NCBI GenBank assembly: GCA_028356125.1
Contig: JAOMTZ010000001.1
Coordinates: 62,001-126,000 of the forward strand
From: Candidatus Poseidoniaceae archaeon
Lineage (GTDB): Archaea; Thermoplasmatota; Poseidoniia; Poseidoniales; Poseidoniaceae
Length of the DNA stretch: 64,000 bases
Direction: 5' to 3'
This document shows positions 1 through 64,000 of this stretch, in pieces. The notes below the pieces were generated by a model, which saw nothing but the letters and a program-made list of their open reading frames with translations, did not search any database and was not told the origin of the DNA. How positions within the stretch are numbered: the first letter of the stretch is position 1; each line of letters begins with the position of its first letter. The position numbers and the translations under genes are program-made.

Positions 1-616
1 ATCGAGTGATTGAAGAAGGAATGTTCCAACCATTTCCATCACCTAAATATCTAGTTGCGCCAACTGTTAATTCACGAATCAGTGGAGTATAGTACTCGTC
101 ATCTGTCCCCATCACCATTTCAATATGGATGTCCGGATTAGCATCACGATCGATGCTCGCTAACGATAACGGTAAACTCACATTATCATGCCCGCTAATG
201 ACCTGCCCTGTAGCGTCTAAAACATTCACTCCATACCAAGTATTGTTAGGAAGAACAATATCTGCATCTACGAAACCATTCCCTAAATCATGAGTTGAAA
301 TTGCAGGACTGGTCCAAGACCCTTCGGTTTCAAACCAGTCTACTTCTAGTCCGATATTGTCGACATACCAACCAGGTTCATTGACAGCAGAATCTCCAAC
401 CTGGCGGAATTTGAAAGACACGTTGTTACCTGACAAGTTGGAAACATCATACGCCATGTCAAGCCATGGAATATTAGCAGAACTGGTACATGAAAATGAA
501 CCCGATGCTGCTACGTATTGTCGCCCATCCCATACATCCGTTCCGCTATATGTACCCCAAGTAATCGATCCATCATACCAGTTAGTATCGTTCGCATAGT
601 TGATATAAGCTTGAGT
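1..616 (-). pseudogene. In-frame continuation of the secreted protein beyond TAA, cut by window edge
   Basis: Reading on from the TAA at 617-619 in the same frame gives 205 codons with no further stop down to position 2. The translation has the style of the upstream part: it begins TQAYINYANDTNWYDG and holds EPGWYVDNIGLEV, a second copy of the GW[FY][IV]D[DN] beta-sandwich phrase seen before the stop. No plausible start codon with a ribosome site lies at the junction. It is therefore the rest of the same gene rather than a separate gene. The C-terminus lies outside the window. Whether this is a real nonsense mutation, a consensus error or recoding cannot be told from sequence alone. Confidence 0.75.
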
Positions 617-2476
617 TTATGCTCCATCATTAACCGAGTAATACAGGATACCACCATCATATGTATCTTCAGAGCACATCCAATGTTTCCAAACAAATCT
701 TGCACTTGCACCCAAAGGTACGAAGTAGTTTGGTGAGATCAATGAATTATCAGAACTTGAATTATAATCTCCACATAAGTTAGTTGCGAATCCAAGGCTA
801 GCACTCGGGAATGAAGATGGACCATCTGTGAAAGTTGAACATAATGACCCGAATTCCCAACCTGTTTGCCCAGCAGCATTGCTTGTACTCCAGCCACCAG
901 GAGGGAGAGCTGAAGAGTCTTCCAAACTGTAGGAAATTGACAGTCCGCCACTTCCAATTTGTAAGAACGCCCAATCATCTGCAGAGCCACTGATTCCATA
1001 GTGTGTGGCTGAAGAAGAGGTAGAGAGTGATTTTGTATACACTGTTGCACCTGAATTTACGACTTTGAACCAACTAACCGACAATCCTTCCTTTGTATCC
1101 TGTGGAGTACCGTACTGAACAGAACTATCTGTTTGAACAACGTATCGAATCTTAGACGCTGTGGTTGAACCGATCATCGTGGCAGGAATTGGGAACTCTA
1201 GTTCCACAAAACCACCGGAATCATCCACAACTGTATTTCCGTTAGGAAGTGTGTATCCACTTCCAGGTATAGCACCAGTTCTTGAGCGACAAGATGTTGC
1301 TGTCGAACTGGATGATGATGAGATATCGGTCCAAGTGGTTCCATTATTGGTTGATAGTTCGACACAGAAATTGTCGTAACTTGAACCTTCAAGATCGAAT
1401 TCCAATCTTGTAACGACTTTTGCTCCGGCTGTTGAAGCAGAGAGGTTGATCTCGCTTTCCATAGCACCTTGAGCGTTGTTGCTGTAAAAACAATTTGAAG
1501 TTGTCTGTGAGTAACATCCGTGGTGCCAAACTCCAATCGAATTCCCAACATTTGTTATTTCAAAGTCATCAATGAACCATCCCGGACGCAATGTGTTATT
1601 GCTGTCTGTCCATACTTGGAATCTGAATTGCATTTGAGATGCGTTGCTTATTCCTGTTAGATTATCAAGATTGAATGTGGAACTTGTCCATGAACTATGA
1701 TTGCCATCTCCAAACACTCCAAAACCACTACCATTCGCACCGAGTGGAATGGAAGCATTAGTTGAAATTGTGGAAGGATAACCACCTACAGGCTCAATAT
1801 AGGTCCAGTTACCATTGTCTAATTTGTACTCAACCCATGCGCCATCTTTGACATCAAGGTGATGCCAGTGTGCGAATGTGAAATTGAAATTGCTGATCGG
1901 TTGAGGTATGCTGAATTGAGGTGCAGCCAATGCTCCAGATGACCCGGAGGCAAGCGCCTGACCTGGTAAGGTTCCAGCAACTACGCCACCGTCTGCCGCT
2001 GCAGCAGGAACGAAACCGTGTGCTAAAGTTCTGGTTGAGCCGGCCACTGTACCACCCAGCCCAGTAGGATTCACTGCTTCCCATAGAGTCCCGGTTTGTG
2101 TCCAAGCGATTGGTAGTTGCAAAGTAGCTGAATTGAAGGTATCAATATTGGAAATTGCACTATCCGGTGCCAACGACATAGCCCCATCGAATTTGCCCAT
2201 TAATGAATCATCGAATTGACCTGCGCTGAAATTACTTGGAACATCTTCGCCTGACCAAGTAATGCCAGCCCCGTCTTCCAAGTAGCCACTTTCATCAACA
2301 TGCAACCATGCATCGATTACAGTAGCATTGCCTGGAACTTCGAACGAATCTGAGATATTTCGAGTAGCACCTGCTAGGCTAGATGGACCATTCCAGACGC
2401 TAGTTGCTGCTGCTGCAACATTGCTGAACATTAGTATTGAAAGAAAAAGCGAAAGAAAAGTTTTCCTGCCCGACAT
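617..2476 (-). CDS. Large secreted protein, 5' part up to an in-frame TAA
   Basis: The 619 codons start at ATG 2476 with a clear signal peptide (SGRKTFLSLFLSILMFSNVAA, hydrophobic core, then Ala-rich cleavage region). The mature part is rich in Ser, Thr, Gly and Asn and holds jelly-roll or MAM-like segments; the phrase PGWFIDDFEI is typical of such beta-sandwich modules in secreted archaeal and bacterial proteins, and Cys pairs flank it. No catalytic motif is visible. The reading frame ends at TAA 617-619, but coding sequence of the same character continues in the same frame to the window edge. The gene is therefore either interrupted or read through, and this feature is only its first part. 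A 17-nt perfect palindrome lies 12 nt upstream of the ATG. Function is unknown; a cell-surface or exported adhesin or enzyme is inferred. Confidence 0.8.
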   Translation of the reverse strand: MSGRKTFLSLFLSILMFSNVAAAATSVWNGPSSLAGATRNISDSFEVPGNATVIDAWLHVDESGYLEDGAGITWSGEDVPSNFSAGQFDDSLMGKFDGAMSLAPDSAISNIDTFNSATLQLPIAWTQTGTLWEAVNPTGLGGTVAGSTRTLAHGFVPAAAADGGVVAGTLPGQALASGSSGALAAPQFSIPQPISNFNFTFAHWHHLDVKDGAWVEYKLDNGNWTYIEPVGGYPSTISTNASIPLGANGSGFGVFGDGNHSSWTSSTFNLDNLTGISNASQMQFRFQVWTDSNNTLRPGWFIDDFEITNVGNSIGVWHHGCYSQTTSNCFYSNNAQGAMESEINLSASTAGAKVVTRLEFDLEGSSYDNFCVELSTNNGTTWTDISSSSSSTATSCRSRTGAIPGSGYTLPNGNTVVDDSGGFVELEFPIPATMIGSTTASKIRYVVQTDSSVQYGTPQDTKEGLSVSWFKVVNSGATVYTKSLSTSSSATHYGISGSADDWAFLQIGSGGLSISYSLEDSSALPPGGWSTSNAAGQTGWEFGSLCSTFTDGPSSFPSASLGFATNLCGDYNSSSDNSLISPNYFVPLGASARFVWKHWMCSEDTYDGGILYYSVNDGA

Positions 2477-2487
2477 GGTTCACACTA

Positions 2488-2504
2488 CGAACCCTACGGG
2501 TTCG
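2488..2504. repeat. Perfect palindrome CGAACCC-TAC-GGGTTCG
   Basis: Seven base pairs with a three-base centre, 12 nt upstream of ATG 2476. It is one of a set of similar palindromes (core CCCTAY-GGG or CCCTWTAGGG) in gene junctions of this window; see 8430, 17892, 38504 and 51975. It could act as RNA hairpin or DNA site. Confidence 0.7.
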
Positions 2505-2582
2505 ATGCAACCTATGAACTCTGCGACGTCAAGTCATTTCCAAAATCTCGAATCTATACTCAAATCTCAAGCAATGTAGTGA

Positions 2583-2657
2583 TGGAGCCACCAGCGAGAA
2601 TTGAACTCGCGACCTCCTCATTACCAATGAGGTGCTATACCGCTAAGCCATGGTGGC
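2583..2657 (-). tRNA. tRNA-Thr(GGT)
   Basis: Complete cloverleaf on the minus strand: acceptor GCCACCA/TGGTGGC, anticodon stem CCTCA/TGAGG with loop TTGGTAA (anticodon GGT, reads ACC and ACU), T arm GCGAG-TTCAATT-CTCGC, discriminator T and encoded CCA. No intron. A TATA-like element lies 25-32 nt upstream. Confidence 0.95.
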
Positions 2658-2681
2658 GTATCCGTGGCGACCTGCCGTTGT

Positions 2682-2689
2682 GATATAAT
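2682..2689 (-). promoter_or_regulatory. TATA-like box of tRNA-Thr
   Basis: On the minus strand GATTATATCA is centred about 28 nt before the tRNA 5' end, the expected distance for an archaeal TATA box starting transcription at the mature 5' end. Confidence 0.5.
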
Positions 2690-2726
2690 CGATTCGGAAT
2701 TGAAACGAGCATATTCTGACCGTTTC

Positions 2727-2736
2727 GGTTAAACAT
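2727..2736 (+). promoter_or_regulatory. Candidate TATA box of tRNA-Ser
   Basis: GGTTAAACAT is centred about 28 nt ahead of the tRNA-Ser 5' end. The motif is weak; position is the main support. Confidence 0.35.
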
Positions 2737-2759
2737 GCGATGCTTGTCGTCGGGCTGCC

Positions 2760-2842
2760 GCCGAGATCGCATAGCCTGGTATTGCGCGTGACTGGAAATC
2801 ACGTGTCCTTGAGACTCGGGAGTTCAAATCCCCCTCTCGGCG
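2760..2842 (+). tRNA. tRNA-Ser(GGA)
   Basis: Class II tRNA: acceptor GCCGAGA/TCTCGGC, anticodon stem CGTGA/TCACG with loop CTGGAAA (anticodon GGA, reads UCC and UCU), a long variable arm, a TTCAAAT T-loop and discriminator G73 typical of serine tRNAs. CCA is not encoded, unlike the neighbouring tRNA-Thr. The T stem has one A-C mismatch. Confidence 0.95.
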
Positions 2843-2847
2843 CTCAC

Positions 2848-2853
2848 TTTTTT
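2848..2853 (+). terminator. T-tract terminator after tRNA-Ser
   Basis: Six T residues directly behind the tRNA 3' end, the usual archaeal oligo-T termination signal for tRNA genes. Confidence 0.6.
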
Positions 2854-2961
2854 CACTAACTTCGAGAAAGATAATTTCATGAATGAGATAATCTGTTCTA
2901 ATTGTGCCCCCGGATATATTTCTCAGAACGATTTAATAACAATATTATTTGTGCATTGAAT

Positions 2962-3396
2962 ATGGATGAAGATGACGAAGGGCCAACAATTGGCCTATCT
3001 GCTATACTGAAACTAACAGGATTTCTGCCAATAATGCTAGGTGCGGCATTTATTTTATCACCAAGAACTGCAATAAATGTAGGGCCACTTCTTACCAAAT
3101 ATGGTATCTTTGTGAGTTTGTATGTGGGAGTTTTTGCAATTTTTATTGGATTGTCCCAATGGATCGTATCGATCTACGTTAAGGAAAACCTGCACATATT
3201 CGGACGGTTCTTCGCATTCGGTTTCCTTCTCACCATATTGTTGGAAATTTATGGTATGGCATCTGGTATTATGGAATTCAATTTAAAGTTCATATTCGCT
3301 GCTATGCTGCCTGTATCTGCAGCTTTTGTTTTGTTGTTATATTCAATTAAACCTGATGAATCGGTAACGCAAAATACTAAAGAAAATCAGGTCTGA
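2962..3396 (+). CDS. Small four-helix membrane protein, unknown function
   Basis: A 144-residue protein starting MDEDDEGPTIGLSAILK; an upstream ATG at 2902 would add a 20-residue extension without coding character, so the later ATG is preferred. Four hydrophobic segments are visible, roughly residues 15-33, 45-65, 75-95 and 100-122, joined by short loops. The N-terminus is acidic and a short polar tail follows the last helix. No motif allows a family call. It stands alone between the tRNAs and the convergent gene at 3467, with a 70-nt spacer. Confidence 0.7.
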   Translation: MDEDDEGPTIGLSAILKLTGFLPIMLGAAFILSPRTAINVGPLLTKYGIFVSLYVGVFAIFIGLSQWIVSIYVKENLHIFGRFFAFGFLLTILLEIYGMASGIMEFNLKFIFAAMLPVSAAFVLLLYSIKPDESVTQNTKENQV

Positions 3397-3466
3397 TTAC
3401 TGAGAAACAAAGTATGCAGTTAGTATTGAACATTGAATAATACAGTAAATATCGCTGTGATAGGGA

Positions 3467-4126
3467 TCAGAAAATCGAATGAAAGGCCACAATGAGAAGT
3501 ACAATTAGGAAAACTCCAATTCTTAGACTCGAACCTGCAATGCGCATCATTCTCTCAACTCTTCTCAATCCGGTTAGTGCCTCTTTGTTATCTGGTTCGA
3601 TTAACAAAACTCGTTGATATGCCATCTCTGCTGTCTGAAGACGTTCTGATTTTAATCCAACATCATTTTGGGGTTCTAACGAAGTTTCTGCTAGCAACAT
3701 CAAACTAGGGATGTGATCCTCATCAAATGATAATATCCTAAATAATCGATCAGCGATATTTCGAACACTCATCTGAGCATGAGATGCCAATTCGTTCCAT
3801 AAGGCAATGACATATTTATCGCGAAACTCACCATTGTAGAGTTCTGTTGCTAGCTGATAATCAATTTGCTTAGATCTCTCATACATTTCATCTGCTTGTA
3901 AGAAAAGTCCCTGTTCCATTTTTTCTGTAGCAATATGTAGATGATTTCTAACTAATTTATCAGTATCTTGAGTGTAGTTATTTTGGACAGAGTTTTCAAT
4001 TTGGGTATTTATGTCACCCATGATTACCGAGTCCTGAACATTTGTGTTTGATTGTGTTGGAATGGGAATCCATTCTGAACCACTCCAAATCATTTTGCCA
4101 TCAGGGCTTAGAACCGAATCAGTCAT
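3467..4126 (-). CDS. C-terminally anchored protein with SPDGK/QDSV module and TPR-like helices
   Basis: A 219-residue protein. The start chosen is ATG 4126 because GGAAGGAGA lies just upstream; a longer frame to 4192 would overlap the lipoprotein gene. Residues 7-40 form a compact module: SPDGKMIWSGSEWIPIP, then QDSVIMGD. The same module opens the otherwise unrelated protein at 6385. The middle is helical, with a TPR-like pair near 165-190 (AEMAYQRVLLIEPDNKEAL). Residues 202-218 form one membrane helix at the extreme C-terminus, so the bulk probably faces the cytoplasm. It lies 48 nt downstream of the lipoprotein gene on the same strand and may be cotranscribed with it. Function unknown; a scaffold role is inference. 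Confidence 0.8.
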   Translation of the reverse strand: MTDSVLSPDGKMIWSGSEWIPIPTQSNTNVQDSVIMGDINTQIENSVQNNYTQDTDKLVRNHLHIATEKMEQGLFLQADEMYERSKQIDYQLATELYNGEFRDKYVIALWNELASHAQMSVRNIADRLFRILSFDEDHIPSLMLLAETSLEPQNDVGLKSERLQTAEMAYQRVLLIEPDNKEALTGLRRVERMMRIAGSSLRIGVFLIVLLIVAFHSIF

Positions 4127-4173
4127 GGAATCTCCTTCCCATCTTGTCGTATCAATAATTCGCCTGCATTCAT

Positions 4174-6246
4174 TTATTCGACACGGCGGCAAAGTGCCAC
4201 TATTACTAGCATAGATAGAGTGCTAAAAATTGTCAATCCAGGCAATAGAGCCGGACTTTCATCAGTATAACCTCCTCCCCAATCATGGTAAAGTTTGACA
4301 GTTGGTCTTTCATTGCCATCTTCATAATCAGTGTATACAACAATGGTATCTCCAGCGTCAAGGTAATCATTGCCATTCATATCATAATAATCGAATACCC
4401 AATTATTACCCATATCGTCTGTACTTTCACCAGATTGTATTTGAGATAAATCAAATGACACATGCAAGGTAAATTCTTCTTCACCATTGTCATTATATTC
4501 TGTAAAACCAAGATCTAGTCTGAATTCATCAAGATGATTTTGGAAATTCATTTCATCTTCGATTATGAACGAATATGGACTCATCCCCTTATACGTGCAA
4601 TAATTACAATTGCTAGCCTCTGCGACAATTGATTGACTCTCATCTTCACCATACGCTAGTGAACGCTTGAACCAGAATTCTGTTCCTGATTCTTTATCCC
4701 AACCATCCCACATTTCTAGTGTCTCTGAAAGAACGAAATACAGATATTCGTCATCCATCATGACTTGTGATAGATTCGTAGTGGTTTCACATGAATCAGT
4801 TGATTCTACGTATACCGCTATTGTCGTGTAACCAAGATTTGTGCATTGCAAATAGTCATTAGCAATTTGTGTATCTTCATCAATTCCGGACGTACAATCG
4901 GCTACTCCATCATTAATTGCAGCAAAAGATATCGTGGTAGTTCCTTCATCACAGTAATACATAGATATGTGTTCAGAGACATTAAGAGATGCAGTAATTA
5001 GAGAATCTCCTTCTATTCGCAAGGTATGGAAAATTGGAGTTCCTGAAGATGAATAAGACCCAATCCTTTTTGTCGTGCTAAAACCATTATTCCAAAAATA
5101 ATCACCTTCAACATCGTCCTCAAATGTGTGAATCATATCACTACTTGGATATTTGTCACCACACCATTCTGGAAGAACGACTATTGGAGTACTTTCTATT
5201 GAGGAATTAATTTCATCCTCGCTTACAATCTGGTTTGCAGGGATATTGTAGGATAGTTCACAATTCCAAACATATTTCGACGCCTGATAGTTTGTTTCTA
5301 CCAATAATGGGGATGCTGCTGGCGGATAATCATCAGACACTTCCACAGTTATTTCATCATCATCCAATATAAAAATTGATGACACTGTATTCTCAAATTC
5401 AGCGCCGAGGCCTTCCGAATCTACCGCCTCTGCAATGAAATTAACCATCTGTAGATTTTCATCGAAGTTGATGTAAATTATTCCTTCTTCGTTAGATGCC
5501 GATATAGTTTGATAACCATCTTCAACGGTCATAGTCCATTCTAATTCTGCAAATTCTAAATCATCTGGGAATAATGTTTTTTGTCTACCATCTGCAAGTA
5601 TTGCATCAATCTCTTCTTGAGTTACGCCTTCATCAGTACCATCTTGACAATGTACCAATCCATCGTTGACCCAATCAATTGGGATGTCATATTCCTCTTC
5701 ATCGCAAGTAAAATAGGGATCCATAGAGATGTCGTCTCCGTTTCCTTTCTTGATTGCAGCATTCAGTAAATTGTTAGAATCGCCAATTTCATCATTAACT
5801 AAATACCACTCATCTTCAGAATAAACGTTGATTACATCTCCTTTCTGTTTTACTTGATAATTACCATAATCCATCCCGTTTAATTTATATTTGTATGTAT
5901 AACTTATCGATTGGTCCTCGGAATCATACATTTCGATAATTGTTACTTCTGTGCTAATTGAGTCACCTTCAATCGTGGAATCGGTTTTCATTACCATTTT
6001 TACCCCGTATGTTTCACCGCCGGATCTTCTATTGTCTAGATCTGTGACCTGAGTAAGTGCTGCATTTTCTAATTCAGTTTGTGCAGCAGGCATCACACAT
6101 GAACCATCATCTTCATCGGCATCTGGATTATAATTTACTGCATCTGAATCTGTGCAGTCTGAAATTATTTCGTCATCGTCTCCAAAACATCCAGCTAAAG
6201 ATGTCGAAATGAGTAGGCACGCTACTAGGGCATGGATTGGCTTCAT
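4174..6246 (-). CDS. Large lipoprotein with C-terminal membrane segment
   Basis: A 690-residue exported protein. The N-terminus MKPIHALVACLLISTSLAGC has a lipobox (LAGC, lipid-modifiable Cys20). Just after it comes the acidic motif CTDSDAVNYNPDADEDDGSC, a short Cys-bounded motif reminiscent of small Ca-binding or spacer repeats in secreted proteins. The rest is acidic and rich in Asp, Glu, Thr and Tyr with scattered Cys residues. Near the C-terminus a hydrophobic stretch (LLPGLTIFSTLSMLVIVALC) is followed by Arg-Arg, which resembles a C-terminal sorting or anchor signal. It could thus be held at both ends. It is divergent from the EF-hand/Tudor-like gene at 6385. No enzyme motif is seen. Confidence 0.85.
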   Translation of the reverse strand: MKPIHALVACLLISTSLAGCFGDDDEIISDCTDSDAVNYNPDADEDDGSCVMPAAQTELENAALTQVTDLDNRRSGGETYGVKMVMKTDSTIEGDSISTEVTIIEMYDSEDQSISYTYKYKLNGMDYGNYQVKQKGDVINVYSEDEWYLVNDEIGDSNNLLNAAIKKGNGDDISMDPYFTCDEEEYDIPIDWVNDGLVHCQDGTDEGVTQEEIDAILADGRQKTLFPDDLEFAELEWTMTVEDGYQTISASNEEGIIYINFDENLQMVNFIAEAVDSEGLGAEFENTVSSIFILDDDEITVEVSDDYPPAASPLLVETNYQASKYVWNCELSYNIPANQIVSEDEINSSIESTPIVVLPEWCGDKYPSSDMIHTFEDDVEGDYFWNNGFSTTKRIGSYSSSGTPIFHTLRIEGDSLITASLNVSEHISMYYCDEGTTTISFAAINDGVADCTSGIDEDTQIANDYLQCTNLGYTTIAVYVESTDSCETTTNLSQVMMDDEYLYFVLSETLEMWDGWDKESGTEFWFKRSLAYGEDESQSIVAEASNCNYCTYKGMSPYSFIIEDEMNFQNHLDEFRLDLGFTEYNDNGEEEFTLHVSFDLSQIQSGESTDDMGNNWVFDYYDMNGNDYLDAGDTIVVYTDYEDGNERPTVKLYHDWGGGYTDESPALLPGLTIFSTLSMLVIVALCRRVE

Positions 6247-6384
6247 GGCTAACCGAAGTGTTGGCAGTCAATAAGTGCACTGATGAAGGCATAACTCAAG
6301 ATGCTCCTGATGGAGTATACAATCCTCAAACTGCTGAAGAATGATTTGCGATTAATTGATAGTTTTAGACTACAAGCGCAAACT

Positions 6385-7653
6385 ATGTCCGACCCTGTAA
6401 TGAGCCCTGATGGCAAATTTATGTGGACGGGAGATGAATGGGTACCGGCACCACCTTCTTCCAAGGGTAACAATATCAGTATGCAGGATTCTGTTATCGG
6501 TGGAGATGTAGTAAGTAACACGGTGATTAACAATGACCCTGCAACAGTTACTGCAGCTGTTATTACCGCATTACAGCAGTTGGGTGTACTTGGAGATAAT
6601 ACTCCGCACCAAGCCCCACCGACTCCCGAAATTGAACTGCCTCAATCCTTCCAAGTTGGAGACCACGTTGAGTACAACAGTCCAACAAATGCTCGATGGC
6701 TAAATCGATGTAAAGTAGTAGCCATTAATGATGACGGAACCTACAAAGTGGAAGTCCCTAAAGACACAATGATTGAAACTAAATTAGCCGTTGTAATTGG
6801 GACATCACCAGGATCTATCCGCCCAGCCAGTATACCCTTCAAACAAGGAGATAGAGTGTTCGTTAATTGGAAAAATCATGGTCACTATTTCCCTGGCAAA
6901 ATCGCCAGCGAAAACTCAGATTTTACATTCAACATTCATTTTGATGATGGAGACGTAGAGTACAATGTAGAATGGGGAAGGATTGAACCTCTAAATGAAG
7001 AGTCAAAAGAAGTTCAGGATTATATCGAAAACGAATCTCAAGAGGAAAGAGAACTTATCGAGGCTTTCCAAGTTTTTGACACCGACAATAGCGGCACTAT
7101 TTCTGCAGGAGAATATTTCAGAATCCTTACTGAAATGGGTGATGATCCAATATCAATAGAGGATGTGATGCAAGAATTTAACGAAATGGGAATTGGATTA
7201 AATTCAGAAATCGACTATCTTTCACTTGCTAAATTGATGCTTGGTTCTGATGATTCTGAGATGACGCAACCCAAACCTGAAGTCGTTATTCGTGATGCTA
7301 GAGTTTCAGAGGGAATTCTAAGAGGCTATGCGTATGCTCATCCAAAATTGGGTGAAGGCAAGATCAAGTCTTCTGCCATTCAATCTATCACATACGATGC
7401 TAGGGCAACCGCTCGAGTTGAAACAAGGAACACGATGTATGTAGTTGGACCAACAGGGTGGACTGAAAGGCCTTCTGACCACCCATTCAACAATCCATAT
7501 TCTCAAGGTATGCAAATTAAAGTTGAATGGAAAGGGAGTTGGTGGGATGCAATTATCAGAGAGATTAAAGGAGATTCATATCTAATTCACTACGTTGGAT
7601 TTGATTCAAGTTGGGATGAGTGGGTAGGTAACTCACGAATCAAATTAGAATGA
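6385..7653 (+). CDS. EF-hand protein with Tudor-like and chromo-barrel-like domains
   Basis: A 422-residue soluble protein; the start is ATG 6385 because the shared N-terminal module begins there (an earlier in-frame ATG at 6301 adds an unrelated stretch). Residues 7-41 carry SPDGKFMWTGDEWVPAP plus QDSVIGGD, as in the protein at 3467. Residues 90-125 and 152-203 look like small Tudor-type barrels (GDHVEY, GDRVFVNW ending with an acidic DDGD). Residues 232-243 are a canonical EF-hand loop, DTDNSGTISAGE; the second helix-loop-helix is degenerate. Residues 372-421 match the Tudor-knot or chromo-barrel pattern (VEWKGSWWDAIIREIKGDSY, then HYVGFDSSWDEWV). No signal peptide or membrane segment. Calcium binding is likely; the ligand of the barrels is unknown. 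Confidence 0.85.
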   Translation: MSDPVMSPDGKFMWTGDEWVPAPPSSKGNNISMQDSVIGGDVVSNTVINNDPATVTAAVITALQQLGVLGDNTPHQAPPTPEIELPQSFQVGDHVEYNSPTNARWLNRCKVVAINDDGTYKVEVPKDTMIETKLAVVIGTSPGSIRPASIPFKQGDRVFVNWKNHGHYFPGKIASENSDFTFNIHFDDGDVEYNVEWGRIEPLNEESKEVQDYIENESQEERELIEAFQVFDTDNSGTISAGEYFRILTEMGDDPISIEDVMQEFNEMGIGLNSEIDYLSLAKLMLGSDDSEMTQPKPEVVIRDARVSEGILRGYAYAHPKLGEGKIKSSAIQSITYDARATARVETRNTMYVVGPTGWTERPSDHPFNNPYSQGMQIKVEWKGSWWDAIIREIKGDSYLIHYVGFDSSWDEWVGNSRIKLE

Positions 7654-7678
7654 TGAAAAGTTCATTGGCTAGTATTCA

Positions 7679-8422
7679 TTGAGAGTAAATGTGGAAGCGA
7701 CAATCATTCTAATCGTTTTCACCGCATTCCTTGCTGCAGCATTGACGGTCCCTGCTGGCTTTGGACTATCGACAATGCTGACACCGGTTGTACTTCTTGT
7801 CCTTGACCCTCACCAGGCAGTTGCGGTTGTAGCGATTGTACATGGCGCTCATAATTGCGCCAAATATTTCAGCCTGAAAGAGCATGTTGAGTTTGAGGCA
7901 ATCAAGCATTATGGGGTATGGCTAGTAGTTGGAGCGATATTAGGAGCTGTACTGCAAACTCAAGTTCCACAAAAACCTCTATTGTTGGTGATTGGAATAT
8001 TCCTAATAATTTTGCCAATATTAACACTGAGTGAAAACTGGTCTGGTTATAAAATTCCAGAAGCAAATGACAGGATTGGAGGATTTGGTTCGGGCTTCAT
8101 GGGAGGGTTATCTGGACACCAAGGGGCACTTAGAGCAATGTTCTTATCTCGAAGATTAACTAACAAAATGTCATTTGCTGCAACTGCAAGTGTTTTGGCA
8201 CTTTGCGTTGACCTTACAAGAATTCCAATTTACCTATATTTCCGCCCAGAGGAAATAATAGAGCACACCGAACTAACTGGGCTATTGATATTGTCTGCAC
8301 TAATCGGCGTACGAGTTGGCAAAAAATGGTTAGTCAAATGGAAATCAAATACAATTAGAAACGGAATAATGGTAGGTATTGTTGCGAGTGGAATATTCTA
8401 CTTTTATCAAGCCCTCGCTTGA
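7679..8422 (+). CDS. TauE/SafE family permease
   Basis: About 247 residues, with seven to eight hydrophobic helices and the family's two-fold repeat style. The N-terminal half holds the motif region PAGFGLSTMLTPVVLL and the second half FGSGFMGGLSGHQGALRAMF, both typical of the TauE/SafE (DUF81) group of sulfite, sulfoacetate or other small organic anion exporters. The substrate cannot be told. The frame opens with TTG 7679; GTG 7691 is an alternative start and no strong ribosome site distinguishes them. A hairpin lies 8 nt after the stop, ahead of the next gene. Confidence 0.85.
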   Translation: MRVNVEATIILIVFTAFLAAALTVPAGFGLSTMLTPVVLLVLDPHQAVAVVAIVHGAHNCAKYFSLKEHVEFEAIKHYGVWLVVGAILGAVLQTQVPQKPLLLVIGIFLIILPILTLSENWSGYKIPEANDRIGGFGSGFMGGLSGHQGALRAMFLSRRLTNKMSFAATASVLALCVDLTRIPIYLYFRPEEIIEHTELTGLLILSALIGVRVGKKWLVKWKSNTIRNGIMVGIVASGIFYFYQALA

Positions 8423-8429
8423 ATTCATC

Positions 8430-8446
8430 CACCTCCTATGGAGGTG
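8430..8446. repeat. Perfect palindrome CACCTCC-TAT-GGAGGTG
   Basis: Seven paired bases and a three-base loop, just after the permease stop. The right arm GGAGGTG is also a strong Shine-Dalgarno sequence, so the hairpin could hide it. It belongs to the same style of junction palindrome as those at 2488, 17892, 38504 and 51975. Confidence 0.65.
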
Positions 8447-8490
8447 CAAATGACCGAAATGACTCAAAGGGAGAATGCGCACCGATTAAC

Positions 8491-9624
8491 ATGGCGGAGG
8501 GTGTCGAGATTGAGGTTAACCTTCCATTCTCTGAGCACGATGAGATGCCATTTCGTTTGGGTGACATCGTTCTCGATAAGAAATTTGGAGACCTTCACCC
8601 TTCTCTCAGACCAATTGACCAGATTAGACATGAATGGAAATTTCAATTCCGCTTACTAAAAGCCGAATGGGGGCAACCTCACTTCCTAACCATGCTAACT
8701 GGAGTTTTGGCATTCTTATTAGGTTCAGTATCCACAGAAATATTCAGTGGCGGAGACCCTAAATTATCAGGAATAGATGGATTTAGTGCAATAGGTGGAT
8801 TCGCATTCTTCCAACTAATTGTGTCGTCGATTCTGTGGATCTGGTTCTTCGTTCAACTTTCTGTTAACTTCCCTATCATGCGAGGACATATCATCAACGT
8901 GATGATTATCTGGGGCTCGGTTTTCATTTCGCAAGTAGTCTTGCACGTAAGTTCACCAGGATTCCCTGCAGGTGCCAGCCTAGGAGATGCATTAGGAGGG
9001 GTGATACTCGGAGCAGTTGGCTGTTTCTTCACATACTTCTTTTGGAAAGCAGTTACTGAAACTAGAGACCTGCACGTTATGGAACACCACGTTCATACAG
9101 ATGTAAGAGTGATGGAAGAGGCCATGGCTGAGCACAGTCTGTTTTCGTGGACAATTATGGTCTGCACATGGGTTTTATTGATTATTCTTAACGGGTGGTC
9201 GGGAGCTCATTTCATTGCAGATAGAGTCACTGAAGATTACGCAGTTTATGCAATTCACTTAATCAGTGGAGTGGCCTTAATCTATGTGCTAATGCACATG
9301 CTTTGGTTCCCACAAAGGATGTTGGGTGAAGGTACTAGAGTACAGACAAGGGCTGCTGCTGCTGCAGATGCCGACCTATTGTTGGATGGAGTCATATTAG
9401 TTAGCGAAGGGGAGTGTCGTTCATGCAAGGCAAGTGCTCCAATTAGCCAGAATGATGCTGGAGAAACAGTGGTAGACTGTGCCAGTACTGATTGTAACAG
9501 CAGAGGACCTGCTGGTAACAATTGCGAAGGGTGTTCTGAAAAGTATCCAACAAGACATACATGTTCTAGTTGTGGAATAAACAGTCCTGTGGGCGATTAT
9601 ATTCCTGATTCGGAGGCATGGTAA
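8491..9624 (+). CDS. Six-helix membrane protein with C-terminal Cys-rich domain
   Basis: A 377-residue protein if ATG 8491 (MAEGVEIEV) is used; the frame is open back to TTG 8419, inside the permease stop region. After about 70 soluble residues come six membrane helices (roughly 70-90, 100-130, 140-160, 165-190, 215-240 and 255-280). The last about 75 residues form a cytoplasmic or exposed domain with about ten Cys residues (CRSC, C-x4-C, CEGC, CSSC), probably one or two zinc sites. The ATGs best placed behind GGAGGTG (8450, 8459) read a different, non-coding frame, so initiation here is unclear. The stop overlaps the ATG of the next gene, implying cotranscription. Family not recognised. Confidence 0.75.
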   Translation: MAEGVEIEVNLPFSEHDEMPFRLGDIVLDKKFGDLHPSLRPIDQIRHEWKFQFRLLKAEWGQPHFLTMLTGVLAFLLGSVSTEIFSGGDPKLSGIDGFSAIGGFAFFQLIVSSILWIWFFVQLSVNFPIMRGHIINVMIIWGSVFISQVVLHVSSPGFPAGASLGDALGGVILGAVGCFFTYFFWKAVTETRDLHVMEHHVHTDVRVMEEAMAEHSLFSWTIMVCTWVLLIILNGWSGAHFIADRVTEDYAVYAIHLISGVALIYVLMHMLWFPQRMLGEGTRVQTRAAAAADADLLLDGVILVSEGECRSCKASAPISQNDAGETVVDCASTDCNSRGPAGNNCEGCSEKYPTRHTCSSCGINSPVGDYIPDSEAW

Positions 9625-10838
9625 TGTTTCAAGAGAAAAGGGAGGATTTTCCAACACTCTGTGGAGAAAACCCCCCTGTGTACTTGGACAATGCATGTAT
9701 GACATTACGCCCAAAGCCAGTTATTGATGCGATAAGATCTTACTATGAAGAATCCCCTGGTTGTGCAGGTCGTTCGGTACACAGATATGCAACTACTGTT
9801 TCAAGGAAAGTAGTAAATTGCCGGTCAAAAATGAGCAAGATGTTCAATGCCAATTCTTCTGATGAAATTATATTCACCAGAAATGCAACTCATTCTCTTA
9901 ATCAGGTCGCTAAAGGACTAAGTTGGAACAAGGGCGATGTTGTCCTAACAACAGATAGAGAGCATAATTCTAATCTCGTACCTTGGCTACAATTAGAAAA
10001 AGAACAGGGAATTGACCATCGCGTAGTCAGATCCAATACTGATAACACATTTGACATTGAAGCATTCGAAGAAGCATGTGCAAATGCTGGAGATAAGTTA
10101 CGTATGGTCTCTCTATCTCACGTTGGTAATCTCGACGGCGTTGCAACTCCTGTTAAACAAGCAGCTAAGATCGCTAAAGATCATGGTGCAATGGTATGTA
10201 TTGACGGTGCTCAATCCACTCCGCATATGAAAGTCGACGTCCAAGAACTTGGGATAGACTTCATGGCATTTTCTATCCACAAAATGATGGGTCCATCCGG
10301 GATGGGAGGACTTTGGGGTAAAATGGAATTGTTAGAGAATATGCGTTCGATACAGTCTGGTGGAAATACGGTTGACACATCCAACTACGATTCGATGGTA
10401 TGGTCTAAACCTCCTGCAAGATTCGAAGGTGGCCTAGGAAACTATGCAGGAATATTAGGAACTAATGCTGCTATCGATTACATATCAGATATTGATTTAG
10501 ATATGGTTCATGAACATGAAATTTCACTGAATAGAGTTATGACTTCGATTATCAAAGATGTAAATGGAATTGAAATTATTGGCCCAGAAGACCCTTCGCT
10601 TCGAGGTGGAATATGCTCATTACTTTTCGAAACAATTGATGCACATGATATTGCAATACTTCTCGATGAGGCAGTTGATGTAATGGTACGTAGCGGAATG
10701 CATTGCGTTCACTCTTGGTTCAACGACAAAGGAATCGACCAAGGTTCGCTAAGAGCAAGCGCCTATCTTTACAATACTGAAGCGGAAGTTAGATTGTTTG
10801 CAGAAACAGTAGTTGAAGCCGTAGAAGCACTGGGTTGA
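9618..10838 (+). CDS. Cysteine desulfurase-like class V aminotransferase
   Basis: A 406-residue PLP enzyme of the SufS/CsdA type. Visible are the PLP-phosphate and ring-binding region (NATHSLN at 89-95), the Asp/Gln pair DGAQS (196-200), the Schiff-base Lys in SIHKMMGPSGMGG (K222, preceded by H221) and the catalytic-loop Cys in RSGMHCVHSW (C363). Such enzymes take sulfur from cysteine to form a persulfide for Fe-S clusters or tRNA thiolation. No SufBCD or IscU gene lies nearby, so the acceptor is unknown. ATG 9618 overlaps the previous stop; ATG 9624 is an alternative start. It is followed directly by a membrane subtilase. Confidence 0.9.
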   Translation: MVMFQEKREDFPTLCGENPPVYLDNACMTLRPKPVIDAIRSYYEESPGCAGRSVHRYATTVSRKVVNCRSKMSKMFNANSSDEIIFTRNATHSLNQVAKGLSWNKGDVVLTTDREHNSNLVPWLQLEKEQGIDHRVVRSNTDNTFDIEAFEEACANAGDKLRMVSLSHVGNLDGVATPVKQAAKIAKDHGAMVCIDGAQSTPHMKVDVQELGIDFMAFSIHKMMGPSGMGGLWGKMELLENMRSIQSGGNTVDTSNYDSMVWSKPPARFEGGLGNYAGILGTNAAIDYISDIDLDMVHEHEISLNRVMTSIIKDVNGIEIIGPEDPSLRGGICSLLFETIDAHDIAILLDEAVDVMVRSGMHCVHSWFNDKGIDQGSLRASAYLYNTEAEVRLFAETVVEAVEALG

Positions 10839-10843
10839 GACTA

Positions 10844-11953
10844 ATGGATGGACAGAACACGATTCCTAACGCTGAAATTCCAGATGACATGGACTTCATC
10901 AAGAAAGTGACAGTAGTCGCCATCTCTGTGTTCATGATTGCAGTGGCATGGGTCATTTGGCAATTCTTAGTAGACGAGTTAACTGCTGGACCTTCTGCTG
11001 AAGCACTCCAAAGAGAACGAGATTTTGATGAACTAGTTCATTATGATCGAGTTGACGAACTTTCAGGAGAAGGAGTTGATGTTTGCATGGTAGACTCTGG
11101 AATAGATACCGGACATCCCGATTTGGATGGCATGGTACTTGCTGGATGGTCTGATTTCATCAGTAGTAAAACTGGGCCCTATGATGACAATGGTCATGGA
11201 ACAATGATGGCAGGCATACTTGTAGCCGATGAGGGATACACAGGTATTGCTAGAGATGTTAACCTATATGTTGCTAAAGCGCTTTCAGGCATCGGTCAAG
11301 GCGACGACGAAACTGTTGCAGAAGCCATTGATTGGTGCGTTACATCTGGCGTGGACATTATTTCTCTATCACTTGGTGGAAATGCATCAGGTTTTTCTAT
11401 AATTCTAGGTGATGCAGTTGAAGATGCTGTAGATGCAGCCTATGATGCAGGAATTGTTGTTGTAGCTGCTGCAGGTAATGATGGAGGTTCGGATGATGAT
11501 GGAGACGTAGCATCGCCCGGAATCGTTAGCACTGTAATCTGTGTTGGTGGAGTAGATGTTAACGGAAATATTTGGTCAGGTTCCTCTATTGGAGACAATG
11601 GCGTAAGGTTGTGGCCTCCTAAACTGGCAAGAAACAGTCCGAATGAGAAACCTGAAGTCGTTGCACCAGGACACAAAGTGCCTGTTATCATGATTGGAGA
11701 AGATTGTTTTGATGCTGAATATTGCTGGGGAACTTCTTCGGGAACCAGTGCTGCTACTGTGTATGTTACGGGAGCAATTGCCCTTCTGTTCGAAGAATAT
11801 CCGGACTTACAAGATGGTGGGACCGACATGTTAGACAACCTGAAACAATGGATTGCAGATTCCTCAAAAAAACGTAGTGGTCAAGAGAATCACGACGACT
11901 ATTACGGATACGGATTACTACAAATTGATGCGCTTCTAGATGAAGCGGCTTGA
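10844..11953 (+). CDS. Membrane-anchored subtilisin-like serine protease (S8)
   Basis: A 369-residue protein from ATG 10844, five nt after the preceding stop; a TTG at 10835 is less likely. Residues 20-43 form a single N-terminal membrane anchor without a cleavage motif. The catalytic triad is complete: Asp84 (VDSGIDTGHPDLDG), His118 (DNGHGTMMAG) and Ser302 (GTSSGTSAA), with the oxyanion Asn212 in AAAGNDGG. There is no obvious propeptide and no C-terminal extension, so this is a compact protease held at the membrane, probably with an outward catalytic domain. It is the last gene of a plus-strand run and converges on the methyltransferase-like gene with a two-nt gap. Confidence 0.9.
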   Translation: MDGQNTIPNAEIPDDMDFIKKVTVVAISVFMIAVAWVIWQFLVDELTAGPSAEALQRERDFDELVHYDRVDELSGEGVDVCMVDSGIDTGHPDLDGMVLAGWSDFISSKTGPYDDNGHGTMMAGILVADEGYTGIARDVNLYVAKALSGIGQGDDETVAEAIDWCVTSGVDIISLSLGGNASGFSIILGDAVEDAVDAAYDAGIVVVAAAGNDGGSDDDGDVASPGIVSTVICVGGVDVNGNIWSGSSIGDNGVRLWPPKLARNSPNEKPEVVAPGHKVPVIMIGEDCFDAEYCWGTSSGTSAATVYVTGAIALLFEEYPDLQDGGTDMLDNLKQWIADSSKKRSGQENHDDYYGYGLLQIDALLDEAA

Positions 11954-11955
11954 GA

Positions 11956-12690
11956 TTACTCTCTCGGTAACCATGCTACAATAGTTCCACCGAATAAAGG
12001 TGCGAATGCAAGATGGTGCGTTTCGTTTGAATCCTTAATTAGTTCCATCCAGTCATTGAAGCCAACTACTTCTGGATCATCTGTATCTCTATCTCCCACT
12101 GGAGGCGTTGGTTCAACGGTGAATAAAACACCGTTCTTTGAAAGAAGTGGTAGCATTGAACTGATTTCGCCGGCTAATCTAACCATTGGTGCATCGACAA
12201 TAATTACGTCGGCAGCAGGTAACATAGGAGGGTCTCCTGATTTTGAAATCGACCATGCTTTCAGTTCACTGGAAAGTAGTGATGGGGACCCTACAACAAT
12301 GCTTGATGGGACTGAAGAATATCTCTCTCTCAGTCTTGTAAGAATTACAGCGAACCTGTTCCCCTCTTCTATCATTTGAAATTGCTCTAACTCGTTTTTG
12401 TTCTCGTAGTGATCAAGAATCCATGCAGACAAATGACCAATCCCTGCACCTGTTTGAATAATCTTTTTTGGTTCGATTAAAGATATTGAATCACGAATCC
12501 TTCTTCGTACAGAAATCGACCAAGTCGACAAACCCATGTGCTCGAGTTGGAACCCAATATTGGCAGCAACTTCGGGTTCATCTCGGGACAGTTCTTTGTT
12601 GGCAGACAGGACTGCCGCCAAAACTTCCTCGCGCATGTCCACTGCTCTTGTCTCCCCTTCACAAGCCTTCGCATATGCCGACAGCCTCAA
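11956..12690 (-). CDS. SAM-dependent methyltransferase-like protein
   Basis: Up to 244 residues. A Rossmann-type motif I is visible as KKIIQTGAGIGHLSAW, followed by an acidic turn (QMIEEGNRF), then VIIVDAPMVRLAGEI in the position of motif IV and a late beta hairpin. This layout resembles the O-methyltransferase or predicted rRNA methyltransferase group, but motif I is not fully canonical, so catalysis is not assured. The frame starts at TTG 12690; ATG 12636 (MREEVLA) is a good alternative. It is divergent from the zinc protein at 12729 with a 38-nt spacer. Confidence 0.65.
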   Translation of the reverse strand: MRLSAYAKACEGETRAVDMREEVLAAVLSANKELSRDEPEVAANIGFQLEHMGLSTWSISVRRRIRDSISLIEPKKIIQTGAGIGHLSAWILDHYENKNELEQFQMIEEGNRFAVILTRLRERYSSVPSSIVVGSPSLLSSELKAWSISKSGDPPMLPAADVIIVDAPMVRLAGEISSMLPLLSKNGVLFTVEPTPPVGDRDTDDPEVVGFNDWMELIKDSNETHHLAFAPLFGGTIVAWLPRE

Positions 12691-12728
12691 AGGTGAAGGG
12701 CATGGCCCGCAAATAGGGAGGAGTATGT

Positions 12729-13514
12729 ATGGACGAAGAGTTTGAAGATGACACTGAAGAATATGATGTTGAAGAGCTCATCGAGAATGTAACTGACTGC
12801 CCTGGCTGTCGCCAACCCTGTGGTCACGAGATACTTCGTGAGAAGAAAACGGGCACTGGAGCCGATTATCTGTTGAAGTGTGAAGAGTGTTCTCACATTC
12901 ACACTGTTCAAATGCGACCTCCAAAAGAAGTAATTGTTCCGTTCCTACTCAGTGAAGGATCTGAGACAGTGGTCATAAAAATCGATGTGGACGATGACGA
13001 GATTCTTCGACTAGGAGATATTTTCGAATACGCTGATGCAAGTTGGGAAATAAATCGAATCGAAAACAAAGAAAACAACCCTGTCAAGAAGTTAGTTGCT
13101 TCAGAAGTTGGAAGGGCTAATGCTGTCCGCTCTGATATCGTAATGGTACGTTTGACATTAACTAAAGGTGAATTTTCAGATAGCGACTCAATCTTTGTAG
13201 AACGTGATAAAATGTTCAGAGCAGGTTCTGTGATGGAACATGACGGAGCGAAATGGAGAATTCGCGCAATCCACACGGGCACTGGGAGAACTATGACAGG
13301 TAGAGTCGTTGCTCACGACATCAAGAGAATCTATCTTCACGAACCACCTAGACCTGAAGAAAATCAATTGCCAAATTCGCCTCGTGAGAGAAGACAGGCT
13401 TGGAAGGAAGGCAGGCTTGGAGATAATCCAAACCCCGTTATGCCAGATGCTGAGAAAGCAGGCAAACCTAAGCAGCAAAGAGCTGGCCGCAGACAGAAGA
13501 AAAAACGAAGCTAA
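12729..13514 (+). CDS. HVO_0476-type archaeal zinc finger protein
   Basis: A 261-residue protein resembling the archaeal family of uncharacterised Zn-finger proteins (COG1326 type). After an acidic N-terminus come CPGCRQPCGH and CEECSH (about residues 24-58), a four-ligand zinc site. Then follow two beta-rich repeats of similar layout, each ending in an [AS]xW[ER]I phrase (ASWEINRIE, AKWRIRAIH). The C-terminus is a basic tail, likely binding nucleic acid. ATG 12729 has GGGAGG at 12716-12722. The stop lies directly against the stop of the convergent proline dehydrogenase gene. The role is unknown; RNA or ribosome binding is inferred from the basic tail. Confidence 0.75.
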   Translation: MDEEFEDDTEEYDVEELIENVTDCPGCRQPCGHEILREKKTGTGADYLLKCEECSHIHTVQMRPPKEVIVPFLLSEGSETVVIKIDVDDDEILRLGDIFEYADASWEINRIENKENNPVKKLVASEVGRANAVRSDIVMVRLTLTKGEFSDSDSIFVERDKMFRAGSVMEHDGAKWRIRAIHTGTGRTMTGRVVAHDIKRIYLHEPPRPEENQLPNSPRERRQAWKEGRLGDNPNPVMPDAEKAGKPKQQRAGRRQKKKRS

Positions 13515-14546
13515 TCATGGACGATTTGTCCATGGCATTAGGAATGCTTTGGCTACTTGAGTTCCGATTGTTGGATTCTCTTGCAAACGTCGAATAGAAT
13601 ATTCATACCACTTTTCACCATATGGAATGTAGACACGAGTACGATGTCCTTGATTGCTCAACTTTCTCCTCATCGGGCCCCTCACACCGAGCAACATTTG
13701 GAACTCGTAGCCTGGGCCTTTTTGTTTTCGCACCGCACCAGAGTTATCGCGTGGGTCGTCATTTGAAGGACCCATCCCTCTGCTCTCTAAGGCTTTCAGT
13801 GTATGATTTACTACTGGATGATCGTGACTGGCAATACCAACATATGCTCCTGAATCTAGCATAGCATCTATGCAAGCATTTGTTGCTTCAATAATTGGTT
13901 GCCTTTCCGTATGAGAAATCTCTGAAGGTTCCAAATATATCCCTTTACAAATTCGGTAATCTGCATTTGGGCCTATCTTATCTGCAATATGTCTGATGTC
14001 ATCTAGTGTTCTGAATAATCTCCCTTGAAGCACAACACCAACATTCTTCAAACCCTTGTCATGCATGTCAAGCATGACTTGAATTGTGCCATCTGTCACT
14101 CTATGATCTTCCATATCTAATCTTACAAACATATCATGTTCATTAGCCATTGAAACTAGAGATTCGATGTTATCCATACCTTTCTCACTGTCAAGAAGTA
14201 ATCCGAAAGCTGTTGGTTTAATTGACAAATTAGCATCGAATTTGTTGTCACTAATGGCAGTGATTACTCTCTTATATTCCTCAAGAAAAAAAGTCGCCTC
14301 ATCCATCGAAGTAATCTCTTCACCAAGCACATCAATAGTGAAACAAGCCCCCTCTTTGGATAGTCTGTGCATAACTTTCACAGCATCTTTTAGTTCGGGG
14401 CCTGCAACATATCGGCGACTTACCCAACTCACAAACCAACGTGGCATGCGAATGGTCATGCCGACTACCATGCGTGAAAACAGGCCGACCATGACACTCG
14501 CCAGTGACGACGATTCTTGACGGTTTTCATCATATGATTTCGGCAC
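13515..14546 (-). CDS. Proline dehydrogenase
   Basis: A 343-residue flavoenzyme of the PutA/ProDH TIM-barrel family (COG0506). Typical segments are the early strand LSIKPTAFGL, the FAD-binding region VVLQGRLFRT and RICKGIYLEPSE, and the C-terminal signature YIPYGEKWYEYSIRRLQENP, which carries the substrate-binding Arg pair. It oxidises proline to pyrroline-5-carboxylate, feeding electrons to the quinone pool. The N-terminal part, about residues 13-40, is hydrophobic and basic and may touch the membrane. The frame starts at GTG 14546 and overlaps the dtdA stop by 17 nt; an in-frame ATG at 14492 is an alternative. No P5C dehydrogenase is in the window. Confidence 0.9.
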   Translation of the reverse strand: MPKSYDENRQESSSLASVMVGLFSRMVVGMTIRMPRWFVSWVSRRYVAGPELKDAVKVMHRLSKEGACFTIDVLGEEITSMDEATFFLEEYKRVITAISDNKFDANLSIKPTAFGLLLDSEKGMDNIESLVSMANEHDMFVRLDMEDHRVTDGTIQVMLDMHDKGLKNVGVVLQGRLFRTLDDIRHIADKIGPNADYRICKGIYLEPSEISHTERQPIIEATNACIDAMLDSGAYVGIASHDHPVVNHTLKALESRGMGPSNDDPRDNSGAVRKQKGPGYEFQMLLGVRGPMRRKLSNQGHRTRVYIPYGEKWYEYSIRRLQENPTIGTQVAKAFLMPWTNRP

Positions 14547-15441
14547 GCTTGAGTAGAGGAACTTCTAATTCCTCCAGTAAATCACGAATAGCCTGCCTTT
14601 GCCAGCCTTTGAACGCCTTCTTATCCATACTGCAGACTATCTCTCCGCCAGGGTAGGCTATCTTTGTTGCAGCAATGGCCTTTCTAATGCTATTTTCCCA
14701 CATACCTGATACGTTTCCAGTCTCATCTCTTTCGAATGGTAAAGCGTAAGTCGCCAACATGTGACCAATCCAGATCCCCTCGTGCAACCCCAACATATTG
14801 GCTCTGGGAGCATAATGCCCTCCGCCCAGAGTAACTACTACCCGGCTTTTATTGTCCCAGTTTCCTAAACCATTGGTACCATCTAATCCTAGACCTCGAT
14901 AAATGATTCCGGCTAAAACTACGGCTGCTTCTTCATGTCCCCAAGTATCAGCAGTCGAGCCGATCTCGATGAACAATGATGGTGTTTCTATCCATGGACC
15001 GTGGTGGGTTGTTTCTAATGACAAATCAAAATCCTCCATGTCACTAGCGACTCGATTCATTTCACGCCACCAAGCGGCAAGACGAGGGTTAGGTGGTGGG
15101 CAATCAGCGGCTTTACCACCATATTCCGGGACTTCATCATCCGGAACTTGCATTGTACCAATTGGATGGAGAGTTAGTGATGCATTCCCGCTGGCTGCTG
15201 AATGTCTGGACGGGAAAATAACCTCACTTGGCTTCTCACCAGTAGCTAGTTCCCATCGCTTGTCAAGATCATCTTCCCAAAGGCAACCATCTTCCATCCA
15301 CCAGATTCTAGCGTGTAAAAATGAATAGGAAGGCTTTCCTTCCACTGGTTCGAGTGCTTTCCAATCACATAACTTCAGAAGTTCATTAGCCTGATTTGTC
15401 GAGGCTACATCTCCTCCGGAGACGATAATCAGGCTGACCAT
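14530..15441 (-). CDS. dtdA: D-aminoacyl-tRNA deacylase, archaeal type
   Basis: A 303-residue protein of the archaeal/plant DtdA (GEK1, COG1650) family, which hydrolyses D-amino acids mischarged on tRNA. Family segments are clear: SLTLHPIG, the ETTHHGP motif with the paired His, ETPSLFIEIGS, VTLGGGHYAPR and LGLHEGIWIGHMLATYAL. These His residues likely bind the two zinc ions. It starts at ATG 15441, is divergent from the unknown gene at 15474 with a 32-nt spacer, and overlaps the downstream proline dehydrogenase start. Confidence 0.93.
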   Translation of the reverse strand: MVSLIIVSGGDVASTNQANELLKLCDWKALEPVEGKPSYSFLHARIWWMEDGCLWEDDLDKRWELATGEKPSEVIFPSRHSAASGNASLTLHPIGTMQVPDDEVPEYGGKAADCPPPNPRLAAWWREMNRVASDMEDFDLSLETTHHGPWIETPSLFIEIGSTADTWGHEEAAVVLAGIIYRGLGLDGTNGLGNWDNKSRVVVTLGGGHYAPRANMLGLHEGIWIGHMLATYALPFERDETGNVSGMWENSIRKAIAATKIAYPGGEIVCSMDKKAFKGWQRQAIRDLLEELEVPLLKRAEII

Positions 15442-15473
15442 GCATCTGCGTACGGATATGGACTATTGAAGGA

Positions 15474-16364
15474 ATGGTTCACAAGCCTAACCCCTATCGC
15501 AGTAACATGGAGGGTGCACCTTGGCGGATTTTTCGGAAAGATGACGTCGAAGTCCTCATTGATGTCGAAGGTGGGATAACAATCAATGGCCATACGGCCA
15601 AACCATTCCCATGTGAAATCACCCATGCCACACTTTGTGATTCGGGAATAGTGGCAACTTGGGTAGACCATGAATTGAGACTTGCAAGAATGGCCCTATT
15701 ACCACTTGATAAGGAATTAAAGGACGGTCCATCAAAAGCCGAATTGAGAATTAATCGAGACTTGATGGTTAGTGGAGCAGAGTGGTGCCACATTGTTGAT
15801 GCGGAACCTTTGGCTGTCAAATCAAACGGCGAAAGAATTGTTTTCGCATTATGGGCCAGAGGAATATATTGTATTGACTCAACAGCAAATGAAATTTGGA
15901 GACTACCACTATTTGCCGATGAAGGCAAGGCACTACCGAGATCTAACGAGGTGAGTTCGATTACGATTTCAGGTGACGAAATTATTGTATGGTTACGAGG
16001 GGGTACTTACAGAAAGATTTCCATGAGTGAAGGTGAAGTGTTGTCAGAGAAATCGATTGGGGTAGAATGTGATTTAGAGAACGTTTTCAGTTCAGGAGAC
16101 AAACATCTTCTATCTTCGAAAGATGGCTGGTCATGGGAATTAGTAGATGACAATATTACGCTTGCCAGGAAATTCAGAGGCACGATTCAAGATGCAGTGC
16201 ATGACGGCAGTGATTGGAGAATCATTTCATGGAGAGAAGACACTCTACTAAGAGGTGAATCACGAACAAGAGATGAACTTGGAGTTCAGATAATCAAGAA
16301 TGATGATTCAACCTGGATGGTACTAGACAATCAAGGTAATATTACTCCCCATTTGAACGAATAA
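15474..16364 (+). CDS. Unknown beta-rich cytoplasmic protein
   Basis: A 296-residue protein without signal peptide or membrane helix. It is built of recurring short strands ending in W-rich or D-rich turns (ERIVFALWARGIYCID, DEIIVWLRGGTYRKI, SDWRIISWREDTLLRG), which suggests a small beta-propeller. No catalytic motif is visible and I do not recognise the family. ATG 15474 follows a purine-rich stretch; ATG 15507 is possible. It is divergent from dtdA and its stop abuts the stop of S27ae on the other strand (one nt between them). Confidence 0.7.
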   Translation: MVHKPNPYRSNMEGAPWRIFRKDDVEVLIDVEGGITINGHTAKPFPCEITHATLCDSGIVATWVDHELRLARMALLPLDKELKDGPSKAELRINRDLMVSGAEWCHIVDAEPLAVKSNGERIVFALWARGIYCIDSTANEIWRLPLFADEGKALPRSNEVSSITISGDEIIVWLRGGTYRKISMSEGEVLSEKSIGVECDLENVFSSGDKHLLSSKDGWSWELVDDNITLARKFRGTIQDAVHDGSDWRIISWREDTLLRGESRTRDELGVQIIKNDDSTWMVLDNQGNITPHLNE

Positions 16365-16535
16365 TCATTCGTTGAATTGAGTGTGTCCACAGCGACCGCA
16401 AGATTTGCGATCAGCGTGATATGCCAGGAAAACACCAGGGCCACACACAGGGCAGAATTCTGCCTTGCGAACAAGATTACCGTCTTCGACAGCGTACTTG
16501 GACCACTTTGCTCCAGCTTTAGGACCGTCAGACAT
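16365..16535 (-). CDS. rps27ae: Ribosomal protein S27ae (eS31)
   Basis: A 56-residue protein, short enough to be missed by length cutoffs. It has the S27ae zinc ribbon: C28-x2-C31 in [17 protein letters not shown] and C46-x2-C49 in [10 protein letters not shown]. It begins at ATG 16533-16535, overlapping the S24e stop, with GGAGG about ten nt upstream inside the S24e gene. As in many archaea it closes the rpoE'-spt4-rps24e-rps27ae operon. Confidence 0.95.
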
Positions 16536-16879
16536 CAAGCCTCACCTCCTTCACTAGATGCTTCCCCAGAGGATTCATCTTCAGTAGGGGATGAATTACC
16601 AGAGCGCATGCCAGAGTATCTGTCATGCATGTAAGAAGGTTCAACCTTCATTGACTCAGCGTCAGCATATACAATTCCAAGACCGGTTGTTGAACCCATC
16701 CCGAAGCGAGTATTTACATTCTTTATGACAATCAAATCACGGTTAGAACCAGGTTCGATTGAAGCAATTCCATTCAACATTTCAACACGAGATGGTGTAG
16801 CTGTGCCTTCATGGTTCCAGCGAAATTCGATCTCGACTCTTTTGAGCAGTGGGTTTTCTTTACGGTCAATTATTTCCAT
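16535..16879 (-). CDS. rps24e: Ribosomal protein S24e (eS24)
   Basis: A 114-residue small-subunit protein. The family core is seen in [34 protein letters not shown] and [20 protein letters not shown]. The last about 23 residues are a Ser/Glu-rich acidic tail not needed for the fold. GGAGGAATAAAA precedes the ATG. The stop overlaps the S27ae start codon by one base, so translation is probably coupled. Confidence 0.95.
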
Positions 16880-16892
16880 TTTTATTCCTCCT

Positions 16893-17096
16893 TCAGCGGA
16901 TGTTTACCTTGAGTGCGTAGCTTCCAGGGACTTCTATGTTGAGACGGGCTGCAATCTCTGAGCGAGATGGGTCCATCACAACGACATACCCTGTCCAGTC
17001 AGATGAAACCGGAGCAGATGGGTGACGAGGACATTGGTCTATATCGTCACCAAGAATTTGGTGACATTCACCACATGCAAAGGGATTTTTAGCCAT
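16893..17096 (-). CDS. spt4: Transcription elongation factor Spt4
   Basis: A 67-residue protein that partners with Spt5 on RNA polymerase. The family core SSDWTGYVVVMDPSRSEIA and the ending VPGSYALKV are present. The zinc site is C8-x2-C11 and C22-x2-H25: the fourth ligand, usually Cys in a CPxCG motif, is His here (CPRHP). It sits between rpoE' and rps24e with 13-15 nt spacers, the classic archaeal order. Confidence 0.93.
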   Translation of the reverse strand: MAKNPFACGECHQILGDDIDQCPRHPSAPVSSDWTGYVVVMDPSRSEIAARLNIEVPGSYALKVNIR

Positions 17097-17111
17097 TCAA
17101 AACACTCCTAA

Positions 17112-17663
17112 TCAATTCTGGTCCTCGTGGATCCATTCGTGACTTCCTAGTCCTGTCTGCTTGCAAGTTAAACCAATCTTAGAACGGCGTGGGTCACTGG
17201 TGTCGGGAGATAGAGATACAACTCTAGCTCTAACTGAACTTCCAACACCTAGCTTGCGACCACTTTGACGTCCTTCTAGGACTCCCATTCCAGCGTTGAT
17301 ATCAACGTGATCTTCCATGATTTGTGACTTGTGAAGAAGTGCTTCCATTGGACCAATCCTGACGAAAGCTCCGAAGTCGTTTACTTCGGATACAGCGCCT
17401 TCTACTACTTCATAGTCCTCTATACAGAATAATACTGCATCGAATCGTACTTCTTGGTAAATTGCTCCATCACCATGAATAATTCTTCCACGGCCAATAG
17501 GTTCGTGGTTAGAAGTTACCAGAACGAATCTGTTGTTGTCATCGAAACGACCTTCGAATGCAGAGGCTGCAAGGCGATCGATATGTTCATGCAGTGACTT
17601 CTCCTTACGAATGTATTCCGCAGGGATACGAATAGTGTCCTCTTTTGTGACTACTTTGTACAT
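17112..17663 (-). CDS. rpoE: RNA polymerase subunit E' (Rpb7 homologue)
   Basis: A 183-residue subunit of the Rpo7/Rpo4 stalk, which aids promoter opening and binds nascent RNA. The N-terminal tip domain starts MYKVVTKEDTIRIPAEY, and the S1 domain occupies about residues 80-165 (VEGAVSEVNDFGAFVRIGPMEALLHKSQI). GAGGTAGATAAA lies before the ATG. It is the first gene of the operon with spt4, rps24e and rps27ae. The leader upstream contains a small hairpin at 17714-17731. Confidence 0.95.
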   Translation of the reverse strand: MYKVVTKEDTIRIPAEYIRKEKSLHEHIDRLAASAFEGRFDDNNRFVLVTSNHEPIGRGRIIHGDGAIYQEVRFDAVLFCIEDYEVVEGAVSEVNDFGAFVRIGPMEALLHKSQIMEDHVDINAGMGVLEGRQSGRKLGVGSSVRARVVSLSPDTSDPRRSKIGLTCKQTGLGSHEWIHEDQN

Positions 17664-17944
17664 TTTATCTACCTCATTTTCCCCTCAAACCGCTTCACCG
17701 CAGGAGAGACGAGTGAGGTTATTGTACCTCATCCGTCCTTCACCGGCTAGTGCCTCGGGAGAGAAGTGTGACCGAAGTCATTCACGCCACCAGCGACCCC
17801 TATTTGAATCATACCCCACTAAAACGAGGCATGTTGGCCTGAAACTCTGTAATTTTGGCTATGAAAATTAACCCTAATTATGCCTTTCTCATGGGCCCGT
17901 AGGGCCCAAAGCCCTAACAACCCCGCTTGGCCCCGTAATCTTAG
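17664..17944. promoter_or_regulatory. Divergent control region with two hairpins
   Basis: 281 nt between rpoE' and the giant surface gene, without a convincing ORF. It holds a hairpin in the presumed rpoE' leader (TGAGGT-6-ACCTCA, 17714-17731), an AT-rich stretch around 17850-17885 that may hold plus-strand promoter elements, and the palindrome at 17892. Exact promoters cannot be fixed. Confidence 0.5.
17892..17908. repeat. Perfect palindrome TGGGCCC-GTA-GGGCCCA
   Basis: Seven paired bases and a three-base centre, 36 nt before GTG 17945. On the minus strand it reads TGGGCCC-TAC-GGGCCCA, matching the CCC-TAY-GGG style of the palindrome at 2488. Confidence 0.7.
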
Positions 17945-20900
17945 GTGGAACTGGTGAAAGCGCAATTTCGGGCAGTTCTGATGTTACTGATTCTAGTGAC
18001 TTCAACCATTCTTGTTCCGATTCCAACATCAGCAGATGGTGATGGTGATGATACAGTCTGGGACCCAGTTTCACAACCATGGGCACAATACGGAAGAGAC
18101 CCTGGACATTCCAGACTATTACCCGAACATGGAGATTCTGGACTCATGACCATTGAAACTCCGGCTATTAATTGGGAGGCATTTGATACAGGAGATGGTG
18201 CAGATGGATATGGTGTTGCAATTGCTAACCTTTCAAATTCAATAACTTCACCAGAAGGTGCAAAAGAAAGGTGTGGGGAAAACCACCTCTTCGCAGTATT
18301 AACACACACTGAAAATATTGATGAACGTCATTTGTCAATAATTGAAGGAAATACAGCAAAGGTAGCATGGGAAGTTAACCTTGGAAGTGTTGATGTAATT
18401 CGCTCTACTCCAATAATTGTTGATGTTGATGGAGACTCGAAACAAGAGATTGTCATAGTATATGATTCGGAAAACGCACTAGAAGTTGACTTGTGGGCTC
18501 CCGAGATAACTTGCGATGAATCGGGGTGGTCGGTATCTGGCCATTCTAATGAAAAGTTGTGGTCTTGGTCCGATGCTGATTTGCGCATAGGTATAGAAAA
18601 TGCTCACTTTTGGACATCTCCTGAATCTGTAACACAACCCCTTCTTGCAGATTTATCACTTGATGGCACCCCCGAATTGATCATTGCTGCAGTCGACACA
18701 ACTACCAACGAACCAACCGTTGTCGCCCTCCCACTCGGACTACAAAGCCCGGAAGAAGATTGGAAGGTTGCCCTGGATAGAGGAACCCACCCCTCTGATC
18801 CTGCATTTGCAGCATTAGATGACAATAGTGGTTCTATTGTACTGACTACAGTAGATGAAAACAGCGGTAACTTTTGGATATGGAGAATAGATGGACCAAC
18901 TGGTTCTTTAGATTGGGAAAGAGTTTCCATTCAAGGAACAGATAGCGACAGTAACACTCCCCGCATTAGACTACCTGGACCTGTAATCACTCAACTGGAC
19001 ACTGATGCTGCACCTGAAATGATTCTCACCTTACCATCAGATGAAAATCAAGACGAGGATGGAATGGGAGCTCAATACATAGGTATGGAGTTGACAAGCA
19101 CAGATGAAATTTGGAGATTTAGAGCCAAAAACGGTTATGCTGATGCTGAACCTTTGGCTATCGACACCACAGGTAATGGAATAACAGATCGTGTTTGTTG
19201 GGTCACATGGTATTCGACAGGAGTTGGTACTACCGACAGAGATGGCCTTGCTGGTTGTCATGATATTACGATAGACCCGCCGTTTAGGGAGTGGTCAAGG
19301 ATTTTACAAAGTGGCAGCGGTAACGATAACGAAGGTGAAGTGGCAATCTCTCCACCAATCGCAATCGACTTAGATGGAGAAGATGAACTAGAGTTATTGG
19401 TTGCATATGGTAAGAGAATATTTGCATTTGATGGCAATACTGGAACTTCAGCAGACATCGGCGTTGGTTGGTCATCACCAATTGATGTCCCACACAGGAC
19501 ATGGGCAGCACCTGCTGTTGCTGATTTGGATGGAGACGGTTACCTTGACATTCTTGTAGGGGACACCCTAATCAGTGAAGCAAAATCAGATGTGGCACCT
19601 CTAGCAGATGGAAGAGGAATTGGATTTACTCCAACTGATCCAGACCCTGGGGAAATGGTAACTATCTCGGGTCAATATTCGAATATAGGCATAGTTGATA
19701 CTGACGAAGCAGTTGATGCTGTTCTAATGATGGACGGAGTTGAAATCGAAAGAAGTAGAGTGAATATTGCTGAAGCTACAGCCCCATCTGGCGAAGGTGG
19801 TCCGATTACATTTAGCGTTGATATTGAAGCAACACTAGGAGTTCATTCCGTCGAACTACTATTAGATGTTAACAACAATCTAACACAAACTCGCTATGAC
19901 AATGACAACTATAGCACAACACTCGTAGTACTGGAACCATATGTGGCTCAATTACAAATCCCAGTTGACGTTTCCCGGGCCTTACCAGGTAGCACACAAA
20001 TTGTCGATGTGACTGTAACTAGTTTAGGAAGTAGAAATGCTGCATGGACACTTAGTTATGACAATAGTCTGTTACCAGATGGTTGGTCTTTCAATCCACT
20101 AAATGCGAACGACCTCTCGCTTAACCTAGAAAGAAATACTCCCCAAATTGTTCAATTTGAATTCTCTGTACCTCAAGACGCAGTAGGTTCAGATGATGCA
20201 CAAGTACCACTTAATTTGGTTCTAGACCAGGACCAAGACATCACATCTACAGTCACATTACCACTAGAGGTTGAGAGAACACGCGGCCTTTCATTACAAG
20301 GCCCATCGGGCTTACCGACGGGAATTGGCTATGGAAGACCAGGAGATGTTGCACATGTTTGGCTACTTGTGGAAAATGTAGGTAACGCTCAAGAGACTAC
20401 TGAAATGCAATGGTCATCTAATACTTGGAGTGCAGACACCACTCTTGTTGATTACAATGGTAATACTCAGTGGGGTATTGAATTGGACCCTAATGCAAAG
20501 GAAGAATATCTAATAGAATTCGAAGTCCCTAGTTCTAAGACCCTAGGAGATACGTCTACTGCCGTTCTGACATTATGCATAGGATCTGGCCTCGAAGAGA
20601 TTTGTGAAGATTTCACAGTAACGGTATTTGCTAGTGATGTATCAAGTAATACCCCTCATATTCGCACAGTCCCAGCAACTGGTCTGACTTGGGATTTGGA
20701 ATCTAATTATGCAGGTACTAAGTTGGCATGGGACATGTCGAGTGCTGGCATGCTGAAGGAAGGTTGGACGTGGACTACAAGTGGCGACCTTGACATTAAT
20801 GGCACATTCCTAGAGATGGACGGCCAAAATGGGCAATTGCATCTAGATTTACCTCTCGACGCACCTCCGATGAGACATCAATTCAATCAAAGTGAAGAAA

Positions 20901-23491
20901 ACTTAGCAAATGCTGATTTTGATATATCACTCCATGTATTGCAAGTATTCAGAGCAGAAGCTGAAGTAGTCACCCCAAATGATGGTGCAGTAGTCAACGT
21001 TAGTGAAAGAACGAAACTGATTCTTAGACTCCAAAACCCAGGTAATGGCGAGGATACGTTCACTTTGAGTGGAAGTACACTAGCTGGTAATCTGACTCAG
21101 GCCCCGAATGTTACCTTTGAAATTACGAACCCGGTTAGGACATTAGGACCAGGTGGTATCAGTATGGTTCCGGTTTGGGTTACCCTACCAGGAGACGTTC
21201 CTGCAAGAGAAAGTTTCCAACTTGTTTTCGACTGGGAAAGTACAGGTAATTCAGAAGTAGGAGACCAAGCACAAATTACAATTGAAGCGAGGCCAGACCA
21301 CAGGTGGGACATCGTCGTACAACAAGGAAATACAGTTCAAGTAACTCCAGGGACTGAATTGAATCTGACCATTAATTTGACTAACATTGGAAACAATGAC
21401 GACCTACTTACACTAACTCCGAACTTCTCAGTAACTTACTCTGGGGAGGACGAATCACTGTGGAACACTGTAATTATTAATTCCACACGACTAGATGTTC
21501 AAGAACAAGAAACGATTAACCTAGTAGTACCAATTCCATCAAACACATGGGCTGGAACACAAGCTAATCTAACACTCGTTGCATCATCTAGTGGGTATGA
21601 CATAGACAATGAAATCAGTATAATTCTAGATGTTATGGCTGTTGCAGGATGGAGACTGGATTTATCGAATACATCTTTAGAAGTACCACCTGAAGGCGGT
21701 GAACTGGATATAATCGTAGAACAGCGTGGCAATTCCCCTGCAGAACCATATTTCGTCAAAGCAGGTCAAGGTTGGAACATTACTCTCCCCAACAAAGGAA
21801 ACTCAATAGATCCAGGTCAGACCGGAATTGTGTCTGTATACGTCACACCTCCTATTGACGCAATAGCAGGTGAAGTTGGCGTAATTAATATCAGAATATC
21901 AAATGGTGATGGAAGTGGACAAATCATTGAACAAGTCCCTGTAAGAGTCGGTTCGGCTCCAGGCATTGTAATCGATTCAGCAGAATCTTGGAAAGTAAGT
22001 GATGGAAAATCATCATGGCCAACAGCCTGGATTGAAAACACAGGTAATGATGTTGCAATCATGGATTTGTCAGTTGCTAACCTCCCGTCTGGATGGACAT
22101 TGTCTGGTGAAGAGGTTGTTGTCGTGGCGCCTGGAGAAGTTATGGGTATTCCTTTGCAAATACAGCCCTCTAGTTCCTGGAATGGTAACAATATTCAACT
22201 CGACATCCAACTAGAACATCCTTCTCTTGGATTAATGACACACAGTATAACGATTACTGAAAGCGACACAGTACTACTATCAAGCCCAGTACACACTGGT
22301 CGTTCTGGAGAAAAGGTATCTATTATTACAGACTCAACGGTTTCTGGGACCGAAGAATCCTTGATCCCACTCCCTGAAGTGCGAACTAACACATCACATA
22401 ATGGAATGAAGTTGCACTTGGTTGGGATACCTGCTCCGATTCACATTTCTGATTGTGATAATATGTTTGGGAAATTGGACACATTAGGATTACAGCCATT
22501 GTCAAAGATTTGGTCGTCCTGTTTGGTTACAGCTAATGATGACTATTCGCTAGTAGCAAATGCATGGTTACTCTCAAGTGACGGCGAGATACTTGATAGC
22601 AGAATTGTTCGGCTTAGCCCTGGAGATAACACCACTGTAAACCTGTCAATTAGTTCGTGGGACCCTAGCCCGGGCCTAACTAATGTTGAAGTTGTAATCG
22701 TTGATTCTAATGGAATTACATTACATTCGTCTTCTTCAAGCCATATCTCGAGACAATCTGGATGGAATATCAAGGTTGCTAACCTCGTAGTTGATGACAG
22801 TTATATCGACGTAGGAATTGACAGACAAGGATACGAGATAATGGAAGGTGCAGTCTGTAAGGTAGATATCGAATCGGAAGGTGGTTGGAGTCAATCAGTA
22901 GCAGTGGATATTTATGGAAGTAAATATGCACCTAGTGTAAGAGTCGATAGACCATCGAGTGTTGGTGATAACGCTGAAGTGACCGCCATGGTATCGTGCT
23001 TGGCACCATGGGATATTGATGACAATCCGGATGATGACACAGTGACAGAGTTTGCTAGCAAGTTGCCAATAGTAACTTACGAATCAAGCGACATTTACTG
23101 GACCGCTGGAATTTCCTTGCTTCTTGTAGTGTTGGCATATCTAGGCGGAGTACTGAAATTAAAGCAACCAGATCCTGAAGTTGAGAAGAAGCAAAAGCCA
23201 GAAATCAAGGTCGAAAAGAAACCTGTAGTAGAAGAAGTTGTTCAAGTTGACGACATAAGCCTGGAAGATGACTCAGTCACAATGGTGTTACAAACTGAAG
23301 AGGAAGCGGTTCATGTCGACGAACCTGAACCTGAAATATCTGTTGAGGAAGATGCAATAGATATTGATGACGGTACAGCAAGTGGTAGATTATCAGCCCT
23401 CAGAAAAGAAATCGACACTGATTCGGATGGAAGTGCAAAATCCAAAGATGATATTTCTAAGAGGCTAGATTCTTTCTTCTCCAACCGCTGA
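17945..23491 (+). CDS. Giant surface protein with calcium-type repeats, CARDB-like modules and C-terminal anchor
   Basis: 1848 residues. A signal peptide (about 1-30) is followed by WAQYGRDPGHS and a beta-propeller-like region to about residue 550, with FG-GAP-type loops such as DVDGDSKQE, DLDGEDELE and DLDGDGYLD that probably bind calcium. A CARDB-like domain follows, then many beta-sandwich modules each marked by an N[TVI]GN turn. One membrane helix lies near 1715-1738, followed by an acidic cytoplasmic tail of about 110 residues ending RLDSFFSNR. NxS/T sequons are frequent. The frame begins at GTG 17945, with ATG 17981 as alternative. Type I topology and a cell-surface role are inferred; no enzyme site is seen. 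Confidence 0.85.
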   Translation: MELVKAQFRAVLMLLILVTSTILVPIPTSADGDGDDTVWDPVSQPWAQYGRDPGHSRLLPEHGDSGLMTIETPAINWEAFDTGDGADGYGVAIANLSNSITSPEGAKERCGENHLFAVLTHTENIDERHLSIIEGNTAKVAWEVNLGSVDVIRSTPIIVDVDGDSKQEIVIVYDSENALEVDLWAPEITCDESGWSVSGHSNEKLWSWSDADLRIGIENAHFWTSPESVTQPLLADLSLDGTPELIIAAVDTTTNEPTVVALPLGLQSPEEDWKVALDRGTHPSDPAFAALDDNSGSIVLTTVDENSGNFWIWRIDGPTGSLDWERVSIQGTDSDSNTPRIRLPGPVITQLDTDAAPEMILTLPSDENQDEDGMGAQYIGMELTSTDEIWRFRAKNGYADAEPLAIDTTGNGITDRVCWVTWYSTGVGTTDRDGLAGCHDITIDPPFREWSRILQSGSGNDNEGEVAISPPIAIDLDGEDELELLVAYGKRIFAFDGNTGTSADIGVGWSSPIDVPHRTWAAPAVADLDGDGYLDILVGDTLISEAKSDVAPLADGRGIGFTPTDPDPGEMVTISGQYSNIGIVDTDEAVDAVLMMDGVEIERSRVNIAEATAPSGEGGPITFSVDIEATLGVHSVELLLDVNNNLTQTRYDNDNYSTTLVVLEPYVAQLQIPVDVSRALPGSTQIVDVTVTSLGSRNAAWTLSYDNSLLPDGWSFNPLNANDLSLNLERNTPQIVQFEFSVPQDAVGSDDAQVPLNLVLDQDQDITSTVTLPLEVERTRGLSLQGPSGLPTGIGYGRPGDVAHVWLLVENVGNAQETTEMQWSSNTWSADTTLVDYNGNTQWGIELDPNAKEEYLIEFEVPSSKTLGDTSTAVLTLCIGSGLEEICEDFTVTVFASDVSSNTPHIRTVPATGLTWDLESNYAGTKLAWDMSSAGMLKEGWTWTTSGDLDINGTFLEMDGQNGQLHLDLPLDAPPMRHQFNQSEENLANADFDISLHVLQVFRAEAEVVTPNDGAVVNVSERTKLILRLQNPGNGEDTFTLSGSTLAGNLTQAPNVTFEITNPVRTLGPGGISMVPVWVTLPGDVPARESFQLVFDWESTGNSEVGDQAQITIEARPDHRWDIVVQQGNTVQVTPGTELNLTINLTNIGNNDDLLTLTPNFSVTYSGEDESLWNTVIINSTRLDVQEQETINLVVPIPSNTWAGTQANLTLVASSSGYDIDNEISIILDVMAVAGWRLDLSNTSLEVPPEGGELDIIVEQRGNSPAEPYFVKAGQGWNITLPNKGNSIDPGQTGIVSVYVTPPIDAIAGEVGVINIRISNGDGSGQIIEQVPVRVGSAPGIVIDSAESWKVSDGKSSWPTAWIENTGNDVAIMDLSVANLPSGWTLSGEEVVVVAPGEVMGIPLQIQPSSSWNGNNIQLDIQLEHPSLGLMTHSITITESDTVLLSSPVHTGRSGEKVSIITDSTVSGTEESLIPLPEVRTNTSHNGMKLHLVGIPAPIHISDCDNMFGKLDTLGLQPLSKIWSSCLVTANDDYSLVANAWLLSSDGEILDSRIVRLSPGDNTTVNLSISSWDPSPGLTNVEVVIVDSNGITLHSSSSSHISRQSGWNIKVANLVVDDSYIDVGIDRQGYEIMEGAVCKVDIESEGGWSQSVAVDIYGSKYAPSVRVDRPSSVGDNAEVTAMVSCLAPWDIDDNPDDDTVTEFASKLPIVTYESSDIYWTAGISLLLVVLAYLGGVLKLKQPDPEVEKKQKPEIKVEKKPVVEEVVQVDDISLEDDSVTMVLQTEEEAVHVDEPEPEISVEEDAIDIDDGTASGRLSALRKEIDTDSDGSAKSKDDISKRLDSFFSNR

Positions 23492-23522
23492 CTTCATCCC
23501 TAAGGGGCATCTCGGCCCGGAT

Positions 23523-24155
23523 ATGGAAGAAGCGATGGACACAACTACACCATTTCTGACCATTGACCCGATGATTTCAAGTCGGCTCTCTCCGGTGTTT
23601 AATGCCCTAAATGGTGGAGATTGGAATAAGATGATTGGTAATGATGATGATTTACTAATTCGTCTAGTAGCTCAAGGTGTTGAAAATCCAGAAATAAGAT
23701 CATCAATTCCTTGGGACGATGCAAATCTATTTTTCCTATCATGTCTAGACACTACACAAAATGGAAGATCAAGGCCACTAGAGGCGGGAATTTCTAAGGA
23801 ACGATTTGGCCGATTCCCTTATGGAGATGGTTCAGCAATGAATTACTTGCGTGAATGGATGCGCGAGTACAGCAAACCAGACATCTTTGCAGAAATGTCT
23901 GACCTGCTCGACAGTTTGGCTACTAGGATGTCGGGAACAAGCATGGAAACCGGTGTAGGCAGAATGAATGTTCTAGGTTGGCTAGAAATTTCCGACATCA
24001 CAAAGTTACGCAAGGGTATTACAGCAAAGTGTTGGAGACCTTCTGCGAATGAACCTTTAGATGGTGGATGCCAAGATGCTGCAAAACATCTGCTAGCGTT
24101 CTTGCGTGCTGCCGAAAAGAGGAAAGTCGGAATCGCACTCAGAATCCACAATTAG
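23523..24155 (+). CDS. Unknown acidic helical protein
   Basis: A 210-residue soluble protein, mostly helical by composition, with phrases such as RFPYGDGSAMNYLREWMREY and GCQDAAKHLLAFLRAAEKRK. It has no signal peptide, membrane helix or recognisable motif. It starts 31 nt after the giant surface gene and may be cotranscribed with it; its end overlaps the convergent purC end by four nt. ATG 23535 is an alternative start. Confidence 0.65.
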   Translation: MEEAMDTTTPFLTIDPMISSRLSPVFNALNGGDWNKMIGNDDDLLIRLVAQGVENPEIRSSIPWDDANLFFLSCLDTTQNGRSRPLEAGISKERFGRFPYGDGSAMNYLREWMREYSKPDIFAEMSDLLDSLATRMSGTSMETGVGRMNVLGWLEISDITKLRKGITAKCWRPSANEPLDGGCQDAAKHLLAFLRAAEKRKVGIALRIHN

Positions 24156-25063
24156 AATTCATTACCTGTCAACCTTTGATACATTGATGCATACAGTGCA
24201 GCTGTGTCTGCAATTACTTCACTTGGCAATGCAGGGATTGATGGATCAGGAGAATCACTCTCTCGGGCAAGGCGAAGGACTTCTTGGTGCCCAGTTCGAA
24301 CATAATGTTGTCTAACGAATTCTTTAGACAATTGTACGATGTTTCCTTTTGCATATTCTTCAGCATCCCACCAACGGTCTTCATCCAGAGTTCCAAATGA
24401 GTCCACTAAGACAGGTACACGCCCGGGTCCTAAAGCAAATTCTTTCTTTCCGTCAACATGGATAAGGCCATTTTTGATTGCTTCTCTTTCGATAAGTGCA
24501 TCAACTCTGATAACTACGTCTATCAGTGATTCCAACTCCTCAGCTGTGATATTGGCTATTTCAAGTGCTTCAGGAGTATCGATAAGACGGTCGAATGCTT
24601 CGAACTTGGTAGTAACTTCGACGTAAGGTGCTGGCAATTTAGCGCCCTGTTCGAGTACCGTACCTGCCTCAAATCCTAATTCTTCCGATGTTAATTCACC
24701 ACGCTTGTATCTTCTCCACCCGGAACCTGCCAAGTAATGACGGCAAACAATCTCTAGAGGAACGAAAACCCATTCCCCATCCCTAGGAGTCATGCCAGGT
24801 TCACGATAAATATCCACTCTTCGAACCAAACACCTGTCAGGAGCGTTACGCTCGACAATATGGGTACGGCAAATACCCTCTTTCTCAACCAACTCAAACC
24901 AGTGACATGTAGTACGATTCAGTGATTCCCCTTTACGAGGAATCAAAGAAGGTATAATCTGATCGAAGACTGATATTTGGTTAGTATAGCGAAATTCAAG
25001 GATATCTGGATCATCTGTCGACCAAACTTCTTTGACTTTACCGGAATAGAGGCATTCTCCCAT
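24152..25063 (-). CDS. purC: SAICAR synthetase
   Basis: A 303-residue enzyme of purine synthesis that joins aspartate to CAIR. Family landmarks: LYSGKVKEVW at the N-terminus (ATP-binding loop), the SVFDQIIPSLIPRKGESLNR segment, VPLEIVCRHYLAGSGWRRY, EVTTKFEAFDR and VPVLVDSFGTLDEDRWWDAEEY near the end. Its length is above the about 240 residues of short bacterial forms and nearer the longer type. It lies 47 nt downstream of aIF6 on the same strand. Confidence 0.93.
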   Translation of the reverse strand: MGECLYSGKVKEVWSTDDPDILEFRYTNQISVFDQIIPSLIPRKGESLNRTTCHWFELVEKEGICRTHIVERNAPDRCLVRRVDIYREPGMTPRDGEWVFVPLEIVCRHYLAGSGWRRYKRGELTSEELGFEAGTVLEQGAKLPAPYVEVTTKFEAFDRLIDTPEALEIANITAEELESLIDVVIRVDALIEREAIKNGLIHVDGKKEFALGPGRVPVLVDSFGTLDEDRWWDAEEYAKGNIVQLSKEFVRQHYVRTGHQEVLRLARESDSPDPSIPALPSEVIADTAALYASMYQRLTGNEF

Positions 25064-25110
25064 GAGTCTAACGCTTGCGCATACCGTCTTTCAACATTGG
25101 CACGATAAAT

Positions 25111-25773
25111 TCAAATTAATCCGAGCGCATCTTCGATACGATTCAACTCAGGACCAGTGGTTTCACGGCCAGAAATTGCACCGTTGTTGGAAGCAGCTAA
25201 TCCTGCGCCAACGTAGGGTGAACCGAACGCAACAGTACCAACCATAGGTGGAACTTGGAGAACATTCTCAATCATCTTAACTTCATCAGGGTGTACATCT
25301 GGATGTAGTAAAACACCGTGATCATTGGCAACTCCTAGAGAACCTACTACATCTTCTCCACCGATGGAAGTAACACCTACGGGGACTCCAAGAACCTCTG
25401 AAATGATTTCCAGGCCATCTTCTGGTATGGCTGGTGAAGCAATAGCTCCGTTTGCATTGCAAAGAAGCAAATTTCCGGCAGTATTTACTCCACCCTCCAT
25501 CACTACTACGTCTCCAAATGAAGTCAGTGCATCGATATCAGATTCGGTAGCAATGTCTGCAACTGCAAGTCCCTTTGAGGTACCTGCAACGAGTGCTCCA
25601 ACAAGAGTTGAGCCTCCTATAGAAAGAGGATGCATTTCCAATCCAATGTATTCGTCAATGCGAGAAACAGCCTCATCGTTCAATTCATGAGGATGGAAAA
25701 CAACGTTACCGCATACTGCAAGGTAGATTCCAACTTGATCGGAGCCTAGGAAATCACTAGTTGTAATTGGCAT
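25111..25773 (-). CDS. eif6: Translation initiation factor aIF6
   Basis: A 220-residue protein with the five-fold pseudo-symmetric repeat of IF6, which binds the large subunit and blocks early joining. Repeats show as GVNTAGNLLLCNANGAIASP, EDVVGSLGVANDHGVLLHP and GSPYVGAGLAASNNGAISG. ATG 25773 is chosen over an in-frame start at 25794 because AGGAGGTGAGAAC sits directly upstream. It lies just beyond the 5S rRNA trailer, so it has its own start region within about 150 nt. Confidence 0.95.
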   Translation of the reverse strand: MPITTSDFLGSDQVGIYLAVCGNVVFHPHELNDEAVSRIDEYIGLEMHPLSIGGSTLVGALVAGTSKGLAVADIATESDIDALTSFGDVVVMEGGVNTAGNLLLCNANGAIASPAIPEDGLEIISEVLGVPVGVTSIGGEDVVGSLGVANDHGVLLHPDVHPDEVKMIENVLQVPPMVGTVAFGSPYVGAGLAASNNGAISGRETTGPELNRIEDALGLI

Positions 25774-25826
25774 GTTCTCACCTCCTGATATCACTAAGGT
25801 TCATTGTTCCTTTGGAATTTGATATT

Positions 25827-25868
25827 AAAATAAAAAATGGCCGCAATCCGCAATTGCGGAATGCGGCC
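25827..25868 (-). terminator. Hairpin plus U-tract terminator behind 5S rRNA
   Basis: On the minus strand a 30-nt near-perfect inverted repeat (25839-25868; outer GGCCGCA/TGCGGCC, a single mismatch, inner TCCGC/GCGGA with loop AATT) is followed by TTTTTTATTTT (25827-25837). This looks like an intrinsic terminator of the rRNA unit. Confidence 0.75.
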
Positions 25869-25873
25869 GGGTT

Positions 25874-25891
25874 GTTGCTCCGAAGAGCAAC
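25874..25891 (-). other. C(UUCG)G tetraloop hairpin in rRNA trailer
   Basis: Perfect seven-pair stem GTTGCTC/GAGCAAC closing a UUCG loop on the minus strand, the exceptionally stable C(UUCG)G type. It lies between 5S and the terminator. Confidence 0.8.
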
Positions 25892-25901
25892 TGCGGGGAA
25901 T

Positions 25902-25916
25902 CTTTCCGAGGGAAAG
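25902..25916 (-). other. Six-pair hairpin directly after 5S rRNA
   Basis: CTTTCC-CTC-GGAAAG on the minus strand, five nt beyond the 5S 3' end. It may guide 3' processing. Confidence 0.65.
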
Positions 25917-25920
25917 AAGA

Positions 25921-26041
25921 GGGGCACAGTGACAGTCGTTCCCGTGGGCTCTCGCACCACAGTACAGGAACTGACGCAGATGGGCTTGACTTCCGGGTTC
26001 GGGATGGGACCGGGTAAACACCACCGCTATGACCGTGCACC
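25921..26041 (-). rRNA. 5S ribosomal RNA
   Basis: About 121 nt on the minus strand. The ends GGTGCACGGT and ACTGTGCCCC pair as helix I with one mismatch. The internal segments CATAGCGGTGG, CCCATCCCGAACCCGG and the GCGAGAGCCC region are typical of archaeal 5S. It lies about 125 nt downstream of 23S in the same direction, so the two are probably cotranscribed. Ends are accurate within a few bases. Confidence 0.92.
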
Positions 26042-26092
26042 CATCTTCCTTCGAATCGGAAGTGGATGCGATCCAGTGTTGAATCGCTTCTC

Positions 26093-26104
26093 AAATTGGC
26101 ATGA
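26093..26104 (-). other. 3' strand of pre-23S processing stem
   Basis: On the minus strand TCATGCCAATTT, perfectly complementary over 12 bases to AAATTGGCATGA at 29048-29059 upstream of 23S. A second complementary pair lies nearer the rRNA (26116-26127 with 29025-29037). Confidence 0.75.
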
Positions 26105-26164
26105 ACTTATGAATGAAGGGCACTCGCTAGTGCGGTGCATACACGAAAAGTAGTTGCGTCATAA

Positions 26165-29005
<2,841 letters not shown>

Positions 29006-29250
29006 GTGTATGTACCACACCTGTGCGAGTAACCCTTCGGTATCCAGTCATGCCAATTTAGACATCTTGGAAAGACCGTCTCCCCGCAGGGCGGCCCTTC
29101 TAGTCACTTCCCCAGGCATATTGGCATGCCCGAGTGCATAAGCAAGCCCCCGACCTACCTCCCCTATATCAAGGCATCGTACTAGGCCTTTGTAGAGAAG
29201 GGTCGGCGCCCGCACAATAACAGGCTCGCAGTCTACCATTTAACACCTGT
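29006..29250 (-). other. Structured leader of the 23S-5S transcript
   Basis: About 245 nt between the presumed promoter and 23S, dense in complementary segments: 29223-29229 with 29142-29148 (seven pairs), 29201-29206 with 29150-29155 (six), 29186-29190 with 29171-29175, and 29120-29128 with 29049-29057 (nine). The segment 29048-29059 can instead pair with the 3' spacer at 26093-26104. No RNase P or SRP RNA signature was found. It probably folds as a processing domain; a separate small RNA is possible. Confidence 0.6.
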
Positions 29251-29271
29251 CATTCAGATGCCTAAAAATGG

Positions 29272-29280
29272 GCATATTAT
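29272..29280 (-). promoter_or_regulatory. Candidate rRNA promoter TATA box
   Basis: On the minus strand CTATAATAT follows a purine-rich stretch (TTTGGAA), a plausible BRE plus TATA element. Initiation about 25 nt further on would be near 29250, at the edge of the structured leader. Confidence 0.4.
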
Positions 29281-29306
29281 AGTTCCAAATCATTAGCGGA
29301 ACTCGG

Positions 29307-30647
29307 CTAAATCAATGCGATATTAGCGGACACGATTCGGTCATTGGCAAAAGGTGTTAGAATTGGAATGGCTTCTTCCTCCCTTCCGAGTTGGATTAAA
29401 CACGCCCCTAATGCATTTTCAATTTCAATATTTGAAGAGTCTCGACTACGAACTACATTGATTACTCCAAGAGCTTTTTCAGCCCTCCCACTTACTAGCA
29501 GAGCATGGCCTAAATTGAGCAATAAAGTATTGTTGTCAGGTTCAATCTTTGCACCTTGGCGAAGCGCCATAATTGCTGCCTCATACTGAGAGGATGACAT
29601 TGGATCGCCGGCGGAATCCATCTCCAATGCCGATTGTAGTAATGCCAACCCAAGATTGTTGAGAATGGAAGGGTCGTTTTGACGCACGGATGATGCTGAA
29701 GAGAGCACTTGTGCGGCTTCAATCCAAGCCGAGTTACCCATGTGGCCAAAGGCAGAATTGACCATCTGTGCGACTTCTGGTTGCCCTTGGGCATCTGTCG
29801 CCAATGCTCGAGCAGGGTGGAGCTCTGGTGCATCGCCATCTGATGCCATTGAATCTTCAACTGCAGCGTGATGGAATTCATCAAATGTGACTTCAACATC
29901 ACCACTGCCCAGGTCATCATCAAATGAGACCTCTATGACTTGCTCTTCCTGCGAGTAGATCTCATCTAAGTCAACCGCTGCTGCGTCTATACGCCACATA
30001 TCCGGGACATCGTCAGAAATTACGTCTGGAGTAGCCTCGACGCTAATTGTGGCTATTGGTGCAGCACTAGTGGTGATTTCCCCCAATGGCTCATCTGCAG
30101 TCAAACGGAAGACTTCTGGTGTTTGTTCTATTTCTGGCTGAGGTAAATCCTCAGGCTCTGGAATTTGAGGAGAGGAGATTGATGTTAATTCCTCTAATGA
30201 TGGAGAAGTGTAGTCAATAGAGGGTATTTGGTTTTCGTAACTGAAATCGGCTTCTTCAACCTTTTCAATCACCTCTTCAGTTTCCTCAAAGTGAACGGTA
30301 TATCCTTCTGGTTCCGACGTGATTTCATCTTCATTATCCTGTTCCGAATCTAAGTCTGGTAATGGAATTGCCATATCTTCGGCCCCTTCGGTAAAAGAAC
30401 CCACTCCGAATGGTAGTGAGGAGTCTAAGACCTCTGCTTTAGCACCCATTCCAAACGGTAAAACCTCTGCTGAATCGGCTTCATCATCAGTGGAACCGAT
30501 GGCATCCACTACATCATCTAACCCAGGTATAGAATCATCATCCATAACAATATCATCTATCGCTATATCAATAGCAACTTGAGAACCACAGGAAGGACAA
30601 GCCCCCCCTCCTAGGAATAGTAATCCGCAGACTCTGCACTCTTGCAT
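29307..30647 (-). CDS. Zinc-ribbon and TPR protein
   Basis: A 446-residue soluble protein. It begins with a zinc ribbon (ECRVCGLLFLGGGACPSCGS, Cys pairs at 4/7 and about 17/20). Residues about 25-290 are highly acidic and low in complexity, rich in Glu, Asp, Ser and Pro, and probably disordered. The last about 150 residues form TPR-like helix pairs (NNLGLALLQSALEMD, LLLNLGHALLVSGRAEKALG, NALGACLIQLGREEEAI). This suggests a scaffold that binds partners through the TPR end. It lies directly upstream of the rRNA promoter on the same strand; a link to ribosomes is not shown. Confidence 0.8.
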   Translation of the reverse strand: MQECRVCGLLFLGGGACPSCGSQVAIDIAIDDIVMDDDSIPGLDDVVDAIGSTDDEADSAEVLPFGMGAKAEVLDSSLPFGVGSFTEGAEDMAIPLPDLDSEQDNEDEITSEPEGYTVHFEETEEVIEKVEEADFSYENQIPSIDYTSPSLEELTSISSPQIPEPEDLPQPEIEQTPEVFRLTADEPLGEITTSAAPIATISVEATPDVISDDVPDMWRIDAAAVDLDEIYSQEEQVIEVSFDDDLGSGDVEVTFDEFHHAAVEDSMASDGDAPELHPARALATDAQGQPEVAQMVNSAFGHMGNSAWIEAAQVLSSASSVRQNDPSILNNLGLALLQSALEMDSAGDPMSSSQYEAAIMALRQGAKIEPDNNTLLLNLGHALLVSGRAEKALGVINVVRSRDSSNIEIENALGACLIQLGREEEAIPILTPFANDRIVSANIALI

Positions 30648-30711
30648 GTTATCGGCCTAATACGCCACGTGTGCTCTCAACCTTTGAACACACCGCAAAT
30701 ATGAGCACGAA

Positions 30712-32379
30712 TCACTCTTCTTGTTCATTAGAAAGAGATTCTGGTATCATTTTCAGGATAGACTCCGAATCAACCAAAGCTTCAGCCCAATTCTTACCCT
30801 TGCTCTTGCCATTGTAATATTGCCAAATAATACCTAGAAGAGCAATTGCCAAGAGGATCCACTTCCATGCCTCTGCAACCCAGTAAACCATTACAATGTA
30901 TCCTGTGATGATTGTAACTGTCATTAGCATTACAGGGAAACCGGCTTTGAAGAACTCATTAAAGGAAATTGGATATCCTGCCTCCTCGCTCATTCCCGCC
31001 GTAACTACATTGGCAGACGCTCCGATTAGAGTACCGTTTCCACCCAAGCATGCACCAAATGCAAGTGCCCAAATCAGAGGTCCTAATTCTAATCCTAACG
31101 AATCTGAAATTTGTAATACAACTGGAATCATTGTAATTGTATACGGAATGTTATCAATAAATGCAGAAGCGATTGCGCTAACCCAGAGGATGATAACCAA
31201 TGCTGCCACAAATTGGTATTCTACTGAGAAGTAACTAATTGCGGATTCAACTTGATTTCCAATCCATGAAATAACTCCCAAATGCTGCAATGAATGAATT
31301 AATACGAACAATCCTGCGAAGAATATGAGAGTAGTCCACTCAACCTTCTCCAGGGGCTCTTCAAGGTGATGACGTTCTGTGACAAGCAGCATTACAACCG
31401 CTCCAATTAGAGCGACCCATGAAACTGGAATATGCAATATTGGGTTCAGGAAGAAACCAAGTATCACCAGACCAAGAATTGTACCAGATGCTTTTAGCAT
31501 CTTTGCATCCTTGACACCGTACTTGGCTTCCAATTCTTCAACATCACGAATTCTTTCTCCAGAGAACTCTTCAGCATACATCCATTTTAGCATCATGAAG
31601 GTTGGAACTATTGTCAACATGATACCTGGTGCTAATTGAATTATGAAATCATTGAATGCGACACCCTCACTGGCTAAATCAGAATAGCCTGCTTTTTCGA
31701 TGGCACTTTCGCTCATCATCGAACCTATGATGATATTAGGAGGATCGCCAATCATTGTAGCTGCACCACCAATGTTAGAAAACAATACTTCAGCAATTAG
31801 AAGGGGAATCGGGTTCAAATCTAGCACTCTTGCTAATTGGATAGTAACCGGGGTCAACAAAAGCATAGTCGTAACGTTGTCTAAAAATGCTGAAAGGACT
31901 GCAGTAACGGAACACAAAATCACAACTAAAGTCCAAACATTGCCGTTACTTTTTTTGTAAGCCTGAACTGCAAACCATTCGAATACACCAGTGTGAGAAA
32001 TTATTCCGACCATTACCATCATACCCAGAAGTAAACCTATCGTCTCCCACTCGATTAGAGTAGTTGTCTCAGCAAGAGTAAGAGCGCCTCCAACTTTGTA
32101 ATGGTTAAGAGCAAATATTGCAGCTAAACCTCCAACTGCAGCAGCCAAAGTTCGATGAACTACTTCGGTGATAATCATTGCATAAACGAAAATTAGAATT
32201 CCCAAACCTACCCAAACTGGTTCATTTCCTAAGCCTTCTTTCAGAGTGATTCCGATATCGACAGCAGCCCCGCCGCCAGCATTTGATGAAGTGATGAAAG
32301 ACATCATTCCGGCCACAACAAGGGCCAACAGTGCAATCCACTGAGATGGATGTCGATTGAGAATGTAGTTAGCACGCAT
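30712..32379 (-). CDS. SLC13/ArsB/OCA2-type anion permease
   Basis: A 555-residue membrane protein with about 12 helices in two related halves. Each half carries a family motif: LDNVTTMLLLTPVTIQLA and GDPPNIIIGS in the first, IDNIPYTITMIPVV and GNGTLIGASANVV in the second. These re-entrant motifs define the ion transporter superfamily that includes ArsB, the P protein and SLC13 Na/carboxylate or sulfate carriers. The substrate cannot be assigned. It is the last gene after yhbY-like on the same strand, with 40 nt between. Confidence 0.88.
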   Translation of the reverse strand: MRANYILNRHPSQWIALLALVVAGMMSFITSSNAGGGAAVDIGITLKEGLGNEPVWVGLGILIFVYAMIITEVVHRTLAAAVGGLAAIFALNHYKVGGALTLAETTTLIEWETIGLLLGMMVMVGIISHTGVFEWFAVQAYKKSNGNVWTLVVILCSVTAVLSAFLDNVTTMLLLTPVTIQLARVLDLNPIPLLIAEVLFSNIGGAATMIGDPPNIIIGSMMSESAIEKAGYSDLASEGVAFNDFIIQLAPGIMLTIVPTFMMLKWMYAEEFSGERIRDVEELEAKYGVKDAKMLKASGTILGLVILGFFLNPILHIPVSWVALIGAVVMLLVTERHHLEEPLEKVEWTTLIFFAGLFVLIHSLQHLGVISWIGNQVESAISYFSVEYQFVAALVIILWVSAIASAFIDNIPYTITMIPVVLQISDSLGLELGPLIWALAFGACLGGNGTLIGASANVVTAGMSEEAGYPISFNEFFKAGFPVMLMTVTIITGYIVMVYWVAEAWKWILLAIALLGIIWQYYNGKSKGKNWAEALVDSESILKMIPESLSNEQEE

Positions 32380-32419
32380 GATGGCTGCGAGTAATCACGC
32401 CTCTATGAGCATTGGGTCA

Positions 32420-32686
32420 CTAATTCGACCACAAAACGCCGACATTACCCCTTGCTAAGACTAGGACTGAAGATGTTGATTCGGCTAAATGTTGCCAAAC
32501 CAATGCTCTATCTTCACGCTCATAGATGCCTTTATTGATTTTGATTTTGACTAACTTTCTTTTCTTCAGTTGCCCTATTATCTCATCGATAATATTCTCA
32601 GTTACGCCTGTCTTACCGATACGCACGCTAGGTTGAAAATCACGATCCATGGCTTGACGTTTGATACTAGATGGTATATTTGTCAT
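32420..32686 (-). CDS. YhbY/CRM-domain RNA-binding protein
   Basis: An 88-residue protein with the CRS1-YhbY fold: basic helix SSIKRQAMDRDFQPSVRIG, the GKTG loop equivalent to the GxxG motif, then ENIIDEIIGQLKKRKLVKIKI. Such proteins bind pre-rRNA or large-subunit precursors. ATG 32686 is the right start because it lies one nt after the Rnp4 stop; a longer frame would overlap Rnp4. The neighbourhood (Rnp4, Adk) supports an RNA-processing role. Confidence 0.88.
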   Translation of the reverse strand: MTNIPSSIKRQAMDRDFQPSVRIGKTGVTENIIDEIIGQLKKRKLVKIKINKGIYEREDRALVWQHLAESTSSVLVLARGNVGVLWSN

Positions 32687-32687
32687 A

Positions 32688-33023
32688 TTATCGCCCCCTG
32701 TGAAATTTAGGCCCGCCGCCAAATCTTCTCACACGGTTGCATTCAAGACATGTGGTTATTCTCTGGCCATTACGGATTCTAATTCGAGCAGACTCGCCCG
32801 GTATCAAAATGGATTTGCATCCACGGCAAATCCAGTGACGCTGAGCGATAGGAAGTGGTAATCTGTTTCGAGAGGAGGTCTTTACTAGGTGCTTGGCAGC
32901 ATTCCTTCTAGCGACCATTGGCATAGATACATCGGTCATGACCGATGAAAGGTGAGACTGTGCTTCCAGAGCATTCTCTCTTCGTTGGCGTTTAGCCTTC
33001 GACCTAACCTTACTGCGACTCAT
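32688..33023 (-). CDS. rnp4: RNase P protein component 4 (Rpp21)
   Basis: A 111-residue archaeal RNase P subunit. The basic N-terminal helices (SRSKVRSKAKRQRR) are followed by a zinc site from C66, C69, C92 and C95 in WICRGC and TCLECNRVRRFGGG. It aids tRNA 5' maturation together with Rpp29. It is nine nt downstream of adk and coupled to the YhbY-like gene. Confidence 0.93.
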   Translation of the reverse strand: MSRSKVRSKAKRQRRENALEAQSHLSSVMTDVSMPMVARRNAAKHLVKTSSRNRLPLPIAQRHWICRGCKSILIPGESARIRIRNGQRITTCLECNRVRRFGGGPKFHRGR

Positions 33024-33032
33024 ACTTTCAGC

Positions 33033-33665
33033 TCACTCTAACGCAATTAGTATATCTGACGATATCTCATCGATGGCTCTATCACCATCAATTCGGTGGA
33101 ATATTCCTTTTGAATCATACCAATCTGCTAAAGGGGAGGTTTGCTCATGGTAAGCACTCAGTCGACTCATTACAGTATCTGCATTGTCATCAGCTCGTCT
33201 TTTAAAATCGGATGAACCGCATGAATTGCAAGTTCCTTCTACCTTGGTTGGATTGAAAGAATCGTGGTATACAGCGCCACAATCCCCACAGGTATAGCGC
33301 CCACAGATTCTCTCTACAATCTTTTCATCAGGCACTTCAATAGCAATTACATGTGATACATTAGTGATACCTGCAAGGGCTTCGGCCTGAGGTATTGTTC
33401 TTGGGAAACCATCAAACATAACTCCATTTGATGCATCTGCATCCTGAATCCTATCACGGATTAGTGCAATAATAACGTCATCTGGAACAAGTTGACCTGC
33501 ATCCATGAACTTCTTAGCCTCCATACCAGTTTCTGTACCGGCTGCTACAGATGCACGTAGCATGTCACCGGTACTAACTTGAGGTAAACCAGTAGACTGC
33601 ATTATCCTCTGCGCCTGAGTTCCCTTACCGGCACCGGGTGGACCGAACAAAACGATGCTCTCCAT
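33033..33665 (-). CDS. adk: Adenylate kinase with zinc LID
   Basis: A 210-residue kinase of the long bacterial type rather than the short archaeal AdkA type. The P-loop GPPGAGKGT is at 8-16, the NMP-binding arm STGDMLRA at 31-38, and DGFPRT at 85-90. The LID is the long form with a zinc site from C126, C129, C146 and C149. ATG 33665 is used because the kinase fold begins there; the frame is open to 33755 and would run into the upstream protease gene. It begins the adk-rnp4-yhbY run. Confidence 0.95.
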   Translation of the reverse strand: MESIVLFGPPGAGKGTQAQRIMQSTGLPQVSTGDMLRASVAAGTETGMEAKKFMDAGQLVPDDVIIALIRDRIQDADASNGVMFDGFPRTIPQAEALAGITNVSHVIAIEVPDEKIVERICGRYTCGDCGAVYHDSFNPTKVEGTCNSCGSSDFKRRADDNADTVMSRLSAYHEQTSPLADWYDSKGIFHRIDGDRAIDEISSDILIALE

Positions 33666-33691
33666 GTTAACGGCGTGGAGTGCTTCTGTTT

Positions 33692-36600
33692 TCACTGTTG
33701 GCCTTGTTGGGCAAGCCACTGATGGCCGTAGTGTTGCCATTGCTCCATAGACCAACCAGGGGGTAATCCAGTAGGTGGAAGTGGAGGACCAACTTGGACC
33801 TGCGGGACAGGTACTGGAGCTGGAACTGAAACCGGAGGCCTTCCCATTGGAACTGCAACCGGTGGTCGACCAGCTGGAATAGTGGATGGAGGGCGACCAG
33901 TCGGTATCATTGGAGCACTTGGAGGCGGTAGACTTGGTATTGACTTGGCCAATGCATCAGCGATTTCTTCCGCTGTCACACCCCCACTTGCGAGGGATTC
34001 CTGACCCACGACTGAATCCATTACTGCTTGCATCCTCATGCCATCATCTGGAATAGAATGAGCATCCGGGGAAACTAATTCTTCTCCAGAGAGATCTTTC
34101 GGTGCAGATTTCTTTATCCTCCTAGCCACTATTGCAACAACTAGTATCAATGCAGATATTATGGAATAGGCAACTACTGGAGAAACTAAGCCAAACAGTC
34201 CACCTTGCTTCTGTGTATTCTTCACACTCATTTCCAATGTAACTTTGCTCGAACCACAACTGAATGTTAACTCTTCAATTCCTGCAGCCGTATCATCATT
34301 AGTCGACACCATGATTTCTATTTCTTTCTGCTCGCCAACTCCCAAACTTGTAATAGATTCATCAGATAATTCTGAGTTCCATCCATCTGCCTCTAACAGT
34401 ACCGATAAATCAGTATCAAGAGGAGCATTGCCTATATTTGTTACATTCAAAGTTTGAATTGTACTTGTTCCACGCTCAATTCCTAGCAAAGTGCGAGACT
34501 CAGAATCATAATCAATAGCACAGAATCCACTTGATAGTACTTCTACGGGGTAAGACTCGGCAACCTGCATAGTCTCAAACCCGTTGCTAATTGTTGCATA
34601 AACTCCGAGTGTGAAAGCATCTGAGGTAGCATCCTGATTAATAGGCGCCTTTATGCCAACAAGGACTTCTACTGACTGCCTAGGCTCCAAATATGTAGGA
34701 GGGGCTGTGAATCCTACACTCCATCCATCAGGAGGTAATGAATTGGACCATTCGACGCTGATTCCTGAGTTTCCGGTATTTTGAACAGTTAGAGTGTTTA
34801 AATTGAAATCATCGTTTACAAGAGTCGACATTGAGAAATTAGCATCTTGCGTAATTGATAGCCCAATTTCATCCTTGACAATTAATGTAGTCTCGTTGAT
34901 GATAAAGTTAGACTGATCTTGTGAAGTCTTTATCACCAAATGGTTTTCATCATCACGAACTGCAACAGGTGATACTAATATTTCGAAATTTACCTCCGCA
35001 GATTGACCAGGTTGAATTGCTACATCAACCTCTCTGCTTTCAGTTTGGAGGCCGTGAGTTACTTGAATTGTCCAAGTTGTTAATTCGGGATTCACACGAA
35101 CTGCTAAGTCCAATGGTGCATTCCCAGTGTTCTCTATTTCCAGAGTTAAATTTAGTCTCTCACCCGTATCAACATTAACGTTGGTAGCGAAAGCCGCTGG
35201 GCCTACTCCAGTTCCAATATCATCTAATAGATTAGTCTCAAATGACTCAAGCGACTTAACGGTAAGAACTACTGTTTCACTTATGTTCAAAGAGAGGTCT
35301 GTCTCGCTTGTGACTGAACATGTTACTGAATCGGTACTTCCTGCAGGAGGGAATCCATCTGCTACAGGGGGTACATACAATCGAACTTGCATAGGAAGAT
35401 ATTCCAGAATTTCGAGTGGCTCGAAGGAGTATGATGAAGAATTAGATTGACCTAGTTGAACTTGCCAACGGTTTTGGCTGTAACAATCTAAGTCGTAAAC
35501 TGCCGGTGAATTACCAGTGTTTCTAACCGATATAGAAAATGCAGTGCTACCACCTGGTATCGCTTCTAGCCCACTTGTGCCCGCTGGAGCAACTTGAACA
35601 TCCTTTACCTCCTCGACTACTAGAAGCAGTCTAATTGTATGCTTCACAGATGGATTATTACTATATTTAGCAGTTAAATCCATCACATAAGTTCCGGCCA
35701 TTGCGTATCTATCAGTGGCACCTGAAAGGTCAGCATCATCATCGTTCATTGTGATATTCAAGTAGACTTTATCACTGGCCTCGCCCATAGCAGACAAGCT
35801 AAATGGTCCTGAAAGGTCAGAGTTTCTTGACCAAGTGTCTTCAGTTGGCAATAACATATCATCACGTAATGGATTTGGCATTTGTACCTGAGATAAATGT
35901 AATTTTACAGATTGCGTTTCAGTTCCTTCATGTTTCAATACGACAGGCCAGGTGTAACCTTCTGCCGTAGAAGGGTCCAATGTCTGATTAACCATACTTT
36001 CATCTTCTGCACCACTACTATCCAATGTAACTAGTCTAACACCTAATGCCGCAACCGATATTGTCATCTCTTCGATGTTGTTATTCACACCGTTAATTTC
36101 ATCATTTACTTCTAAAATGCTAGAATCAACATCAACTGTCAGTCTCATGTTATGATCGCCAGTAGTTGTAAATGAGTGGAAAAGCGTTAGTGAATCTATT
36201 ACTCCGGCTTTCAAAGAGGAACGGTTTCCGTCAAAAATCATATCTCCTGTAGTTAAGTCCTCTAGAGTAACTCGGAATTTACCAGCATCTAATGTACCTT
36301 GATTTAGCCAAGATACTCTAATTGTTATCAAATCGTTAACCAGAGGAGAAGCAGAAGAGGGGAATATTGAGCCATCGAATACAACTAAGTCTGCCTTCTC
36401 ATCAATAGTTGCATCACCGGTTAAAATCAATGAGAATGCTTGGTCCAGACCACCTGCATGAGTCACACGTAATTGCCACTTTCCGGATGGCAAAGATGAC
36501 GAAGGAGCGATGTTTATTCTCTCTACATTGTTTAAATCATCATGGACACCATTTGGTATTGAAAAGCCATTTAGCATGACGTTCCCCTTGAACACAGAAC

Positions 36601-38479
36601 CATCTGGTGCTGTAAGTAATAAATCCAAATCGTTGACTAACCTAGCTTCATTCTGGGCGGAATTAGCACTTCCTGCAACATCAGTCCACGCCATGGTGAT
36701 ATCGATACCCGAAGAAGGATCGATATCGAATTGGTATAGGGTGGAGAATCCTGCAGATAATATTCTGGAGTTGTCATGGAATGTGTTTAATGCGTTTCCA
36801 TTGTAACTTGGAATAACAGTGTTTGAAACAGAGATTTGCCCCCATCCTTCTACTGCATTAGGAATATCAGCCGTTCCAAGGTCGATCGCACCGTTGATAC
36901 TTGCAGCCTTGATTAAGGAGGCTGTAGGAGTTGAGATACCTACTTCTTCACGGATGAATTCGCGAATCAATGAAACAGAACCACCAGCAACTGCTGTTGC
37001 TTGACTAGACCCTGTGAGCGACATGTACATTCCATTGCCATTCAAGTGCGTGCCTGAGCCACAACTCAATCCTACTGGAATCGCTGCTTCTTCAGCTCTA
37101 CCTGAACAAATAGAAACACCAGGAGCCACCAAATCTGGCTTAACACGCCCATCCAAGGATGGCCCATTTGCAGAAAAGTTTGCCACACTGCCACTTGGAC
37201 TGGTGGTTGAAGCACCAATAGAAAGTACATTCTTGGCCGTTGATGGAGCCATTACCTTGGAGGCATTCTGATTAGGGTCGTCCCCTGCAGAAAATATAGG
37301 TAAGAAATCAGGGTTATCGTGTACAAACACATCCAAAGAACGTGAATCAGCTGTATAAGCGCCATAGTTACCATTCAAACCCCAAGCATTTACTGCAACT
37401 CTGGAACCTTCTTGTTCAGCATGACTAAGCATATCATAAATTGAGCCTATTCTTCCGAAAACTCCTGTTGGATCATGCTCTAAAGCGTAAGCAACAATGT
37501 ATGCACCAGGTGCGATACCTGTTGTCGATGAATCGCCACTGCCATCACCCGCTATTGTCAAAGCAACGTGTGTACCGTGGCCTCCGTTTGAATCAGCAGG
37601 ACTTGGGTCAAGGCCATATTGCGTGTAAACACCTGCAATTCGCCCTACAATATCTGGATGATCTTGGTCAATACCTGTATCGGTGAAGGATATCTTTTCA
37701 CCAGACCCGTCTAGACCTAGTGTAGTGTTTGCAACATCTGGAATTCCTACAATTGCTCCTGCCACGGCATTTGTCAATCGCATCTCATAAGCGGTCTCTG
37801 ACCAAATTATACGGCCATCACGAGCGAGAGACTCCAAATTTATTGACCCTTTAATTTCACACAAATGTAAGCCACACCATGCTTCATCAGCACCCATCTT
37901 TAACAAATCTAGTGTAAGAATATCTAGTGCCATTGGGTTCAAGTCGGCGGCTGGTATTGCTGCAATGTAATCGGTTGACGATCCTACATTCGAAGAAACT
38001 CTCCAACCCGGCATCATCGAACCAGTCCAACGAACAGAATCATCACTTTGGATTGCGAATATGTCACTTGGATTAGATAACCTGACCAGCCAAGTCGATG
38101 AACCTAGATTATCCAATACAAATACATCATGCTGCTCGACTAAATCGTATAACGCATCTCCTGTATGATGGTGTAATTGTACGATAGCCATGCCTGTTTC
38201 TCGGTAGTCATTAGAATCATCCAATCTCGACTTAGGCATTTCCTCAGTTAATGGATCGAAGGTTCCTACAGAAGTATGGATTTGGTAATCAACGTCTTTC
38301 AAAGGCGATTGAATTGTATCCAAAGGTTCCATTGCATGCCATTTGCTGGCAGCATCCTCAAGTAAGTCTACTTCAATGACTACTTGATTATCAACGGCCC
38401 CCGCCATAGGAGCCAGAAGCATCACTACAAGGATAAAAAAGGACCTTTGCGCAGCCAGCATATACCTCGGAACATGCAA
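33692..38479 (-). CDS. Giant secreted subtilisin-like protease with membrane anchor and proline-rich tail
   Basis: 1595 residues. After a signal peptide (hydrophobic about 12-28) and a propeptide-like region of about 220 residues comes an S8 catalytic domain: Asp267 (TDTGIDQDHPD), His301 (GGHGTH) and a Ser near 510 (SLTGSSQATAVAGG). The oxyanion position reads SAGDDPN rather than SAGN. Beta-sandwich modules with NTGN or NIGN turns follow to about 1425, then one membrane helix (VVAYSIISALILVVAIVARR). The cytoplasmic tail has repeated GRPP units and ends GWSMEQWQHYGHQWLAQQ. The start may be ATG 38461 instead. A palindrome lies 25 nt before 38479. Confidence 0.9.
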   Translation of the reverse strand: MHVPRYMLAAQRSFFILVVMLLAPMAGAVDNQVVIEVDLLEDAASKWHAMEPLDTIQSPLKDVDYQIHTSVGTFDPLTEEMPKSRLDDSNDYRETGMAIVQLHHHTGDALYDLVEQHDVFVLDNLGSSTWLVRLSNPSDIFAIQSDDSVRWTGSMMPGWRVSSNVGSSTDYIAAIPAADLNPMALDILTLDLLKMGADEAWCGLHLCEIKGSINLESLARDGRIIWSETAYEMRLTNAVAGAIVGIPDVANTTLGLDGSGEKISFTDTGIDQDHPDIVGRIAGVYTQYGLDPSPADSNGGHGTHVALTIAGDGSGDSSTTGIAPGAYIVAYALEHDPTGVFGRIGSIYDMLSHAEQEGSRVAVNAWGLNGNYGAYTADSRSLDVFVHDNPDFLPIFSAGDDPNQNASKVMAPSTAKNVLSIGASTTSPSGSVANFSANGPSLDGRVKPDLVAPGVSICSGRAEEAAIPVGLSCGSGTHLNGNGMYMSLTGSSQATAVAGGSVSLIREFIREEVGISTPTASLIKAASINGAIDLGTADIPNAVEGWGQISVSNTVIPSYNGNALNTFHDNSRILSAGFSTLYQFDIDPSSGIDITMAWTDVAGSANSAQNEARLVNDLDLLLTAPDGSVFKGNVMLNGFSIPNGVHDDLNNVERINIAPSSSLPSGKWQLRVTHAGGLDQAFSLILTGDATIDEKADLVVFDGSIFPSSASPLVNDLITIRVSWLNQGTLDAGKFRVTLEDLTTGDMIFDGNRSSLKAGVIDSLTLFHSFTTTGDHNMRLTVDVDSSILEVNDEINGVNNNIEEMTISVAALGVRLVTLDSSGAEDESMVNQTLDPSTAEGYTWPVVLKHEGTETQSVKLHLSQVQMPNPLRDDMLLPTEDTWSRNSDLSGPFSLSAMGEASDKVYLNITMNDDDADLSGATDRYAMAGTYVMDLTAKYSNNPSVKHTIRLLLVVEEVKDVQVAPAGTSGLEAIPGGSTAFSISVRNTGNSPAVYDLDCYSQNRWQVQLGQSNSSSYSFEPLEILEYLPMQVRLYVPPVADGFPPAGSTDSVTCSVTSETDLSLNISETVVLTVKSLESFETNLLDDIGTGVGPAAFATNVNVDTGERLNLTLEIENTGNAPLDLAVRVNPELTTWTIQVTHGLQTESREVDVAIQPGQSAEVNFEILVSPVAVRDDENHLVIKTSQDQSNFIINETTLIVKDEIGLSITQDANFSMSTLVNDDFNLNTLTVQNTGNSGISVEWSNSLPPDGWSVGFTAPPTYLEPRQSVEVLVGIKAPINQDATSDAFTLGVYATISNGFETMQVAESYPVEVLSSGFCAIDYDSESRTLLGIERGTSTIQTLNVTNIGNAPLDTDLSVLLEADGWNSELSDESITSLGVGEQKEIEIMVSTNDDTAAGIEELTFSCGSSKVTLEMSVKNTQKQGGLFGLVSPVVAYSIISALILVVAIVARRIKKSAPKDLSGEELVSPDAHSIPDDGMRMQAVMDSVVGQESLASGGVTAEEIADALAKSIPSLPPPSAPMIPTGRPPSTIPAGRPPVAVPMGRPPVSVPAPVPVPQVQVGPPLPPTGLPPGWSMEQWQHYGHQWLAQQGQQ

Positions 38480-38503
38480 CCGTACTTGAATACAAGCCTC
38501 AGA

Positions 38504-38521
38504 TGAGCCCTATAGGGCTCA
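38504..38521. repeat. Perfect palindrome TGAGCCC-TATA-GGGCTCA
   Basis: Seven pairs with a four-base loop. On the minus strand its first three bases are the GAPDH stop codon, and it lies 25 nt ahead of the protease start. It is 17/18 identical to the palindrome at 51975. Confidence 0.8.
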
Positions 38522-39553
38522 CTCAAACAGTGCTGCAATTGCTGCGTCAGTCTTAGCAACTGATGCCTGCCAATCCGACTCAGTACCCATCAAAGCACGG
38601 ATAGCATCTACATTCTCTGGAATGACATCAGACTCCTGATGAATAGCTTGGAAGTAATACAGGTTGTTGCCCACTAATTTGACACCATCCTCCCAAACAA
38701 ATATCTCATGTAAATCACCCCAAGTTCGCCCCATATCTCTTGCGAACTCCATAACTTCGGCAGTAGTTGTAATTCCAGTATCTCCACCATGCATGATTAC
38801 AACACGAGGGCTATTCCTCCACATTTCAAGCACGCTTTCTGTGGTCAGCCCGTGACCTTCAGGAAGAGTTGCAACGATAGAATGAACATGCATTATGGTA
38901 GTTGGAACTGCAACGGCTAATGAATTGATATTGATTTCAGGTTTCACAGTCATTACATCTGGTCCGTGATGGCTTGGAACTTTCAGTACAGGTTTTATTG
39001 CATTAATAGGCCCTTTCTTAGAATCCCCAGGGTCTGCTGCACGACGTATCATTGTGCATTCAACAGACAATTCACCACAGTGATCGTAAAGAGGAACTAA
39101 TGTTCTGGAAAGCCCTGTTGTGTTACAAGAAACAACACGGGTTCCTTCTGCATTCAAATTAGCACTATGATTAGCACATGAAGTGTAAGAAAGGCCGGTC
39201 ATAGCATGCTTCTCTCCACCTTGGAAAATCCACTTTACCCCTGCACTTTGGTACTTAGCCTTGTTATCAGCACCCATTTTCCCAGGAGAGCAGTCGACCA
39301 CAACGTCAGCTACTGCCAACAAATCACTAAGACCGCCGTGGCATTCGTACCCAGCATCAGCAAATGCTGCGATTCGATTAGCGTCATCAAATGTACAATA
39401 CAAAGGGTATCCCTTTCGTACTGCCAAATCGCATCCAAAAGCAGGTCTAGTCTTGGTTACACCAATTATTTCCATATCATCTTGACAAGACACTGCGTCG
39501 GCTACACGCTTTCCGATTGTCCCGTATCCATTGATTGCAACCTTGATTGTCAT
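38519..39553 (-). CDS. gap: Archaeal glyceraldehyde-3-phosphate dehydrogenase
   Basis: A 344-residue enzyme of the archaeal GAPDH type. The Rossmann loop NGYGTIGKRV is at 8-17 and the catalytic Cys143 is in SCNTTGLSRTLVPL. The segments RRAADPGDSKKGPINAI and MHVHSIVATLPEGHG match the family. It phosphorylates glyceraldehyde-3-phosphate with NAD(P). ATG 39553 is chosen because the motif begins there; a Cys-rich extension upstream to 39649 is not part of the family. It is divergent from the GXGXG gene at 39636. Confidence 0.95.
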   Translation of the reverse strand: MTIKVAINGYGTIGKRVADAVSCQDDMEIIGVTKTRPAFGCDLAVRKGYPLYCTFDDANRIAAFADAGYECHGGLSDLLAVADVVVDCSPGKMGADNKAKYQSAGVKWIFQGGEKHAMTGLSYTSCANHSANLNAEGTRVVSCNTTGLSRTLVPLYDHCGELSVECTMIRRAADPGDSKKGPINAIKPVLKVPSHHGPDVMTVKPEININSLAVAVPTTIMHVHSIVATLPEGHGLTTESVLEMWRNSPRVVIMHGGDTGITTTAEVMEFARDMGRTWGDLHEIFVWEDGVKLVGNNLYYFQAIHQESDVIPENVDAIRALMGTESDWQASVAKTDAAIAALFE

Positions 39554-39635
39554 GAGGCTCCCAATGTACCTGCCTTCGCGCCACTCACATGAACATTGCT
39601 TCGCGCAATTGTCGCATCTTGGAGGCAAACGGTTG

Positions 39636-41171
39636 ATGAAAGAGAACATTCACCGAGGGTTGATGGCAGGTATTGACGACATCGTTGCGAGTTCGATGAG
39701 TATCAACTCGAGATTGCCCGCGCAACTCGAAAAAGCCCTAGAAAGAAACATTGTATTGCGCATAGGCTGGACTACCGGCGGAGAACCTGTTCCAAAAGAC
39801 GGAGAGTTAGGTCTTTGTCCAAATCTTCCAGATGGTTCCAAAGTCCGAAGTTTAGGCTATCTAGGCCCATTTACTGCTGCTTTCGGACAAGGTGGAACAT
39901 ACACCCATCAAGGCGACATTGGCTCATTCCTTGGAGCCGGTAACAATGGAAACAAAATCACCTGTGAGAGAACTGCTGGCGCTTGTGCAGGATATGGACA
40001 AAAAAGTGGTAGACTTACGATTCTTGATGGTGTTGGAGATGATGCTGGCGCCAAAATGACTGGCGGACTAATCGTTATCAGAGGAGACGCAGGAATAAGA
40101 ATTGGTGGCGGAATGAGTGGCGGCGACATAATTGTTCATGGAGACGTAGGTGGAGACCCTGGTGCTGGAATGAAAGGTGGCAGAATCATCATCAACGGAC
40201 GATGCCCTTCACCTCCACCGGGCGTTTTACTTCGCACTTTAGAGAAGAGTGAAGTTACTGAAATAAACAAAAAACTTGACGACGAAGACTTACATATTCC
40301 TGCCGATGCAGTTTGTCTGGTTTCTGACGGAGAATATGTTGAAGCGATTATGTCTTCATGCAAAGAGGATCTATCGGGAATCGCATTACTTCCTGCTACG
40401 ACCAGCCACAACCCTAACCATTCAACATGTGATACTGTGGCACTTATCGGCGCTGAAGATGCTCTTGCACTCCCCATACCATTGTTACCGTATGTGCCAA
40501 ATGGTGTCCAGGATGATTTATTCCACCCCTGCTTAGTACGTTCAACCCCTCGTGATTGCGACATTGTGATTATTGATTCAGAAAATATAGCCGATGCTGC
40601 AAGTTTGGTCCAATCTGCTGCAGGCTTTGCTATCGATTTGGACTCACTACCAAGATTAGATGGCGCAGCAATCGATGGACTACTGGTTGCTCTTCGCTGC
40701 ATTGCGGGCCTTAAATCAAAGGTACTAATGATTAGAGGAGTTAGCCAGTCTGCTTCACTTCATGCAGATACAGAGCACCATGGAACAGATGCTGCAATAA
40801 GCGTTCTAGACGATGGCAGTGGCCTTTGCGCTGCTGCAACTTTACCTATGGTTGGCCGATCTGCATCGGAAATGGATGAAGATACAAAAGCTGCAATTTG
40901 GCTTCCTTGGTCAGCAACTAGCGAAGATTTAGCTATCCTTTGTGCATCTAATATTGGATTCACTGTTTGCCCTGCGCCTGACGAGAATATTACAGGCTGG
41001 ATTGCGCAAGTAACATCTGGACTTTCGGCTCATCTTAACCGACTAGGTTTGGCATCTATCGACTCTCTAACAAGAGCAAACTTGCGTGCATGTGACCAAG
41101 ACACTGCTGCTGTTAGTGGATTACGATTGGCTGGTTATGACAGACCTATGCCCCACTGGTTTGCAAGGTGA
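39636..41171 (+). CDS. GXGXG beta-helix protein with glutamate-synthase-like C-terminal region
   Basis: 511 residues from ATG 39636, ten nt behind GGAGG. The first about 200 residues hold a GXGXG right-handed beta-helix, as in the glutamate synthase C-terminus and formylmethanofuran dehydrogenase subunit C (LGAGNNGNKI, GVGDDAGAKMTGGLI, MSGGDIIVHGDVGGDPGAGMKGG). The rest resembles a degraded FMN-type glutamate synthase region, ending GLSAHLNRLGLASIDSLTRA. Typical FMN and glutamate contacts are not obvious. The domain order is reversed compared with bacterial GltB. It precedes pheT by four nt. A role in nitrogen metabolism is only suggested by kinship. Confidence 0.75.
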   Translation: MKENIHRGLMAGIDDIVASSMSINSRLPAQLEKALERNIVLRIGWTTGGEPVPKDGELGLCPNLPDGSKVRSLGYLGPFTAAFGQGGTYTHQGDIGSFLGAGNNGNKITCERTAGACAGYGQKSGRLTILDGVGDDAGAKMTGGLIVIRGDAGIRIGGGMSGGDIIVHGDVGGDPGAGMKGGRIIINGRCPSPPPGVLLRTLEKSEVTEINKKLDDEDLHIPADAVCLVSDGEYVEAIMSSCKEDLSGIALLPATTSHNPNHSTCDTVALIGAEDALALPIPLLPYVPNGVQDDLFHPCLVRSTPRDCDIVIIDSENIADAASLVQSAAGFAIDLDSLPRLDGAAIDGLLVALRCIAGLKSKVLMIRGVSQSASLHADTEHHGTDAAISVLDDGSGLCAAATLPMVGRSASEMDEDTKAAIWLPWSATSEDLAILCASNIGFTVCPAPDENITGWIAQVTSGLSAHLNRLGLASIDSLTRANLRACDQDTAAVSGLRLAGYDRPMPHWFAR

Positions 41172-41175
41172 TTTA

Positions 41176-42843
41176 ATGCCAACTATCAATGTCGACCAGA
41201 GCCTTCTCCGAAGGTTTGTTGAATCCAAAGGTCGTAAACACGACATAGAAGATCTAGCATTTCGTCTTCCACTAATGGGGACTGATATCGACAAGTGTGA
41301 TGATGAGACCCTGGATATCGAGATATTCCCCGACCGCCCAGACTTACTATCACCTGAAACACTGTTTCACGGGATGATGCCATTCTTACATGATTCACCT
41401 CCAGACCCTAGATTAGCCATTAGACCTGGAACTATTTCGATGAAGGTTTCGCCAGAATTATCTTCGATACGTCCCGTCATCCTAGGTGCAATAGTAAGGG
41501 GTCTAAATATTGATGAAGACATCATTAAACGCTTGATGGATCATCAGGAGAAATTGCACTTTGCCTTAGGACGTGGAAGGAAGAGGGCATCAATTGGAGT
41601 TCATGACCTCGCAACAATATCTCCACCTTTCAGAGTTGAAGCTGTTGAAAGAACTCATTCATTTACACCACTTGCAATGGATAGTGACATGACTATTGAC
41701 GAAATATTGTCAAAACACCCCAAAGGTGTTGATTATGCACACCTATTACAGGGGATGGATAAGGTTCCAATTATCTTGGATTCAAATAACTCAGTTCTAT
41801 CATTCCCTCCTATCATCAATGGAGACCACACAACTGTAACCGCTAATACACGTGATATATTCATTGACGTCACAGGTGTTGATTTTAGAGCATGTGAATC
41901 TGCATTGATGTTGATTTGTTTGCAACTAACAGTTTTAGGAGGAACCATTGAATCGGTCAGAGTTACGGGTTGTGATGGGAAAGAATGGATCCTCAATGGT
42001 TCACCGATTAATCACCAAGTAGAGAAAAACTTGGTCGAAGGAGTTCTTGGTAATTCATTTACTGACGACCAAATTGAAGATGCCATTCGACGGATGGGGG
42101 GAGTGTATAATGGAGATACATCGGGAATATTATCGATATCAATGCCGAGATGGCGATTCGACATTTTACACCCAATTGATTTAGTTGAAGAGATAGCAAT
42201 AGGGCACGGTTACGATGACTTGGCTCATGATGTTCCGAAAGCCCCACTGACTGCGATTCCTCGAAGTGACGGTCATTTGCGCAGGAGAGTGCGAGAAGCT
42301 TTGCAAGGGTTAGGTCTAATTCAAATCCAATCCCTCACCCTTTCCAACGACTCAGACCAATTCGAATTGATGCGATGGAAGGCAGAAGGAGCAATTACTC
42401 GGATGACAAATCCGATTACCACTGAACATACTATACTTAGGCAGAACATTCTTCCGGGTTTGTTAAGGCTTCTTGCTGCTAATCGGCATCATGATTTGCC
42501 ACAAGGAGTGTATGAGTTGGGAACTGTTGTTATCGAACATAAGAATCGAGATAAGTTTGCATTCCTAATTGCAGAAAGGTCGGGAGGATTCGCATCGCTA
42601 CGTGGTAGAATACAGGGGCTAATGCGAGACATAGGGTGCGCCGACTGGTCTTTGGAAACGAGCGAAACAGGACCGTGGTTGAGTGGGAGATCAGCAAACA
42701 TCGTAGTTAATGGGCAGGTAGTAGGCCAGTGTGGCGAAATCGACCCACGCGTATCAGAATCATTCGACCTTAAGGTCCCAATGAGTGGCGCTCAATTCGA
42801 TATGATTGCTCTTTCAAGTGTGATAGAAGACCCTGTACATTGA
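41176..42843 (+). CDS. pheT: Phenylalanyl-tRNA synthetase beta subunit
   Basis: A 555-residue protein of the archaeal/eukaryotic PheT type. It begins MPTINVDQSLLRRFV, then the EIFPDRPDLLSPE segment, the B3/B4 editing region, the B5 domain (VEEIAIGHGYDDL) and the late catalytic-like module (TEHTILRQNILPGLLRLLAANRHH). It joins PheS to charge tRNA-Phe; no pheS lies in the window. ATG 41176 directly follows the GXGXG gene stop. Confidence 0.95.
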   Translation: MPTINVDQSLLRRFVESKGRKHDIEDLAFRLPLMGTDIDKCDDETLDIEIFPDRPDLLSPETLFHGMMPFLHDSPPDPRLAIRPGTISMKVSPELSSIRPVILGAIVRGLNIDEDIIKRLMDHQEKLHFALGRGRKRASIGVHDLATISPPFRVEAVERTHSFTPLAMDSDMTIDEILSKHPKGVDYAHLLQGMDKVPIILDSNNSVLSFPPIINGDHTTVTANTRDIFIDVTGVDFRACESALMLICLQLTVLGGTIESVRVTGCDGKEWILNGSPINHQVEKNLVEGVLGNSFTDDQIEDAIRRMGGVYNGDTSGILSISMPRWRFDILHPIDLVEEIAIGHGYDDLAHDVPKAPLTAIPRSDGHLRRRVREALQGLGLIQIQSLTLSNDSDQFELMRWKAEGAITRMTNPITTEHTILRQNILPGLLRLLAANRHHDLPQGVYELGTVVIEHKNRDKFAFLIAERSGGFASLRGRIQGLMRDIGCADWSLETSETGPWLSGRSANIVVNGQVVGQCGEIDPRVSESFDLKVPMSGAQFDMIALSSVIEDPVH

Positions 42844-43785
42844 TCAGATTTCAACTTCAGAATCTTCTATTTCTACAGGAATAGTTTCGAATTCAACTTT
42901 AACTGCAATCACGCATTTGCCATTGCATAAATCAATACCATTCTCGACTAGACTGATCTTTTCATCTGCGTTCCACGACAGGTTGTCCAAATCATCTGTA
43001 ACTATTAGGCAAGGTGATGGAACCACAATCTCAGGGTTTGCTAGTGCTGGGAAAATAGTACCATCTAGGGCAGCAATTTGAATCATCGGGTAGCGACTTT
43101 CATCTTCAGAGTTGTAGTATGAAAGGAATTTTACCTTGTACCATGAGTTATTACTCTCAATGACATAAACCCCATCATTTGGATTAACCCTATGAACTGA
43201 AATATCGTAAGTGTACCATTCTAATCGGTCATCGGTATTGCTAGATAATTCGAGCCCAGATGCTTCGTTTATCTCACTGAAATCTGCACCTTCAACAAAG
43301 GTCCAATTAACATCGTTATTCAAAAATACGTCAGTAGAAGAGAACTTCATCCAATAATTAGAATCATTCCCTTCCAGCTGCTCTGCTAATTCCAAATATG
43401 TGAACTGCTCGTCATCACTCGCATCGATCACAGTAGTGAATGTTGCTCCATCTGCACCAAGGTTAGTATCTATCTTACCCAAAGTTTGATTGGAATTAGA
43501 CTGAGAGCCAAATGAACAGGTATTGGAGTTACCATCAATGATCAGTGATATTTCAAGAGAAGACCACAAAAGGTCTTCGCCGTCGTCATCAAAACTAAGT
43601 TGAAGCAGTTGATTATCTGTCGAATTATCGGAAGTAGAAAAAGTAGAGTCTGAGACTACAATATTTGATGTACCCAGGTCTGACTCATACGAGGCAACCA
43701 AGTAAAACCAAACAGCCGCTACAACCACAATCAGAATCGTGGCTGTAGCGACTAACTTCTTCCAATTCAATATATCACTCTTCAT
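42844..43785 (-). CDS. Membrane-anchored extracellular protein, possibly HmuY-like
   Basis: A 313-residue protein with an N-terminal anchor (about 12-32, VATATILIVVVAAVWFYLV) and an acidic exported domain rich in Asn and Asp. The segment WYTYDISVHRVNPNDGVYVI, followed by YKVKFLSYYNSEDESRYPMI, resembles the core of HmuY-like haem-binding proteins, but the match is by eye and the haem ligands are not confirmed. Two Cys pairs occur. The gene starts inside the end of the fasciclin/cupredoxin gene (11-nt overlap), so the two are likely cotranscribed. Confidence 0.7.
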   Translation of the reverse strand: MKSDILNWKKLVATATILIVVVAAVWFYLVASYESDLGTSNIVVSDSTFSTSDNSTDNQLLQLSFDDDGEDLLWSSLEISLIIDGNSNTCSFGSQSNSNQTLGKIDTNLGADGATFTTVIDASDDEQFTYLELAEQLEGNDSNYWMKFSSTDVFLNNDVNWTFVEGADFSEINEASGLELSSNTDDRLEWYTYDISVHRVNPNDGVYVIESNNSWYKVKFLSYYNSEDESRYPMIQIAALDGTIFPALANPEIVVPSPCLIVTDDLDNLSWNADEKISLVENGIDLCNGKCVIAVKVEFETIPVEIEDSEVEI

Positions 43786-46483
43786 CACGGTTAGACCTAG
43801 CAAAGAGGACTGCGCCCAATGTAGCTATGATCATGGTGACTCCAAGGAAACCTGGCGTATTATTTTCACTGTCATCATCGTCATCAGAAGATGGTTCAAC
43901 TCCACCGTCACCTACTGTGATTTTTCCAAACATGTCAACGGAAATGTGTGGTTCACAGGCGTAGTAGAAGATTGTATCTTCGGTAAAGGTGTGATGGAAG
44001 TCAACTGTCATAGATGCCTCGCCAGAGGTTATTCCTCCATCAACGAAGGTTGAAGATTTCATTCCATCTACTTCCTTTACGTTGTGAGCCATGCTTTCAG
44101 AAGTCCAAGACCAACACACAGTCTGATTTACATCGATTGTAACAGCTGCAGGTGAGAATGCATATCCATCAGATGAAATACCAACTGTGACGTCACAAGT
44201 GACATCATTGTCTGCCGGAGGTGTGAGTACCTTGTCGATTACATGTATCACACCATTGCTTGCCGGGACATCTGCCAGTGTCACCATTGCCATCTCTGTT
44301 CCGACCATTACACCAGATTCGGTAACTTGTACCGTCAATGAGTCTTCATTTGCAGCGGTAACCGTTGTCACGCCGACACTTAGATCAGATGACATAATTG
44401 TTCCTGGAACTACATGATATAGCAAAATGTTTGTGAGGATTGCTTTACCTTCTGGCGTATCAAGAGATGCCAAATCGATTCCTGCTGCTTCAAAAGCCTC
44501 GTCTGTTGGTGCGAACACTGTATATTCATCTGCACCAGACAATGTTGCAACTAGTTCTGCTTGGGCCAAAGCCGCTACTAGAGAGTTGTGTATTGTAGTA
44601 GCAGATGCAGTTGTTGCAATATCTACTGCTGGAGTCCACATGTAGCTTTCACAGACCTCTTGTGGAACGTCGGACACCACATGAGTTACTCCATTGTAAC
44701 AACCTGTTATCGATTGCCCGTTCATTTCGTAATCTACAACGTACATGTATGCTTCACAGTCTGCTTGGCTTGCACCAGGCACAATTGTATGAGTATTCCA
44801 ATTGTAACAGATTTCTCCTTCTGCTGCTGCAGGTGGCATCAATACTTTGTCAATGACATGTATTACACCATTGCTTGCAGTTACATCGGCTGCTGTTACA
44901 GTTGCATCACCGATCATTACGGTTCCATCTGTTACTGTGAAAGAAGCGTCATCACCGTTGACCATTGTGACGGTCAATCCGTCTGTCACATCAGCAGCAT
45001 TTACTGCACCAGAGTAAACATGGTAAAGCAAGATATCTACCAAAGATGCAATTTCTTCATCGGTATCAAATGTTGTCAAGTCGATTCCTGCTGCTGCGAA
45101 CGCATCATCTGTTGGTGCGAATACTGTGAATGGTCCATCGCCTTGAAGCGTGGTCACCAAATCTGCCTGAGTTAGTGCAGCTACTAGAGCGGTGTGTGCC
45201 CCGGTTCTCGCAGCAACAGTTGGGATATCAGGTTCAATTTCTATTGGCGGCATCAATACCTTGTCGATCACATGGATTACTCCGTTGGATGCCAAAACAT
45301 CTGCTGTCACCACATTAGCATCGTTTACCATCACACCATCAGCGCTTACAGCGAATGCTAGCGAATCGCCGTTAACAGCTGTGGTTGTAGTTTTGTCTTC
45401 TAAATCAGTAGACAACACACTTCCTGCTACTACGTGGTAAGTTAGAATGTCTGCGAGAGCCGCTATTTCTTCATCGGTTTCAAAGGTTGATAGGTCAATT
45501 CCTGCGTCTGCAAATGCATCATCTGTAGGTGCAAATACTGTGAATGGTCCGTCTCCTTGAAGAGTTTCAAGCAGTCCTGCTTGTACTACTGCAGCAACTA
45601 ACGAAGTGTGGACTCCAGTTCCTGTAGCAACTGTAGGAATGTCCACTAATTCCACTGGGCCAGTGAGTGTAAAGTCACTTACCATGTTGGAATGTACTGT
45701 ACAGAAGTAGCTCAGTGTATCGCTTACTGTGAATCCATCTCTGAAGAACAGTGTGAAAGATTCTGAGTCAGAGATACCAGCACTACTGGACCCATCTCCT
45801 GCGATTATCAGATTTGCGCTGGAGTCGGTGTTGTATCCGGAATCACCCACATAGAATGGGTGTGCGGATGGATTGGACAATCTCTGGAATTTGTAATTGA
45901 CAGTTATGTCCAACTCGTCGACTGCTGTAGTACCGGCTGAATCTGAGTAAAACTGGAAGTATGGCTCTGACATTGAGCCGTCGCTGACGTAGACGTCTAC
46001 TGGAGGCATGAGAACCTTGTCAATTACGTGAATGACTCCGTTGGAAGCGATTACATCTGGGGAAGTTACTACTGCATCGTTTACCTTTACTTCGGAAGTT
46101 CCTACTGTAAAGGATAACTTGTCACCGTTTAGTGCGTCAGCAGTGCCAGCATCGACTAAGTCACTTGACATTACACTCCCTGACACTACGTGGTAGGTAA
46201 GAATGTCAACAAGCGTTGCGTTTGCTTCATCGTTGTCAAAGGTTGACAAATCGATTCCTGCATCTGCAAATGCTTGATCAGTTGGTGCGAACACTGTGAA
46301 GGGTCCATCGCCCTGTAGCGTGGCCACTAAATCAGCATGCGCAAGTGCAGCTACCAAGGAATCATGTACTCCCGTGGAAGAGGCATTGGTCGGTATGTCA
46401 TCATTTTCATCTGCAGATACGTTCAACGGTATTGCTGAAAACAACAGTAAGGCTACGAGCAAACTAACAGTTTTTCTTTGCAT
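43775..46483 (-). CDS. Surface protein with four fasciclin and two cupredoxin domains
   Basis: 902 residues. After a signal peptide (1-24) there are four FAS1 domains at about 32-160, 283-412, 422-552 and 622-756, each with the FTVFAPTD and SNGVIHVIDKVL boxes. A cupredoxin lies at 163-278 (H208, C261, H264, M267) and a second at 763-858 (H800, C843, H846, M851), both with type-1 copper ligands. A Cys-rich linker (559-611) separates FAS1 3 and 4. An acidic Asp run precedes NTPGFLG, a hydrophobic stretch and a charged end: a PGF-CTERM-like sorting signal. ATG 46483 is used, at leaderless distance from a TATA box. Adhesion and electron transfer are inferred. Confidence 0.93.
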   Translation of the reverse strand: MQRKTVSLLVALLLFSAIPLNVSADENDDIPTNASSTGVHDSLVAALAHADLVATLQGDGPFTVFAPTDQAFADAGIDLSTFDNDEANATLVDILTYHVVSGSVMSSDLVDAGTADALNGDKLSFTVGTSEVKVNDAVVTSPDVIASNGVIHVIDKVLMPPVDVYVSDGSMSEPYFQFYSDSAGTTAVDELDITVNYKFQRLSNPSAHPFYVGDSGYNTDSSANLIIAGDGSSSAGISDSESFTLFFRDGFTVSDTLSYFCTVHSNMVSDFTLTGPVELVDIPTVATGTGVHTSLVAAVVQAGLLETLQGDGPFTVFAPTDDAFADAGIDLSTFETDEEIAALADILTYHVVAGSVLSTDLEDKTTTTAVNGDSLAFAVSADGVMVNDANVVTADVLASNGVIHVIDKVLMPPIEIEPDIPTVAARTGAHTALVAALTQADLVTTLQGDGPFTVFAPTDDAFAAAGIDLTTFDTDEEIASLVDILLYHVYSGAVNAADVTDGLTVTMVNGDDASFTVTDGTVMIGDATVTAADVTASNGVIHVIDKVLMPPAAAEGEICYNWNTHTIVPGASQADCEAYMYVVDYEMNGQSITGCYNGVTHVVSDVPQEVCESYMWTPAVDIATTASATTIHNSLVAALAQAELVATLSGADEYTVFAPTDEAFEAAGIDLASLDTPEGKAILTNILLYHVVPGTIMSSDLSVGVTTVTAANEDSLTVQVTESGVMVGTEMAMVTLADVPASNGVIHVIDKVLTPPADNDVTCDVTVGISSDGYAFSPAAVTIDVNQTVCWSWTSESMAHNVKEVDGMKSSTFVDGGITSGEASMTVDFHHTFTEDTIFYYACEPHISVDMFGKITVGDGGVEPSSDDDDDSENNTPGFLGVTMIIATLGAVLFARSNRDEE

Positions 46484-46505
46484 TGTCCCCAACGCTATTC
46501 ACTTA

Positions 46506-46513
46506 GTATATAC
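46506..46513 (-). promoter_or_regulatory. TATA box of the fasciclin gene
   Basis: On the minus strand GTATATAC is centred about 27 nt from ATG 46483. This implies that transcription starts at or very near the ATG, that is, a leaderless mRNA. Confidence 0.6.
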
Positions 46514-46597
46514 TATTTTGTTTTCAAACATATTAGTTAAATGATGCACTGAGCATCTCCAGCGGACTATTGAAATGCAGAAACCCTTGGAGCAATT

Positions 46598-48964
46598 ATG
46601 CGCCGCTTGCTGTTAATCATCGTTATCGCAATGATGATGCCGCAGTTACCAGTTAGCGCTAACGAAATTCCATTTGATTTCTACATCGAAGAAGAAGTAG
46701 TAATACATCCTGGTGAGACGGTCCCCTTCAGAATAGCTTGGCACAACATTGTCGACAGTGAAAGACACTTCCAACTTGAGGTTCAATCCCATTCGAACTT
46801 GACAGTTGAAAATGTTCCAGCCGATTGGACGAGAGTGGGATCAGGAAGACTTGGTGAGATGAATATCAATGTCACTGCTGATTCTTCCGCTAATTACGAA
46901 ACTATTCAATTTACGATCAATATTTCCTGCCAAGAAGTTCCTGGTTGGGAAATGAGTTACGATGTCGATGGAATTATTTCTAGATGGTCTGACCTGAAAT
47001 TTGGGGCTAACGATGGTTCATCGTTTTACGTCCAACAAAGTGTTAACACAAGTTTAGCAGTAAATATCTCGAATTCTGCTGGATTTGACGATCTAGTGAA
47101 AATAAGTCTGGAGACTACTTCCAATTGGCAATATGGTTTCTTGGATGATATGAATGGTGATAACGAAGTTCATATCAATCTGCTAGACGGTGAGGATGTG
47201 TATGTTTACTTCTGGATCATTACACCGCCAATAATTGATGGATCTCCGTTAGCTGGAACTGGCCCTGGTTTCAAACTTAAAGCCGAATCCGGACTGGACA
47301 GAAGAGTTGCTAGTTGGAACTTCGAGTTAGAGATGCAAACCTTCCACAATATGAGCATCGACTTTACGGGAGAGAGCATTAGTCTTGACCCAGAAGATAC
47401 AGGAAGGGTTGAAGTTACTATCCGGAACACTGGCAACATCAACACTTACCCTGATGTTTCGCTGAAAATTGGTTCTTTAGTTGATGATCGAATAGAAACC
47501 GATGGATGGACTGTTGCTCTTTTCAACGCCTTTGAATTTCAAAGTTTAGCCCCAAATGAATCTAGAACTCTTGAGATCGGTTTCGAAGCTCCTAATCTCA
47601 ATATTGGAGGAGTTGATGTTGAGTTAATCGTCAAACCCTTAGCCACACCACAGAGAGTGTATACCACTTCGGTTTCATCAGACATTCAATGGAACAGAGG
47701 TGGTTCAATATCTGTCTTGGACAATGCATGTTCATCAGTAGAATGGAACAAAACATGTCAAAAAATGATTCAAATAGAAAATACAGGCAACTTTTACGAT
47801 GAATTCAATCTTCGAATAAGCGATGATTATGGAATGGAGTTTTTGGTTTTGTCTGAAACTATAGGCCTTTCGAAAGGTGAATTAAGCCAACCAATTCCTG
47901 TTAATTTGACGCCATATGTGGGGGCCGATGGTTTACTTCAAGCGTATGCTAACTTAGAATTACTAAATCCCGATGGTTTGTTGTTAGACAATATTAGTAT
48001 CCAGTCAATAACAGCACCTAATGTCAATTGGGTTTGGGAGCAGGCAGAAAATTCAGTGAGTAATGGAGAAATTGAAGTTGTAATCACAATGAGAAATGAA
48101 GGGAATACAGATGATGGACTAATTGTTAGGATGTCCTCGTCTTATTACACAGAATTGAGTTTCATCCCTCCTGACAATGCAATCGTTGAAGATGGCAGCA
48201 CTAATATCCGTTCTTTCGAGGTAATGAATATCGCAAAGGGTGAGAGCTTTACATTCAGAGCATGGGCTAAAATCCCAGACGACCAGTCTGCAGGTGATGA
48301 TTTCTTCCTAACCATAACTGCGAATAGTCGCCTAGCAGAAGATAATCCATTCACCTACATTGCCAACTCATCTTTCGATGCGAAAAGTTCTCTTGAAGAG
48401 GACGATAGTAGCGTAGTAGATAGCCTTGGCAACTTGGTTTATACAATTGGAATTACGATTTGGGCTTGGAAATGGATTGTTATTGCTGCTAGTGTGAGTG
48501 GTGTAATGATAAACAAGTCATTGAGAGATAGGAGAATAAGGTTGGAATTTGCTGCTTTGAATGCACCTGTTCAAGATGAAAAGAAGTCTGAAGACTGGAT
48601 GGCTGAATTCGCTAATAAGAAACAACCAAAACCAGAGATTGTTGAATCTAAGTCAATCGCCCCAGAGGCCTTCGCTGGCATGTTTGAGAGTATTGGGGGG
48701 CCAAGAAAACAAAGTGCTGCTCCAGTAGACACGAATTTGGTAGGAGCGGCCAATACTGTGCTAGATCATCATGAGAATGTTGCTCTGAAATCTAGACTGG
48801 ACGACCTAGCAAATCAAATTTCAATGGGCAATATTAGCAAACCTCATACTGCTAATATAGACTTACCAGATGATGCTGTTGCTGTAACCAATAGAACTGT
48901 TGCAGTTAACCGGAATTTCCAACAAAAATCCGGCGTTCTAGACTTAGATGACCTTGACCTGTGA
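46598..48964 (+). CDS. Surface protein with beta-sandwich ectodomain, one membrane helix and cytoplasmic tail
   Basis: 788 residues. The signal peptide is MRRLLLIIVIAMMMPQLPVSA. The ectodomain of about 600 residues contains sandwich modules marked by NTGN (RNTGNINTYP, ENTGNFYDEF) and NEGNTDD turns, with many NxS/T sequons. A Trp-rich membrane helix (about 615-640, VYTIGITIWAWKWIVIAASV) leads to a cytoplasmic tail of about 145 residues with a charged helical stretch and the acidic end VLDLDDLDL. GGAG lies ten nt before the ATG. The stop overlaps the GTG of rnhB. The fold class matches the giant proteins at 17945 and 33692; the role is unknown. Confidence 0.85.
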   Translation: MRRLLLIIVIAMMMPQLPVSANEIPFDFYIEEEVVIHPGETVPFRIAWHNIVDSERHFQLEVQSHSNLTVENVPADWTRVGSGRLGEMNINVTADSSANYETIQFTINISCQEVPGWEMSYDVDGIISRWSDLKFGANDGSSFYVQQSVNTSLAVNISNSAGFDDLVKISLETTSNWQYGFLDDMNGDNEVHINLLDGEDVYVYFWIITPPIIDGSPLAGTGPGFKLKAESGLDRRVASWNFELEMQTFHNMSIDFTGESISLDPEDTGRVEVTIRNTGNINTYPDVSLKIGSLVDDRIETDGWTVALFNAFEFQSLAPNESRTLEIGFEAPNLNIGGVDVELIVKPLATPQRVYTTSVSSDIQWNRGGSISVLDNACSSVEWNKTCQKMIQIENTGNFYDEFNLRISDDYGMEFLVLSETIGLSKGELSQPIPVNLTPYVGADGLLQAYANLELLNPDGLLLDNISIQSITAPNVNWVWEQAENSVSNGEIEVVITMRNEGNTDDGLIVRMSSSYYTELSFIPPDNAIVEDGSTNIRSFEVMNIAKGESFTFRAWAKIPDDQSAGDDFFLTITANSRLAEDNPFTYIANSSFDAKSSLEEDDSSVVDSLGNLVYTIGITIWAWKWIVIAASVSGVMINKSLRDRRIRLEFAALNAPVQDEKKSEDWMAEFANKKQPKPEIVESKSIAPEAFAGMFESIGGPRKQSAAPVDTNLVGAANTVLDHHENVALKSRLDDLANQISMGNISKPHTANIDLPDDAVAVTNRTVAVNRNFQQKSGVLDLDDLDL

Positions 48965-49605
48965 GTGACATGTACATTGGAGTAGATGAAGCAGGTAGAG
49001 GTCCGGTAATCGGACCACTAGTAGTATGCGCATTCGCTTCAGATTCACAAGATTACTTGAGAGAACTTGGGGTCAAGGATTCCAAGTTTTTGAGTAAAAA
49101 GAAGCGTAATGAGTTATTTGAGATACTTTCTAAAATGGAACACAAAGTGATAGTTTGCTCACCCGAACGAATTGACATCTCACCTAATCTTAATTCTCTG
49201 GAGGTCGAATTGTTTGCTGAGGCTCTAGCAGATATGCCAGAAGGAAGTATAATGTTGGATGCTTGTGATGTCAATGAAGAAAGATTTGCAAAAAATGTTT
49301 CGAAACTCTCTGAGCGTGAATGCTCAGCCGAGCACAAGGCTGATGAAAACCACCCTGAAGTTAGCGCTGCTAGCATCATCGCCAAAGTAACAAGAGACAA
49401 AATAATTGATGAATTGAAAGACGAGATAGGATTTGATATTGGCAGTGGATACCCGTCAGATCCTAAGACTAAACTCGCTGTTGCTGAATTGGTCAAGGGT
49501 AAACTGCCACATGATTGCTTGAGATGGAGTTGGAAGACTGTTGAGAATGCAATGGGAAGAGCTCCACCTCTTCGCAAAGACACAAGCCAACAAACCTTGT
49601 TTTGA
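48961..49605 (+). CDS. rnhB: Ribonuclease HII
   Basis: A 214-residue enzyme that removes ribonucleotides from DNA-RNA hybrids. The catalytic first strand YIGVDEAGRGPVIGPLVV carries the DE pair, SIMLDACDV supplies a second Asp, and HPEVSAASIIAKVTRD is the conserved helix. The C-terminus ends QQTLF, a PCNA-binding PIP-box style motif. The GTG at 48961 overlaps the previous stop; ATG 48970 is an alternative. Confidence 0.95.
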   Translation: MSDMYIGVDEAGRGPVIGPLVVCAFASDSQDYLRELGVKDSKFLSKKKRNELFEILSKMEHKVIVCSPERIDISPNLNSLEVELFAEALADMPEGSIMLDACDVNEERFAKNVSKLSERECSAEHKADENHPEVSAASIIAKVTRDKIIDELKDEIGFDIGSGYPSDPKTKLAVAELVKGKLPHDCLRWSWKTVENAMGRAPPLRKDTSQQTLF

Positions 49606-49630
49606 AGAACCTAATGCCCCACGCCTTGTC

Positions 49631-51301
49631 ATGGAGTGGGAACCAGACCAGGAAACTCTCGACCTAATTCGACACCTTTCATTGCAGAATAGTTTGCAAT
49701 ATTCGGGTAAAGGGCAAGCAGGTTCGGTCATTAGTAGAATAATGGGGAACCGTGCAGATTTACGCCAATTTGGGAAATTTATCGCTCCCCTTGTAGCCAA
49801 AGCCGTTGCTGATTCAAACGCCAAAGCCCAAAATGAGGGATTAGACTCAATCACTCAAATTCTAGAATCTGAAGCACCAGAGTTATTGGAAAGAAAAGTC
49901 CAGACTAGAAGAGAAGGGTTACCTGAGTTGCCAAATCTAGATGACAGAAAGCCAGTACTTCGATTTGCTCCAAACCCGAACGGTCCCCTTTCATTCGGCC
50001 ATTCCAGAGGACTAGTCATAAACGGCGAATATGCCAAGAATTTAGATGGAGAATTGATTCTAAGATTTGACGACACAGATACTACAGTGAAACCTCCTAT
50101 GTTAGAGGCTTATGATTCGATACCAAAACAGCAAGAATGGTTGTGTGGTTTCGCAGCACACCGCATTGTAATCGCCAGTGAAAGGATGGAACATTATCAT
50201 GAATATGCCTACAAAATGCTGGATGGACAATTTGGCTATGTTTGTACATGTTCGGCTGAAGATTTCAAAGTTCACAGAGTAGGCATGACAGAATGCCCTT
50301 GTAGAGATAATAGCAGGGACTTGAATTTGGAAAGGTGGGCGAAGATGAACGATCCAAACGAATACCAACCCGGCGATGCGGTTCTCCGAGTCAAAACTGA
50401 TATGACTCTGAAAAACCCTGCACTCAGGGACTGGCCTGCTGCCAGAATTCAAACTAACCCACATCCAAGAGTTGGAGATAGATGGAGAGTATGGCCACTA
50501 CTTGATTTTCAATCAGCAGTAGAAGATTACCTACAGGGTGTAACTCACATTATTAGAGGCAAGGACTTGATGGATTCAACTAGAAAGCAGACACTTCTGT
50601 ACTCTCACTTTGGTTGGAAGTATCCTGAAACAATTTATTGGGGCCGCGTTAAGGTTCATGAATTCGGAGCATTCTCCACTTCACAAATGAAGAAAGACAT
50701 CACAGCCGGTCTGTTCGATGGTTGGGATGACCCTCGACTTCCGACTCTATCTGCATTATCTCGCAGAGGGATTCAAGCAAGCGCACTCAGATCATTCTGG
50801 ATTGAACTTGGGTTGACACAGAAAGATATTGCTGTACCGCTATCTACACTCTATTCACATAACACTAAGCAAATAGATCCTAGAGCTCCAAGGCTAGCAT
50901 TTGTTCGGAATGCATGCCCTATTATTCTGACTGGAGATTTACCAAGAAGCGGAACCATTCAATCGCATTCCGATACAGAAATGCTTCCACGCCAATACTC
51001 AATAGATGAAGGAGTATGGATTGAACAAGAAGATTCAGGCAAACCTCTTCGTTTGAAAGACCTGTGTGACATCGACGAAAATGGTAACGTCGAGAGTATT
51101 GATAGAAGTGACAAAAGAAGTGTTGTCCACTGGGTCGCAGGAGGAATTCCATCCAAACTTACGATTGCTTCTGGTCAAGAAATTGATATTGTTGAAGGCA
51201 TTTTAGAGAACAATAGTCATCCAGTTGGGACAATCGTTCAACTTGAAAGGATTGGTTATGCTATTATCGAAGATGATGGATTGCTTATGGTCCACGACTG
51301 A
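49631..51301 (+). CDS. gltX: Glutamyl-tRNA synthetase, archaeal type
   Basis: A 556-residue class I synthetase. An N-terminal helical domain of about 100 residues precedes the catalytic core; the HIGH equivalent lies in APNPNGPLSFGHSRG (about 113-127), and FSTSQMKKDI corresponds to KMSKS. The C-terminal half is the beta-barrel anticodon domain of the archaeal/eukaryotic type. It charges tRNA-Glu, and also tRNA-Gln where GatDE acts. ATG 49631 follows rnhB by 25 nt; an earlier ATG at 49541 would overlap rnhB. Confidence 0.95.
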   Translation: MEWEPDQETLDLIRHLSLQNSLQYSGKGQAGSVISRIMGNRADLRQFGKFIAPLVAKAVADSNAKAQNEGLDSITQILESEAPELLERKVQTRREGLPELPNLDDRKPVLRFAPNPNGPLSFGHSRGLVINGEYAKNLDGELILRFDDTDTTVKPPMLEAYDSIPKQQEWLCGFAAHRIVIASERMEHYHEYAYKMLDGQFGYVCTCSAEDFKVHRVGMTECPCRDNSRDLNLERWAKMNDPNEYQPGDAVLRVKTDMTLKNPALRDWPAARIQTNPHPRVGDRWRVWPLLDFQSAVEDYLQGVTHIIRGKDLMDSTRKQTLLYSHFGWKYPETIYWGRVKVHEFGAFSTSQMKKDITAGLFDGWDDPRLPTLSALSRRGIQASALRSFWIELGLTQKDIAVPLSTLYSHNTKQIDPRAPRLAFVRNACPIILTGDLPRSGTIQSHSDTEMLPRQYSIDEGVWIEQEDSGKPLRLKDLCDIDENGNVESIDRSDKRSVVHWVAGGIPSKLTIASGQEIDIVEGILENNSHPVGTIVQLERIGYAIIEDDGLLMVHD

Positions 51302-51551
51302 GTAATGCTGGCTCGCCATTATCTGTTGTCACAATAAACTTCGGACGCCACTTTTTATTTTGCTGTGGAGTCGGGTCTACTAAGATGTCCAACTCACATG
51401 CAGCACCGCAATTCCCACCCTTATTGAGATGTTCAATAGTGAGCACCCCTAGGATATTTTCCTTCCCCCAAACAATCAATGCATCGACTGATTCTAGGCG
51501 GACTTTAGCCTCATCAATTGAATCTTCAAAGCCGATAGTAGAGAATTCCAT
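51285..51551 (-). CDS. Small unknown protein
   Basis: An 88-residue frame on the strand opposite its neighbours, filling the gap between gltX and the helical gene and overlapping the gltX end by 17 nt. The sequence has protein-like patterning (DALIVWGKENILGVLTIEHL, then an NCGAAC motif) and no membrane helix. I do not recognise it. It is plausible but not certain. Confidence 0.5.
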   Translation of the reverse strand: MEFSTIGFEDSIDEAKVRLESVDALIVWGKENILGVLTIEHLNKGGNCGAACELDILVDPTPQQNKKWRPKFIVTTDNGEPALLSRGP

Positions 51552-51626
51552 ACAACCTTCTGCGCAGGGAGGCTATTGAATTATTTCCATAGATGGGTTC
51601 AAGAATGTTGGCCTACACGACACATT

Positions 51627-51977
51627 ATGGCAATCGAGAGACTACTTACTGGGAACCTTGGTTCTCAAGTCAAAGAATTGATGGCGACAGAGGATATCAT
51701 GCTCGAAGCTGTTCGTGATTTGGTTAAGGATGAAATAAAGACATACATTCGTGATAAAGTTGAAGCCGACCAAGAGTTGAAGGCGGAATTAAAGGATGCA
51801 ATATCATATTATTTCAATGCAAAAGCAAGATCTGTTTATGCTGAACTAAAGGCAAGTCGTGCTGCTGCAAAGTTAGGATTACGTATACTTCCCGAAGAAC
51901 TTCAAGGTGAAGTTGGGGAAGCGCTTGTTGGCCTTTTCGAGAAAGAACTTGGCAACCTATTAGAGAAGGCGCTTTGA
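51627..51977 (+). CDS. Small helical protein
   Basis: A 116-residue, almost wholly helical protein starting MAIERLLTGNLGSQVKELM, with a charged coiled-coil-like middle (VKDEIKTYIRDKVEADQELKAELKDAI) and an amphipathic end. No membrane segment or cysteine. The frame is open to 51576 but the extension lacks coding character. Its TGA is the first part of the palindrome at 51975. Function unknown. Confidence 0.7.
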   Translation: MAIERLLTGNLGSQVKELMATEDIMLEAVRDLVKDEIKTYIRDKVEADQELKAELKDAISYYFNAKARSVYAELKASRAAAKLGLRILPEELQGEVGEALVGLFEKELGNLLEKAL

Positions 51978-51992
51978 GCCCTTTAGGGCTCA
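51975..51992. repeat. Perfect palindrome TGAGCCC-TTTA-GGGCTCA
   Basis: Seven pairs with a four-base loop; its first three bases are the stop codon of the helical gene and it lies upstream of the exported protein gene at 52048. It is nearly identical to the palindrome at 38504. Confidence 0.8.
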
Positions 51993-52047
51993 TCTGGCCA
52001 CAGTTTTCAAGAGGGTTGTGCTCACAGAGCGTCATAGGGAATCAGTT

Positions 52048-54066
52048 ATGCGCACATTTAGACCCCTGATATTGTGCGCTATTGTACTTCTCTCAAGCCT
52101 ACCTGCAGATCATACTACTGCTGATTCAGTAGAGATTTGTTGTGATTCTGGCCCAGTCGAATTGTTTTTGCTTGGAGCGGCTGGTTCTGGGACAATGTCT
52201 CCTTTTGATGTAGAATTAGAATCAGAATCTCAAGAAGTTGTAATCACAGATGCTATTGCGCAAGGAAGAGAGATTGCAACATGGTCAATCAATCCAGCAT
52301 GGACTGGAAGTTATCCGTCTTCCACATGGGAATTTGGAATCAAATATTACGTGGCAAATGCTGGTGGAGCTCAAATTAATGCCACAGTGAGTGTTGAGGT
52401 TGGGGGCGAAACATACACTGGCTCGACCGACCAATCTAACTCATTCCTATCGGGAGATGGTACACTCTCAATTGACGTGGATGTAGACTCAGGAACAATA
52501 CCAACATCTACTGAAATAAGAGTGACACTAAATGCACAAACTGTTGTCTTTAGTGTTCCAGGTTCAGACGCCGGCTTAACTTTCAAGTGGGGAGGCGATG
52601 ATGACAAGTCATCTATTAATGCAGACCTGCCAATAGTTGATATCTTGATTGATGAACCGGTGACTGAGGGAATGGATGTTTACATCTCAGCAATTATTGC
52701 ATCTCCATTTGGACAGATGACTGCAGCACATTCGAACAGCTTGGAAATCATAGTTAATGGCGCTACACTGACAGGCGACCCCATTGGAACTAGCAGCGGA
52801 GATTATGTTAGACTAACTTGGACATGGCGAGCCTCGGATGAAGGTGAGCAAGTCATCAGCATTCAAGCCAATATTCGAATCCAGGCATTATCTCCCACCC
52901 TTACAGGCGGAGGCCAGTTTACTATCACAACTTATGATGATGGAAATGATGGAGGAGGGGTATTTTACCCTACTGAAGAACCATTGCGAACAGATGGGAC
53001 AGGTTCACCACTGGTTGTAACGATGGAAATGGAATTGGACAAGACTGACGGCTATCTCACATTAGAGCGTGAAATTCAATTAGATATTGATGAATACCTC
53101 GCTTATTGGATGAGATGGGGATTGGATAATATCGGTAGTGATGACTCTGGACTTTCAAAACCCTTGAAGATATTCAAAGCAGGAATGGTATCTGATGATG
53201 ACCGTGGAAACCGTATGATTGATGAGATCGAAGAAAGTGAATTTGAAAACCAAATGTTCAATCTTGCAACCTCTTACATGAATGATGGTATGGGCATAGA
53301 ACTGCAAGAGCTCATCGGAAATGATCCCCAAAACCTTGAACGATTCTCAGTATCATTGGACTTGAAGGGGGAAAGAAAAGTTGTACCTCATCCAATCACA
53401 ATGAAAATCTCTACTCTCGAAATACTTGAACCAGACAAACAAACTACTTTGCTACGTAATTTCATAGTTGTTGAAACTTCTACGGTATGGTCAACTATTG
53501 ATTTGAACATCAATATTGAGACCGGAATGTCATCAAGTCTGACAGCGGCAGAAATCAAGGGCGATGATGGTGGAATTGAAATTTCATACAAAAGAACACC
53601 ATTTGGTGAAAGTATTGAAATCACCGCTAAAGGTTTGAAGCAAAGTGATTCTTTCACATTTACTGCTATGCCTACTGACAATGTAATCAATGCACCTGGT
53701 AGTTTGTCTTTAATAACTATTATTTCGCTTGCCGTAGGTGTTTTTGTTGTTCTAAAGATGACCAAAACAAAGAGAAGAAGCGCTCTCTGGTTTGAGATGA
53801 TATTAATCCCGGCTGTTTTGGCTACACTGTATATGGCAACTGAACCATTTACTGTTGGAGTGATTACAGCCACAACCGTCACAATATGGATAATAACGGC
53901 CGTTGCTAGCCCGACTAGAAAGGGAGCTTTCATCGCTAATAGAGTAAGTGACTACCCTGTTATTGAATGCCCTAATTGTGGAACACCTAACTCGATTACT
54001 ACTACAGAACGTCCATTCAGACTACCTTGTCAAGGATGCGGAAAGGTTTTGAAAATTGTTGAATGA
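52048..54066 (+). CDS. Exported protein with three membrane helices and C-terminal zinc ribbon
   Basis: 672 residues from ATG 52048 (signal peptide MRTFRPLILCAIVLLSSLPA). A beta-rich ectodomain of about 520 residues holds acidic loops and an early CC pair (EICCDSG). Three hydrophobic helices follow: LSLITIISLAVGVFVVL, MILIPAVLATLYMATEP and VGVITATTVTIWIITAVA. The end is a likely cytoplasmic zinc ribbon, CPNCGTPNS and CQGCGKVL. A GTG at 52018 is also in frame. The zinc ribbon on a surface protein suggests contact with an internal partner; the function is unknown. Confidence 0.8.
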   Translation: MRTFRPLILCAIVLLSSLPADHTTADSVEICCDSGPVELFLLGAAGSGTMSPFDVELESESQEVVITDAIAQGREIATWSINPAWTGSYPSSTWEFGIKYYVANAGGAQINATVSVEVGGETYTGSTDQSNSFLSGDGTLSIDVDVDSGTIPTSTEIRVTLNAQTVVFSVPGSDAGLTFKWGGDDDKSSINADLPIVDILIDEPVTEGMDVYISAIIASPFGQMTAAHSNSLEIIVNGATLTGDPIGTSSGDYVRLTWTWRASDEGEQVISIQANIRIQALSPTLTGGGQFTITTYDDGNDGGGVFYPTEEPLRTDGTGSPLVVTMEMELDKTDGYLTLEREIQLDIDEYLAYWMRWGLDNIGSDDSGLSKPLKIFKAGMVSDDDRGNRMIDEIEESEFENQMFNLATSYMNDGMGIELQELIGNDPQNLERFSVSLDLKGERKVVPHPITMKISTLEILEPDKQTTLLRNFIVVETSTVWSTIDLNINIETGMSSSLTAAEIKGDDGGIEISYKRTPFGESIEITAKGLKQSDSFTFTAMPTDNVINAPGSLSLITIISLAVGVFVVLKMTKTKRRSALWFEMILIPAVLATLYMATEPFTVGVITATTVTIWIITAVASPTRKGAFIANRVSDYPVIECPNCGTPNSITTTERPFRLPCQGCGKVLKIVE

Positions 54067-54960
54067 TCAAAGGTGACCATTCATAATCAGTAAATCTGCT
54101 ACACTACTAGCATGGACTCTTGCTTCATCTGCATCATCTGGCCAACCGTTGGTTGCGAGATGCAATTGACTAGCAATATCCGAATCGAAGCCAGGAATCA
54201 TTGCTCTATGCCAGATTAGTTCCTCTAAGCGCATTGTCGAAATACCATCTTCCCTCAAAGCAGGAAGAACAAGTTCACTAATTGCTGAACTTCTAGCATC
54301 AACATCCATTCTAGCCCAACCCTTAGAAAGACGCTTTAGCATTCTTTCAGATAACCCAGGAATCATCCCTGGTGCGGGATTAACAACTTCTGGTAATGGG
54401 CGAATGTCAATCGAACCTTCTGAATCTAGATGATCTCTGAGTACTGACATAACAGGGTCATAATTTGCGTTAAGCCCTTGACGTAACCAGCAACCAGCAA
54501 TGGTCATCGAGCGCTGTTTTCGCACTCTGGCTCCTTCAGGTGAGAGAATAGCAGATATCGCAGCACATATGGCAACGCAGTCAACTGCACCATGATGGAT
54601 TTTATCGGATGCTGGGAAACTCAGTTCTACTTCAATTGGACGAATGTGAATTACATTATCACTAATTTCAAATGATTTCCTCGATTCACTGAATGGATCA
54701 ATATGAACAATTAGCCCGTCGACAACTGGTAATTTTTCTACATGATCACGCCCAACGTGTCTACGAGAGGGGAGTACTCTTCTACGATAATGCAAAGAAT
54801 TGTCTAAAAATGATGCTTCTAATTGTGCTAGAGCTAAAATTCCATCTAGGTCAGCAGGAGCCATCAACTGAATCATTTTGGCGTTGCCAATCGCATTCGA
54901 TAGTTCATTCAATTCATCTTCAATCGAAGAAAAAAATGACAATTGAAGCAGACTATTCAT
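54067..54960 (-). CDS. Degenerate RecJ/Cdc45-like DHH protein
   Basis: A 297-residue protein directly downstream of S15, the place where archaea often carry the GINS-associated nuclease (RecJ-like). An apparent DHH motif I survives only partly: PADLDGILALAQLEASF keeps D-x-DG but lacks the first His. The DHH motif itself is replaced by a phrase like GLIVHIDPFSES. Metal ligands are thus largely missing and the protein is shorter than active GAN (about 450 residues). It may serve as a structural Cdc45-like partner of GINS and MCM. The family call rests on position and weak motif, so it is tentative. ATG 54960; a GTG at 54981 is an alternative. Confidence 0.55.
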   Translation of the reverse strand: MNSLLQLSFFSSIEDELNELSNAIGNAKMIQLMAPADLDGILALAQLEASFLDNSLHYRRRVLPSRRHVGRDHVEKLPVVDGLIVHIDPFSESRKSFEISDNVIHIRPIEVELSFPASDKIHHGAVDCVAICAAISAILSPEGARVRKQRSMTIAGCWLRQGLNANYDPVMSVLRDHLDSEGSIDIRPLPEVVNPAPGMIPGLSERMLKRLSKGWARMDVDARSSAISELVLPALREDGISTMRLEELIWHRAMIPGFDSDIASQLHLATNGWPDDADEARVHASSVADLLIMNGHL

Positions 54961-55012
54961 TGTCGCACCTATCCGAGACACCTCGAAGGTGGTTCATCAA
55001 GTTGAGGATTAA

Positions 55013-55474
55013 TCACTCAACCATCAAGCGGAGTTGGTCACGCTTGTACTTCCAATCGGAGTCTAAGCGGCCTTCGCCGATGTAATACTTAGCCAGACGG
55101 CGGATTTTCGCCTCTGTAAGTTCTAGTGATCGCTTGTTGTGAAGGTCCTTGTGGTTCCCAGAACCAATGTGGTTGATGATGCCTACAGCCTTGCGCATTA
55201 GGTTCATCATATCTTCTGGGTAGGAGCCGCCGATATCATTAGCTGCAAGAACTGAGGAAATTCTCTTTCCACCAAGAACTGCACGAACATCAGGAACTGC
55301 GTGTTGATCACGAAGAATTGTACCTATTTCAGCGGAGGAATGACCTGCCTTACCTAGCTCTACAATGAGCCCAGTAACTGCTGATGAATCTTTGTTCGAC
55401 CACTCTGGTGCGGTCTCATTGTGTGGCTTTGTGGAACCGGACTTACCTTTCCTCTTAGCGTACATACGTGCCAT
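55013..55474 (-). CDS. rps15: Ribosomal protein S15 (uS15)
   Basis: A 153-residue archaeal/eukaryotic-type S15 with an N-terminal extension (MARMYAKRKGKSGSTKP). The family core is in YPEDMMNLMRKAV and NHKDLHNKRSLELTEAKIRRLAKYY. GGAGGC precedes the ATG. It is followed by the RecJ/Cdc45-like gene with 52 nt between. Confidence 0.95.
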   Translation of the reverse strand: MARMYAKRKGKSGSTKPHNETAPEWSNKDSSAVTGLIVELGKAGHSSAEIGTILRDQHAVPDVRAVLGGKRISSVLAANDIGGSYPEDMMNLMRKAVGIINHIGSGNHKDLHNKRSLELTEAKIRRLAKYYIGEGRLDSDWKYKRDQLRLMVE

Positions 55475-55546
55475 AATGGATGCCTCCTAGCATTCCGCCG
55501 ACCTGTAACCCATTCTTAACCGCTACGCATGAAACGAGATATGAAT

Positions 55547-57283
55547 TCACACTCTTTGATGGCTTTTTGCTAGCCGACCAGGTGTTCCTTCCCATTCCCA
55601 AGCAGGAGCCGCTGCACGAGCAGAACCAATGCACTGCGAGCCTTGCATTACCAATATATCCTCGCCTTTACGGATTGAATTATCGTAAGAATCCAAGATT
55701 GCGAGGTTAATATCGCCCTTCCATTTGATTTCCGGCTTCAACTGCACCCGTTTGAGCGAATCAAGAGAATCCAACAGCGGGATACTTGATTTTGATAGTG
55801 AAAAGCCACCTCTTTCTGGAGCCCACATTGCAATTTGAACATCATCCTTCAAAATCTTCCATCTTGGGAATCTTCCACGGACTTGAACACCCTCTAACCA
55901 TGTATCATTATTGTAATGAAATCTGGAAACAGAACGGAAAGATTCGAGATTCATTAATTCACCACTTCTTCTCTTAACACGCATGTTATCAAGAATTGCA
56001 GCACTCAATCTCTTCAGTGCATTATGATTCGTTGCTGAATCACCCTGCCTAGTATCAACTACTGGAATATCACAGTGGTAATCAAAACCTGAATGATTGA
56101 TTACAACACGATAGTTATTCTTAGCAATTATCGCATCTAACATTTTTGTCACCCTAGTAGACTCATCTTGAGTCCAATCACCAGTAACTGGAATATCATA
56201 ATGCCCGGCAGGCCAAACCTCTTCCAAATCTCTAGGAACCAGACCCAGAGGAGAGGTAACCATTACCTCATGAGCAGAATTGTGATTCATTGCTCTACGG
56301 AATGCTTGGTGACTTCTTGAAGACGAATATGGTTTACGTGCTGAGCAAGGTAACAAAACTAGAACATCATCTAGACTAGAAGGTACTTGATATTCATTCG
56401 TGATGAAATCGACCCAATCTGTAATTATTGGATCATCATGTGATTCAACACTATGAATTCTCAAAGTGGTATTGGAATCTACCACTTGTGACAAATAGCC
56501 AATTTTATTGCCCATCATTTTGTCGTAATTCCTCATATGTTCAACAAGCCTTGGACTAGAGAGTGATTGCGATTGAGCTAATTCTCTTAGTGAATTGTTA
56601 GCAATTGCTGAACGTGTTTCCGTCAGTGCTACTTCCCAGTGGTTAACAGAAGGCTCCTCTTCAGACAAATATCTAGGACCATTCCATGTTAGGACAGCCC
56701 CATGTGCCTCCGCTTGTTGAGAACGTGTAGTATCAAACAAATCAATACCAAACCATGTCATTACTGCACAATTATCCGGCCCTCCAATACCTGGAGCCCA
56801 AAGAAGTGCACCTGGAAATTGACGCTTGATTACATGTATGGCCTCTACTAGTCGACCAGGCCGGTTAGCCAACTGTAGCGCATCTGTTAGAACAACGACA
56901 TGTGGATTCAATGTGGAATCCATTAATTCGCCATCATGGTTCAGAGATTGCCAAGAAACTGGCAGTAAGTCACCTTTGGAGGCAACTTCTCCTGCATCAG
57001 CCTCATCCAATGATGGCGGCAGGACATGTCCTATTGTTGCAGATAGAGTAGGCCCATTGTCTTGACTTTCCCATGGTGCAAATGGAGCACGCGAATGTAA
57101 TTTGATAGTCCGAGGAATAGAACCATCACTCGATGTTGAAAAAGGAGCCCAGATAACATCCATCTCCTCACCAATGCTCAAGACTAGTCCTGGAGTCTTT
57201 GATGATGGTTTAGAGCGGTCTCCCAATCCCCAAAGACGGGACATGCGATGTCGCGCCAATACTGTCCGACCTAAGCCTGCCAT
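55547..57283 (-). CDS. arcS: Archaeosine synthase ArcS
   Basis: A 578-residue protein related to tRNA-guanine transglycosylase. The signature LPCSARKPYSSSRSHQAF lies at 311-328; the N-terminal half is a TGT-like barrel without the usual catalytic set, and residues about 515-575 form a PUA RNA-binding domain. It converts preQ0 at position 15 of tRNA into archaeosine, after ArcTGT. ATG 57283 is chosen because the frame above it to 57343 would overlap the divergent gene. No arcTGT is in the window. Confidence 0.85.
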   Translation of the reverse strand: MAGLGRTVLARHRMSRLWGLGDRSKPSSKTPGLVLSIGEEMDVIWAPFSTSSDGSIPRTIKLHSRAPFAPWESQDNGPTLSATIGHVLPPSLDEADAGEVASKGDLLPVSWQSLNHDGELMDSTLNPHVVVLTDALQLANRPGRLVEAIHVIKRQFPGALLWAPGIGGPDNCAVMTWFGIDLFDTTRSQQAEAHGAVLTWNGPRYLSEEEPSVNHWEVALTETRSAIANNSLRELAQSQSLSSPRLVEHMRNYDKMMGNKIGYLSQVVDSNTTLRIHSVESHDDPIITDWVDFITNEYQVPSSLDDVLVLLPCSARKPYSSSRSHQAFRRAMNHNSAHEVMVTSPLGLVPRDLEEVWPAGHYDIPVTGDWTQDESTRVTKMLDAIIAKNNYRVVINHSGFDYHCDIPVVDTRQGDSATNHNALKRLSAAILDNMRVKRRSGELMNLESFRSVSRFHYNNDTWLEGVQVRGRFPRWKILKDDVQIAMWAPERGGFSLSKSSIPLLDSLDSLKRVQLKPEIKWKGDINLAILDSYDNSIRKGEDILVMQGSQCIGSARAAAPAWEWEGTPGRLAKSHQRV

Positions 57284-57348
57284 GAATAGGGTCTGGAAGT
57301 ATACTGGTCTTGAATGATTTGAAGGTGGATGAGCATACCGCACCGTCT

Positions 57349-59376
57349 ATGGGGAGACTACTAACCTGCCTTCTGGCAACCCTGATGGTCTTGCCAGTAG
57401 TGAGTGCTGTCTACTCTAGCACTCATATTACAGCAGAAGGGACTGCATGGTTTGACTGCAACGATTCATGGGCCAGTATCGAAGATGATTCTGGCAACAT
57501 ACTCGCTAACGGAAGCGATTTTACAATCGGTTTAGATTCAGGAAATCACACCTTTCACATTGGAGATGATGACGATTGTCAAAGAGTAATACCTATGAAT
57601 GGTGAATTACCCAACCTAAGACCTGCACCATCTAGTGAGTTTTTCACGTTGGATTCTGAGATTTGCCCTCAGGATGGATTCAATATCTCTTGCGAAGGAG
57701 AATACACGTCTGGCGATCTGATCAACGATTCTGCAGACGTATTTGCAGTAAATGTCAGTTCAGGAAGCATTCTGGTACTGACACTAGTCGCATCTTCAAC
57801 AGGCATTGATGTTGATTTGCACTTCCAGAACCTTACTCATGAATCACTAGTAGGGAATGCATTCAGTTTACCACTGAATACATCAATTGATGAAAACTAT
57901 GTTAGTTACATTCCGATTGATAATGATGGACGAATCATAGTTACAATTACAAGTCCAAGCCCAGATAACATTTGGTCAATGCGTACAGAAATCTTTGATA
58001 CTACGCAGATTAGTCAACTGTATGAATTAGACAGTGTGTTTGGAATTGGCAACTCACCGTTGTCTTACTCCCTTGATGAAGATGAATCCCTAATAGTTAC
58101 TAAATCTGCTACAATCGATGGCTTGACTGATGTGCCAATCAAATATCGCTATGTCTATTCTAGCTCAGAATCAGACTGGTCAAATGCAACATTAAATGAT
58201 AGAATACATGGGATTGATGGCTCGTCTTATATCGAATTTCAATGGGATTGTAATTGCAGTTGGACTGCCTCCATGTCACACTACCAGCACTTTGATGCAA
58301 GTTGGGGAATGGACGCTCCAACTTATCGACCACTTAGTGCCAATAGTAACAACTCAACTTATCCGTTGATCACTATGGATGGAAACACAGAGGATGGCGA
58401 ATTAACATTACACATGGGAGATTACCAAGACATCTTGCGTGTTGAAACTACGGGATGGAATGACTCTATTCATCTTGTGGATGTAATTGTCGAAGGAGAT
58501 ATTTACGAAATGCGAGTAACTATTTGGGACATGGACCAGCAAACTTGGGAAATGTTGAATGAAGTTTCAGCAACCTACTCCATGGACAAAATTAGCCTAT
58601 CCCTTGATGTTGGACTAGGCACACATTTCATCAAAATCGAACACATAAACGGAAGTTCTGCTATTGACGAAAATGCCGAACCTATTGAATGGAATATTAG
58701 AGTTAGCACAGCTGTTATCGATGAGGGCGAAGAGCCATGGTTCCCTGCATCAGATGCCGTCAAAGAAGCAGCAGACTTGTTTTATTGGCTAATTGGGTTA
58801 ATCCTTATCCTACCGTTTGTAGTGTTTTACAGATTCATTAGGAAAGAGAAATTATTCGCTGAAGAATTCGCTAGTAAAAAGGATAGGTTGCAATGGCTAA
58901 ATCAAAAACTAGCAGAAGGTGATTCCTCTCATAATGACCTTGCAAGGGCTTTGCGGGCTGTATCCTCTCTTGAATGGGAAAAAGCCCTAGAGGTATGGGG
59001 AGATTCAGAAATGCGACATTTCACTACCGGAATTGACATGGCAATTTGGTCACTCAGTAACCGAGACGATGGCATATGGTCACTGCTGATTGGTATTTGT
59101 GCCAAAGAGTGCGACTGGAATGTAGCGGCAATCAGATTTGAAGCACCAGAAGGAGAGCCTTGGGATGTGAAAAAGATTGAACCTAAACTTCTCTCCCGTA
59201 GCTCAGAGATATTCCTTGATTCTCTAACGAAAGATTCACGCTTATTCGTCCAGGTAGAACTCGAAGGTAGTAGTAACGCCCTAAACATACACCTATCTGG
59301 TATGGTTAATGGTGATCCGATGGCCGCTAAACCTGCTAACACAATCTACAGAGACTCCAATATATCTGAAGAATAA
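57349..59376 (+). CDS. Surface protein with single membrane helix and conserved-looking cytoplasmic domain
   Basis: 675 residues. Signal peptide MGRLLTCLLATLMVLPVVSA; the frame is open to TTG 57310 but the signal begins at ATG 57349. The ectodomain of about 470 residues is rich in NxS/T sequons and has Cys pairs (FDCNDSW, WDCNCSW). One helix (LFYWLIGLILILPFVVFYRFI, about 477-497) leads to a cytoplasmic part of about 178 residues that is well folded by composition: a helical stretch (DRLQWLNQKLAEGD) then a mixed region (WEKALEVWGDSEM, WNVAAIRFEAPEG). A sensor or adhesin role is possible but not shown. Confidence 0.8.
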   Translation: MGRLLTCLLATLMVLPVVSAVYSSTHITAEGTAWFDCNDSWASIEDDSGNILANGSDFTIGLDSGNHTFHIGDDDDCQRVIPMNGELPNLRPAPSSEFFTLDSEICPQDGFNISCEGEYTSGDLINDSADVFAVNVSSGSILVLTLVASSTGIDVDLHFQNLTHESLVGNAFSLPLNTSIDENYVSYIPIDNDGRIIVTITSPSPDNIWSMRTEIFDTTQISQLYELDSVFGIGNSPLSYSLDEDESLIVTKSATIDGLTDVPIKYRYVYSSSESDWSNATLNDRIHGIDGSSYIEFQWDCNCSWTASMSHYQHFDASWGMDAPTYRPLSANSNNSTYPLITMDGNTEDGELTLHMGDYQDILRVETTGWNDSIHLVDVIVEGDIYEMRVTIWDMDQQTWEMLNEVSATYSMDKISLSLDVGLGTHFIKIEHINGSSAIDENAEPIEWNIRVSTAVIDEGEEPWFPASDAVKEAADLFYWLIGLILILPFVVFYRFIRKEKLFAEEFASKKDRLQWLNQKLAEGDSSHNDLARALRAVSSLEWEKALEVWGDSEMRHFTTGIDMAIWSLSNRDDGIWSLLIGICAKECDWNVAAIRFEAPEGEPWDVKKIEPKLLSRSSEIFLDSLTKDSRLFVQVELEGSSNALNIHLSGMVNGDPMAAKPANTIYRDSNISEE

Positions 59377-60501
59377 TTAATTGCGCCTATCTTTGGCATC
59401 TGCAATTATCTTGTCCATCATTTCGGTCTTACCATCTAAATTCATTCTTAAACCCTCTAAAACCTTTTTGGTACCTTTATCGAACTTCTTTGGCATGTGT
59501 AATTTACATAAAATTACGACATCTCCTCGGCCAACCCCTCTGCTAGAAGGAAGACCTCTAGAATCAATAGTAATCGTATCACCAGAATTTGTGCCCGACG
59601 GTATTTTGATTACCAAATCTTTACCATCAATATGAGGTAAAACCACTGATGAACCCAAAGCTAATGCTGTGAATCCCAGAGGTAGAGACATAATCAAGTC
59701 CATGCCATTGCGTTCGAACCATGGATGCTCTTCGATGATTAATTCGATGAACAAGTCACCTGCGGCACCTCTGCCTTGAGGTGCAGGTTGACCTTTTCCT
59801 CTCATCCTTAGACGAGTTCCTTCTTGAGCGCCTTTAGGTATTGAGAATCTAAGGACTTGTGATTCTGATTGTATCCCGTCTCCCGAACATGACTTGCACT
59901 TAGAAGCATAAGTTCTTCCTGAACCTTGACAATACTGACAAGCACGTACTGAATCTTGTACAAATGGTCCAATCTGTTGTCTAACTCGTACCTGTCCTAC
60001 GCCATCACATTCGTTGCATTGAGTAGTCACTCCATCTTTGGCACCAGTACCTTCACAGTCGGAACAGGTAGCAGGTAGGTCGATTTCAAGTTCTTCCTTA
60101 CCACCTTCTAACACTGAGACGAGATCGATCTCGTGTCTGATGAGTATGTCATTTCCTTGTTGACGAGATGTGCGACTGCTTCTGCCGCCAAACATACTGG
60201 AAAAGAAATCTCCTCCAAGAATGTCGTCTAGATTAATATTGAATCCTTGGAAGCCACCTGGTCCAAACGGAGACCCTCCTGGACCATTATGCCCGAAGCG
60301 ATCATAATTCCTACGCTTGTCATTATCAGAGAGAACAGCATAGGCCTCTTGAATCTCTTTGAATTTCTCATCAGCATCTGGTGCGTCGTTCTTGTCAGGA
60401 TGGTACTTACGAGCTAAAGAACGAAAAGCCTTTTTCAACTCTGTACCATCAGCTTCTTTTGCAACTCCAAGAACTTCGTAGTAGTCTCTCTTATCAGACA
60501 T
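59377..60501 (-). CDS. dnaJ: Chaperone DnaJ
   Basis: A 374-residue type I DnaJ. J domain with the HPD motif (RKYHPDKND), a Gly/Phe-rich linker ([13 protein letters not shown]), four CxxCxGxG-type zinc repeats ([32 protein letters not shown]; the last ends GDG), and two client-binding beta domains. It stimulates DnaK. ATG 60501 with GAGGTGG upstream is preferred to GTG 60510. DnaK and GrpE are not in the window. Confidence 0.96.
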
Positions 60502-60524
60502 ATTGACCACCTCGATTATTTAGT

Positions 60525-60539
60525 GGGGGGAGGAGGGGG
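60525..60539 (+). other. G-tract in dnaJ upstream spacer
   Basis: The 54-nt spacer upstream of dnaJ holds GGGGGGAGGAGGGGG on the plus strand, unlike the rest of the AT-leaning DNA. It could form a quadruplex in DNA, or a C-rich RNA in the dnaJ transcript. No function is shown. Confidence 0.5.
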
Positions 60540-60555
60540 TTATTCAGTCCAACGC

Positions 60556-61479
60556 TCATAGGTCGATACCACAATTAGAACAGAAGCGCTCCCCAACTGG
60601 ATTGTTTGCACCACATGATTTACATGCGGGAAGAGGAGAAAGACCTGCTTGTGAGCCACCTGTTGATTTCCTTGTAGGTGGAGCACCATATGCCATTTGC
60701 TCGATTGACATTTCCTGGACTACAGGCCTGCTGATTTCGTTTGTTTCCTCATTTATTGTCACAGTTTCAATTCCAGTATCTGTAACTGAAACCATCTCCA
60801 TAGGACTCGGCTTTCTTTCTTCTGATTCGATTGGCTGAATTGGAGCGATTGGACGTTGAGCAATTACCGGTGATTCATTACTCCTTGCAGAGAGTGAAGC
60901 ACTCTTTTTGGCATCTCGTTCGGCTTTGCGATCCCGGCCTCTTAAGGATGCAATAAAATCTAGGAAAGTATCCATTGGAGAGGTTTTCGTAACTGCACCA
61001 ATTGTTGAATGAACTGCACCATCCTCAAATTGTTCGTCACCAGAAACTCTGGCTTGTGCTCTCCTTACGTGTTCAGCATCAATCAACATCTCTACTTCGA
61101 CTTCTGATTCAATCTCTCTGTCTCCGACAGAAGTCATATTCCCAGTCAATCCTGAAACCTGACCTTTCAGATTAGCCTGACCCTCGACAGATAGTTGGGT
61201 TTCCATAACCACGTCTTTCTCCCAAACGCCTCTTTCCTCTGCCTTGAACTGGTTCCCTACTGCTTTTACCGCCTTGCTACGTTGCCACTCGTGGTCTCTA
61301 ACGACACGAGTTTTACGAAACAGAAAAATTCCAAATGCTAGAGAAATAATGTGAAGTATTACATCCAATCCAACTGAAACCGCCATCATTTCACCCAGTG
61401 GCGTCACTAGGAACCTCAAAGCATTGAGAACTAATGCGGGGGTGAAAAGAAGAATTAACGCGGTGAATTGCCTTGCCAT
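60556..61479 (-). CDS. Membrane protein with C-terminal zinc ribbon
   Basis: 307 residues. Two N-terminal hydrophobic segments (about 6-26 and 30-52) form a hairpin, followed by a charged helical region, a Pro/Ser-rich linker and a zinc ribbon at the end (CKSCGANNP and CSNCGIDL). The bulk is likely cytoplasmic. It lies just upstream of dnaJ on the same strand, which hints at, but does not show, a role in protein quality control at the membrane. Confidence 0.8.
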   Translation of the reverse strand: MARQFTALILLFTPALVLNALRFLVTPLGEMMAVSVGLDVILHIISLAFGIFLFRKTRVVRDHEWQRSKAVKAVGNQFKAEERGVWEKDVVMETQLSVEGQANLKGQVSGLTGNMTSVGDREIESEVEVEMLIDAEHVRRAQARVSGDEQFEDGAVHSTIGAVTKTSPMDTFLDFIASLRGRDRKAERDAKKSASLSARSNESPVIAQRPIAPIQPIESEERKPSPMEMVSVTDTGIETVTINEETNEISRPVVQEMSIEQMAYGAPPTRKSTGGSQAGLSPLPACKSCGANNPVGERFCSNCGIDL

Positions 61480-61521
61480 CTAATTCTCTCCTTTGTCACT
61501 ATAGCCATGAAGGTTTGCGCA

Positions 61522-62493
61522 TCATGAGCGGTCATTGGGGGCTCTACCTGCCCTTAGCAACCCATCGAATAAGCCGATTGTAAATGCCGTGTGGAGTATA
61601 ACCAAGCAGATTGGAATTCCAATTATTGAACTTACAGAATCTTTCTGCCTGTAGACTAACCCCATCAGTAAAAGTGCAACTCCATAAGTTGCAGGAGCCC
61701 ACCACCATTGATGCAATGTGAATATCATCACCAAACCAACAAGTGGAAGAAGTTCTCGAACATCCAACCTTTTTGGATGTTTTACAACAACCTTAGTTCG
61801 CCAGAATCCATACCTGTGACACATCTTCCACCAATTAGATAATGACGATCTTTTGTGCATGTACACAGATGAAATATCCGAACGCCATAATTGCCAGCCT
61901 GCTGCTAGAAGACGCATTGACAAATCACTGTCTTGACTGGTTATGAACCGTTCATCCCAACCCTTCACCTCACGTAATGCCTCGACATTATGCAAACAAA
62001 ATGCTGGAACTTTTGTCTTCTCTCTACCCTTAAAGCGCTGAAACTGGCCACCGCCAGATCCTATTGGAGATGCTAGTGCTCCTTCGACCCATTTTGAAAC
62101 AGTATCAATGGAATCGCCAGATTCTGTCCTGCATCCAATAGCTCCTATTTTGGTACCCAAACTACTCTCCAATTCCAACAGCTCAGAGACTCTTCTCTCA
62201 ACATGGTCAGAATCTATCCAAGAATGGCCAATTATTTCCAAACAGTGAGTAATCTCGTTGGAGATATTCTCCAGAGCAAGGTTTCTTGCTTGTGCAACTC
62301 TCTTACCAGGATTGTTTAGCACGGTGATGGAGTCACCGTATTTGGAAAGCAAATCCAGAGTGCCATCTGTTGAACCACCATCCAAAACCAGTACATCGAT
62401 AGGCATTGTTTGAGCCAGGAGGCTATCGATACAACGGGTGATGAATTCACCCTCATTGAGAACGGGCACTACTGCACAAACCCGAACTTCCAT
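61522..62493 (-). CDS. Family 2 glycosyltransferase
   Basis: A 323-residue GT-A glycosyltransferase. The N-terminal motifs are clear: VVPVLNEGEFITRCIDSLLAQ and VLVLDGGSTDGT. A DxD-type segment may be SQDSDLSMRLL. Two C-terminal hydrophobic helices (LPLVGLVMIFTLHQWWW and the GIPICLVILHTAFTIG region) tether it to the membrane. Donor and acceptor are unknown; N-glycan or lipid glycosylation is likely, given the sequon-rich surface proteins. It is divergent from, and does not overlap, the UPF0201 gene. Confidence 0.85.
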   Translation of the reverse strand: MEVRVCAVVPVLNEGEFITRCIDSLLAQTMPIDVLVLDGGSTDGTLDLLSKYGDSITVLNNPGKRVAQARNLALENISNEITHCLEIIGHSWIDSDHVERRVSELLELESSLGTKIGAIGCRTESGDSIDTVSKWVEGALASPIGSGGGQFQRFKGREKTKVPAFCLHNVEALREVKGWDERFITSQDSDLSMRLLAAGWQLWRSDISSVYMHKRSSLSNWWKMCHRYGFWRTKVVVKHPKRLDVRELLPLVGLVMIFTLHQWWWAPATYGVALLLMGLVYRQKDSVSSIIGIPICLVILHTAFTIGLFDGLLRAGRAPNDRS

Positions 62494-62568
62494 GATTCAC
62501 TCGGTTCGCAACAAGAATGTCAAGGTTGGCCTGTCAACTTCATTGACCATGGGCTTCTGGGTAGTTAT

Positions 62569-63075
62569 ATGCCGAGATTGAAACTTACCGGAGTCGATGA
62601 GGGATTATCGGTATTGGTTTCTACTAAAATCACCGGTGCTGATAACCCCGAATTAGTAATGGATGCAATTCTTAAGTTGTTTCCAGAGTTTACCTGCGGA
62701 CTACCCAGTAGTCCAAGATTCCCTACTGAACAGGATGATGTTTTAGCTTGTGAAGGGGTTCCATTGGACTGTTTCCTAAATTCCCTACATAATCAATCGA
62801 TACTTGACACATCACTTGATTTCATGTCTGCAAATCTTGACACCAGTGGAACGATATTTCATATTTCTAGACAAGCGGCACTAGCAGGTAAAGTTGCATT
62901 CCCGTTACCGGGTGACAAAACATTGGGCGGCCTCATCACTGTAGAGATTGGTGGTGAGAACTTAGAGGATTGGCTCGAAGCAGCGACTTGGCACGGCGGA
63001 AGAGAAAATATCCCACGAAAGGTTGGGGATGAATTCACAATGGACCAAGAAGGCGAAGCCGTTACCTGGCACTGA
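62569..63075 (+). CDS. UPF0201-family protein
   Basis: A 168-residue protein that matches the archaeal UPF0201 pattern: VSTKITGADNPELVMDAILKLFPEF near the start, and IFHISRQAALAGKVAFPLPG with LGGLITVEI near the end. The family is of unknown function and is suspected to bind RNA. ATG 62569 is used; the frame is open further upstream but that part overlaps the glycosyltransferase start. Its end overlaps the convergent peptidase-Nudix gene by 14 nt. Confidence 0.7.
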   Translation: MPRLKLTGVDEGLSVLVSTKITGADNPELVMDAILKLFPEFTCGLPSSPRFPTEQDDVLACEGVPLDCFLNSLHNQSILDTSLDFMSANLDTSGTIFHISRQAALAGKVAFPLPGDKTLGGLITVEIGGENLEDWLEAATWHGGRENIPRKVGDEFTMDQEGEAVTWH

Positions 63076-63985
63076 TTGCTTCAGCTATTTCTTGGTCTGG
63101 ACCTAACCATTCTACTTCGTTAGGACCTTCGCACCATACGACCTTATCATGAACATGCAATTTCATATCTCCAGATAATATTCGACACTCCATAACATGC
63201 AGCCTGACAACTACATCGCCGTGATCGAATATCCATATTCCGATACCATCACCAATTTCGACTTCAAGCTCTAACTCTTCCATAATCTCTCTAACGAGGC
63301 ATGCTGCAGCATCTTCGCCTTCCTCGAACTTCCCACCTGGAAATTCCCACCATCCTGCGTGTTTTTCACTAGGCGCTCTCCTTGCTGCAAGGAATTTTCC
63401 ATCATGAATAATCGCACCCGCACCTACATCCAAACAAGGTGGGCGTAACATTCGGTCCAAGCATTGTAAGGCAAGACCTCTGGCATCATTTTGGGATTGA
63501 GGTAAGTGGAGAAAGAAGCAGGGAGTGTTGTCACTCAATGACAAAAGAGTCCGATATAATGTCTCATTGCACAGGTACTCTCCAGCATCGTGGCTGATAA
63601 CGGGTGAATCAATCATCTTGACTATGTCCCAATCTTCAGGATTAATAGTTGAGTACAAATCTCCTTCCCCGCTGATTTTGGTACTACTAACTTGTCTCCC
63701 AGAATTGTCAGGAATACGGAAATCTAGAATGTCCTTTGCTCGCATCTCAATTCTTGGATAATCTGCTTTTTCAGCAAGGCCCAAATGCATGATTGCATCA
63801 TATTTGTTATCTGGTATCAAATTAGAAACTGCTCTGGATCCAGATTCATCTACAGACAATACCAAAGATTCTATGACACAACCTCTAACAATTTCACCGT
63901 GTATCGATTTTGCTACTTCCTCGGAGATATTGGAAAGATGCCCTCCAAAAGGCCCGAACCCAGTCACCAATATCCGCCCCGGCAT
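63062..63985 (-). CDS. Pyroglutamyl-peptidase I fused to Nudix hydrolase
   Basis: 307 residues, ATG 63985 (the frame is open to a TTG at 63997). Residues 1-180 are a C15 pyroglutamyl peptidase: VTGFGPFGG at 7-15, Glu80 in PRIEMRA, the nucleophile Cys139 in SHDAGEYLCNETLYRTLL and His160 in FFLHLPQ. Residues 185-305 are a Nudix domain with the box G218-x5-E224-x7-R232-E233-x2-E236-E237. Both active sites look intact. The two units are normally separate genes; a shared pathway is unknown. The likely substrates are N-terminal pyroglutamyl peptides and an oxidised or other nucleoside diphosphate compound. Confidence 0.85.
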   Translation of the reverse strand: MPGRILVTGFGPFGGHLSNISEEVAKSIHGEIVRGCVIESLVLSVDESGSRAVSNLIPDNKYDAIMHLGLAEKADYPRIEMRAKDILDFRIPDNSGRQVSSTKISGEGDLYSTINPEDWDIVKMIDSPVISHDAGEYLCNETLYRTLLSLSDNTPCFFLHLPQSQNDARGLALQCLDRMLRPPCLDVGAGAIIHDGKFLAARRAPSEKHAGWWEFPGGKFEEGEDAAACLVREIMEELELEVEIGDGIGIWIFDHGDVVVRLHVMECRILSGDMKLHVHDKVVWCEGPNEVEWLGPDQEIAEAISAR

Positions 63986-64000
63986 ATTTGTCCTCAATAA

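Follow-up and report, generated by a model that had tools for sequence, protein, structure and literature searches.

Kaur, Iyer, Subramanian and Aravind (2018) described chromo-like domains in bacteria that are secreted, that conserve their cage residues and that in some cases are fused to EF-hands, TPR or additional SH3 domains; they reported such domains as rare in euryarchaea (PMC5906684). Two other described systems bear on the locus analysed here: in B. subtilis the soluble SPFH protein YdjI recruits the ESCRT-III-like protein PspA to the membrane (PMC8581546), and ESCRT loci of archaea contain SPFH-coiled-coil-zinc-ribbon proteins (PMC11188069). Families of calcium-binding domains mark subgroups of the Poseidoniales according to the sections of one report considered here, and those same sections name no Tudor architecture (PMC9258230). 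A literature search found nothing joining Poseidoniales with Tudor domains. Our gene lies in a stretch of 64,000 nucleotides (the window) from a 1.55-Mb genome of Ca. Poseidoniales (Marine Group II), and its 422-residue product (6385..7653, + strand) resembles the secreted bacterial proteins in being prokaryotic and in having a Tudor-like chromo domain, cage aromatics and an EF-hand. It differs from them in that it is archaeal and lacks a signal peptide, has two Tudor-type and two further barrels as well as an SPDGK/zinc-ribbon module, and in genus g2 stands behind an SPFH-coiled coil. Fusions of EF-hands with chromo-like domains have a precedent in the secreted bacterial proteins (PMC5906684), so the combination is of a known kind; this protein stands apart in being cytosolic, in its four barrels, in the swap of the N-terminal module with a zinc ribbon and in the SPFH fusion. 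Our leading reading, held tentatively, is that the protein acts in the cytosol of Poseidoniales as an adaptor, recognising peptides (probably methylated ones) on an SPFH scaffold.

The gene starts at ATG 6385 and stops at 7651-7653; there is an alternative ATG upstream at 6301, and the later one is preferred because the relatives align from it (M-x-D/E-P..SPDGK). No signal peptide or transmembrane helix was found in the 422-residue protein (maximum 19-residue hydropathy 1.27; N-terminus MSDPVMSPDGK), which is acidic, with a net charge of -32. The dN/dS of the gene was 0.095 against the copy in L065 (91% identity) and 0.108 against that in L066 (88% identity), indicating that the protein is under purifying selection, and since the family is also conserved across the order, the open reading frame and its domains are not due to chance. 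The family is patchy, confined to Ca. Poseidoniales and common within that order. Relatives that carry a name are uncultured Ca. Poseidoniales and Thalassarchaeaceae. With L110_07 as query, the Tudor-EF core was found in 71 of the 167 genomes of the window's family code (a wider count, 92/171 genomes, takes in genomes in which only the N-terminal module matched), the Tudor-knot in 61/293 genomes of the order, and a single partial Tudor match was found outside Poseidoniales among 390 genomes of the phylum. The earlier note on this DNA, made from the letters alone, had called the combination unusual for an archaeon, which is fair given the reported rarity (PMC5906684), but within Poseidoniales the gene is common. 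As it is absent from the near-complete, one-contig genome G034, we regard it as an accessory gene. At L028/L074 and L013/L062, copies coded f1 (the window's family) group with f2 copies (Thalassarchaeaceae-type), up to near identity, and this grouping reflects either lateral transfer or misbinned contigs.

An AlphaFold2 model built on the family alignment, of medium confidence (pLDDT 70, pTM 0.35) with residues 26-81 at low confidence, has four small barrels in all, at residues ~93-148, 155-202, 299-354 and 377-421; that at 299-354 is an all-beta barrel and the others are five-stranded. The earlier note had placed two small barrels ahead of a C-terminal Tudor-knot, and while such barrels are real, there are three of them. 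Foldseek ranked the tandem Agenet protein AGDP3 and the triple Tudor of SETDB1 at the top for the model (probability 1.00); whole-chain TM-scores were low because the arrangement of the domains is unreliably predicted.

The N-terminal module (consensus SPDGKxMWxGxEWIPAPP plus QDSVxxGDV) consists of a short two-strand part carrying the motif SPDGKFMWTGDEWVPA (6403..6450, + strand; S7, P8, D9, G10, K11, W14, G16 and W19 invariant) and a linker and helix, QDSVxxGDVxxNTxxNND...VTxAVxxAL (6484..6585, + strand), which is conserved in 34/34 rows and modelled as a low-confidence loop plus a helix at residues 52-65. The SPDGK module was also found in otherwise unrelated proteins of these archaea, one in L003 and one in the window (3470-4126, - strand), and it looks like an N-terminal domain in general use among them. 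In the window protein in question, of 219 residues, the SPDGK/QDSV module is followed by a helical part with a weak likeness to TPR and then by a tail anchor, a transmembrane helix at the C-terminus. A zinc ribbon takes the place of the SPDGK motif in L110_07 (Zn_Ribbon_1 at its cut-off), and G121, G122 and G123 match this query from its first residues. Exchangeable in this way, the SPDGK/QDSV module may serve to join the protein to larger assemblies.

Barrel 1 (6640..6828, + strand) is SH3/Tudor-like, with five strands within residues 94-147 and a weak SH3_15 match, and is missing in L056 and L059. Barrel 2 (6838..6999, + strand) is a Tudor of the KDM4A/53BP1/Crb2 type, its profile matching KDM4A, PHF20L1 and 53BP1 in the PDB. 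Tudor_3 matches all 34 family members there (E 0.01 or better); the window copy, at 23.7 bits, is just below the curated cut-off of 25.8, and other members exceed it (L032, 30.7 bits; L110_07, 41.4 bits). Its conserved residues are W162, Y/F168-169, F186 and D188, with W162, F186 and D188 each kept in at least 33/34 members. Barrel 2 shares with the double-Tudor readers KDM4A and 53BP1 a W..(Y/F)..FDDG Tudor barrel beside another small barrel; unlike them, the archaeal protein has Asp at the position of the 53BP1 cage Tyr that follows FDDG, and has no BRCT or JmjC domain. Barrel 4 (7273..7464, + strand; HPKLGEG...TS...YVVGPTGW, six strands within residues 299-354) belongs to an unnamed family, for which Pfam, NCBIfam and PDB profile searches returned no relative and a weak match to phrog_2063 was the only one. 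In several genera barrel 4 and the Tudor-knot are separated by an additional domain (YYTVQGAGTSKCNGTYLP...LRWRMGNGDQWWYLA...), e.g., in L032:1039-2634 (-) and L109:7837-9444 (+), for which Pfam gave no match. L110_07 and L119_04 lack both barrel 4 and the Tudor-knot. Two Tudor-knots are present in L026, and in several genomes the domain has been lost by a stop or frameshift, a frameshifted remnant persisting in L016. The sole part found in every member is the Tudor adjoining the EF-hand pair. Since the Tudor-knot is lost in several genomes and barrel 1 in others, none of the other barrels is indispensable, which counts against the adaptor reading.

The EF-hand pair (7003..7254, + strand) is calmodulin-like: EF-hand_7 matches 34/34 members, the model has helices at residues 208-229, 241-250, 258-268 and 278-287, and the family profile matched calmodulin with an E-value of 6e-20. 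In the window copy, EF-hand_1 scored 26.3 bits against a Pfam cut-off of 25.4 and EF-hand_6 was likewise over its cut-off, while a match to XopAW (NCBIfam), far below cut-off, was set aside as mere EF-hand resemblance. Loop 1, DTDNSGTISAGE (7078..7113, + strand), has D1, D3, S5, T7, I8 and E12 in the window copy and is canonical, as the earlier note had recognised. Loop 2, GIGLNSEIDYLS (7189..7224, + strand), is non-canonical, with Gly at position 1 and Ser at position 12; it begins with Gly in 49/51 copies, so that the first ligand is missing. Among 52 distinct copies, loop 1 keeps D1, G6 and I8 without exception, but its position 12 varies: 24 copies have Glu, 24 have Lys and 4 have some other residue. 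Lys at position 12 of an EF loop should abolish canonical Ca2+ binding. Together with the state of loop 2, this means that calcium coupling, which had been suggested as a property of the protein, is not a family trait. Glu12 is kept in 15/15 members of the window's clade, and its distribution needs at least three changes on a tree built without the loop columns; judged by its residues, calcium coupling may be claimed at most for that clade. Covariation of Glu2 with Lys12 in loop 1 was considered and dropped, as there were too few independent changes. The pair thus resembles calmodulin in its paired helix-loop-helix and in the canonical loop 1 of the window copy, and departs from it in the degenerate loop 2 and in a loop 1 that Lys12 disrupts in roughly half of the members. 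In the mechanism that we propose, the pair would pack beside the Tudor as a protein-binding module, with Ca2+ possible in the window's clade and its site lost in other clades.

The C-terminus (7504..7644, + strand) is a Tudor-knot (chromo-barrel) with cage positions of the MRG type. Here the earlier note had seen the Tudor-knot pattern, and both profiles and model bear it out: Tudor-knot scored 28.1 bits (cut-off 20.8) and Agenet 28.8 bits (cut-off 27) in Pfam, the Tudor-knot profile (PF11717) matches 31/34 family members, and the model has strands at residues 377-382, 385-395, 398-403, 411-415 and 419-421. Significant matches to the chromo-barrel fold came from the PDB as well, where the Tudor-knot profile found EAF3, MRG701, MRG15 and MRG2 (best E-value 7e-9). 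The outcome that the earlier note had named as refuting its proposal, a C-terminal region without any significant match by profile or structure, therefore did not occur. W387, Y403, F406 and W410 are aromatic in 31/31 members, whereas neighbouring surface positions vary. These four align with Y26, Y46, W49 and W53 of MRG15, which we take to be its cage. The likeness to MRG/EAF3 thus covers the HYxGFDSSWDEWV core, the four cage aromatics and the five-stranded barrel; unlike those proteins, the archaeal one has no MRG domain and no histone partner was found for it.

Given the conservation of the cage and the likeness to EAF3/MRG15 and KDM4A/53BP1, reading of methyl-lysine or methyl-arginine by the barrels is plausible, and binding of a modified protein, one of the ligands named in the earlier note, is our best guess. 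The Tudor-type barrels would hold short peptides, most likely by methylated Lys/Arg side chains in their aromatic cages. Among the 31 genomes searched, archaeal histones (PF00808), SET and HU (PF00216) were each found in 0/31 over the curated cut-offs, while positive controls matched in named genomes. The 31 are MAGs, 55-97% complete, but we regard an absence from every one of them as informative. With no SET methyltransferase found in these genomes, the presumed mark is left without a candidate writer, and in other archaea non-SET enzymes methylate lysine (PMC4639711, PMC8927968).

The missing SET enzyme also favours the strongest competitor to a peptide-recognising adaptor, which we consider somewhat less probable: a purely structural scaffold whose modules bind unmodified partners, its cages being fold determinants and no methyl mark being read. 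Many aromatics of Tudor barrels do double as core residues, and the modules of this family are freely gained, lost and swapped, as would suit a scaffold. What speaks against it is that the cage aromatics are kept in 31/31 members while adjacent surface positions vary, and that the acidic cage partner D188 of barrel 2 is invariant.

The membrane part of the proposed adaptor derives from genus g2, in which one open reading frame of 862 residues (L024; also L023 and L033) has the Tudor/EF module as its C-terminal half. Standalone proteins, 400-420 residues long and mostly ending in a zinc ribbon, align with the N-terminal half of this fusion, so the Tudor/EF module sits C-terminal to the SPFH-coiled-coil where the standalone homologues have that ribbon. 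Band_7 (Pfam) scored 24.0 against a cut-off of 23.6 in the standalone relative L099 and was below cut-off in L024; AlphaFold2 and Foldseek on the SPFH part matched stomatin, HflK/C, prohibitin, flotillin and an archaeal stomatin core, confirming an SPFH fold for the g2-type protein at the level of a predicted structure. In two other genomes, L109 and L110, the Tudor/EF gene lies next to an SPFH gene with a 175-residue companion, in divergent orientation; this companion, for which no Pfam family was found, also precedes the g2 fusion L113. SPFH coiled-coil proteins were located at L109:5694-7425 (-), L110:4925-6671 (-), L111:5418-7197 (+), L112:13128-14874 (-) and L113:4977-8087 (-); in 5/5 of these loci a helical gene of ~175 residues precedes, several of the SPFH proteins have a C-terminal zinc ribbon, and the SPFH gene and the ~175-residue gene form a conserved two-gene unit in Poseidoniales. 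An SPFH link was thus seen in 3 of ~14 distinct gene neighbourhoods, which, by a rough estimate and not a formal test, is far above the chance level for one or two SPFH genes per ~1,800-gene genome. The limited number of linked neighbourhoods counts against the adaptor reading, as does the window's own lineage, where the gene has a TauE/SafE permease beside it and the SPFH gene is far away; the medium confidence of the model is a further point against it.

The fusion and the adjacency suggest to us that the Tudor/EF protein serves the SPFH scaffold as an exchangeable accessory. It would act as a cytosolic multidomain adaptor, the assembly that it joins being in particular an SPFH (stomatin/flotillin-like) membrane scaffold. 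Such an arrangement would resemble the YdjI/PspA-type and archaeal SPFH-zinc-ribbon systems (PMC8581546, PMC11188069) in its SPFH domain, coiled coil and C-terminal accessory domain, and would differ in that the Tudor/EF module replaces the C-terminal zinc ribbon in genus g2. A more specific version, which we think unlikely as a whole, is that methyl-reading Tudor barrels, which in some clades the EF-hand pair would switch, bring modified proteins to the SPFH membrane scaffold; if true, prokaryotes would use chromo-like reading within the cell and apart from chromatin. Chromo-like domains have been described as rare or absent in archaea and as secreted in bacteria (PMC5906684). A cytosolic family that is widespread in an abundant group of marine archaea, keeps its methyl-lysine cage positions, has a calcium site in partial decay and is fused to an SPFH scaffold in one genus offers a concrete, testable place to study such readers without chromatin.

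Set against the SPFH-linked adaptor, a calcium-responsive reader of chromatin or nucleic acid, in which Ca2+ on the EF-hand alters binding of the barrels to DNA, RNA or modified DNA-bound proteins, appears improbable. It would account for the canonical loop 1 of the window copy, with its clade-wide Glu12, and for the resemblance of the barrels to chromatin readers. It is at odds with Lys12 in so many copies and with the first ligand missing from loop 2, the strong negative charge makes binding of nucleic acid less likely, and bacterial chromo-like domains work outside chromatin (PMC5906684). Chromatin, which the earlier note had raised through the eukaryotic Tudor-knot proteins, is thus an unlikely partner, the histone, SET and HU searches of the 31 genomes having yielded none.

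Least likely of all is a patchy, conflict-type accessory gene (defence or counter-defence) moving between lineages, which would suit the patchy distribution, the several unrelated neighbourhoods, the truncated copies and the tree positions that cross family codes, but which is opposed by strong purifying selection and by searches in which PADLOC gave no match to a defence system, phages gave no match and no viral contig held a confirmed relative, so that defence and viral or phage origins were both rejected. Over 26 loci compared, the context of the window (TauE/SafE permease, aminotransferase-like gene) recurs in near relatives only. The permease was dropped as a conserved operon partner, since it lies 3' of the gene in near relatives alone (L065, L118), the neighbours elsewhere being different. 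On the other side, divergent to the Tudor/EF gene, the window encodes a 690-residue protein (4177-6246, - strand) whose N-terminus is of the lipoprotein type (LISTSLAGCFG); it also has a DADEDDGSC-type repeat and, at its C-terminus, a transmembrane segment.
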